Source: a virus. Taken from it: 35,235 nucleotides of DNA. Shown here piece by piece: positions 1 through 35,235 of the stretch. The position numbers and the translations under genes are program-made. The notes beneath the pieces were generated by a model. That model ran no database searches and was not told the DNA's origin. It saw nothing but the letters and a program-made list of their open reading frames with translations. Each line of letters opens with the position of its first letter. Within the stretch, counting starts at the first letter, position 1. Location of the stretch: the IMG/VR virus record IMGVR_UViG_3300034682_000397, positions 1 to 35,235 of that record. One strand, written 5' to 3'.

Positions 1-1290
1 GTGGTATTTGATGCACGCAAGGCCAAAGCCTTAAAGGCTGGTGAACACATTATTGTCGATGAGGCCCCGGGGCTGCGCTTGGTCGCCAGCAACACCCGTA
101 TGACCTGGACGTACAGATACAAGAACGATGAGGGGCGTATGAAGCAGGTGGCCATGGGCCATTGGCCTGCTATGTCCTACGCCGCTGCTTTGGGAAAGTG
201 GGATGAGTTGCGCCAGCAGCGGGGTGCTGGTCAGGACTTGGCCAAAGAGAAAAAGCTGGTCACAGCCAAGGTGCGTAGCACGCGGTCGCGTGAGGTCGAT
301 CAGTACCTGGTGGCCAATCTACTGGACGAATACCTGGAGGGGCACGTCAAGCGCAACCGCAAACCCAAGGGCTATGCAGAGACAGCGCGGCTGCTCAGCC
401 ACCTGTACACGGCGCCGATTCGTGGCTTGCCACCAGTTGCGGTCAAGCGCGTGCATGCTTTTGAGCTTTTGGAGACCTTAGGCGCACGTGCGCCGGTGCT
501 GGCCAACACCCTGCGCACTGAGCTGGGTGCCGCATGGGAGTACGCGCTGGATGCAGGGCGCATACCGGAAGAGACGCCCAACTGGTGGCGGCAGATCTTG
601 CGTGGCAAGTTGCGCAGCCGTGGCCAGATTGTGAACGGCACACATCAGGGGCGGGTGCGGCGCGTGCTGGATGCGCAAGAGATGGCCACGCTGATTAAGT
701 TCTTGCCCAACTTCAGCCAGCTCATCGATGACCTGCTGACCATGTACATCTGGACTGGCGCGCGGGGTGCTGAGATTGTGCAGATGGAAGCCAGGGAGGT
801 TGGTCAAGAGGTCGATGGCTGGTGGTGGACGGTACCGCGTGAAAAGCTCAAGACCGGGCGGCATGACTTGGCGGTGGATTTTCGCGTGCCGCTGGTAGGG
901 CGTGCGCTGACGGTGGTGCAGCGCCGACTTGCTTTGTATCAAAAGGGCTATCTATTTCCGTCGCAGAACGCCAATGCACGATCACCACACGTGGAGCAAA
1001 AGATTATTGGCGTGGCCACGTACTGGGTGCGGCCTGAGACCTGTAATGAACGCTTGCCTGCTGACCGCTTGAAGGTGCTGCGCCTGAAGCCTTGGGCGCC
1101 CCACGACTTGCGCCGCACGGTGAAGACAACCCTAGCCAGTATGGGCTGCCCTGAGGAGGTTTCTGAGGCCGTGTTGGGGCACATGCCGTCAGGGATTGTT
1201 GGTGTATACAACCGCCACACCTATGACAAAGAGCGCAGACTGTGGCTCTCGCTGCTTGCGGAGCATTGGGAGGGGTTGGCGAGGGGTTGA
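1..1290 (+). CDS. int: Tyrosine-recombinase phage integrase (P4-like)
   Basis: Site-specific recombinase expected to integrate and excise the prophage. The 429-residue length is typical of P4-like integrases. Residues 1-85 resemble the arm-type DNA-binding domain (DUF4102-like), 100-200 the core-binding SAM-like domain, and 225-415 the catalytic domain. Visible catalytic residues are R255 (in GARGAEI), K284, H368 and R371 (in HDLRR), H394 (in LGH) and the likely nucleophile Y403. The start is GTG at the very first base, so upstream signals and the attachment site cannot be seen and an earlier start cannot be excluded. Its 3' end converges with the leftward early operon and no terminator is visible between them. 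In lambda int belongs to the leftward operon; here it is transcribed against it. Confidence 0.95.
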   Translation: MVFDARKAKALKAGEHIIVDEAPGLRLVASNTRMTWTYRYKNDEGRMKQVAMGHWPAMSYAAALGKWDELRQQRGAGQDLAKEKKLVTAKVRSTRSREVDQYLVANLLDEYLEGHVKRNRKPKGYAETARLLSHLYTAPIRGLPPVAVKRVHAFELLETLGARAPVLANTLRTELGAAWEYALDAGRIPEETPNWWRQILRGKLRSRGQIVNGTHQGRVRRVLDAQEMATLIKFLPNFSQLIDDLLTMYIWTGARGAEIVQMEAREVGQEVDGWWWTVPREKLKTGRHDLAVDFRVPLVGRALTVVQRRLALYQKGYLFPSQNANARSPHVEQKIIGVATYWVRPETCNERLPADRLKVLRLKPWAPHDLRRTVKTTLASMGCPEEVSEAVLGHMPSGIVGVYNRHTYDKERRLWLSLLAEHWEGLARG

Positions 1291-1495
1291 CGGGCGTGGT
1301 TTGCTGTGCGTCATACAAGATGTTTTGTAGTAAACAGATTACGTCGCCCAGTCGGTGCAATTGTTCTAAAGGTTGCCGCTGATTCTCTGGCAGCCGTAGT
1401 TGCTCGCTGGAAATCGCCACTTCGTGACTGTATGCGGCCCGTGCCAGGCCTAGGGCTTTCTCGATTTTTTTTAATCTCGTTTGAGCGCTGTCCAT
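1004..1495 (-). CDS. Small distal ORF of the left operon, antisense to the end of int
   Basis: ORF of 163 residues beginning 2 bases after the stop of the AlpA-like gene, so probably translated by coupling. The first 70 or so residues lie outside int and look like a genuine small protein with a helical, charged segment (starting MDSAQTRLKKIEKALGLARA). The remaining 90 residues are antisense to the last 287 bases of int and have a Cys/Pro/Ala-rich composition typical of shadow reading. No family is recognised. Either the protein really extends into the integrase gene on the opposite strand, or an original stop has been lost. Confidence applies to the existence of the N-terminal coding region, not to the full length. 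Confidence 0.45.
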   Translation of the reverse strand: MDSAQTRLKKIEKALGLARAAYSHEVAISSEQLRLPENQRQPLEQLHRLGDVICLLQNILYDAQQTTPVNPSPTPPNAPQAARATVCALCHRCGGCIHQQSLTACAPTRPQKPPQGSPYWLGLSSPCGASRGAPKASGAAPSSGQQASVHYRSQAAPSTWPRQ

Positions 1496-1497
1496 CG

Positions 1498-1758
1498 CTA
1501 TACCTCATCCTTCGACTTGCGTGGCTTCTTCGCCCCTGTGTTCTCGGGCGGTAGTTGCTCACTGATGGGGCAGGCAAACAGCCAAGCGTCCAGCTCAGCG
1601 CGCAGCCAGGCTACGCGGCGGCCTGCCACTTGGCGGGGTTGGGGGGCGCGGCGCTCACGCACTTCCTTTTCAAATGTGGTGAGGCTCAAGCCGGCATAGG
1701 CTGCAGCCTGTTCGCGCTCCAGTGCTGCTGGGGCAAATTGCATGACGACATAGTTCAT
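1498..1758 (-). CDS. AlpA/excisionase-like MerR-type HTH protein
   Basis: Protein of 86 residues. Residues 10-60 (EREQAAAYAGLSLTTFEKEV, then a basic stretch leading into GRRVAW and AELDAWL) have the pattern of AlpA/MerR-like winged HTH domains used by phage excisionases. The C-terminal tail is Lys/Arg-rich. Start ATG at 1758 is preceded by AGGAGTG at good spacing and overlaps the stop of the upstream gene (ATGA). Its position as one of the last genes of the leftward early operon, next to int, supports a role as recombination directionality factor or as a regulator. The fold call is fairly safe; the excisionase role is inference. Confidence 0.75.
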   Translation of the reverse strand: MNYVVMQFAPAALEREQAAAYAGLSLTTFEKEVRERRAPQPRQVAGRRVAWLRAELDAWLFACPISEQLPPENTGAKKPRKSKDEV

Positions 1759-2267
1759 GCAGACACTCCTTGTTTTTGTTGTTGGGCTGTTGTGCTGAGT
1801 AGTTCCGGTGCCACATGCACCACTTGTCCGCCGGCCGACTGCGCGCGGGCAATCATGCGTTGGCTGGCTCGGTGGATCTCGCCGGCACTGAGCTGCTGCA
1901 GCTGGAATTCGTGCAGGTCCACGAAGGTGGCCAACGCATCCTGCTCGGCAAATTCCAGGGCTGCAGGCAGCCAGGTGCCGCTGGCCATGGCGCGCAGCTC
2001 CCAGCTTTCCAGTGCTGCCTGGGCCTGGGCGATGTGCCCTGCCAGGCCGCGCACGATGCGGGTGCGCTCAATCTCCATGGCCAAGATGGTTTGCGTGTTC
2101 AGCACCAGGTGCTGCAGCTCGGTGGCTACCCCAGCTGCGGCCGCAGCCAGGCAGGTGCGGACAGGGGCCACGATGTCGGCCAGCTCTGCAGTCGTCAGTC
2201 GGGTGCTGTACTTCCAGGCGGTGCTGATTGGGTCTTTGACGGTGCGGCGGCGGGTCTTGGCGGTCAT
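1755..2267 (-). CDS. Hypothetical early phage protein, 170 aa
   Basis: No family recognised. The sequence is mostly helical in character, Ala- and Gln-rich, with a basic N-terminus (MTAKTRRRTVKDP) and no membrane segment or Cys motif. The start ATG at 2267 overlaps the TAA stop of the ParB-like gene by one base (TAATG) and has GGAGG 7 bases upstream. Its own stop overlaps the AlpA-like start by four bases. It is therefore translationally coupled on both sides. A DNA-binding or ParB-partner role is possible, but nothing in the sequence proves it. Confidence 0.8.
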   Translation of the reverse strand: MTAKTRRRTVKDPISTAWKYSTRLTTAELADIVAPVRTCLAAAAAGVATELQHLVLNTQTILAMEIERTRIVRGLAGHIAQAQAALESWELRAMASGTWLPAALEFAEQDALATFVDLHEFQLQQLSAGEIHRASQRMIARAQSAGGQVVHVAPELLSTTAQQQKQGVSA

Positions 2268-4576
2268 TACACAGCCTCCAGGTTCTGCACAAGTTCCAGT
2301 TCGCTGGCATCAAAGGACTTGGTCAGCGGCTTGCAGCGCGGGGCTGCGGGGAATTCCACAAACACGGCTCGATCACCCATCAGGGAGACCGCCTTGCCCT
2401 CTTCGCCGATCCAGGTGCGCAGGCTCTTGCTGACAGTGGGCAGCACGCGAACACCCTTGCCAATCGCCTCGGCACGGGTCTCCGGCGTCAGCGGCTTTGC
2501 TACTGCTGCCCCAGTCTTCTCGTCTGCACCGTCCTGACCATCGTCCGCTGATTCGCCTGTGCCACCGGCAGCAGGCGTGTCTGCGGCGGGCTTGGCCGGC
2601 TTGGATCGCTTGAGCGTCACCAGGGGGCCCGGGGCCTGCGCGGCAGCGGCCGCGACTGGCCCCGCATCGTTGCCTTGCGCGGCCACGGCCGCGCCTGGTT
2701 CTGGTTCCCCAGCAGCAGCCTGCAGCGCGGCAGCGATGCCGGCGGCGGCCGCCTCGGCGCTCAGCTTCTTCCCACCTCCGCCAGCCAGCGCAGCGGGGTC
2801 TCGCTGGGTTTTGCCTTTGGCCTTGCCCTGACCGCCATCCTTGGTAGTACGCGCAGCGGGGTTAAGGGGTAGATCGCTCTTCGGGGCATCAGTGTTATCA
2901 GGCGCGGGCTTGGGCAGATGCAGCACCGCTGCGGCGTGCTTTTCCTCTTTGATGACGGTCTGCAGCTGGGGGCCAAACACGGCGCGTGCCACCAGCATCA
3001 GGCCTTCGTTCTTCTCGCGGCCGTACCCGTAGTAATTGGCGCTGACGTCGCGCTGCATCACGCACAGCAGGTGCAGTAGGTGCGGGGCTGGCGTGTCTTT
3101 GGCGAACTGGTGCAGTGCAGAGACGCCGCCTACCTTGCCCAGGCCCAGGATGGCTGCCACGGCCTCAGCATCGGCCGTGCTGAGGCTGCTGACTGCGCCG
3201 CGCACCAGATAGCGGTGCACGTCCAGGTTGAATGCGTCTGCAGGGTTGTCCTCGATGATGACTTCCCAGGTGCGGTCGCGCAGCTGGTTGCGCCACGCCT
3301 GTTCATACTTGCCTTCGGCTTTGGCAGCGGCCTTGGCCTTCTTGTCCTCGGCGAACGCGATGACTTCCTTAGATACCTTGGCGGATGCATCGGCTTGGCC
3401 CTCTACGGCCTTGAGTAGACGCAGCACCACATCGTTGGGCAGTGCGTCCAGCAGCTCGCCCTTGTTGCGGCGGCTTTCGATCTTCACGGGCAGGATGCCT
3501 TCGGCCTCCATCTGCTTGCCGATGATCTTGCGCAGTGGCTGGTCAGTCGGGCTGTCTTCCGCCGTGTCCAGACGGCGGTAACCCACCATCTTGTCGTTGT
3601 AGCCGTGCTGGCCGGCCAGCTCCTGGGCCTCTTCGCCCACGATGACGGTTTGGCCCTTTTCCTTCGCGGCCGCCACCTGCTGGGCGATGTGCGCCTGTGT
3701 TTTGTTCTCAAAGCAGGTGCGGTCTGTGCACACGTCTGCACTGTCGATGTCGTCGTACAGGTCGGGGTTGGCCCCGGTGCGCTTGCTGCACTGCATACAG
3801 CTGCCGGCCTTGGCCACCAGGCTGGCATCGGTGATATTGAAGCGTGCCTTGTCCAGGTCCAGCATGAACTCCTGCTGAACATGCTTGGCGCAGTCGCGGT
3901 AGGAGGGCAGCTTGTCGTTCCAGTCCGGCTTGGTCATGTACGCAATCGCCTTCAGCTGCAGCTGCTTGCTGGGAATGCGGGCAATCAGCAGGGCCTTGCT
4001 GAAATCGATGCTGCCAGCGCGCAGGGCTTCCTTGCCTTCTGCGCACATGTCCAGAATCTTCAAGCGGGCGTACACATAGGCTCGGCTCTTGCCGATCTTG
4101 AGCTTCAGCTGGTCGGCGTTGATGCCCTGGTGCTGCATCAGCGTCTGATAGCCTTCGGCCTCTTCCAGTTCGGTGATGTCCTCGCGCTGCAGGTTTTCGA
4201 TCACCTGGGCTTCCAGTGCCTCGTCGTCCGTCATGTCGCGGATCATGGCGGGCACCTGTACCGCATTCGCCAGGCCGCAAGCCCGCCAGCGGCGTTCGCC
4301 GGCCACGATCTCGTAGGCAGCCCGTTCGCGCTTCTCGGCCTTGGCCTTGGCCTGCTCAGCGGCCACGCGGTGGGCGGGCAGGGGGCGCACCAGGATGGGC
4401 TGGTGCACGCCCGTGGCTGCAATGCTGTCTGCCAGATCCTGCAGCGCCGCCTGGTCAAAGTGCTTGCGCGGGTTGGTCAGGCTGGGGGTGATGCTGTGCC
4501 AGGCCAGGTGGTCGAAGGCCGCGCCGGCGCCTGGTGTGGGCAGGGCCTGGGTTAGGGTGTCTTTGGAGTCGGTCAT
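2267..4576 (-). CDS. parB: ParB/Spo0J-like protein with Cys cluster, 769 aa
   Basis: ParB-superfamily nucleic-acid-binding protein. The N-terminal ParB/Srx-like domain (residues about 30-135) contains the hallmark boxes GERRWRA (93-99) and ENLQRED (127-133), which in the family form the CTP-binding pocket and clamp. An HTH region follows at about 150-180. Residues 260-288 carry two CxxC/CxxxxC-like pairs (C260, C263, C283, C288) suggesting a small metal-binding insert. Residues about 590-690 are an Ala/Pro/Gly-rich disordered linker, followed by a conserved-looking C-terminal segment. It is far longer than chromosomal ParB (about 300 aa), and no ParA gene lies nearby. The ATG has AGGAG 8 bases upstream and overlaps the upstream gene by ATGA. 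Partition is possible for a plasmid-like phase, but regulation or DNA clamping may be the actual role. Confidence 0.88.
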   Translation of the reverse strand: MTDSKDTLTQALPTPGAGAAFDHLAWHSITPSLTNPRKHFDQAALQDLADSIAATGVHQPILVRPLPAHRVAAEQAKAKAEKRERAAYEIVAGERRWRACGLANAVQVPAMIRDMTDDEALEAQVIENLQREDITELEEAEGYQTLMQHQGINADQLKLKIGKSRAYVYARLKILDMCAEGKEALRAGSIDFSKALLIARIPSKQLQLKAIAYMTKPDWNDKLPSYRDCAKHVQQEFMLDLDKARFNITDASLVAKAGSCMQCSKRTGANPDLYDDIDSADVCTDRTCFENKTQAHIAQQVAAAKEKGQTVIVGEEAQELAGQHGYNDKMVGYRRLDTAEDSPTDQPLRKIIGKQMEAEGILPVKIESRRNKGELLDALPNDVVLRLLKAVEGQADASAKVSKEVIAFAEDKKAKAAAKAEGKYEQAWRNQLRDRTWEVIIEDNPADAFNLDVHRYLVRGAVSSLSTADAEAVAAILGLGKVGGVSALHQFAKDTPAPHLLHLLCVMQRDVSANYYGYGREKNEGLMLVARAVFGPQLQTVIKEEKHAAAVLHLPKPAPDNTDAPKSDLPLNPAARTTKDGGQGKAKGKTQRDPAALAGGGGKKLSAEAAAAGIAAALQAAAGEPEPGAAVAAQGNDAGPVAAAAAQAPGPLVTLKRSKPAKPAADTPAAGGTGESADDGQDGADEKTGAAVAKPLTPETRAEAIGKGVRVLPTVSKSLRTWIGEEGKAVSLMGDRAVFVEFPAAPRCKPLTKSFDASELELVQNLEAV

Positions 4577-5208
4577 GCTGCTTGCTCCTGCTTGGCTTGG
4601 GCTGCAAGTGCGGTGTCGATAGATTTGGTGAAGTGCTCGGCCACGCTGCCGCGCATGACATTTGCCGGCGCTTCAAGCCCTCGAATCACATAGCGGGAGC
4701 CGCTAATGTGGCTTTCTGCGCCGACTGTTTTGATTGCCTCGCGCCAGCGTGCTGCATCCTGCGCACGGCCTACAAGCTCTCGGATTAAAGAAGCCGCGCA
4801 CTCTATGCCATTCATACCTTCGCGATTCAAGAAGGTTGGATCAAATTTTTCCAGCTCCTTCACGCACGTGAGCCACGCTTCTGTGTGCTCATCCATGTAA
4901 GGCACACGTACTGGATACACATCGTGGTTTCCTGCTGGAAGTCCGGGCGTGTAGAGCTTGGCGTTGGTTACTGCTCCGTGCTCGTCAACATCGAGATTGA
5001 TGCAAGGCCAAATATCCTCTGCAGGCTCTGCAATCTGGTGCAGGCACTTGCCTTGCTCTGCCGTGGCTTTGCCTGCCTCAAATGCTGCGCGCCCGAAGGC
5101 CAGCAGGTGCTCGCGGTCTTGGCCTGTGAAAAAGTTCAGGCTCTGCGGCGCCATGAGCAGCGTCAGGTGGGTATCGTCACCCGGTGTCATTTGGATGGTG
5201 GTTCTCAT
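4573..5208 (-). CDS. Hypothetical early phage protein, 211 aa
   Basis: No family recognised. A soluble acidic protein with several His, Cys and Trp residues scattered but no clear metal motif. The start is ATG at 5208 with AGGGG 7 bases upstream. The start lies one base after the stop of the 36-residue zinc-ribbon-like gene, and the stop overlaps the ParB-like start by four bases. It is probably co-translated with both. The phrase VYPVRVPYMDEHTEAWLTCV and the C-terminal helical part give no functional hint. Confidence 0.8.
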   Translation of the reverse strand: MRTTIQMTPGDDTHLTLLMAPQSLNFFTGQDREHLLAFGRAAFEAGKATAEQGKCLHQIAEPAEDIWPCINLDVDEHGAVTNAKLYTPGLPAGNHDVYPVRVPYMDEHTEAWLTCVKELEKFDPTFLNREGMNGIECAASLIRELVGRAQDAARWREAIKTVGAESHISGSRYVIRGLEAPANVMRGSVAEHFTKSIDTALAAQAKQEQAA

Positions 5209-5209
5209 G

Positions 5210-5320
5210 CTATTTCCCCTCTGGCTTCATAAAGCCGCGTTGGCATGCATGGCAGAGTTGGCCAGCAGCAAGGCAGTTGGTGCGGTTTCTGCAATATGAA
5301 CAAACGACGTAGTAGCTCAT
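5210..5320 (-). CDS. Tiny zinc-ribbon-like protein, 36 aa
   Basis: A 36-codon gene read directly from the complementary strand. It contains CSYC (residues 7-10), a lone C16, and CHAC (residues 23-26), that is CxxC-N12-CxxC, the layout of a minimal zinc ribbon. The rest is short and basic (ends in MKPEGK). Its ATG overlaps the stop of the 185-residue gene upstream by four bases (ATGA), and its stop is one base before the next start, so its placement in the operon is exact. Strict coupling and paired cysteines make it very likely real. It could be a small DNA/RNA-binding or protein-protein adaptor; the function is unknown. Confidence 0.72.
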   Translation of the reverse strand: MSYYVVCSYCRNRTNCLAAGQLCHACQRGFMKPEGK

Positions 5321-5874
5321 GCTGCAAGCCCTTCCATCTGGCCTTTCACACCCAGCGCACGGCGTGCAGCGTTGCGCACTTCGGGGCTGACGGCGTGGCC
5401 AAAGCCTTCGGGGTCGTTAAGGTCTGTGACCAGTGCCTCACAGGCCTGCAGGTCGATGTTGCTTGGGCGGATATAGCCAATGACGAAGGCGCGCCCTCTC
5501 GCCCGCTTGGTAGGCAGCCAGTCCATGTGGGCCAGAAGCTTGCGCAATGCAGTTTCTGTAGCCAGCCTGCTCTTGTTGGGTAGTGCAGGGATGGCTGCAA
5601 GGATCTCCTGCAGGGTCAAAAACCGCTCACTGGTCTCTTCATTGAGGTACTGCCGCACGCGGTCTAACCATTGGTCTTCTAATGTCGGGTCGCAATACAC
5701 AATCTCGCTGGTGGCGGGCTGCTTGCCCAGCCAGCCCAGTGCATCCAGTGCCAGGCTGTGCGCAGCGTTCTCAATGCGCATGCCGGGGCGCGGCTTGGGC
5801 AAGTGGGCGTGCACAGTGGTGTGGCCGCTGGCCGCTGTGGTGATTACGAGCGTAATGGTGGTCATATCAGGCAT
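5317..5874 (-). CDS. Hypothetical early phage protein, 185 aa
   Basis: No family recognised. Residues 1-30 are beta-like (TTITLVITT and following). The middle is helical, with EDQWLDRVRQYLNEE and a segment resembling a small HTH (LTLQEILAAIPALPNKSRLATETALRKLL) that may bind DNA. Start ATG at 5874 has GAGG six bases upstream and overlaps the end of the preceding gene by eight bases. The stop overlaps the zinc-ribbon-like gene. An in-frame second ATG at 5865 is less well placed relative to the ribosome-binding site. Confidence 0.8.
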   Translation of the reverse strand: MPDMTTITLVITTAASGHTTVHAHLPKPRPGMRIENAAHSLALDALGWLGKQPATSEIVYCDPTLEDQWLDRVRQYLNEETSERFLTLQEILAAIPALPNKSRLATETALRKLLAHMDWLPTKRARGRAFVIGYIRPSNIDLQACEALVTDLNDPEGFGHAVSPEVRNAARRALGVKGQMEGLAA

Positions 5875-6217
5875 GCTTGGCCTCTTGAGATTCGGTTGCG
5901 GACACGGCGTGGATGTGGGCCGTGACGGGGAAATGGCACTCCATCAGCTGCAGGACGACCTGCACCTTGATGCGTGTTCCTGGCTTGAGCTGCTTGGCCC
6001 GTGCCTGGGCGGCGGCGTGCTTGCCGGCGGGGAATGGCTGGTTGCAGGTGAAACTGCGCGTACGGTGGGGGCCGACTTCGTGCACCTTCAGGCACAGCAC
6101 GGGCAGGCTGTCGCCGCTGGTGCCCACGGGCATGTAGCGCACCGTGGGTTGCTCGGCCACCGTGCCCTCCATCTCCAGCAGGGCGCCGTAATCGGCGGGG
6201 TCGATGGCGGCGGTCAT
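5867..6217 (-). CDS. Possible OB-fold (SSB-like) early protein, 116 aa
   Basis: The start ATG at 6217 is chosen because GGAGGTG lies seven bases upstream and the stop of the preceding small gene overlaps it (ATGA). A longer reading frame upstream has no ribosome site and overlaps other genes. Alternating hydrophobic strands (LEMEGTVAEQPTVRYM, LPVLCLKVHEV, TRIKVQVVLQLMECHF, TAHIHAV) resemble a five-stranded OB fold as in small phage single-strand-binding or replication proteins. No invariant motif proves this, so the fold is a guess. Position inside the early operon is compatible with a DNA-metabolism role. Confidence 0.7.
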   Translation of the reverse strand: MTAAIDPADYGALLEMEGTVAEQPTVRYMPVGTSGDSLPVLCLKVHEVGPHRTRSFTCNQPFPAGKHAAAQARAKQLKPGTRIKVQVVLQLMECHFPVTAHIHAVSATESQEAKHA

Positions 6218-6321
6218 GTTGGCACCTCCGTGGCAGTCCAGGCGATCACGGCCAGCAGGCACAGTGCCCACGACAACAGGGCGCGCACTGTGGCGCGCAG
6301 CGGGGTGATGGGGTTGGTCAT
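6214..6321 (-). CDS. Small single-pass membrane protein, 35 aa
   Basis: A 35-codon gene with ATGA overlaps at both ends (start with the 47-residue gene, stop with the OB-like gene). Residues 12-30 (VRALLSWALCLLAVIAWTA) form a convincing single transmembrane helix after a short positively charged start. A purine-rich GGCAGGTG lies upstream. Small membrane peptides in early phage operons may affect host membrane functions or superinfection, but no specific role can be read here. Confidence 0.65.
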   Translation of the reverse strand: MTNPITPLRATVRALLSWALCLLAVIAWTATEVPT

Positions 6322-6461
6322 GCCGCACCTGCCTTGCGGGCGCTGATGCCGCCAAGGTCGTGCTGCAGGAAGCCCATGGCGCGGCAGATGGCATCGCACA
6401 CGCTGGAGGCCAGCACGGGGATGGAGGTCTTGCCCTGCGTGACGATGTAGGGGGTCAGCAT
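6318..6461 (-). CDS. Hypothetical small early protein, 47 aa
   Basis: The ATG at 6461 was chosen over a longer upstream frame because GGAGGTG sits eight bases before it. The gene overlaps the end of the 113-residue gene by seven bases and the next gene by four. The sequence (starting MLTPYIVTQGKTSIPVLASS) looks like a small soluble alpha/beta protein with two Cys residues. No family recognised. Confidence 0.65.
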   Translation of the reverse strand: MLTPYIVTQGKTSIPVLASSVCDAICRAMGFLQHDLGGISARKAGAA

Positions 6462-6796
6462 GTGGGCACCTCCGCTTCCAGGCGCAGTCGTTGCGTGCGC
6501 AATTTGCGGGCTGCTTTTGCTACTGCGAGGGCGCGTGGGCAGCCGTAATGAAGCAAAGCGCCGCGGCTGATGACGTGCTGCAGACGTTCGGCGGCATCTT
6601 CTGCCAGTGCGTAGTAGCCAGCCCACAGGGCTTCACGGTATGTGCCTGCTTTCAGCACTAGGTACTTGGCCTTCAGCACCTCGGCCTTGGCGTGCTTCTC
6701 AGGTGCGGTTTCTAAGAAGATGTCTGCGCGATCTATTGCAGGCGCATCTGCGGTTGTGCATACGTGTGCACTGAGGGGAATTCTCCAAGCGTGCAT
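6455..6796 (-). CDS. Hypothetical early phage protein, 113 aa, first gene of the main left operon
   Basis: No family recognised. Helical, Lys/Arg/Ala-rich, with no membrane segment or cofactor motif. ATG at 6796 follows AGGAG with nine bases between. It is the first gene downstream of the strong leftward terminator at 6864-6893, and no convincing promoter is visible in the 70 bases between them. This implies that transcription reaches it by readthrough or antitermination from further right. Confidence 0.75.
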   Translation of the reverse strand: MHAWRIPLSAHVCTTADAPAIDRADIFLETAPEKHAKAEVLKAKYLVLKAGTYREALWAGYYALAEDAAERLQHVISRGALLHYGCPRALAVAKAARKLRTQRLRLEAEVPTC

Positions 6797-6863
6797 GCCT
6801 CACTACTCCTAAAGCTAGAGCTGTTAGCGCCCGTTCTGCTTGCGATTGCAGGCAATTTGGGCA

Positions 6864-6893
6864 ACAAAAAACCCGCCGGGTTAGGGGCGGGTT
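6864..6893 (-). terminator. Intrinsic terminator, leftward
   Basis: Stem AACCCGCC/GGCGGGTT (6870-6877 with 6886-6893) with an eight-base loop. On the minus strand it is followed by six Ts. It lies between the P-loop gene and the main left operon and would stop leftward transcripts unless they are antiterminated. Confidence 0.85.
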
Positions 6894-6955
6894 GTTGGCC
6901 TGTTGAGTACATACAGCACATTTGGTGCTTCGGCACTTGCCAGTCACTGTGGCGG

Positions 6956-7213
6956 TCAGCTGACTAGCTCCAGCGTAACGACAACATCACCAGGCACCAC
7001 TTCAGGTGGAGGCCCCTGCAGGTACTCCACAAAGATCACATCCGCATCGGGCCAGCGATTGATGGCTTGCGTGCGGGTGTTGATGAACTCGCTTTCCGGG
7101 TCGTTCATGCCTGCGCATTTCAGTCCTTGCGCTTCAAACTGTTTGCCAAGCGCCACGGCGTGGGCTGATTTGCCACTACCCTGAATGCCGACGATGTGAA
7201 AGACTCTTGCCAT
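6956..7213 (-). CDS. Miniature P-loop NTPase-like protein, 85 aa
   Basis: Residues 9-16 read GIQGSGKS, a perfect Walker A motif after a beta strand (RVFHIV), followed by a helix. Residues 58-63 (DVIFVE) are a candidate Walker B. At 85 residues it is about half the size of ordinary nucleotide kinases or AAA domains, so it may be a degenerate nucleotide kinase, a small signalling NTPase, or part of a complex. The ATG at 7213 is preferred over the one at 7219, because AAAGGAG directly abuts the latter but is six bases from the former. The start codon overlaps that of the divergent gene on the other strand within CATG. Confidence 0.8.
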   Translation of the reverse strand: MARVFHIVGIQGSGKSAHAVALGKQFEAQGLKCAGMNDPESEFINTRTQAINRWPDADVIFVEYLQGPPPEVVPGDVVVTLELVS

Positions 7214-7529
7214 GACCATCTCCTTTACTGAGAAATCAAAACTGCCTTACTCGCTGTTGCTTGATCCATGGACCATGCGTGCGGCGGCGTACACGAACAC
7301 TCACCAACTCGTTGCTGAGCTGGCGTCTGAGAAGCTGGTGCAGTTCGCGCTTGCAAACACATCCCGTGAAGTTGCGTTTGAGCGGAAGTTGCACCAGCCA
7401 GATTCGGGGTGGCGTCAGTTGCCTGCGTGGGCAACAGAAGACGTGCTGGATCGCATGAAGATCGTGTGGATCAAGCGACCTGATGGTGAAGCGCCAGATG
7501 CTGAGTGGCTGGCGATACCTAAACGCTGA
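7212..7529 (+). CDS. Hypothetical protein, 105 aa, moron-like
   Basis: No family recognised. Soluble, with a Trp-rich C-terminal half (GWRQLPAWATEDVLDRMKIVW). It is transcribed against the left early operon and immediately followed by a strong rightward terminator, the usual layout of a prophage moron that is expressed independently. No good ribosome-binding site or promoter precedes ATG 7212, and the second ATG at 7275 is no better. The start is therefore uncertain, and translation may be leaderless. Confidence 0.65.
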   Translation: MTISFTEKSKLPYSLLLDPWTMRAAAYTNTHQLVAELASEKLVQFALANTSREVAFERKLHQPDSGWRQLPAWATEDVLDRMKIVWIKRPDGEAPDAEWLAIPKR

Positions 7530-7536
7530 GAATAAG

Positions 7537-7558
7537 AACCCGCTGAGGCGGGTTTTTT
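7537..7558 (+). terminator. Intrinsic terminator after the 105-aa gene
   Basis: Seven-base-pair stem AACCCGC/GCGGGTT with TGAG loop followed by Ts. On the minus strand the hairpin is followed by TTCTTATT, so it may also partly stop leftward transcripts coming from PL. Confidence 0.9.
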
Positions 7559-7635
7559 CTTGCCCTCAATAAAGAAAGCCGCATGGCCTGTGGCAACAAG
7601 AGAGGGAGGGCAGAGGAACACCACAGGCGCGGCAC

Positions 7636-7782
7636 AAACCTAAGCGTACTGGGGCAATGCGCTTAGGTTTGCCCTGCACGGGGCAGGGCAAGGCACTCAA
7701 GGGGTGCCGTATGTACTCAACAAGCTGTTAACGATCCGGGCTGGCCCGGGTCGATGCCGTGGTGCCCATCGCATTGCTGCGA
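7636..7782 (-). ncRNA. Chain of stem-loops in the PL leader (put-like candidate)
   Basis: Between PL and the 7537-7558 terminator there is no convincing gene, but the strand transcribed from PL can form five hairpins. They are UCGCA with GCAA tetraloop (7769-7782), a CCGGG/CCCGG stem (7736-7749), GGCAC/GTGCC (7692-7708), a nine-pair stem (7669-7677 with 7683-7691), and an eleven-pair stem (7636-7646 with 7660-7670). The last three abut each other with no unpaired bases between them. None is followed by a U-run, so they are not terminators. The layout recalls the adjacent hairpins of HK022 put RNA, which modify RNA polymerase. Sequence similarity to put was not tested; function is inferred from position and structure. 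Confidence 0.5.
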
Positions 7783-7783
7783 C

Positions 7784-7819
7784 GGGTGTGATTACACCAA
7801 AGGGTGTATTCAAAGTCAA
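7784..7819 (-). promoter_or_regulatory. Leftward early promoter PL
   Basis: Minus-strand TTGACT (7814-7819), 17-base spacer, TGTAAT (7791-7796); predicted start near 7784. Near-consensus sigma-70 promoter. A perfect operator palindrome lies across the -10/spacer and a second one covers the -35, exactly where CI binding would block it. Confidence 0.85.
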
Positions 7820-7833
7820 CACTGTTTGGTGTA
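7785..7833. promoter_or_regulatory. Left operators (OL) for CI/Cro
   Basis: OL1: TACACC-AAAG-GGTGTA (7793-7808), perfect six-base arms with a four-base spacer. OL2: AACACT-GTTT-GGTGTA (7818-7833), imperfect. A further GGTGT half-site lies at 7785-7789. The same palindrome is found at PR, and no other gene-proximal copy was noticed elsewhere, so these are very likely the repressor sites. Confidence 0.85.
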
Positions 7834-7835
7834 TT

Positions 7836-8546
7836 TCAGAAATCTTCGCCCTTCCATACCTTCACCACTCGTGCGAAGACTTCAAAGTCCATGCCTTGCA
7901 CTATGTCGAAAGGGTCGTACAGGGGGTTGTAACTTTTGGCTCGAATCACAAGACCGTTCACCGTAGGAATGCGTTGGAGTGCTTTGACAAATCCCTCGTC
8001 GCCCACGCGGAAGAAGTAGATGCCATCCACGTCAACTACGTTGATTCCTCTATCTACCAGCAGTGGATCGCCAGAGTTGTAAAGGGGCTGCATAGATGGG
8101 CCAAAGCCTGTAACGATGGCTAAATTGCGCGGGCTGGTGATCCGGTGTACGTTCATTTGCAGCCAGCGATCCGAGACACGCCATTCCTTGATAACGCCGG
8201 GCTGATCTGCTAGCACCAAGCCCCTCCCCATACTGCCGCCTGTGTCGTATTGAGGGATGGTGACGTCTGTTTTCTCCCAGTGGGCCCTTGGTGCAGCTGC
8301 AATTACTTCCCCTGATTTGCCATCTTGAGCATCTTTTTCTTCTGAACGATCCAGCCACCCGGGTGCAAGGCTGGGATCGAAGCTTTGCTCCATCCTGCGC
8401 GCAACCTTTTCACCAAACGACTTCCGACCAGCAAGCATGTCTGCCAACTGCCGAGGGGGAAGTCCAAAGCGATTTGCAGCGGTAGTGAGCGTCAGCTCAT
8501 CCACGATGCGTTGCGCGACATGGCGACGAATTTCTGCGATTTCCAT
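7836..8546 (-). CDS. cI: CI-like prophage repressor with S24 peptidase fold
   Basis: Maintains lysogeny by binding the operators at PL and PR. The N-terminal 60 residues contain an HTH (NRFGLPPRQLADMLAGRKSF). The C-terminal half is a LexA/CI S24 domain with the nucleophile Ser in GFGPSMQPLYNSGD (about residue 151) and the general-base Lys in EGFVKAL (about residue 188). A GTG directly precedes the ATG at 8546, and neither has a strong ribosome site. No Ala-Gly or Cys-Gly dipeptide occurs 30-60 residues before the Ser, so classical RecA-stimulated self-cleavage is uncertain. The gene ends three bases from OL2, as compact as in lambda without rex. Confidence 0.92.
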   Translation of the reverse strand: MEIAEIRRHVAQRIVDELTLTTAANRFGLPPRQLADMLAGRKSFGEKVARRMEQSFDPSLAPGWLDRSEEKDAQDGKSGEVIAAAPRAHWEKTDVTIPQYDTGGSMGRGLVLADQPGVIKEWRVSDRWLQMNVHRITSPRNLAIVTGFGPSMQPLYNSGDPLLVDRGINVVDVDGIYFFRVGDEGFVKALQRIPTVNGLVIRAKSYNPLYDPFDIVQGMDFEVFARVVKVWKGEDF

Positions 8547-8565
8547 CACGTCATTGGACCAGTTA

Positions 8566-8621
8566 GTAACCGTTTGGTGAATTCCCTGAATGGTGTTTGA
8601 GGTAATACACCGGATGGTGTA
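8566..8621. promoter_or_regulatory. Right operators (OR) between cI and cro
   Basis: The strong site is TACACC-GGAT-GGTGTA (8606-8621), in the PR spacer and touching the -10. Two weaker sites with one good arm each are GTAACC-GTTT-GGTGAA (8566-8581) and TTCCCT-GAAT-GGTGTT (8582-8597). Three sites in tandem parallel OR1-OR3 of lambda. The weak sites are tentative. Confidence 0.75.
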
Positions 8622-8632
8622 TAGTCCTCAGC
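8597..8632 (+). promoter_or_regulatory. Rightward early promoter PR
   Basis: TTGAGG (8597-8602), 17-base spacer, TATAGT (8620-8625); start expected at about 8632. The spacer contains the best operator. The cro start codon is at 8634, so the transcript would be leaderless or nearly so. Confidence 0.8.
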
Positions 8633-8633
8633 C

Positions 8634-8942
8634 ATGTTGACCCTTAAAGACTTTCTGAAAGGTCTGTGCGTCGAGGAGCGGGAGGCATTCGCCAAGCGCT
8701 GTGAGACCACTTACGGCCATTTACGCAACGTCGCGTATGGGCAAAAGCCTGCGGGAGAAAAGCTTTGCATCTTGATTGAGCGTGAGAGCGCCAGAAAGGT
8801 GCTTTGTGAATCGCTCCGTTCGGATGTGCCTTGGAATGTGCTCCGCCAGTCACCCGCATCCAGCACTTCAGCGGGGGCGGGCTGTGGTCAGTCGATCTAT
8901 TTCCCCCATCACCACCCCTCGCAGGAGAGCGCAAATGGTTGA
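8634..8942 (+). CDS. cro: Cro-like / YdaS-type HTH regulator
   Basis: First gene of the rightward early operon, divergent from cI. Residues 1-70 (LKDFLKGLCVEEREAFAKRC and the segment around HLRNVAYGQKPAGEKLCILIE) have the YdaS/Cro helix-turn-helix pattern. The C-terminal 30 residues are low-complexity and may be dispensable. No Shine-Dalgarno sequence precedes the ATG, which lies about two bases from the predicted PR start point, implying leaderless translation as known for lambda cI from PRM. It should bind the same TACACC-N4-GGTGTA operators. Confidence 0.85.
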   Translation: MLTLKDFLKGLCVEEREAFAKRCETTYGHLRNVAYGQKPAGEKLCILIERESARKVLCESLRSDVPWNVLRQSPASSTSAGAGCGQSIYFPHHHPSQESANG

Positions 8943-9270
8943 CAAGTCCATGCAAGAACGCGGCCTTATCTCTGCGGATGACTTAGCTGCGCGTGAGCTC
9001 TTCTACCGCCGCATGGCTGTGGATGGTCTCTTTAAAGCTTGCCCGCAGCGCTGTCCCGAAAGATTGCCTGCTGATGAATTTGTGTCAACAACTCTCCAGT
9101 GCTCTCAATCTGGGCGCGATAGGCGTTCAGCATTGCCTCTGAGCCGGGTGTGTTCAGCAAGTGACCTTCAACTTCTGGGCCGTTTTTCTCGAACTCTTGC
9201 CGGATGGCTTTCAGCGTTTGCGCTGGGAGTATGCGCAGGACTGCTTCTAACAGGACGTTGGTTCCAATGA
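8935..9270 (+). CDS. Hypothetical right early protein, 111 aa
   Basis: ATG at 8935 follows AGGAG at good spacing and overlaps the end of cro by eight bases, so translation initiation is credible. The first 35 residues (SADDLAARELFYRRMAVDGL) look genuine. From about residue 35 the frame is antisense to the reverse-oriented gene at 9032-9310, and its composition becomes Arg/Ser/Cys-rich with an apparent hydrophobic end. The gene may have lost its original 3' end when that reverse cassette arrived. No family recognised. Confidence 0.5.
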   Translation: MVDKSMQERGLISADDLAARELFYRRMAVDGLFKACPQRCPERLPADEFVSTTLQCSQSGRDRRSALPLSRVCSASDLQLLGRFSRTLAGWLSAFALGVCAGLLLTGRWFQ

Positions 9271-9310
9271 TCTGTCCTTGCAGTGCATCTGGTGAGGCCT
9301 TCTCGCTCAT
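9032..9310 (-). CDS. Hypothetical protein, 92 aa, reverse-oriented within the right early region
   Basis: Good protein-like sequence (MSEKASPDALQGQIIGTNVL, then helical segments ending RDSAAGKL), soluble and helical. ATG at 9310 has AAAGG upstream; an in-frame upstream ATG at 9379 lacks such a site. It is the only leftward gene between cro and the end of the window and so is not part of the PR operon. It could be a lysogenically expressed moron or an antisense regulator of the early transcript. No family recognised. Confidence 0.7.
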   Translation of the reverse strand: MSEKASPDALQGQIIGTNVLLEAVLRILPAQTLKAIRQEFEKNGPEVEGHLLNTPGSEAMLNAYRAQIESTGELLTQIHQQAIFRDSAAGKL

Positions 9311-9580
9311 GTACGCCTTTCTTCGGGTTATCGCTGGTGGGTTGGGAGCTCCCATCGTAGCCCAGGGATTGGTGGACACCTTTTCCCATCCACATCACCA
9401 CCCCTCTAACGGCCACGCCGCCGGGGTCTTTGTCTCCAACCTCTTTCATGGTGCTGCACGCCATAGCCATCGCGTGCAGCTTGCGTGGCAGGTGGTGATG
9501 GGCTTTTTCTTGTTGCATGGGGGCAGTTTGGCAGCAGCAGCTGGCGCCCTCTATGGCGAATCTTTCAGTGAGGTGGATAT

Positions 9581-10066
9581 ATGGAACTGAACGACGCAGT
9601 GCGCCGCATGGTGCGCAATTACCCGGGTGGCATGAATGCGCTGTGCGCCCGCATGGGCAAGAGCCCGAGCACCCTGGACAAGGAAATCCGCGGTGCCCAG
9701 GGCTTCAAGCTCGGTCTGGCCGATGCGCAGGAGATTGCGGTTTTGTGCCACGACGCCAAGGTTCCTGGCGCGCTGGAGCTGCTGAGCCTGATGGCCCACG
9801 CCGTGGATCAGACCTTGCTGCCGCTGCCCTCTGACGATGCGCCGCCGATGACGCTGGAGCGCCTGGGCAAGCTGATGCACGAATGTGGCGATCTGGTGGC
9901 TGTAGTGACCAAGGCCAAGGCGGACGGCAATGTCTGCGACAACGAACTCAAGCAGTGCATGGCGCAGTGGGCGCAGTTGGTGTCTGCGGGCCATGCCTTG
10001 ATGCAGGGCTTGCAGGCCAAGAACCGCGAAACCATGGCCCGCTGGGTGGAAGGCGGGGGTGTGTGA
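9581..10066 (+). CDS. Phage regulatory CII-family protein (CP76 type)
   Basis: 161 residues. The N-terminal segment (DAVRRMVRNYPGGMNALCAR, then KSPSTLDKEIRG and KLGLADAQEIA) matches the layout of the phage CII (CP76) family, an HTH protein that helps establish lysogeny. The C-terminal half is helical and probably mediates oligomerisation. AGGTGG lies upstream of the ATG. It sits downstream of cro and upstream of the replication gene, as lambda cII does, although the family is different. The next gene starts within its stop codon (TGATG). Confidence 0.8.
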   Translation: MELNDAVRRMVRNYPGGMNALCARMGKSPSTLDKEIRGAQGFKLGLADAQEIAVLCHDAKVPGALELLSLMAHAVDQTLLPLPSDDAPPMTLERLGKLMHECGDLVAVVTKAKADGNVCDNELKQCMAQWAQLVSAGHALMQGLQAKNRETMARWVEGGGV

Positions 10067-10362
10067 TGCGGCCCGCTGGTGAAATTTCCAAGGCACTGCT
10101 GCAGGCGGTGCAAGCCCTGGCGACGCCCGAGCGCGCGCCCATCCTGAAAGAGCTGGCGGCCCACGCCAATCTGCCCGAGGGCGTGGTCCTTCAGACCTTG
10201 AAAGACATGAAGCGCTACGACCGGGTGTGCGTTGTGCGCAAGCGCCGGGTGCCGTGGTGCAGGCGGCCGGTGGCCGAGTACGGATTGCCCGTGGTGGGGC
10301 ATGCGGCCAACGATGCGTTGGGTGATGGTGGTTTTGCGGCTTTGATGCGCGCCTGGGGGTAG
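10066..10362 (+). CDS. Small winged-helix-like early protein, 98 aa
   Basis: ATG at 10066 overlaps the stop of the CII-family gene by one base. Residues 20-60 (LATPERAPILKELAAHANLP, then EGVVLQTLKDMKRYDRV) have the feel of a winged-helix DNA-binding domain in which the second helix recognises DNA and a basic wing follows (VRKRRVPWCRRP). No named family recognised. Probably an early regulator or replication accessory factor. Confidence 0.75.
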   Translation: MRPAGEISKALLQAVQALATPERAPILKELAAHANLPEGVVLQTLKDMKRYDRVCVVRKRRVPWCRRPVAEYGLPVVGHAANDALGDGGFAALMRAWG

Positions 10363-10365
10363 TAG

Positions 10366-10446
10366 ATGGGTATTCGACACGCTGCCGGTGTTGCGGACGC
10401 TGGCGTGGCCATGGTTTTTTGTGTGCGCGCAGGGGGTGATGCATGA
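10366..10446 (+). CDS. Possible 26-aa peptide ahead of the primase gene
   Basis: An ATG four bases after the previous stop opens a 26-codon frame. It ends with hydrophobic/Cys residues (VAMVFCVRAGGDA) and its TGA overlaps the primase ATG (ATGA). The coupling geometry is what a leader or coupling peptide would show, but there is no strong ribosome site and the peptide has no recognisable family. It may be translated mainly to deliver ribosomes to the primase start. Confidence 0.3.
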   Translation: MGIRHAAGVADAGVAMVFCVRAGGDA

Positions 10447-13187
10447 CCCATCACCGTCAAGAACTGCCGCCGATTCAATACAAGGCACTGGCCGATGCGT
10501 TGCTGCCCATGGCAGACACGCTGGTGCCCCAGTGGCTGTCTGGTGGGCAGCGCATTGGGCATGAGTGGAAGTGCGGCAGCCTGGCCGGGGAGGCCGGGGG
10601 CAGCACCAGCATCAACCTGGTGACGGGTGCCTGGGCGGACTTCGCCACTGGCGAGCAAGGCGGTGATCTGCTGGGCTTGTACGCCGCTATTCATTCGCTG
10701 ACTATGGCCCAGGCCGCAGTGCAGTTGGCCCGTGAGCTTCACCTGGAGGATGTGGCGGGCCTGGTCAAAACTGCCACGGGTGCGAATGTAAAGCCCCTGG
10801 CGAATCCACGCCCTGCGCCTGCTCCAAGTGCTGCGAACAGGGATAAAGAGAAGTGGCATGCACTGCAGCCAGTGCCTGTGCACGCACCTGCGGCCCCATT
10901 CAAGCACGCGGTTCGCGCCGCTGAAGACATCCTGCATACGGCTGCGTACTGGGTGGACGGTGAGCTGTACGGTTATGTGGTCCGGTACCGCACAAGCGAC
11001 GGCGGCAAGGAAACGATCCCCTATACCTACTGCCAGTCCGAGCGCGACGGCGGCCAGAAGTGGCACTACAAGACCTGGGACGAGCCTAGGCCCTTGTTCT
11101 TTCCCGGTGGCAAGAAGCCCGGGGAGCGCACAGTCATTCTGGTGGAGGGAGAGGTCAAGGCTGAGGTGCTGCAGGGGCTGCTCGATGCGCATGCACCAGG
11201 TGTGTACTGCGTGGTCAGCTGGCCTGGTGGCAGCAATGCCTGGAACAAGGCGCAATGGAGCTGGTTGGCAGGCTGCACGGTGCTGCAGTGGCCCGACTGT
11301 GATGCCCTGCGTGAGAAGCTAACCAGACAAGAGCAGTTGTCTGTTGCGGACGATCCAGAGGCCAAAGCCGCGCTGCAAGCCAGCAAACCGATCCTGCCCG
11401 AGGCCAAGCAGCCCAGCACAAAGGCAATGCAGGGTATTGGGCTGCTGCTGCGAGATACCCACGGCTGCACGGTCAGCCGGTTGCCTATTCCCGCGCCTGG
11501 CGAGAAGCCCAGCGGCTGGGACTGCAAAGACGCGATTGCTGATGAAGGCTGGACGTTTGACGATGTGCTGGCTTTCTTTGGCAAGGCGCAGCCGTTGCCT
11601 TCGGTCGATGCGGCTGAGCCAGCAGCAGAAGCTGATGCCCCTGAAAAAAATTCGCGATCCCCCGTTGGCACGAAGGGGCGTGGCTCCGCCGGCGGTGGTG
11701 ATGGTGGTGATGACACCCCTGCGGGCAAGGATGAGACGCCGCCGCCCAAGGGCACGCCCTGGTGGCTGAAGCCGTACTGGGACAAGCAAAAGGCCCGCTG
11801 GAACATCAGCCGCAAGACGGTGATTGCCGCCCTGGAGCATGACGAAGCCCTGCAGGGTGTGGTGGCCTTCAATGAGCTGACCAACAGCATCCAGTGCCGT
11901 AAGGCCTGGCCCTGGCCGCATGCCCGCCCTGGTGAGATCAAGGGCGCGGACGGCTTGCTGCTGGGCAAGTACCTGACGGACACCTACAGCCTGCCGAGCG
12001 TGAGCAAGGCGGCGCTGGAAGAGGCGGTGCAGACGGTGGCGTACACCGAGCGCTTTCACCCCATCCGTGAACGGTTGATTGACCTGAAGTGGGACAACAC
12101 GGCGCGGATCGACAAATGGCTGATCCATGTGCTGGGCGAGACGCCCGAATCCCTGAACCCTGCGCTGCGGGAGTACCTGCAGCTGGTGGGGCGCTTTTGG
12201 CTGCTGGGCATGGTCTGGCGGGTGATGGAGCCTGGCTGCAAGTTTGACTATTGCCCGGTGCTGGAGGGTGTGGGCGGCCTGCGCAAGTCCACCCTGGTGG
12301 AGGTGCTGTGCGGCAAGGAATACTTCAGCGACACGCCTTTCGATATGAGCCGGGGCAAGGAAGCCCAGGAACAGGTGCAGGGCATTTGGCTGTATGAGAT
12401 TGCCGAGCTGAGCGCGCTGAGCAAGGGCGACGTGAACGCGATCAAGGCGTTCATCAGCTCGAAGGTGGACAAGTACCGCCCTGCCTATGGTGCGACGGTT
12501 GAGAGCTACCCGCGCCAGTGCGTGCTGGTGGGCACGACCAATGATGACCAGTACCTGCGCGACCGCACGGGCAACCGCCGGTTTTGGCCGGTGCCGGTGC
12601 GCCACCAGATCAACACGGAGTGGGTGCAGAAGTACCGCGACCAGCTGCTGGCTGAGGCGTTTGCGCTGTACCAGCAGGGTGTGGCGTACACGCCCACGGC
12701 CGACCAGGAAAAGCGCCTGTTTGCCCCGATGCAGGACAGCCGCCTGATTGAGACGGCGGTGGAAAGCCGCTTGATGCAGCTGCTGACCCGTGACCTGGGC
12801 CAGGCCGGCGACTCGGGCATTCACGAGGATGCGCAGTTTGTGCGGATTGACCAGCTGGTGGTGGCCTTGGGGTCTGACGTGGCCAAGTCTTCGGCCGCGT
12901 TGGAAAACCAGATCCGTGGCTGGCTGAAACAGCAGGGATGGAAGCACGGCAAGAAACAAATCGCTGGTGCGCGCCTGCCTGGCTATTACCGCCCGGATGT
13001 GTGGCCCCCTGTGGCTGCCGTGGTGGGCCTGGACCAGATTGACCGCGACAGCCAGGCGCAGGAGGCCGATGCGCCCGCTGCACCGCCCCAGGCCCCTGCC
13101 GGTCAGGCGCAAGCCGAACCTTCGGCGCCACTGTCGCCTGCATCTCAGTGGGTGCGGGACCAGGCCAACGACGACACGCCCTTCTGA
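10443..13187 (+). CDS. Primase-helicase: TOPRIM-like plus VapE-type helicase, 914 aa
   Basis: Phage replication protein. Residues about 20-105 (GAWADFATGEQGGDLLGLYA) are a primase-type N-domain as in P4-like primases. At about 233-285 a TOPRIM-like unit carries VEGEVKA and a later PDCDA acidic pair. Residues about 385-435 are a Gly/Pro-rich linker. From about 560 to 790 comes a VapE-family helicase domain with Walker A-like GVGGLRKST (about 609-617), Walker B-like IWLYEIAEL and a sensor/arginine-finger region TGNRRFWPVPV. The Gly before the catalytic Lys of Walker A is Arg. The C-terminus is Ala/Pro-rich. It probably initiates bidirectional or theta replication near the repeat cluster that follows. 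Confidence 0.9.
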   Translation: MTHHRQELPPIQYKALADALLPMADTLVPQWLSGGQRIGHEWKCGSLAGEAGGSTSINLVTGAWADFATGEQGGDLLGLYAAIHSLTMAQAAVQLARELHLEDVAGLVKTATGANVKPLANPRPAPAPSAANRDKEKWHALQPVPVHAPAAPFKHAVRAAEDILHTAAYWVDGELYGYVVRYRTSDGGKETIPYTYCQSERDGGQKWHYKTWDEPRPLFFPGGKKPGERTVILVEGEVKAEVLQGLLDAHAPGVYCVVSWPGGSNAWNKAQWSWLAGCTVLQWPDCDALREKLTRQEQLSVADDPEAKAALQASKPILPEAKQPSTKAMQGIGLLLRDTHGCTVSRLPIPAPGEKPSGWDCKDAIADEGWTFDDVLAFFGKAQPLPSVDAAEPAAEADAPEKNSRSPVGTKGRGSAGGGDGGDDTPAGKDETPPPKGTPWWLKPYWDKQKARWNISRKTVIAALEHDEALQGVVAFNELTNSIQCRKAWPWPHARPGEIKGADGLLLGKYLTDTYSLPSVSKAALEEAVQTVAYTERFHPIRERLIDLKWDNTARIDKWLIHVLGETPESLNPALREYLQLVGRFWLLGMVWRVMEPGCKFDYCPVLEGVGGLRKSTLVEVLCGKEYFSDTPFDMSRGKEAQEQVQGIWLYEIAELSALSKGDVNAIKAFISSKVDKYRPAYGATVESYPRQCVLVGTTNDDQYLRDRTGNRRFWPVPVRHQINTEWVQKYRDQLLAEAFALYQQGVAYTPTADQEKRLFAPMQDSRLIETAVESRLMQLLTRDLGQAGDSGIHEDAQFVRIDQLVVALGSDVAKSSAALENQIRGWLKQQGWKHGKKQIAGARLPGYYRPDVWPPVAAVVGLDQIDRDSQAQEADAPAAPPQAPAGQAQAEPSAPLSPASQWVRDQANDDTPF

Positions 13188-13190
13188 CCG

Positions 13191-13355
13191 ATGCAGCACG
13201 TTCGTCCATTTCTTCAACCCATGGCAGCGCCTGAAACGCGCTGCACTGCCCACACAGGGGGAGGCGTGATTCGCGCCTGTGTGGTGGCCAGGGCGATGGT
13301 GCGCCCGGCCTGCGGTGCAGTGGCGGGGATGGGGCTGTCTGCGCCCATGACCTGA
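13191..13355 (+). CDS. Weak small ORF after the primase gene, 54 aa
   Basis: Starts three bases after the primase stop and encodes a 54-residue Ala/Arg/Cys-rich peptide (includes VIRACVVARAMVRPACGAVA). No ribosome site and no family. It may be a shadow in GC-rich DNA; it is listed because it fills the first part of an otherwise empty 396-base stretch. Confidence 0.2.
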   Translation: MQHVRPFLQPMAAPETRCTAHTGGGVIRACVVARAMVRPACGAVAGMGLSAPMT

Positions 13356-13600
13356 AAGTGTCCAAGTGTCCACGGTGTCCAGCGTTTTGCTGGGACTGTG
13401 TGGGTAATGCCAATCCCTGGTTTCAGGGGTTGAAGCCGCTGCATTGCCCAGGCGACACGTCAACCCCTGTCCACGTAGGTTGCGGTGCGGGCGTGGGCAG
13501 GCAGGCGCAGGCAGCGGGCACAGGCGCGCGTGCGCGAGCCCTCGGGCGGATTCCCGCAATCTCTATAGAAAAGGGTGGACAGTATGGACAGTTGGACAGT
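13356..13600. repeat. Clustered TGTCCA repeats in a non-coding stretch (origin or regulatory candidate)
   Basis: GTGTCCA occurs three times at 13358, 13366 and 13375 (eight to nine bases apart) and CTGTCCA once at 13467-13473. The inverted form TGGACAGT occurs three times at 13576, 13585 and 13593. The stretch 13188-13583 otherwise holds no convincing gene. A CCCTG/CAGGG hairpin is present near 13419-13433. Iteron-like clusters directly behind a replication protein gene are typical of phage and plasmid origins. The last three copies overlap the start of the next gene, so autoregulation is an alternative. Confidence 0.55.
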
Positions 13601-13904
13601 TCAAAAGCAGCAAGGGGCAGCAAAGGATGTGGATGAAGAGCTGCGGATGATTAAAACGGCCATGCCACAGACCTATGAGTCCATCCAGCGCAAGGCGGCG
13701 CTGTTGGGCAACGGTGTGTACAGCATGGTCCGCCGGGGTGTGATGGGCCGGCCGAATTGCTTTTGGGCGATGGAGGGCGGCCGGGTGGTGGGCACGCCGT
13801 TTGCCGACAGCCACCCGGTGGCGGCGGTGGTGGCGCAGAGCCTGGTGCAGTTTGGCAGTGCACACGTGTGCATCATCGCTGAGCCCGTGAAGGCGGAGGG
13901 CTGA
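13584..13904 (+). CDS. Hypothetical protein, 106 aa
   Basis: Starts inside the repeat cluster. ATG 13584 is preferred, with a purine-rich AAGGGTGG five bases upstream, although GTG 13575 is in frame and ATG 13648 is possible. The protein's middle (ESIQRKAALLGNGVYSMVRR) looks like a small HTH and the rest is beta-rich with a hydrophobic end (HVCIIAEPV). No family recognised. Three bases separate its stop from the Q-like gene. It may be a regulator binding the repeats at its own start, but that is speculation. Confidence 0.7.
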   Translation: MDSWTVQKQQGAAKDVDEELRMIKTAMPQTYESIQRKAALLGNGVYSMVRRGVMGRPNCFWAMEGGRVVGTPFADSHPVAAVVAQSLVQFGSAHVCIIAEPVKAEG

Positions 13905-13907
13905 ACC

Positions 13908-14324
13908 ATGGCACGCCTGGAACACATCAAGCAGCGGCTGAACAACTGGGCCATGTGGCGGGCGCGCCGCGATAACCACGGCCTGGGCTTTGCATCGCGC
14001 AACATGCTGGCGAACTGGATGGCCAGCGCCGGGGAGGTGAGCCGGTACAGCCGCGAGTCGACCATTCCGGTGCTGGGCCTGGAGGCGGAAGAGACCGACG
14101 AAGCCGTGGAGGCGCTGCGCCTGGGGTACGGGCACCTGCATGTGACGCTGATGTGCGTCTACATCAAAGACCTGGGCGTGGCGGGCACGGCCAGGCAGAT
14201 GCGCCGATCGCCGGCCACCATCTATGCCTATCTGGATCAGGCCGACCGCTGGATTGAGGCCTGGCTGCAGGCCAAGCGCGAGGCCAAGGATGCGCAGCTG
14301 CAGCGTGTATCCACCCGCTTGTGA
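13908..14324 (+). CDS. Q-like late antiterminator, 138 aa
   Basis: Last gene before the late region. The N-terminal part (LNNWAMWRARRDNHGLGF) and the C-terminal HTH-like segment (residues 88-112, DLGVAGTARQMRRSPATIYAYL) followed by an amphipathic helix match the general pattern of phage Q/RinA-type late regulators. It is followed within 100 bases by a candidate promoter and a strong terminator, the same order as lambda Q-PR'-tR'. It probably lets RNA polymerase ignore the terminators in the late operon. The assignment rests on pattern and position; an alternative is an activator of a late promoter. Confidence 0.7.
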   Translation: MARLEHIKQRLNNWAMWRARRDNHGLGFASRNMLANWMASAGEVSRYSRESTIPVLGLEAEETDEAVEALRLGYGHLHVTLMCVYIKDLGVAGTARQMRRSPATIYAYLDQADRWIEAWLQAKREAKDAQLQRVSTRL

Positions 14325-14333
14325 GGTCCGCTA

Positions 14334-14364
14334 TTGACGCCTGGGGAGTTTTCCACCTTGTAGA
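14334..14364 (+). promoter_or_regulatory. Weak candidate late promoter
   Basis: TTGACG at 14334-14339 is followed, after 18-19 bases, by TTGTAG/TGTAGA. Alternatively TACATT at 14372-14377 could serve as -10 with a poor -35. The -10 elements are weak, so only the general location, just after the Q-like gene and before the terminator, is supported. Confidence 0.35.
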
Positions 14365-14423
14365 CCTGCGCTACATTTCAGGCAACTTGCTGTTGGTGTC
14401 CGCAACCACAGGCAGTAAGCCAG

Positions 14424-14466
14424 AAAGCCCCGCCAGTCCACCACCGGCGGGGCTTTTGTTTTTGTT
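14424..14466 (+). terminator. Strong intrinsic terminator (tR'-like)
   Basis: Eleven-base-pair stem AAAGCCCCGCC/GGCGGGGCTTT (14424-14434 with 14446-14456), eleven-base loop, then TTTTGTTTTT. It separates early from late genes and must be bypassed for late expression. Confidence 0.92.
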
Positions 14467-14558
14467 GGCCGACCGGCCGGCAGTTGGTCAACATCCAAGC
14501 GGGTGCGCGCAATGCGCATCTGGCGGCACGCAACCGCCACCTATTGAAAGGACACGCC

Positions 14559-14933
14559 GTGCCATCTGCTGCCCCGCGTCCATGTTCGCACCCGGGCTGC
14601 GGCGTCCTGGTGCGCGATGGCACAGGGCGATGTCCCAAGCACCCAGCCAAGGTGTGGTTGAAGAAACCTACGGCGGCCAAGCGGATCACCGGGCGCAAGC
14701 TGCAGCAGCTGCGCAAGGAATTGTTTGAGCGTGAGCCACTGTGCCGCCCTTGCTACAAGGCTGGGCGCGTGACGGTGGGCACGATGCGTGACCACATCGT
14801 GCCGCTGGAAGAGGGCGGCACGGACACGGAGGACAACGTGCAGAACATCTGCGCTGACTGTCACGACGAAAAGAGCAAGGCCGAGCGGGCGCGTGGTGTG
14901 CGCCGTGCCTGGTCGAACTACCGAGACACCTGA
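14559..14933 (+). CDS. HNH endonuclease (packaging-associated), 124 aa
   Basis: GTG at 14559 is chosen as start because AAAGGA precedes it; a longer frame runs back into the terminator. The HNH core is D78-H79 with IVPLEEGG, N93 and C98-x2-C101-H102. C62-x2-C65 completes a structural zinc site, and an extra N-terminal Cys/His set (C9, C14, C25, H28) may bind a second metal. HNH genes next to terminase in HK97-like phages act with the terminase in cos cleavage. Located immediately upstream of terS, it fits that role. Confidence 0.9.
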   Translation: MPSAAPRPCSHPGCGVLVRDGTGRCPKHPAKVWLKKPTAAKRITGRKLQQLRKELFEREPLCRPCYKAGRVTVGTMRDHIVPLEEGGTDTEDNVQNICADCHDEKSKAERARGVRRAWSNYRDT

Positions 14934-15100
14934 CCCAAGCGACTGTTGACCGGATGGGGCGTGCCAGCGGCGCACGCCCACCCGTGCAGGGGGAGGGGGG
15001 TGTCCAAACTTTTGAAACCACCCGCCGGAAACCGAGCGCCCAGTGTCTTTTTTGTGCGCGCAGGTTTTAGAGGGGGGGGTACCCCGAAAGGAATGAAGTT
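14934..15100. other. Candidate cos/packaging region
   Basis: Non-coding 167 bases between HNH and terS. It contains an eight-pair hairpin (GGGCGTGC/GCACGCCC, 14957-14979), G-runs, and a perfect palindrome GGGGTACCCC (15076-15085) just ahead of the small terminase. Cos sites of HK97-type phages lie in this position. The exact nick positions cannot be read from sequence. Confidence 0.4.
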
Positions 15101-15679
15101 ATGGGAACACGTGGCCCAATGCCAAAGCCTTCGGCGCTCAAAGCACTGCAGGGCAACCCCGGAAAACGCACCACCAGCGTGGGCGATGGCGTCAATCCGG
15201 TGATTGAAATTCCTAGTGCACCCAGGCATTTGAGTAAGGAAGCTGCCAAGGAATGGAAGCGCATCACGCCGCTGCTCGAAGAGCTGGGCCTGATCTCTGG
15301 TCTTGATCGCACGGCACTGGCCCTGTACTGCCAAGCGGTAGGCCGCCTGACTGAGTTGGAGGAAGCTTTCAACGGCCAGGTCAAGCGCCTGATGACAGAC
15401 AAGGGGTTAGATTACCCCACGGCTGTATCCGAAGCCAGCCAAAGCACCACACCCAGCGGCTATGTGCAGCAGTCGGTGATGGTGCAGCTGATTAAAAACC
15501 ACCGCGAGCAGGTGAACCGTTACCTGCAGCACTTTGGCCTCAGCCCTGCCGCGCGTGGCCGTGTGCAGCCCAGCAACTTTGTGCAACCCACGCTGCCGGG
15601 AATTGAACCGCCCAAGCCTGCGGCTGCAGCTGGGTTTGCCCAGTTTGCACCCGGTCTATCGGGGCACCCTCTTCAGTAA
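15101..15679 (+). CDS. terS: Terminase small subunit, P27 family
   Basis: 192 residues beginning MGTRGPMPKPSALKALQGNP, the characteristic P27-family opening (basic, with a Gly/Pro segment), followed by a helical core (KEWKRITPLLEELGLISGLD, then ALALYCQAVGRLTELEEAF) and a Pro/Ala-rich tail. Recognises phage DNA and recruits the large subunit for packaging. Ribosome site GAAAGGAA precedes the ATG. Directly upstream of terL. Confidence 0.92.
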   Translation: MGTRGPMPKPSALKALQGNPGKRTTSVGDGVNPVIEIPSAPRHLSKEAAKEWKRITPLLEELGLISGLDRTALALYCQAVGRLTELEEAFNGQVKRLMTDKGLDYPTAVSEASQSTTPSGYVQQSVMVQLIKNHREQVNRYLQHFGLSPAARGRVQPSNFVQPTLPGIEPPKPAAAAGFAQFAPGLSGHPLQ

Positions 15680-15685
15680 TTTGCT

Positions 15686-17377
15686 ATGACTCATCGCTAC
15701 GTTGAAGCCGCCCAGCGTTATATGAACGCCGTGGCCAGCGGAGCTGTACCCGCATGCAAGTGGACAAAGCTGGCAGTTGAGCGCCAGCAGCAAGACCTGC
15801 TGCGGCCTCTGTCTGCAGATTGGCCGTACGTCTTTGACGCCGAACGCGCCGAACGCCCCTGCAGGTTCATTGAGCTGCTGCCCCACATCAAGGGCAAGTG
15901 GGCGCGTGAAGGCCGCCTGATTGAGCTGGAAGACTGGCAGTGCTTCATCATCACCACCGTCTTTGGCTGGGTGCATCACGCCACGCGGCTGCGCCGGTTC
16001 AAAGAAGGCTATGTGGAGGTGCCGCGTAAAAACGCCAAGTCCACACTGTCCAGCGGTTTGGCGCTGTACATGCTCAGCGCAGACGGTGAGCAAGGCGCGG
16101 AAATCTACAGCGCGGCCACCACGCGTGACCAGGCACGTATTGTGTTTGATGACAGCAAGGCCATGGCCGATCGCACGCCGGGCTTGCGCACCCACCTGGG
16201 GGTGGTAGTGCTACAGCACAGCATCACCGTGGCGGCCACGTCCAGCAAGTACACACCGCTGGCCTCAGAAGGCAGCACGCTGGATGGATTGAATGTGCAC
16301 TTTGCCGTCATCGATGAGCTGCACGCCCACAAGACCCGCGCTGTGTATGACGTGATTGACACTGCACGCGGCGCACGTGAGCAGTCACTGCTGTGGAACA
16401 TTACCACTGCAGGTACTGACCGCAGCGGCATCTGCTATGAGCGCCGCACCCACAGCACCAAGGTGCTGGAACGTGTGATTGAAGACCCCGCCATCTTCGG
16501 CATCATCTACACCATTGATGATGCTGACGACCCATTCAAGCCTGAGAGCTGGGCCAAGGCCAACCCCAACTGGGGCAAGTCGGTGCTGGAAGATGACATG
16601 GTGGCCGCTGCCCGCAAGGCGGAAGCCATGCCCAGTGCGCTGGCCAACTTTCTGACCAAGCGCCTGAACGTCTGGGTCAACGGAGAAAGTGCATGGATGG
16701 ACATGCGCGCTTGGGAGCGCTGTGCCAAACCCGGCCTCTCATTGGCCGACGTGCCACGCGACACCCCTGTGTGGATGGGCTTGGACTTGGCGCAAAAGCG
16801 CGACTTTGCGGCCCTGGTATCTGTGTTCCAGATGGATGGCGTGTGGCATGTGTGCACACGTCTGTACTTGAATGAGCTGGCTGTGCAGGAAAGCGGCAAC
16901 GCCCACCTGAGCGGCTGGGCGCGGCAAGACTATGTTCAGGTCACTGACGGTGACATCACTGACTTTGACGTGGTGGCAGAAGACCTGCGCGCCATCTGCC
17001 GTGACCACAACGTGCAAGAAATTGCCTTTGACCCGGCGCTATCCATGTACTTCGCCACCAAGCTGATTGAAGAGGGCCTGCCACTGGTGGAAATCACCCA
17101 GCGTGCCCTGTTCTTTACCCCGCCACTGATCCAGGTGGAAAACCTTGTGCACGAGCACAAGCTCAAACACGATGCCAACCCCGTCATGAGCTGGATGGTC
17201 AGCAACCTGGTGGTCAAGGTCTCAAAGTTCAATGAGCTGCGAGCCCCTACCAAAGAGCGCCCAGAGAACAAGATCGATGGCCCGATTGCCATGCTGATGG
17301 CCCTCGGTCGTGCCATGGCCTTGGCGGAACCGCAAGGTGACAGCGATGGTTTCTTCAGCAAACCTGTTTCTGCATAG
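15686..17377 (+). CDS. terL: Terminase large subunit
   Basis: 563-residue packaging motor. The ATPase domain contains the Walker A variant VPRKNAKST (112-120), Walker B VIDE (208-211, in HFAVIDELHAHKT) and the coupling segment NITTAGTD. The C-terminal RNase H-like nuclease begins at about residue 360 with GLDLAQKRDFAAL, where the Asp is catalytic, and continues through an EIAFDP motif. Family HK97/Terminase_1. It cuts concatemers and translocates DNA through the portal. No strong ribosome site is visible; it probably depends on coupling with terS, six bases upstream. Confidence 0.95.
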   Translation: MTHRYVEAAQRYMNAVASGAVPACKWTKLAVERQQQDLLRPLSADWPYVFDAERAERPCRFIELLPHIKGKWAREGRLIELEDWQCFIITTVFGWVHHATRLRRFKEGYVEVPRKNAKSTLSSGLALYMLSADGEQGAEIYSAATTRDQARIVFDDSKAMADRTPGLRTHLGVVVLQHSITVAATSSKYTPLASEGSTLDGLNVHFAVIDELHAHKTRAVYDVIDTARGAREQSLLWNITTAGTDRSGICYERRTHSTKVLERVIEDPAIFGIIYTIDDADDPFKPESWAKANPNWGKSVLEDDMVAAARKAEAMPSALANFLTKRLNVWVNGESAWMDMRAWERCAKPGLSLADVPRDTPVWMGLDLAQKRDFAALVSVFQMDGVWHVCTRLYLNELAVQESGNAHLSGWARQDYVQVTDGDITDFDVVAEDLRAICRDHNVQEIAFDPALSMYFATKLIEEGLPLVEITQRALFFTPPLIQVENLVHEHKLKHDANPVMSWMVSNLVVKVSKFNELRAPTKERPENKIDGPIAMLMALGRAMALAEPQGDSDGFFSKPVSA

Positions 17378-17386
17378 GAATGATTC

Positions 17387-18688
17387 ATGAACCACCAACC
17401 TAAACAGCGCCGACCTGGTCGCATCCGTGCTGCCATTGATGCGCTGATGGGGCGGTCGGTCAGCCTAAGCGATTCGGAAGGTAGCGCCGCCGTGTTCGGC
17501 GTGGACCTGAGCACAGGCGTCACAGTTGGCCCGCAGAACATGATGCGCCTGTCAGCTACCTGGTCGTGTGTGCGCCTCATTGCGGAGACCATCGCCACTC
17601 TGCCATTGAGCATCTACGAAAGCAAAGGTGGCAAAGGCAAACAACTGGCGCAGCAACACCCGCTGTACAGCGTGCTGCACGATGTTCCCAATCCTGATGC
17701 AACGGCGGCCGTGTTCTGGGAAAGCATGGTCGCATCCATGCTTGTGCGCGGCGCCGGGCGGGCTGAAAAGTTGATCTTCAATGGCCGCCTGGTGGGCTTG
17801 AGTTTTTTGGACCCTGATCGGCTCTCCCCGCACCGCAAGCAGGGCAGTGTGGTTCTGGAGTGGCGCTACGCCGAAGATACGGGCAAAACCCGTTTCATTC
17901 CGGCATCGCGCGTCTGGACCGTGCCTGGCTTCACGCTGGATGGAAAAAACGGAGTCAGCGTTGTGCAGTACGGCGCTGCAGTCTTTGGTCAGGCCACGGC
18001 TGCTGAAAAAGCCGCAGGCCGTGCCTTTGGCAATGGGGCATTGCAAAACCTGTACTACACGATCAAAGACTGGTTGACTCAGGAAAAGCGCGATGGCTTT
18101 CGCGAGAACGTCATGGGCCTGCTGGAGCAGGGCAAGACACCATTGCTTGAAGGCGGCATTGATGTGAAGACGCTGGGCATCAGCCCCAAGGATGCGCAGC
18201 TGCTTGAATCCCGTGCCTGGAGCGTGCAAGAAATTTGCCGCTGGTTTCGCGTGCCGCCCTGGATGGTTGGGCACACCGAGAAGTCCACCAGCTGGGGCTC
18301 AGGTGTTGAGCAGCAGATGATTGCCTTCTTGGTGTTCACGCTCAGCCCCTGGTTGCGGCGTATTGAGCAGGCCATCACCAAAGACCTGCTCACCCCGGCA
18401 GAGCGGCTGCGCTATTACCCGAAGTTTGCGGTCGAAGGTCTGCTGCGCGCAGACAGTGCGGCGCGTGCTGCCTTCTACGGCGTGATGGTGGACAAAGGGA
18501 TTTTCACGCGCGACCAAGTCCGCGAGCTGGAAGACATGGAGCCCATGGGCGGTAACGCCGCAGTGCTGACCGTGCAGTCGGCCATGACAACGCTGGACTC
18601 CATTGGCACCAATAGCTCTGAACAGCAAGTGCGGGCTGCCCTGCAGACGCTGCTTGGTATCAACCCTGAAGAGCCGCAGAAAGGCTAA
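17387..18688 (+). CDS. Portal protein, HK97 family
   Basis: 433 residues with typical portal features: SATWSCVRLIAETIATLPLS near residue 60, a mid-region LDPDRLSPH, and VQEICRWFRVPPWMVG near residue 285, the conserved portal segment before the tunnel-loop helix. Forms the dodecameric ring at the capsid vertex for DNA entry and tail attachment. Ribosome site AGGA before the ATG; four bases separate it from the protease gene. Confidence 0.95.
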   Translation: MNHQPKQRRPGRIRAAIDALMGRSVSLSDSEGSAAVFGVDLSTGVTVGPQNMMRLSATWSCVRLIAETIATLPLSIYESKGGKGKQLAQQHPLYSVLHDVPNPDATAAVFWESMVASMLVRGAGRAEKLIFNGRLVGLSFLDPDRLSPHRKQGSVVLEWRYAEDTGKTRFIPASRVWTVPGFTLDGKNGVSVVQYGAAVFGQATAAEKAAGRAFGNGALQNLYYTIKDWLTQEKRDGFRENVMGLLEQGKTPLLEGGIDVKTLGISPKDAQLLESRAWSVQEICRWFRVPPWMVGHTEKSTSWGSGVEQQMIAFLVFTLSPWLRRIEQAITKDLLTPAERLRYYPKFAVEGLLRADSAARAAFYGVMVDKGIFTRDQVRELEDMEPMGGNAAVLTVQSAMTTLDSIGTNSSEQQVRAALQTLLGINPEEPQKG

Positions 18689-18691
18689 ACC

Positions 18692-19567
18692 ATGAGCATG
18701 AGAAATTTGCCGGCGGCTCCCACGGGCCGCCCGGGCGCTAGCGTGCGCAGTGAAATCTTGCCTCGTGCCTTTGACCGCTGGAACCCTGGCGTGAAGGCTG
18801 CAGGTGAGACTGCAGAAGAGGAACGCAGCATCAGCGTCTACGACGTCATCGGCTACGACTACTGGACCGGTGACGGCGTAACGGCACGCCGTGTGGCTGC
18901 AGCGCTGCGCTCCATGGGCCCTGGCCCCGTGACGGTCAACATCAACAGCCCTGGTGGAGACATGTTTGAAGGCTTGGCCATCTACAGCCTGCTGCGTGAG
19001 CACCAGGGCGAGGTCACCATCAAAGTGCTAGGCCTAGCTGCCTCGGCTGCCAGCGTCATCGCCATGGCGGGCGACAAGGTGCAGATTGCACGTGCAGGCT
19101 TTTTGATGATCCACAACGCCTGGGTCATCGCCGCTGGCAATCGCAACGACATGCGCGAAATTGCAGACTGGCTGGAGCCGTTTGATGCCTCTATGGCCGA
19201 TATCTACGCAGCGCGCACAGGCGAAGACGCTGCCGCCATGGCCAAGTTGATGGACAGCGAATCTTGGATTGGCGGTTCCAGTGCTGTAGAGCAGGGCTTT
19301 GCTGATGAGCTGTTGCCCTCCGACCAGATTGGCAAGGGCGATACCAAAGCGCAGGCCAACGCTGCGCGTCGTGTGGAAGCTGCACTGCGCGCCAGCGGCC
19401 TGCCCAAGACCGAGGCCATGCGCCTTATCTCAGAAATCAAGTCCGGTGTGGGTGATCCATCCGGCAGCGGTGCGGGCGATCCCACCGAGCGCGGTGCGCC
19501 GTCAAGCGACTCCGACATGACACAAGCCGCAGCGCTCGCTGCATCTCTCACATCCATTCTTTCTTAA
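18692..19567 (+). CDS. ClpP-like (S14) head maturation protease
   Basis: 291 residues. The ClpP fold is evident from TVNINSPGGD (82-90), the catalytic Ser in GLAASAASVIAMAG (S118) and the His in FLMIHNAW (H141), with an Asp of the triad in the following helix. Processes the capsid delta domain and scaffold during prohead maturation. The C-terminal 60 residues are Ala/Gly/Ser-rich and may act as a cleavable scaffold-like tail. Start ATG 18692 preceded by AAAGG; a second ATG lies two codons in. Confidence 0.93.
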   Translation: MSMRNLPAAPTGRPGASVRSEILPRAFDRWNPGVKAAGETAEEERSISVYDVIGYDYWTGDGVTARRVAAALRSMGPGPVTVNINSPGGDMFEGLAIYSLLREHQGEVTIKVLGLAASAASVIAMAGDKVQIARAGFLMIHNAWVIAAGNRNDMREIADWLEPFDASMADIYAARTGEDAAAMAKLMDSESWIGGSSAVEQGFADELLPSDQIGKGDTKAQANAARRVEAALRASGLPKTEAMRLISEIKSGVGDPSGSGAGDPTERGAPSSDSDMTQAAALAASLTSILS

Positions 19568-19576
19568 GGGGGCTAT

Positions 19577-20797
19577 ATGGCTCAAATCGATGACGATATC
19601 AAGCACATCAACAACAGCCTGAAACAGGTTGGTGATCAGCTCAAGGCACATGCCGAGCGCACGGACAGCGAAATCAAAGCTTCGGCCAAGATGTCCGAGG
19701 AAACCAAGGCCAGCGTAGACAAGCTGTTGGTCGCCCAGGGTGAGCTGCAAGCCAACCTCAAGGCTGCCGAGCAAGCACTGGCCAAGCTGGAAAACGGTGG
19801 CGGTGGTCATGGCTCAGTGCTGTCGCTGGGTGCGCAAGTGGTAGCCAGTGAAGAAATCACGGGTTTTAACACCAGCTTCAAGGGCCAGGTCTCCATGAAA
19901 GTGGGCTCTGTGCATGCTGCGTTGACCAGCGGCAGCGGCTCTGCGGGTGACTTGATTCAACCCCAGCGCGTGGCCGGCATCGTCGCCCCGCAGCAGCAGC
20001 GCCTGTTTGTGCGCGACTTGCTCACCTGGGGTCGCACAGCTTCGCCTGATATCGAGTTCGTACGCGAGACGGGCTTCACCAATAACGCCGATGTGGTGGC
20101 GGAAAACCCCGCTGACCCCAAGCCCGAGTCTGATATCCAGTTCGAGTTGGATTCGGCCAAGGTGGCCACCATCGCGCACTGGATTCGTGCTTCCAAGCAG
20201 GTGCTGGCTGATGTGCCAATGCTGCAGGCCTACATTGATGGTCGCCTGCTGTACGGCCTGAAGCTCAAGGAAGAAGCGCAGCTGCTCAAGGGCTCTGGCG
20301 TGGGCTTGAACATCGCTGGCATCATTACCCAGGCCAGCGCTTACGCAAACCCGGGTGTGGTTGTGCAAAACGAAACCATGCTCGATCGCCTGCGCATCGC
20401 CATGCTGCAAGCCGAGCTGGCCGAATACGCTGCCGACGGCATGGTGCTCAGCCCCATTGACTGGGCCCAGATCGAGCTGACCAAGACCACGGACAACGCT
20501 TACCTGTTCGCCACTCCGCGCGGCCTGGCTGTGCCTGGTCTGTGGGGGCGTCCGGTGGTTGCGTCCACTGCGCAGACAGCGAACGACTTCCTGGTCGGTG
20601 CATTCGCGCTGGGTGCACAGGGTTGGGATCGTGAAGACGCCACCATCACTGTCAGCAACCAGGACCGCGACAACTTCGTCAAGAACATGGTCACCATCCT
20701 GTGTGAAGAACGCGTTGGCTTGACAGTGTTCCGTCCCGAAGCGTTCGTGAAGGGCAACTTCACTGGCGTGGCGCCCCAGCCCCCAGCAGGCGGCTAA
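19577..20797 (+). CDS. Major capsid protein, HK97 fold, with N-terminal delta domain
   Basis: 406 residues. Residues 1-75 are a coiled-coil delta/scaffolding domain (HINNSLKQVGDQLKAHAERT), followed by a Gly/Ser linker and the HK97 core starting near residue 85. VREXXFTNNA and ADGMVLSPIDWAQIELTK-like segments correspond to the E-loop/P-domain and A-domain regions. The delta domain is expected to be removed by the upstream protease at around residues 85-115. AAGGGGG precedes the ATG. A strong terminator follows directly. Confidence 0.95.
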   Translation: MAQIDDDIKHINNSLKQVGDQLKAHAERTDSEIKASAKMSEETKASVDKLLVAQGELQANLKAAEQALAKLENGGGGHGSVLSLGAQVVASEEITGFNTSFKGQVSMKVGSVHAALTSGSGSAGDLIQPQRVAGIVAPQQQRLFVRDLLTWGRTASPDIEFVRETGFTNNADVVAENPADPKPESDIQFELDSAKVATIAHWIRASKQVLADVPMLQAYIDGRLLYGLKLKEEAQLLKGSGVGLNIAGIITQASAYANPGVVVQNETMLDRLRIAMLQAELAEYAADGMVLSPIDWAQIELTKTTDNAYLFATPRGLAVPGLWGRPVVASTAQTANDFLVGAFALGAQGWDREDATITVSNQDRDNFVKNMVTILCEERVGLTVFRPEAFVKGNFTGVAPQPPAGG

Positions 20798-20818
20798 AGC
20801 GCAGACATCGTGAAACCC

Positions 20819-20851
20819 AAAGCCCGGCAGGCCAACGCCGGGCTTTTTTTT
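20819..20851 (+). terminator. Intrinsic terminator after the capsid gene
   Basis: Ten-pair stem AAAGCCCGGC/GCCGGGCTTT with an eight-base loop followed by eight Ts overall. It could limit downstream expression relative to capsid. Confidence 0.9.
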
Positions 20852-20861
20852 GGAGAGCACT

Positions 20862-21290
20862 ATGCCCCAGGTCAAAGTACAAGCCGTGACCGGCTTTGAG
20901 CACAACGGCACGCGCAACCGTGGCGATACCTTCGTGGTCAGTGACCAGCACGCCCATGCGCTGCAGGCACGCGGCCTGGTCAAGATCGTGAGCGCAACGG
21001 ATGAAGCCGAGCAGGCCAAGGCCGCTGCTGAAGCTTCCCGCAAAGCAGCCGCTAGCGCACAGACCACCAGCCGCAAGCGCCAGAGTGCGCAACCCAAAGA
21101 GCCCAAAACAGAAAAGCCTGAAGCCGCCGAAGGCGACAAAACCGCTACAGGAAACGAAGCTTCTGGCGCTGACCCTGCAAGCACTTCAGATACAAAGCAA
21201 TCTGAAGACGAGCAACAGCCAGCGCAAGCCGCTACAGATGCAGTAGCAACCACAGACAACCCCGCAGCGCCAGGCGCTGACCAGGCCTAA
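20862..21290 (+). CDS. Hypothetical head-associated protein with disordered tail, 142 aa
   Basis: The first 45 residues (MPQVKVQAVTGFEHNGTRNR, with a later DTFVVSDQHAHALQARGLV) look like a small beta-barrel/KOW-like domain. The remaining 95 residues are Ala/Glu/Lys/Thr-rich and low-complexity, probably disordered. The position between capsid and connector genes suggests a capsid decoration or head accessory protein. GGAGAG precedes the ATG at 20862. No named family recognised. Confidence 0.8.
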   Translation: MPQVKVQAVTGFEHNGTRNRGDTFVVSDQHAHALQARGLVKIVSATDEAEQAKAAAEASRKAAASAQTTSRKRQSAQPKEPKTEKPEAAEGDKTATGNEASGADPASTSDTKQSEDEQQPAQAATDAVATTDNPAAPGADQA

Positions 21291-21293
21291 GCC

Positions 21294-21650
21294 ATGGCAG
21301 ATCCACGCACCGAGCTGGTCACGCTGGCTGAAGCCAAGGCGCACTTGCGTGTGGTGGATGAAAGCGAAGACGCGGACATCACCCTCAAGCTGCGTGCTGC
21401 CGAGCAAATGGCCATCACCTACCTGGACCGTGGCGTCTACCCCAGTGCCGATGCGCTGGCCGCTGCCGTGCTGGCCGGTGACGTGGGCCCTTGCCCCATG
21501 GTGGCCAATGACATGGTGCGTGCCGGCATCTTGCTACTGCTGGGTGACTTGTACGCCAACCGTGAGGAAACCGTCACGGGCACCATTGCCACCCAGCTGC
21601 CCACCGGCGCGCGCGCCTGCTTGCGGCCGCTGCGGCGCCTGGGCGCGTGA
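21294..21650 (+). CDS. Head-tail connector, gp6-like
   Basis: 118 residues. LAEAKAHLRVVDESEDADIT, followed by KLRAAEQMAITYLDR and a C-terminal helix (MVANDMVRAGILLLLGDLYA), is the typical gp6/gp15-like connector pattern. Forms the ring docked beneath the portal. Three bases after the previous stop; its own stop overlaps the start region of the next small gene. Confidence 0.92.
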   Translation: MADPRTELVTLAEAKAHLRVVDESEDADITLKLRAAEQMAITYLDRGVYPSADALAAAVLAGDVGPCPMVANDMVRAGILLLLGDLYANREETVTGTIATQLPTGARACLRPLRRLGA

Positions 21651-21664
21651 CGGAGGTGCACACC

Positions 21665-21868
21665 ATGCAACCCTGCCCAACCTGCAGCGTCGTGCGCGAC
21701 TGGGCCAAGCGCTGGAAGGACATAGCTTATGAGCGAGCCAACACCATCTTGGGCCGAGCGCCTGATCCAAAGCAACCAGCAGTTGGCCAACGCCATCACC
21801 AGCCAGGCGCACAGCCTGTCGGCACTGTCGGAAGCGATAGTGAAACTGGCCGAGAGCCAGATGGATGA
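21665..21868 (+). CDS. Small ORF with CxxC, 67 aa, overlapping the next gene
   Basis: An excellent ribosome site (GGAGGTG, seven bases) precedes ATG 21665. The first 35 residues (MQPCPTCSVVRDWAKRWKDI) include CPTC and look genuine. The rest is read in a different frame over the following gene and has low-quality composition. The protein may really be 67 residues, or the frame may mainly couple translation to the next gene. No family recognised. Confidence 0.45.
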   Translation: MQPCPTCSVVRDWAKRWKDIAYERANTILGRAPDPKQPAVGQRHHQPGAQPVGTVGSDSETGREPDG

Positions 21869-21944
21869 TGAGCTGCCGCGCCCCACTGGCTTTCTTGACG
21901 ATGCGCCGGGCCCCGCCCAGTCGCTCGATGGAGGGTTGCTGTGA
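21729..21944 (+). CDS. Hypothetical small head-tail region protein, 71 aa
   Basis: A helical, Ser/Gln/Ala-rich small protein (SWAERLIQSNQQLANAITSQ) with a Pro/Gly-rich end. AAGGAC lies upstream of the ATG. It lies entirely between connector genes and its stop overlaps the GTG start of the next. No family recognised, but the sequence composition supports it better than the overlapping frame. Confidence 0.7.
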   Translation: MSEPTPSWAERLIQSNQQLANAITSQAHSLSALSEAIVKLAESQMDDELPRPTGFLDDAPGPAQSLDGGLL

Positions 21945-22288
21945 GGGCCGGCGCCTTGAGGCACCGCGTGCGGCTGCAAAGCCAGACCACCGTGACGGAC
22001 CCCGACACCGGCTACCGCACCGAAGTGTGGGCCGATGTAGCACCCCAGCCGCAAGCAGGACTGCCTGCTGAGGTGGTGCCCCTGAGCGGGCGCGAGTTCA
22101 TCGCTGCCGCTGCGCAGCAGTCCAAGGTCAGCACGCGCATCACCATCCGTTGGCGGGCAGGCGTCAACCACCTGCAGCGCCTGCTGTATGACGGCCGCGT
22201 CTTCAACATTGAAGCCGTGCTGCCCGATAACCGCAGCGGCCGCGAATGGCTGACGCTGATGTGCAGCGAAGGAGTCAACGATGGCTAA
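21941..22288 (+). CDS. Head closure / head-tail adaptor protein
   Basis: 115 residues starting with GTG (GTGA overlap with the previous stop). MRAGALRHRVRLQSQ and the strand pattern through DTGYRTEVWADV to RVFNIEAVLPDN and REWLTLMCSEG are typical of Phage_H_T_join (SPP1 gp16-like) stoppers. Closes the head after packaging and joins the tail. Confidence 0.92.
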   Translation: MRAGALRHRVRLQSQTTVTDPDTGYRTEVWADVAPQPQAGLPAEVVPLSGREFIAAAAQQSKVSTRITIRWRAGVNHLQRLLYDGRVFNIEAVLPDNRSGREWLTLMCSEGVNDG

Positions 22289-22754
22289 CTTTGAAGTCAA
22301 GCTGGAAGGCTTGGAGCCCATCCGCGCCAAGATGAAAACCTTGGCAAAGGAGGTGCGGCTCAAGCCTGCGCGCTCTGCGCTGGGCCAGGCGGCCAAGTTG
22401 ATCCGGGAGCAAGCCAAGCAAAACGCGGCCAGCCTCGATGACCCCGAAACGGGCCGCCAGATTGCCGACAACATCGTGCAGCGCTTTCGCAGCAAGTACC
22501 ACAAGCGCACCGGCGATCTGATGATCTCTGTGGGCGTGGCCACGGAAAAGGGCCGCATCCCCAAAGGCAACCCCGACACCGGCGCCAAGGGCAACACCCC
22601 GCACTGGCACCTGTTGGAGCTGGGCACTGAACAGATGCCGGCCCAGCCCTTTCTGCAACCCGCCGCGCGCCAGCAGGCAGAGGCAGCCATCAGCAAGTTC
22701 ACTACCAGCTTGGACAAGAGCATTGACCGCATCTTGAAAAAGGCCCGCAAATGA
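22281..22754 (+). CDS. Tail completion protein, HK97 gp10 family
   Basis: 157 residues: FEVKLEGLEPIRAKMKTLAK, the KPARSALGQAAKLIREQAKQ helix, and HLLELGTEQMPAQPFLQPA are the HK97-gp10 signature. Links the head-closure ring to the tail terminator. AAGGAG lies six bases upstream; ATGA overlap with the next gene. Confidence 0.93.
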   Translation: MANFEVKLEGLEPIRAKMKTLAKEVRLKPARSALGQAAKLIREQAKQNAASLDDPETGRQIADNIVQRFRSKYHKRTGDLMISVGVATEKGRIPKGNPDTGAKGNTPHWHLLELGTEQMPAQPFLQPAARQQAEAAISKFTTSLDKSIDRILKKARK

Positions 22755-23110
22755 ACCCGCCGCTGTACCGCATCTGCGCCGCGCACCCTGCAGTCACTGC
22801 GCTGCTGGGGGGCAACCCCGCGCGCATCTACCCCTGGGGTGAAGCCGATGACCCGCCCGTCTACCCCTACGTGACTTTTGTCACCGAGGGGCGTCCGGCC
22901 AACTATCTGGCCGACGGCCCCGACAGCGAGGCGCACCTCCTGCACGTGGACGTTTGGGCCCAAACGCCCCAGTCCGCTGACCAGGTGGTGGCTGCACTGC
23001 GCCAAGCACTGCAGCCGCACTGCTACGTGCAGGCGGTGCGCCAGATGGGGCGTGACCCCGAAACCCGCTCCCGCCGCGTGCGGCTGGATCTGGAGTGGGG
23101 CCTGGTATAG
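22751..23110 (+). CDS. Tail terminator protein, DUF3168-like
   Basis: 119 residues beginning MNPPLYRICAAHPAVTALLG. The RIYPWGEADDPPVYPYVTFV and HLLHVDVWAQTPQSADQVVA segments match the DUF3168 tail-terminator layout. Caps the tail tube at the head-proximal end. A terminator hairpin follows. Confidence 0.88.
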   Translation: MNPPLYRICAAHPAVTALLGGNPARIYPWGEADDPPVYPYVTFVTEGRPANYLADGPDSEAHLLHVDVWAQTPQSADQVVAALRQALQPHCYVQAVRQMGRDPETRSRRVRLDLEWGLV

Positions 23111-23139
23111 CTGGCCCTGCGTTTGTTTGCCAACCGACC

Positions 23140-23161
23140 GCCACCGCCAGGTGGCTTTTTT
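23140..23161 (+). terminator. Intrinsic terminator ahead of the tail tube gene
   Basis: GCCACC/GGTGGC stem with GCCA loop followed by six Ts. Confidence 0.85.
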
Positions 23162-23177
23162 ATTGAAGGGAATTGCA

Positions 23178-23699
23178 ATGGCAAAAATTCTGCCCCAGGG
23201 CACCCAGCTGTATGCGCTGGCGCCCACCGTCGCCAACCCCGCTGTCTTTGAAGTGCTGAAGGTGCCTTGCGCAGTCAGCATTGATTTTGGCGAAGACAGC
23301 CGCGATGAGCACGAAGACACATGCTTGGAAGAGCTGGAGTCGCACACCTTCTTGCCCGGTTTGAACACCCCAGGCACCAGCACCTTCTCTGTGCGCGTCG
23401 ACCCGCAAAGCCCCGCCCATGTGCGCCTGGACCAGCTCAACGACAGCGGCCGGCGCTTTATGTGGGCGATTGGTTGGTCGGATGGCTTTGGCATCGACCC
23501 CACGCAAGATGCTGATGAGCCTGGCCAGTTCGATCTGCCCGCCACGCGCACCTGGAACTTCTTCCTGGGCCACATCACTGGCTTCAACATCACCGGCTTT
23601 GAAGTGGCGGGCGAGCCGCTGCAGGCCGCCGTCAGCATCAAGCGCAGCTCCAAGCCGCGCTGGGTGATCAAAACCGAAAACGCACCTGTGGGACCCTAA
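23178..23699 (+). CDS. Major tail tube protein
   Basis: 173 residues from ATG 23178 (GAAGGG upstream); a longer frame overlaps the previous gene and the terminator. The early segment MAKILPQGTQLYALAPTVAN and the late strands NFFLGHITGFNITGFEVAGE are typical of siphophage tube proteins (lambda gpV-like N domain). It directly precedes the tail chaperone genes, the usual position. Confidence 0.88.
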   Translation: MAKILPQGTQLYALAPTVANPAVFEVLKVPCAVSIDFGEDSRDEHEDTCLEELESHTFLPGLNTPGTSTFSVRVDPQSPAHVRLDQLNDSGRRFMWAIGWSDGFGIDPTQDADEPGQFDLPATRTWNFFLGHITGFNITGFEVAGEPLQAAVSIKRSSKPRWVIKTENAPVGP

Positions 23700-23702
23700 G
23701 CC

Positions 23703-24020
23703 ATGAACCTATCTGAACTGCAAGCCCTGGGCGGCTTTGTGGATGCCGAGCCCGTCAAAACCGACGTGAGCTGGAAGCTCAACGGCCAAGAGCATGCTGC
23801 CACCGTCTTTGTGGTGCGCCAGCCCTTTGGCGCGGTGGAGTCTGCGCTGCAAGATGCGCAGAAAGACCGCAGTCAGGGCGCCAAGCTCATCAGCCTGTGC
23901 ATCCGCTTGGGTGACCAGGCGCAAGAGCAGCTCACTTATGAGCAGGCCTACAGCCTGCACCCTGCCGTGGCTTGGGCGTTTGTGGACGCCATCAACACCG
24001 TCAACAGCCCAAAGCCCTGA
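23703..24020 (+). CDS. Tail assembly chaperone G
   Basis: 105 residues, acidic and helical (VESALQDAQKDRSQGAKLIS), with an N-terminal domain seen in gpG-type chaperones. Coats the tape measure during tail assembly and releases before completion. The last codons contain the slippery heptamer C-CCA-AAG (24008-24014), two codons before the stop, which produces the longer GT form. Confidence 0.88.
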   Translation: MNLSELQALGGFVDAEPVKTDVSWKLNGQEHAATVFVVRQPFGAVESALQDAQKDRSQGAKLISLCIRLGDQAQEQLTYEQAYSLHPAVAWAFVDAINTVNSPKP

Positions 24021-24328
24021 CGCCCGCCGACGAGGTCTGGCACGAACTGGTGCTGGCCGGCGTCGGTGGGCGCACCATTGCCCAGGCCAAGCGCAACATC
24101 AGCTGGCCTGAGTTTCAGGCCTGGCTGGCGTACCGTGAAGCCCACGGCAGCCTCCACCAAGCCCCCCGCCTGGAGCGTGGCTTTGCCCTGGTGGCGCACA
24201 CCGTGGCGTCCACCATTCCGCGCCGCAAGGGCGCCAAGGGGCCGAAGTTTGAAGACTTCATGCCCCGTCGCGCCAAGGCGCAGGAAGAGGCCATGTCGCT
24301 GCAGGAAGCAATGGAGTTGATGCAGTGA
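23703..24328 (+). CDS. Tail assembly chaperone GT, -1 frameshift product
   Basis: A slip of -1 at 24008-24014 joins residue 104 of G to the downstream frame, which then reads ALTPADEVWHELVLAGVGGR onward, giving 208 residues. The downstream part has no good start of its own and begins exactly where slippage would enter, so it is expressed as the G-T fusion, as in lambda. The T domain recruits the tape measure and tube subunits. The ratio of G to GT is set by the slip efficiency. Confidence 0.9.
24008..24072 (+). promoter_or_regulatory. Programmed -1 frameshift signal
   Basis: X-XXY-YYZ heptamer CCCAAAG in the correct phase, six bases of spacer, then a twelve-pair stem (24021-24032 with 24061-24072, one G-U pair) with a 28-base loop. 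This is the standard stimulatory arrangement. Confidence 0.88.
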
Positions 24329-24362
24329 TTTGCTAGGATCGCCCAGATCAATAGGGGTCGTC

Positions 24363-24572
24363 ATGGCAAAGGTTGTTGGGTGGGTGATGCTGGGTGTCGC
24401 TGCGTTTTGCGCCTACTTCGCGTGGTTTCGTATTTCGGTTATTAATTCCTTGGCTGAAGTAGGCGTTGTTAAAGCCGGAGCTGGCTTTCAAGTGCTTTTG
24501 CTTGTTCTCTGTGGCGTGATATTGCCGCTGGGGTTGGGGGCATTGCTTTTGCGAAAGCCTCCAAAAAATTAA
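24363..24572 (+). CDS. Small two-helix membrane protein, 69 aa
   Basis: ATG 24363 with AGGGG upstream. Two hydrophobic helices (about residues 4-24 and 43-62) flank a short loop, with a basic C-terminus (LLRKPPKN). It lies between the tail chaperone and tape measure genes, where siphophages usually have no membrane protein, and carries a terminator behind it. It could be a moron affecting superinfection; no family recognised. Confidence 0.75.
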   Translation: MAKVVGWVMLGVAAFCAYFAWFRISVINSLAEVGVVKAGAGFQVLLLVLCGVILPLGLGALLLRKPPKN

Positions 24573-24574
24573 AC

Positions 24575-24598
24575 AAACCGCCTTCGGGCGGTTTTTTT
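24575..24598 (+). terminator. Intrinsic terminator ahead of the tape measure gene
   Basis: AAACCGCC/GGCGGTTT stem with TTCG tetraloop followed by a T-run. Confidence 0.9.
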
Positions 24599-24612
24599 AT
24601 GGGTGAATGAAT

Positions 24613-27174
24613 ATGGCTTCAAGAAGTCTGGGCACGCTCACTATCGACTTGATTGCCAAGGTCGGCGGTTTCGTTGAGGGTATGACCAAGGGCGAGCGTG
24701 AGGCCGACAAGATAACCCGCTCCATGCAGCGCAAGATGCAGCAGCGGGCCAAAGAGATTCAGAGTGCTTGGGATGGCATCGGCAAGGCCCTGGCTGCAGG
24801 CGTGGCCGGTATTGCCGTGGGGGCTGTTTTCCAGAACGTCATCACCCAGACGCGCAATGCAGAAAAAGAGCAGGCCTTGCTTGCAGCTGCATTGAAGTCC
24901 ACAGGGCAGCAGGCTGGCTATACCCAAGGGCGCTTGAATGAAATGGCTGGTGCCATGGAGACCCTGACGGGCATTGGCGCTGGTGACTTCAACCAAGCGC
25001 AGACCGTGCTGCTGGGGTTCACCAATATCGTTGGCGAACAACTGCCAGAGGCGCTGCGGGTTGCCGCAGATTTTTCCGTCAGAACTGGTGCAACCATGGC
25101 CAGTGCGGCTGAGACCATTGGCCGTGCGCTGGACATTCCCAGCGAGGGCATGAAGTCTTTGCAGCGGCAAGGCTTCAAGTTTTCTGAGTCGCAGATCGAA
25201 GTTGCGCAGAACCTGGAGAGAACCGGGCGAATTGCCGAGGCGCAAAAGATCGTCATTGATGCGCTGGACGAAACTTATGGTGGCGCGGCGGTTGCTGCAC
25301 GGGACACACTGGGCGGCGCGCTGGATGCGCTGAAGGCTACCATCAATTCTTTGCTGACCGGGGAGGGTGGCAGCTTTGATGCGATGAAAACATCCATCAA
25401 TCAGCTCAATCAAACCATGGCCGCGCCTGAGACGCGTGCCGCATTTCAAGCCTACATTTCCTGGATGGCGGGCATTGCTGCCCAAGCTATTCAAACCGCA
25501 GCAGTCATTAATGATGCGGGCTTCTTTTCTTGGCTGCAGGTCAGCAATAAAGAAGCGGCCAATATTCATTCGCTTGAGGAAACTGAGCAAAGTATCTCCG
25601 CCACGATTGATCGTTTCAAAAAGCTGCGTGATGAACTTAATCCCTCTAACTCTTTGGCTAACAAGCTCAATGATTGGATGTTTGGAGATGTCGGAGATTT
25701 AGATCGCCAGATCAAATTGCAGGAAAGCAAACTTGCCGGGGTCCAATCCAGGCTGCGCTTGATGCGCGGTCCAGACAATGCGATTTCCCCGGTCAGCCTC
25801 GCGCCAGATCTGCCGGTCGCGCCATCTGGTTCTGTCAATCTCAAGGACAACCCCAAGGTCCCCAAAGGCAAAACCCAGGCAGACAAAGATGCCCAAGCGG
25901 CGGAACGTTACCTTGATACCTTGCGGCGCCAGGCTGACCAGGTGCAGCAGATGGGGCACTATGAAAAGCTCCTATATGACCTGCGTGAAGGCACGCTGCA
26001 CATCACCGATGCAGCTGTGCTCAAGGAAGCAGAGCGGCTGGCCATTCAAGCGGACTTTGCCAAAGATGGCGAAGGGCGCGAGAAAGAGCGCAATCGCTTG
26101 CTGGAAGAGGGCCGGCGTCTGGCGGAGCAGGTGCGCACGCCGTTGCAGCAGCTGACCGCTGAGCAAGACAAGATCAACCAGCTGTATGAGGCGGGGGCAA
26201 TTTCTGTCGAAACCCAGTCCCGTGCGCTGCAGGTGGCGCGTGTGAATGCATTTGGCCTGGCAGGTGAGATTGAGAAGTGGATCAAGGGCGATGTGCAGCC
26301 CTTGAGCGGCGGCCGGTTTGATGAGCAGCAAGAGCGCTATGAGGCCGAGGCTATGGCCGAGGAGGAGCGCTACGCCGCTCAGCTGGAGCGCCTGACTATG
26401 GCCATGGAGGCTGAGAAGCTGACCCGGGATGAGTACTACGCGCAGTTTGAAGGCATGGCGCAAGTGCACGCAGACCGCATGGCCCAGATCGAAAAGGCCA
26501 AGGCTGACCTGATGCTCAACAACATGGCCAGCGGCTTCGGCCAGATGGCAGATGACTTGTCGGCATTTGCTACGCAGTTTGGTGTGGAAAACAAAGCCAT
26601 GCTGGGCGTCATCAAAGCCGCCAGCATTGCGCAAACCATTATCCAAACCTACCAGTCTGCGCAGTCTGCCTATGCGGCCATGGTGGGCATTCCGGTGGTT
26701 GGGCCCGCGCTGGGTATTGCTGCTGCAGCGGCAGCGGTGGCCGGTGGTATGGCGCGTGTGGCGGCCATCCGCAGCCAGGGCTTTGCCGAAGGTGGCTACA
26801 CCGGTCCCGGCGGCAAGTATGACGAAGCGGGCATTGTCCACAAGGGCGAAGGCGTGCTCTCTCAGCGCGACATGCGCGCCCTGGGCGGGCCTGCTGCGTT
26901 TGAGCAGTTCCGTTCTTCCCTGCACCGCGGCTACGCCGATGGTGGCGTGGCGGGGCTGCCGCCTGCGGTGGCACGCAATTACAGCTTGGATGCCGCTCCT
27001 GCTGCGCCGATTGTCAATGTCATTGAAGACGCCAGCAAAGCCGGCCAGGTGGAGACCGTGCAGAACCAAGACGGCAGCTACTCCACCAATGTGTTCGTGC
27101 GCAATATCCGGTCTGGCGGTGATGAAGCGCGCGCCCTGGAGGCGACGTATGGCTTGACAAGGCAAGGACGATAA
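24613..27174 (+). CDS. Tail length tape measure protein, 853 aa
   Basis: Start ATG 24613 is preferred over 24607, since GGGTGA is six bases from the former and directly abuts the latter. The N-terminal region (LGTLTIDLIAKVGGFVEGMT) and long helical stretches with hydrophobic patches (ALAAGVAGIAVGAVFQNVI; AAMVGIPVVGPALGIAAAAA) are typical of tape measures. The segment 560-620 is a coiled coil rich in Glu. Length sets the tail length; at 0.15 nm per residue the tail would be about 130 nm (inference). The C-terminal part has a Gly-rich FAEGGYTGPGGKYDEAGIVH motif common in these proteins. Confidence 0.95.
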   Translation: MASRSLGTLTIDLIAKVGGFVEGMTKGEREADKITRSMQRKMQQRAKEIQSAWDGIGKALAAGVAGIAVGAVFQNVITQTRNAEKEQALLAAALKSTGQQAGYTQGRLNEMAGAMETLTGIGAGDFNQAQTVLLGFTNIVGEQLPEALRVAADFSVRTGATMASAAETIGRALDIPSEGMKSLQRQGFKFSESQIEVAQNLERTGRIAEAQKIVIDALDETYGGAAVAARDTLGGALDALKATINSLLTGEGGSFDAMKTSINQLNQTMAAPETRAAFQAYISWMAGIAAQAIQTAAVINDAGFFSWLQVSNKEAANIHSLEETEQSISATIDRFKKLRDELNPSNSLANKLNDWMFGDVGDLDRQIKLQESKLAGVQSRLRLMRGPDNAISPVSLAPDLPVAPSGSVNLKDNPKVPKGKTQADKDAQAAERYLDTLRRQADQVQQMGHYEKLLYDLREGTLHITDAAVLKEAERLAIQADFAKDGEGREKERNRLLEEGRRLAEQVRTPLQQLTAEQDKINQLYEAGAISVETQSRALQVARVNAFGLAGEIEKWIKGDVQPLSGGRFDEQQERYEAEAMAEEERYAAQLERLTMAMEAEKLTRDEYYAQFEGMAQVHADRMAQIEKAKADLMLNNMASGFGQMADDLSAFATQFGVENKAMLGVIKAASIAQTIIQTYQSAQSAYAAMVGIPVVGPALGIAAAAAAVAGGMARVAAIRSQGFAEGGYTGPGGKYDEAGIVHKGEGVLSQRDMRALGGPAAFEQFRSSLHRGYADGGVAGLPPAVARNYSLDAAPAAPIVNVIEDASKAGQVETVQNQDGSYSTNVFVRNIRSGGDEARALEATYGLTRQGR

Positions 27175-27651
27175 ATGACCGCAATAGCTTCTGATATCTA
27201 CTGGCCCGCTGGGTTGCCGTGCGCCTTGCGAGAGGGGCACACAACCCAGCATGGCACGCCGTTTGTGAGAACGCAACTGGCGTCGGGGCGTTCGCGGCAG
27301 CGCCGCAAATTCACCAGCGTTCCAAGCGTCAGCCAGTTTTCTTGGCTTTTTACAGAAGCGCAGTGCGTGGCATTTGAGGCATGGTTTCGTGATGCCATCT
27401 CTGATGGTGCGTCGTGGTTCAACATGGAGACACGCACGCCGCTGGGAAGAATTGGGGTGGTCTGCCGCTTTGAGGGCATGTACACGGGCCCCGACTTGGT
27501 GGGCCGCGATCGTTGGAAAGTCTCTGCACCGCTTGAATATTGGGAGCGCCCCCTCATGCCGCCAGGCTGGGGCCTGATGCCCGAATACTTGCTGGGCGCA
27601 GACATCTTTGACATTGCGATGAACGACCGCTGGCCGAAGGCGCAACCATGA
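27175..27651 (+). CDS. Distal tail minor protein, 158 aa
   Basis: No exact family named, but the composition and position (between tape measure and the DUF1833-type gene) mark a minor tail-tip protein. Aromatic-rich (FSWLFTEAQCVAFEAWFRDA and YWERPLMPPGWGL). Starts one base after the tape measure stop with AAGGACG upstream; the stop overlaps the next start. Likely equivalent to lambda gpM-like or distal-tail subunits. Confidence 0.8.
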   Translation: MTAIASDIYWPAGLPCALREGHTTQHGTPFVRTQLASGRSRQRRKFTSVPSVSQFSWLFTEAQCVAFEAWFRDAISDGASWFNMETRTPLGRIGVVCRFEGMYTGPDLVGRDRWKVSAPLEYWERPLMPPGWGLMPEYLLGADIFDIAMNDRWPKAQP

Positions 27652-28142
27652 CTATCAGCACTGTTCTAAAAACCGTCTACGCATCAGCGCCCTCCGAGGT
27701 GCTGCGCATTCAGACGGTAGACATCGAGCTGCCAGGCGGCCAGCATGTGCGCCTGGTCAACGACTTCTTTGATGCCACACTGGGGGTGGATGGCGTGCCG
27801 CAACTCTTCGAGGCCTGCGGCATGGACATCACCCTGCCAAACAAAGATGCCAGCGGTAACCAGACCCTGCAGTTTGCGCTGGGTGTGCTTGACGATGACC
27901 GCATCAATGGCCTGATTGCCCAGGCGCTGGACGCTGGCCAGCCGGTGTACCTGGTGTATCGGGAGTATCTGAACACCGACACCACGGCCCCAGCCATGGC
28001 ACCCATCCGCATGACCGTGCTGGGCGGTGCGTTTGATGAAGACCAGCTGGGCATCGAGGGCAGCTACTTCGACATGCTCAACACCGCGTGGCCGCGTGAG
28101 CGCTACACGCTGGAAAACGCCCCGGGGACCAAGTACCTGTGA
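27648..28142 (+). CDS. DUF1833-family minor tail protein, 164 aa
   Basis: EVLRIQTVDIELPGGQHVRL, the LVNDFFDATLGVDG segment and DEDQLGIEGSYFDMLNTAWP fit the DUF1833 family of tail-tip proteins (lambda gpL-like position). ATGA overlap upstream and GTGA overlap downstream show tight coupling in the tail-tip operon. Confidence 0.85.
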   Translation: MTISTVLKTVYASAPSEVLRIQTVDIELPGGQHVRLVNDFFDATLGVDGVPQLFEACGMDITLPNKDASGNQTLQFALGVLDDDRINGLIAQALDAGQPVYLVYREYLNTDTTAPAMAPIRMTVLGGAFDEDQLGIEGSYFDMLNTAWPRERYTLENAPGTKYL

Positions 28143-28534
28143 TTGCCAGCTACCTACAAACGCGCTACGTGCGCGGCGGCCGTGGCCCTGTGGACTTTGA
28201 CTGCTGGGGCATGACGCGGGCGGCGCGCACCGAGCTGTTTGGCCGGCCGCAGCTGCCCTTGCTGTGTGATGCCGTCCCTGGCAGCCTGCGCGCCATCACG
28301 CGGGCCCATGAGCAGGTGCGCGCGCTGCACGGGTTTCAGCAAGTGGCACCACGCCCAGGGGCAATTGCCGAAGGCTGGATGGCCAGCCTGTGCGTGCACG
28401 TGGGCCTGGTGGTAGAGGTGGATGGGCGCATGTTCATCCTTGAAACCGATGACCCAGGCGGCCCATGCCTGACCCCAATCAACCGCTTCCAAGCCCGCTT
28501 TACGCGGGTTTTGTTTTTTGATGAGCAGCCATGA
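28139..28534 (+). CDS. NlpC/P60-like tail peptidoglycan hydrolase, 131 aa
   Basis: GTG start overlapping the preceding stop. VDFDCWGMTRAARTELFG carries the catalytic Cys (C22) and CVHVGLVVEVDG the catalytic His (H87), the NlpC/P60 pattern. Equivalent to lambda gpK C-terminal domain; opens the peptidoglycan locally during DNA injection. The typical JAB domain of gpK is absent here. Confidence 0.88.
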   Translation: MIASYLQTRYVRGGRGPVDFDCWGMTRAARTELFGRPQLPLLCDAVPGSLRAITRAHEQVRALHGFQQVAPRPGAIAEGWMASLCVHVGLVVEVDGRMFILETDDPGGPCLTPINRFQARFTRVLFFDEQP

Positions 28535-31215
28535 CGATTCACATCTACCCCGGGCAGCGTCCAAGCAAGCCGATTGAGTCACACCCATGGGCGGGCACCA
28601 TCGCCGGCTGGTTTGAGTCTGCAGGCATTGACTATGCGCAGTGGGAAGTGCAGCCCGTGTCTGTGACTGTGGATGGCGCGCCCGTGCCCGTGGAGCTGTG
28701 GGCAGACACCGTGGTGACCAACGACCAGGTCGTGGCCATTGCGCCATACCCATTCGGCGGCATCGGCAAGATTTTCAGCAAAGTCTTCAATCTTCTGTTT
28801 GGCTGGCTGCTGCCAAAGACTGGTGCGGGCAAAAGAAACGACCCTGGCCAGGGCAAGCAACTGCAAACGGCCGACGGCAAGGCCAACACGGCAAAGCTCA
28901 ATCAAACAGTGCCAGAGCTGTTCGGCAAGTTCATTCGCTACCCGGACTACCTGGTGCCGCCGCGTCGGCGTTTTGATGGGCCACGCACGCAGAATCTGGA
29001 GATGCTGCTGTGCGTGGGTCCTGGCCGGTATCAGATTGACCCGGCGCTGGTGAAGATCGGCAACACGCCGCTGGTAAGCATGGAGGGGGCAGAGTTCACA
29101 GTGCATGAGCCGGGTGCCGACTTGTCGCTGCTGGAGATGGCGCAAAACTGGTATCCCGCGCCCGAAGTGGGTGGCACCAGCGCGGGCACTGCAGGCCTTG
29201 ATTTGACGGCCACGGCAGACACGAGCATCAACCCCACAGGCTCCAGCTATGTGCTGGCCGGTGGTGGCGTCATCACGTCAGATGTTGACTTCCCCGCATC
29301 GTGGGGCGTGAGCACAGCAATGTCGCTGATGTTCCGCCAGCCCGTGACGATCACGCGCATCAATGTCGGCACCCTGGAAGAGCCAATCTTTGTTAATGAG
29401 CTGGAGGGCGACTGGCGCGAGATCTCGCCCGTGGTGAATCAGATGCTCAACGCCTCTGGCGTTCACGAAGGCTCTGCCCGCGTGCGCTCGGTTGCGGTAA
29501 ATAGCGCCGGCTACGGCAAGATCACGCTGTCGCGTTTTGTGGATGGCGACCCTGGCAGCTGGCAACCAATCAGCGATTTGGCGCTGGGCAATCAAAGCAT
29601 CGCGGTTTCGCGCGCTGGGCAGGTTTATCTGGTTGAGTCTGTGAGCGGTACGCAAGTGACGGTGAGCGCACAAGGCGTGAGCGGCTGGAGCGGCTTTGCC
29701 CCCAGAACTGTGCCGGCAGCTGGTGCCGCCTGGGGCGTGCAGCCTGGCACGGTGTACGGCGAGCAAGCGGGACCGTTTGTAATCTTGCCTGTTGCGGAAA
29801 AGACCAGCGTTTTTGAAATCGACTTCTTCTTCCCGCAGGGTTTGCACTACATCGAAGATGATGGCGACGTGCGCGCCCGCTCCGTCGGTGTCGCAATTGA
29901 ATACCGCGATGCCGCAGGTGGTTCATGGCAATCGCTGAGCAAGACGTACACAGAAGCCACGCTGGACCAGATTGGCTTTACGGAGCGCATCACGCTGGGC
30001 GCGGCCATCCGGCCAGAGGTGCGCATTCGCCGCCGCGGCGCGCGTGCGTCAAGCACCCAGGTGCAAGACGTCATCCAGTGGTACGCCGCCCGCTGCTTGC
30101 TGCCTGCGCCCACCAGCTACCCGTGGACCACGCTCAGCGTGAAGGTGCGCGGCCTGGGCCAGATTGCTGCCAGCTCAGAAAACCAGATCAATCTGGAGGC
30201 CGTGCGCATTCTGCCCACGCTGCAGCCAGACGGCAGCTGGGGCCCTGAGGTGCCAACGCGTGATGTGTCTGCCGCTGTTTGGCGCGTCTGCAGCACCATT
30301 GGCTATGGCGTAGACAGCGTGGACATTCCAGAGTTGCTGCGTTTGCACAACATCTGGGCCGCAAGGGGTGAGACGTTTGATGCCGTGCTGGATGAAACCA
30401 CGGTGCAGCAAGCTATTGAGACGGCGTTTGCATCGGGCATGGCCGAGCTGGCCCTTGAGGACGGTAAGGTGCGCCCCGTGCGTGATGGCCTCCGAACCAT
30501 TGCCGAGCAGTCGTACAGCGCGCACAACGTGCTGGAGGGCATTCGGCGCCAGTTCACTGCGCACCGGCCAGATGACAACGACGGCGTGGAGGTGGAGTTT
30601 CAAGACGAAGCCGATGGCTGGGCCGCGGCCACCGTGCGGTGCATGCTGCCCGGTTCGCTGGGCTTGAAGCTGCAGAAAGTCAAGCTGCCGGGCGTCACAG
30701 ACCGCACGCGGGCCTGGCGCATCGGCATGCGCCGCGCGCGTGAGCAACGCTACCAGCGCTGGAACTACTCATTCTCCACAGAGCTTGACGCCCTCAACAG
30801 CGGCTACGGCGCGTTTGTCTCGCTGGTGGGCGACCAGTCGGCCATCTTGCAGCAGATCACCCCAGCCCCCGGCGGCATGGCGCGCCTGCATGTCACAGAG
30901 CCGCTGCGCTGGAAAGCGGGAGACACGCACGTGGTGGCGTTTCGCCGCCCAGATGGATCGCCTGCCGGCCCCTGGCTGGCAACGCCGGGCAGCGATGAGT
31001 TTGAACTGCTGGCCCCCATTCCGCAGGCGGAGTGGCCAGCCATCAGCCTGAGACAAGAGCCGCCACATGTGTACTTCGGCCCCCAGAACGCATGGCATTG
31101 GCCCGCGTTGGTGCGCAGCGTCAAGCCAGGCTCCAGCGACACCTGCGCAGTGCAAGCCGTGAACTACGACCCGCGTCTTTATGACGATGACGACAACAGC
31201 CCACCGGCTGAGTAA
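28531..31215 (+). CDS. TipJ-type tail tip / host specificity protein, 894 aa
   Basis: Central tail-tip protein. An N-terminal ubiquitin-like region and a hydrophobic patch (IGKIFSKVFNLLFGWLLPK, residues about 80-100) of the kind found in TipJ proteins precede a beta-rich gpJ-like core (LFGKFIRYPDYLVPPRRRFD). Later segments include fibronectin-like strands and a phage-tail_3-like region (LEGIRRQFTAHRPDDNDGVE). At 894 residues it is shorter than lambda J (1132). It makes the first contact with the host surface, and the fibre gene follows after two terminators. Confidence 0.9.
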   Translation: MTIHIYPGQRPSKPIESHPWAGTIAGWFESAGIDYAQWEVQPVSVTVDGAPVPVELWADTVVTNDQVVAIAPYPFGGIGKIFSKVFNLLFGWLLPKTGAGKRNDPGQGKQLQTADGKANTAKLNQTVPELFGKFIRYPDYLVPPRRRFDGPRTQNLEMLLCVGPGRYQIDPALVKIGNTPLVSMEGAEFTVHEPGADLSLLEMAQNWYPAPEVGGTSAGTAGLDLTATADTSINPTGSSYVLAGGGVITSDVDFPASWGVSTAMSLMFRQPVTITRINVGTLEEPIFVNELEGDWREISPVVNQMLNASGVHEGSARVRSVAVNSAGYGKITLSRFVDGDPGSWQPISDLALGNQSIAVSRAGQVYLVESVSGTQVTVSAQGVSGWSGFAPRTVPAAGAAWGVQPGTVYGEQAGPFVILPVAEKTSVFEIDFFFPQGLHYIEDDGDVRARSVGVAIEYRDAAGGSWQSLSKTYTEATLDQIGFTERITLGAAIRPEVRIRRRGARASSTQVQDVIQWYAARCLLPAPTSYPWTTLSVKVRGLGQIAASSENQINLEAVRILPTLQPDGSWGPEVPTRDVSAAVWRVCSTIGYGVDSVDIPELLRLHNIWAARGETFDAVLDETTVQQAIETAFASGMAELALEDGKVRPVRDGLRTIAEQSYSAHNVLEGIRRQFTAHRPDDNDGVEVEFQDEADGWAAATVRCMLPGSLGLKLQKVKLPGVTDRTRAWRIGMRRAREQRYQRWNYSFSTELDALNSGYGAFVSLVGDQSAILQQITPAPGGMARLHVTEPLRWKAGDTHVVAFRRPDGSPAGPWLATPGSDEFELLAPIPQAEWPAISLRQEPPHVYFGPQNAWHWPALVRSVKPGSSDTCAVQAVNYDPRLYDDDDNSPPAE

Positions 31216-31226
31216 CCCACCCCACT

Positions 31227-31255
31227 AAACCGGCCCTGCGCCGGTTTTCTTTTTT
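31227..31255 (+). terminator. Intrinsic terminator 1 after the tail tip gene
   Basis: AAACCGGC/GCCGGTTT stem, CCTGC loop, then TCTTTTTT. Confidence 0.9.
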
Positions 31256-31262
31256 CTACCTT

Positions 31263-31284
31263 GCCCGCTTTGTGCGGGCTTTTT
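31263..31284 (+). terminator. Intrinsic terminator 2, tandem, before the fibre gene
   Basis: GCCCGC/GCGGGC stem with TTTGT loop followed by five Ts, only eight bases after terminator 1. Confidence 0.88.
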
Positions 31285-31301
31285 GTTTTGTGCGAGGACA
31301 C

Positions 31302-33368
31302 ATGACGACATACAACACAGGTAACCCGCTGGGGAGCGTAGATCCGAAGGACCTTTTTGATAACTCTCGGAATCTGGACCATTACCTCAATGCTGAGGCC
31401 CTGGATTGGCAGGATCGCTTCGGCAAAGAGCGAAAGACATGGGCGGGCGTAGAAGAGCAAGCGCGACTTGACACGGAGGCTGCGGCAGGGGCTGCTGCAG
31501 CTCTTGCGACTGAGCAAGCTGGCGAGTTCAAGGATGCAGCCGAGGCCGCGCGTGACACCGCGACCGATGCAAGTCAGTCTGCGGCATCTGCACGGGACGA
31601 TGCTATTGCCGCGGCTGCTGCAAGCGGTGATGTCGTGTTTGCAAAGGATATTGCGGACATGCAGAGCAAGCTGCCTCTGCCCAATGACACGATCATTGAG
31701 GTTGCCAAGGATGGCAATCACGCAGATGCGCGTACCCGTTATGTGGTGAAAGCCGGCGTACCCGAGTTCATGGTCGCTCTGGAAAGCTTCGTCCAAGCCG
31801 GGGCAGGCTCCGTGCAGATGTCGCTGCAGGAGAAGTCTCGGCAGACTGTGACCTCCGCTGATAAGGGCGTGGTGGGATCCGGTGCAGATGAAACCAGTGC
31901 GCTGGCTGCCACGGTAGAGACGGGCGCGTCAGCCCGCTTTCTGCCGGCAACGGTCAAGGTGACGGGGCCTGTGCGGGCGGGTGGAAAGCGCTTGACGTTT
32001 GATCCGGGCTTCCGGGTGTATGCAGACCCAACCGCACCAGCTCTTGCGCATGAGCAGATCATCCCCAGCGTGATCCTGCCCGATGCATACACGCCTTATG
32101 ACTATGCGCGTTTTGGACGCATGGATCCGGTCATCATGGCTTACGGCGACAGCAATACGGCATGGGTCGATGCAAGCTCGGCCCGTATCGGCGTGGGGCA
32201 GGGCTCCTGGCCTGCATTGCTGGACGCTTATCTCTCCAAGCACACCTATTTCGCTGCTGGCCGTGTCCGAGGTGATGGGTCTCCAGGGCAAGAGTCGCAG
32301 TACGCCCTGGACAACCTGGATACCTTTCTGGCTACCTATAGCCCGCAGGTCGCCATTCTCGGGTGGGGCACCAATGACATCGCCCACGGCGTTACTCGCG
32401 AAAAGTACCTTGCAAATATGGCGTTGCTCATCGAGCGCCTGCACCAGGCAGGCATCTGCGTCATCGTTCTGGGCATCCCGTGGCACACCTCTTATGCCAA
32501 TGAGGTAAAGGCCTGGAATAGTTCACTGGCTCGCTTGAGTGCGCAGTATGGCGTTGACTTCGTCCCCGTCTACACGGCGTTTGCAAATGCTGTGGGAACC
32601 TACTTCGCGGCCGATGGAGTTCACTACACGGTCGTGGCCAATCAGGTCCTGGCGCAAATCCTTGGTGACCTGGTGCTCAAGCGGTACAGCATTCCCAAGA
32701 ACACCATGGCGGCTTTCTATCCCCGCCCGGGATCGTCGCTGGACCCTACGACCTGGGCCTGTGAGGGAATCCGCAGTTCTGGCGGAAAGAAGCTGCAGAT
32801 TGTGCAGACCCCGGATGTCTACCTACGCCGCCTCTATCCGTACTCGATCAAGATCGATGCGGGCCAGGAAGTGTCGATATCGGGCACGGGGCCATTCTCT
32901 GCGGTCTTCAACTGGCCGGACAGCAAGGATGCGACCTGGACGCTCAATGGCGGTGCCTATAACCCGATTTCGCGCGGTGGCGTGGTGAAGGTGAACAGCA
33001 CATCGGCTCGCCTGGATGGTTCGTCCAGTTCCTTCCGGGTCGGCTGCTCGGCTGGATCGATCTACCTTGTGGCCACGCACGCAGAGTTCGGCTTTGCGGC
33101 ACCGATCTACTCGACCACGGAGATCCGCAACGGCGTCTATGTGCCAGGCCGGCGCATCACAGTGGCGGACGCCACTCACCATCTCGACACGGTGATGATC
33201 GAGATCGCCGGGACGGTAGATATCGGCTACGCCACAGAGTTGCATTTGCCCAATGTCGGACCTCTGGCGACCCGGCAGGCAATTGCCAACGCGCCCATCG
33301 GGTTCAAGTTCATGCAGTCGGATAACGAAACCTGGTGGCGCTGGGACGGAGCCTGGCAGGCTTATTAA
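31302..33368 (+). CDS. Tail fibre with SGNH/GDSL hydrolase domain, 688 aa
   Basis: ATG 31302 is chosen (GAGGACAC upstream); an earlier alternative start lies inside the terminator hairpin. Residues 50-110 are an Ala-rich helical stalk, as in many fibre N-termini. An SGNH hydrolase domain spans about 275-460: block I GDSN with nucleophile S284, block III GWGTND with N358, and block V DGVHYT with D438 and H441. The C-terminal 220 residues are beta-rich and end in WWRWDGAWQAY, the sort of motif ending fibre tips. It probably removes acyl groups (e.g. O-acetyl) from host polysaccharide during adsorption; the substrate is unknown. Confidence 0.88.
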   Translation: MTTYNTGNPLGSVDPKDLFDNSRNLDHYLNAEALDWQDRFGKERKTWAGVEEQARLDTEAAAGAAAALATEQAGEFKDAAEAARDTATDASQSAASARDDAIAAAAASGDVVFAKDIADMQSKLPLPNDTIIEVAKDGNHADARTRYVVKAGVPEFMVALESFVQAGAGSVQMSLQEKSRQTVTSADKGVVGSGADETSALAATVETGASARFLPATVKVTGPVRAGGKRLTFDPGFRVYADPTAPALAHEQIIPSVILPDAYTPYDYARFGRMDPVIMAYGDSNTAWVDASSARIGVGQGSWPALLDAYLSKHTYFAAGRVRGDGSPGQESQYALDNLDTFLATYSPQVAILGWGTNDIAHGVTREKYLANMALLIERLHQAGICVIVLGIPWHTSYANEVKAWNSSLARLSAQYGVDFVPVYTAFANAVGTYFAADGVHYTVVANQVLAQILGDLVLKRYSIPKNTMAAFYPRPGSSLDPTTWACEGIRSSGGKKLQIVQTPDVYLRRLYPYSIKIDAGQEVSISGTGPFSAVFNWPDSKDATWTLNGGAYNPISRGGVVKVNSTSARLDGSSSSFRVGCSAGSIYLVATHAEFGFAAPIYSTTEIRNGVYVPGRRITVADATHHLDTVMIEIAGTVDIGYATELHLPNVGPLATRQAIANAPIGFKFMQSDNETWWRWDGAWQAY

Positions 33369-33377
33369 GCAAACAGC

Positions 33378-33400
33378 AAACCCGCTTCGGCGGTTTTTTT
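33378..33400 (+). terminator. Intrinsic terminator after the fibre gene
   Basis: CCGC/GCGG stem with TTCG tetraloop followed by seven Ts; short but with the usual layout. Confidence 0.8.
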
Positions 33401-33421
33401 ACGCCCGAGGGAGGGCAACAA

Positions 33422-33808
33422 ATGGCAGAACCAACAACGACAGCGGCGGTGACTGTCGCCGGCGCCGCTGTCTCCACGTCTGCGCTCACGGCATTCGGGA
33501 TGCCGCTCGGGCTGCAGGCAGATCTGCTACTGGCGGGCTTCTCAGGCGCGCTGGTGGCGATCATCTTGCTCAACACTGTGCCCGGCGGTAGCGATACCTG
33601 GCAGGACATGCTGCGGCTGTCCTTGCGACGCCTGGCTGTGGCCTGGGCCAGCTCGATCACAGCTGGCTATCTCACGCCGCTGGCTGCGCTGATCTCGGCC
33701 GTGCCCCCCGAGCTGCTGCTATCCATGGCGTTCCTGGTCGGTGTCGGTGCGCAGCGCGTGCTGGTGGCCTGCCTGCGCCGCTACTGGCCTGAAGCGCAGG
33801 AGGGCTGA
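33422..33808 (+). CDS. Holin-like membrane protein, 128 aa
   Basis: ATG 33422 follows AGGGAGGG. Three hydrophobic segments (about 30-52, 70-92, 98-117) and a charged C-terminus (RRYWPEAQEG) fit a class I holin, and the gene opens the lysis cassette. It would form membrane lesions that release the endolysin. Confidence 0.82.
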   Translation: MAEPTTTAAVTVAGAAVSTSALTAFGMPLGLQADLLLAGFSGALVAIILLNTVPGGSDTWQDMLRLSLRRLAVAWASSITAGYLTPLAALISAVPPELLLSMAFLVGVGAQRVLVACLRRYWPEAQEG

Positions 33809-33811
33809 GCC

Positions 33812-34081
33812 ATGTCTGCACTGCTTTTTGTCTTTGGGGTTGTCGTCCTGGCGGAGGCCCTGAACAAGCTGGAGCGCACACGCCCGTGTGCCCGTGGCAT
33901 CACGCCACACCAGCGCCTGCTGGCCTGGCTCAAGGCCATTGCCTGGTCGCTGCTGGCCTGGGCCGGGGCTGCAGCCCTGGTTGGGCCTTTCTTCGGCTGG
34001 GCACCACCCACGCTGCGTGAGCTGGCCATCTTCGCTGGCTTCACCGTCTTGATTGTTCGCACCCGTTTCAAAGAAGGTTGA
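33812..34081 (+). CDS. Second small membrane protein of the lysis cassette, 89 aa
   Basis: Hydrophobic segments at about 2-16, 41-60 and 70-85 separated by a basic loop (NKLERTRPCARGITPHQRLL). Three bases after the holin stop, with AGGAGGG upstream. It could be a second holin or an antiholin that sets lysis timing; the sequence alone does not decide. Confidence 0.78.
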   Translation: MSALLFVFGVVVLAEALNKLERTRPCARGITPHQRLLAWLKAIAWSLLAWAGAAALVGPFFGWAPPTLRELAIFAGFTVLIVRTRFKEG

Positions 34082-34082
34082 T

Positions 34083-34541
34083 ATGCAACTCACACCCCAC
34101 TTCACCCTGGCCGAGTTCACCCGCAGCGCCAAGGCCCAGGCCCTGGGCTTGGACAACACCCCGACCGCAGCGGCCAAGATCAACCTGGCACGCACGGCGC
34201 AGATGCTGGAGCGCGTGCGTGCCTATCTGGGCGCACCCATCACCATCACCAGCGGTTACCGTGGCGCAGCCCTGAACAAGGCGGTGGGCGGTGTCACCAG
34301 CTCGGACCACTTGCAGGGCCTAGCGGCCGATGTGGTGGTGCCCAAGTACGGCACGCCCTATGAGGTGGCCAAGGCCCTGGCGCCGCACATCGATGCGCTG
34401 GGCATTGGCCAGGTCATCTATGAGGTCAGCGGCCGTTCGCGCTGGGTGCATCTGTCCGCCCGCGTGCCCGAGAAAACCGTGAACCGTGTCATCACCATCG
34501 CGGTGGGGCAGGGCACCATGCTGGGGATTCAACGCGTATGA
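34083..34541 (+). CDS. M15-family endolysin (L-Ala-D-Glu/D-Ala-D-Ala type peptidase), 152 aa
   Basis: Zinc peptidase M15_3 pattern: ITITSGYRGAALNKAVGG, then SDHLQGLAAD (SxHxxGxAxD; H76 and D83 zinc ligands) and WVHLSA (H123). No signal peptide, so it depends on the holin. Length typical of small phage M15 endolysins. ATGA overlap with the Rz-like gene downstream. Confidence 0.93.
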   Translation: MQLTPHFTLAEFTRSAKAQALGLDNTPTAAAKINLARTAQMLERVRAYLGAPITITSGYRGAALNKAVGGVTSSDHLQGLAADVVVPKYGTPYEVAKALAPHIDALGIGQVIYEVSGRSRWVHLSARVPEKTVNRVITIAVGQGTMLGIQRV

Positions 34542-34933
34542 CCATCATCAGCCCACTCACAGCCGGCCTGGGGCTGGCTCTGGCGCTCAGCGTGCTGGGC
34601 AATCTGGCAGGCGGGTATGCCTACCTGCAGCAGCGCGATGCCTCGGTCGAGGCCCGCACGGATCTGCGGCACCAGACCGGCGCCACCGAGGCCGCCACCC
34701 TGGCCGCCCACGCGTGCAGCGATTCGGTCGAGGCGCTGAGCGTGTCGGCCGCCGTCATGGCCAGGCAACTGGAAGGCGAGCGCGCAGCCGCGGCCAAACG
34801 CTCCGGCACCCATTACGCGCGGGCAGATCAGATCCTGGCCACCCCTGCGGCCGTGCCTGGTGACGCATGCGCCAGCGCACAAAAGCGCGTGAACAACATC
34901 ATGGCCGCACGTGGCCAGAAAGGCGGTGGCTGA
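34538..34933 (+). CDS. Rz-like inner-membrane spanin, 131 aa
   Basis: N-terminal transmembrane helix (LGLALALSVLGNLAGGYAYL) followed by a helical periplasmic domain with paired Cys residues (C61 and C112 by rough count). Works with the lipoprotein encoded next to fuse inner and outer membranes at lysis. Starts within the endolysin stop (ATGA). Confidence 0.82.
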   Translation: MTIISPLTAGLGLALALSVLGNLAGGYAYLQQRDASVEARTDLRHQTGATEAATLAAHACSDSVEALSVSAAVMARQLEGERAAAAKRSGTHYARADQILATPAAVPGDACASAQKRVNNIMAARGQKGGG

Positions 34934-35235
34934 TGCGTTGGTGCTCCATACCCCTTATCTCCGCTGCGCTTGCGGCGGGGCTGGTTATGACAGGCTGCAG
35001 CTCTGCGCCGCCGGTCGCGAAGTTTGACCAGGTCAAGGTGGCCATCCCCGTGGCCTGCCAGGAACCCGAGCCGGCGCGGCCGCAGATGCCGACCGATCAA
35101 CTGTCCGCGGACGTTGACGTGGACACGTATGTCCAGGCGGCCGAGGCGGAGATCCATCGCCGCGAAGGCTATGAGATCCAGCTGCGGGTGGCTTTGGCCA
35201 ACTGCAAGCGGCCGCTCAAAGCGGCAGAAAAATGA
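34933..35235 (+). CDS. Rz1-like outer-membrane lipoprotein spanin, 100 aa
   Basis: Signal peptide with lipobox LVMTGC; the Cys at position 22 would be acylated. A short Pro-rich mature part (PVACQEPEPARPQMP) and two further Cys residues follow. The gene overlaps the Rz-like stop by one base (TGATG) rather than being nested inside it as in lambda. Its stop is the last triplet of the window. Confidence 0.85.
   Translation: MRWCSIPLISAALAAGLVMTGCSSAPPVAKFDQVKVAIPVACQEPEPARPQMPTDQLSADVDVDTYVQAAEAEIHRREGYEIQLRVALANCKRPLKAAEK

Follow-up and report, generated by a model that had tools for sequence, protein, structure and literature searches.

What does the long, strongly folded leader of the PL transcript do in a phage whose early left operon lies behind an intrinsic terminator, and for which no N protein is evident? 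The locus lies in IMGVR_UViG_3300034682_000397, a viral DNA of 35,235 nt (hereafter the window, meaning this whole stretch), and its leader is read on the minus strand. An initial annotation described a series of hairpins there, three of them abutting, and proposed an antiterminator resembling HK022 put acting ahead of a terminator before the left operon. Those hairpins are recovered on the minus strand: the stems of H3, H4 and H5 have 5, 9 and about 11 pairs, as described, and minus-strand RNA from 7620 to 7800 folds at -85.2 kcal/mol, whereas shuffled sequences average -64.1 (sd 4.5), which gives z = -4.7; 0 of 200 shuffles fold as well. The terminator before the operon (T1) is also real. 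Two features go beyond that description, namely a terminator-like hairpin (T0) directly 3' of the hairpin region and a pair of complementary segments, R and R' (Table 1).

Table 1. Features of the PL leader and the early left region, in window coordinates.
Feature	Position	Strand	Description
CI-like repressor (S24 peptidase)	7836-8549	-	
PL promoter	7791-7819	-	-35 TTGACT (7814-7819), 17 nt, -10 TGTAAT (7791-7796); CI operator-like GGTGTATT/AATACACC repeats on flanks
H1, 5'-terminal hairpin, 9 bp, GCAA loop	7765-7786	-	CCCGUCGCA-GCAA-UGCGAUGGG; begins at about +1
Linker, invariant	7753-7764	-	CACCACGGCAUC; also given as CCACGGCAUCG
H2 hairpin	7733-7752	-	GACCCGGGCCAGCCCGGAUC; boxB-like position, 5' of boxA
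boxA	7726-7736	-	GAUCGUUAACA; 10/11 vs host rrn boxA GAUCCUUAACA
R, complementary to R'	7704-7725	-	Adjoins boxA; boxC/leader-strand-like
H3 hairpin, 5 bp	7692-7708	-	GGCACCCCUUGAGUGCC; overlaps R
H4 hairpin, 9 bp	7669-7691	-	UUGCCCUGCCCCGUGCAGGGCAA
H5 hairpin	7638-7668	-	ACCUAAGCG...CGCUUAGGU; one both-sides change (L021)
T0, terminator-like hairpin	7568-7633	-	GCCGCGCCUGUGG / CCACAGGCCAUGCGGC, pyrimidine-rich loop, then UUUCUUUAUU
Terminator of the convergent gene	7537-7554	.	Terminator-like also when read from PL
Convergent 105-aa gene	7212-7529	+	Antisense to PL transcript; kept in L014/L015; no family match
85-aa P-loop-like protein	6956-7213	-	First PL-sense gene; not N-like
R', complementary to R	6898-6919	-	Target GUGCUGUAUGUACUCAACAGGC
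T1, intrinsic terminator	6866-6893	-	Ahead of early left operon
113-aa gene	6455-6796	-	First after T1

Because the PL motifs TTGACT and TGTAAT, 17 nt apart, sit at 7819-7791, the transcript should start at about 7784-7786, which places the foot of H1 at approximately +1. At the other end of the leader, the T0 hairpin itself spans 7633-7578 and is followed by UUUCUUU, closing a structured RNA of ~215 nt, and its stem differs between relatives and the window by a compensatory C-G to U-A change. The T0 loop (7594-7621, minus strand) is a conserved stretch of ~27 nt consisting almost wholly of pyrimidines; its sequence in relatives is UUCUUCUCCUCCCUCCCUCUCUUACUUG, and it is reminiscent of an anti-Shine-Dalgarno sequence or of a loading site for Rho. 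A mutually exclusive fold is also available to the R-type leader, in which CCACGGC of the linker (7753-7764) pairs with the 5' arm of T0, GCCUGUGG (7621-7633). No Rfam family matched the leader at its gathering score, and searches up to E = 10 returned only chance matches to terminator stems, none of them on the hairpins.

Leaders of this family were found at about 30 Burkholderiaceae prophage or genome loci, where they begin at +1 of PL promoters with unrelated operators; in nearly all of them the -10 element of a sigma70-like promoter ends ~7 nt before H1, while the operator sequences differ completely (promoter positions were computed for most loci and the last loci were read by eye). Relatives of the CI repressor found elsewhere are without the leader, and repressor and leader have therefore been exchanged separately. 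Relatives of the 85-aa gene do carry the leader, joined to different repressors and promoters. A DNA pattern drawn from H4/H5 recovered the full form, which we call R-type, in 8 viral contigs, and one drawn from the 5' part of the leader recovered 15; in genome searches the leader was present in 10 of the 53 genomes of one genus, with 0 matches for a reversed control pattern, and divergent leaders came from the genus of an Acidovorax genome. Across 401 Burkholderiaceae genomes a covariance model of the full leader (R1) matched a single genome, weakly, so that the short pattern was the more productive of the two. Phage and plasmid collections contained no blastn match to the leader. A further covariance model (R2) found exactly one strong copy per phage, at PL, in 15 of 15 phage records, and no second copy at PR.

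Many of these relatives keep only H1, the linker, H2 and the immediate 3' sequence, ~60 nt in all, and lack the three abutting hairpins. The minimal element is therefore the first ~60 nt, with H3-H5 an add-on, and the abutting hairpins lose the central place that they had been given. The order of the conserved core is H1, linker, H2 and boxA. Across 27 loci the linker is near-invariant, and CCA(C/A)GG(C)AUCGA is kept in the divergent loci L102-L104. H1 varies widely in sequence with its hairpin kept: counting from the base of the hairpin, 138 of 147 cells are paired (94%), changes on both sides occur in 5 of the 10 pairs, and shuffled arms do as well in 1 of 5000 trials, although the alignment fitted by the model, in which the helices are not in a common register, gave pair counts that say nothing either way. 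Close relatives hardly vary in their H2 stem, and in L102 and L105 H2 is still a hairpin, of other sequence. In simple-type leaders without R (L044, L045, L051 and L058) a sequence shortly 3' of boxA, CGAUGUUG or one very similar, is complementary to the linker CGGCAUCG, suggesting a different closing helix.

The last element of the core resembles a host signal. Directly after H2, boxA is present in 32 loci in the form UC(U/C/G)UUNANAA. It lies ~50-60 nt after PL +1, upstream of terminators (T0/T1 in the window). In the window, its match at 10 of 11 positions is to the rrn boxA of a leader-carrying genome, and no other site on that strand of the 35 kb matches as well. The rrn leaders of genomes carrying this leader family have the boxA sequences GAUCCUUAACA, GCUCCUUAAAA, GUUCCUUAAAA and GUUCAUUAAAA, and their 16S-23S spacers have GUUCUUUAAAA. 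Among the divergent loci, L102 and L103 match a host rrn boxA at 11 of 11 positions, and for L104 and L105 the agreement is equally complete (11/11) with GYTCTTTAANA, the published consensus (PMC5725501); selection of these four loci was not wholly independent of boxA, because model R2, which found them, included boxA columns. Searching host genomes for the exact E. coli boxA GCTCTTTAACAA gave matches in coding DNA only, the host rrn boxA being different from this sequence. It is worth noting that 2 of the 11 positions of the window boxA disagree with the E. coli-type consensus. The U-to-G change at boxA position 5 in R-type leaders could weaken it; one boxA substitution, U-141G, reportedly abolishes complex formation in E. 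coli, and recruitment of the Nus complex reportedly needs no more than boxA (PMC10250234).

With moderate confidence, we read the leader as a boxA/Nus-type antitermination leader of the rRNA-operon kind, apparently independent of N. The antiterminator reading is supported because the leader is kept at +1 of PL while operators, promoters, repressors and downstream genes change, and because terminators and an untranslated antisense gene follow it. An antiterminator in the PL leader with no N in evidence, as the initial annotation had it, is accordingly still the best reading of the locus, shorn of its likeness to put.

The obstacles that such a device would have to overcome recur among the relatives. 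The PL transcript reads the convergent gene antisense and untranslated in the window (7212-7529) and also in L014 and L046, and in many loci it is an antisense gene, not a PL-sense gene, that stands behind the leader. Terminators in the PL direction were found in all R-type loci checked and in the simple types L046 and L052, and in L019, L022 and L023 T1 comes within ~240 nt of the leader. A strict consensus scan of 6400-7900 detected no promoter-like site, which is weak evidence because the same scan misses PL itself. A search with the 113-aa gene found no relatives.

Several further observations concern the early region. Directly behind the leader, the window (7212-7529), L046, L049, L052, L055 and L065 have a variable gene that points to PL with its stop facing the leader, HNH-like in L046; the position has the look of a slot for cargo, perhaps genes of exclusion or defence. 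At 8634-8942 and 9581-10066 of the window, the gene in the Cro position resembles YdaS-type regulators, below the Pfam cut-off, and CII is of the CP76 family and is the one non-repressor gene common to almost all leader phages. Large ParB-like proteins were seen by inspection in the early left operon of the window (2267-4576, minus strand, 769 aa) and of L046 (5569-6432, minus strand), in the latter as the first gene after the terminator.

We propose that H1, linker, H2 and boxA, the ~60 nt with which the PL transcript begins, would serve as a host-factor antitermination site. NusB-S10, joined by NusA, NusG and probably SuhB, would bind boxA as it leaves RNA polymerase, and the folded RNA upstream of boxA would stand in for a phage N protein. 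The polymerase so modified could then pass the untranslated antisense gene, a Rho target, as well as T0 and T1, allowing expression of the early left operon. What complexes of the rrn boxA type are known to confer is resistance to Rho; read-through of intrinsic terminators, of which T1 is one, is not among their known effects.

At T1 the window and its R-type relatives have an additional feature. R is complementary to R', which ends 4 nt before T1, and at up to 3 mismatches these are the sole two such sites in the window, where 0 are expected. The longest run of R:R' pairing in the window is 22 contiguous bp, compared with a null maximum of 15 bp across 77 other windows. Duplex searches place R' 3-7 nt before T1 in R-type loci; by free energy another site is favoured in L018 and L020, and sequence matching puts R' at T1 there too. 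Two positions that have changed in the window show compensating changes in its R', and the window R pairs best with the window R'. Several other R-type loci reach just 14 bp of unbroken pairing, which does not exceed the null maximum, and the case for pairing in these loci therefore rests on the constant position at T1; R:R' is absent from simple-type relatives. Integron attC sites and mobile-element terminal repeats were set aside as explanations because R is part of a folded leader and R' is next to T1 in every case, and the constant inverted orientation of the two segments favours RNA pairing over a pair of inverted DNA-binding sites.

The model for rRNA operons has boxA anchoring boxC at the RNA exit, where boxC can meet the trailer as this emerges (PMC10250234). 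By analogy R, beside boxA, would be placed like rRNA boxC, with the difference that rrn boxC lies 18-19 nt after boxA whereas R starts 0-2 nt after it, the 3' half of R falling ~10-20 nt after boxA. In the window's subfamily, R might thus be held near the RNA exit channel and pair with R' as it emerges just before T1, as boxC does with the trailer, and we infer that R:R' would help to override or regulate T1, or mark the RNA for RNase III. R' lies outside the T1 stem, and no simple exclusion between terminator and antiterminator is therefore visible.

The main rival explanation of R and R' is an antisense regulatory RNA of the P4 CI or C4 type, in which transcription ending at T0 would leave the leader as a small, stable RNA. 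Its R would then pair with the R' of transcripts made later and favour their termination at T1, serving immunity or feedback. R:R' in R-type loci, with R' 3-7 nt ahead of T1, and the closure of a ~215-nt structured RNA by the terminator-like T0 are what such an RNA would present, and P4 offers a precedent in which a leader RNA pairs with flanking sites to cause termination (PMC4825925). We nevertheless consider this unlikely: it leaves unexplained the simple-type leaders, which have no R, R' or T0; the phages already possess a CI repressor; the separation of R' from the T1 stem shows no direct switch; and no Rfam C4 or P4 match was obtained up to E = 10.

That the leader is a put-like element after all, a folded RNA binding the beta' zinc-binding domain of RNA polymerase free of Nus factors and with an incidental boxA-like sequence, we judge quite unlikely. 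HK022 put is the phage antiterminator known to work as an RNA that needs no phage protein, is blocked by mutations in the beta' zinc-binding domain, and has copies after both PL and PR. The location of the leader at +1 of PL, its two 5' hairpins within ~60 nt, the lack of an evident N protein and the conservation of H2 and linker beyond the needs of boxA all suit this explanation. Against it, neither covariance model recognises the other's RNAs. A model built from seven put RNAs (R3; two stem-loops, ~70 nt) recovers HK022 putL at 95 bits and putR at 46 bits, together with the phiEt88 put RNAs, and scores the sense strand of the window leader at -1.7 bits at most, with a 10-bit unfiltered match on the opposite strand; conversely, put RNAs were not found by leader model R2. 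As the put model finds putL and putR but not the leader, by this measure the leader is not put. The single copy at PL and an rRNA-type boxA whose variants resemble those of the host rrn operons also speak against the put-like identity originally assigned.

We regard as improbable a nut-like site whose phage N analogue went undetected, with H2 as the boxB of a basic protein that evolves fast. N protein families are highly diverse and diverge fast, and an analogue could have been missed for that reason, or be encoded elsewhere, with the invariant H2 as its possible target. Hairpin plus boxA is also the composition of nut (PMC10250234). However, BLAST clustering of nine phages revealed no shared small N-like protein, only CII and repressor being common to 8 of the 9, and the interval from PL to T1 contains nothing gene-like in L022 and L023, for which open reading frames were listed, as reported also for L019; together these make an N protein in the usual place unlikely. 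The order of H2 and boxA is moreover the reverse of that in lambda nut, and the H2 stem stays nearly invariant across phages with otherwise unrelated genes. Finally, a 5' hairpin that simply stabilises the early mRNA or regulates translation would fit H1, at the extreme 5' end and variable in sequence like a protective hairpin, but has almost nothing to recommend it given the invariant linker, H2 and boxA and the antisense gene, not PL-sense gene, behind the leader in many loci.

Returning to the boxA/Nus-type leader, it is possible, if short of probable, that a family of temperate phages of Comamonadaceae-type hosts carries a protein-free copy of the rRNA antitermination device, made of a boxB-like hairpin, boxA and a boxC-like R with R' at the terminator, which drives the early left operon through the host complex and not through N. 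Our literature search, covering open-licence literature, found no earlier description of such a leader. If true, a second protein-free kind of phage antiterminator, unrelated to put and using the host rRNA machinery, would show how early genes are switched on in phages outside the lambda group. It would also offer a small system for questions about rRNA antitermination, such as the role of boxB without N and the joining of distant RNA segments by the complex, with the R/R' pair at a terminator as a direct test of the looping model.

The leader has points in common with four known systems. With P4 CI and P1 C4 RNA it shares a stretch of leader RNA that can pair with a terminator-proximal site of its own operon, and differs in the presence of a protein repressor, in a target beside an intrinsic terminator and in the lack of an Rfam match. 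HK022 putL/putR likewise begin at +1 of PL with two 5' hairpins and are apparently protein-free, but have no sequence or covariance-model similarity to the leader and no boxA, and the leader has no putR counterpart. Lambda nutL/nutR combine boxA and a hairpin in the early left leader with a terminator downstream; here the hairpin is 5' of boxA (in nut, boxA is 5' of boxB), no N gene was found and nutR has no counterpart. Unlike the rRNA leader (boxB-boxA-boxC; NusA, NusB, S10, NusG, SuhB and S4; leader-trailer helix), the phage leader follows PL, has a distinct H1-linker-H2 arrangement and places the complement before an intrinsic terminator, not after rRNA; the two share the order of hairpin then boxA, a near-identical boxA, a boxA-adjacent segment pairing far downstream, and no evident phage protein.
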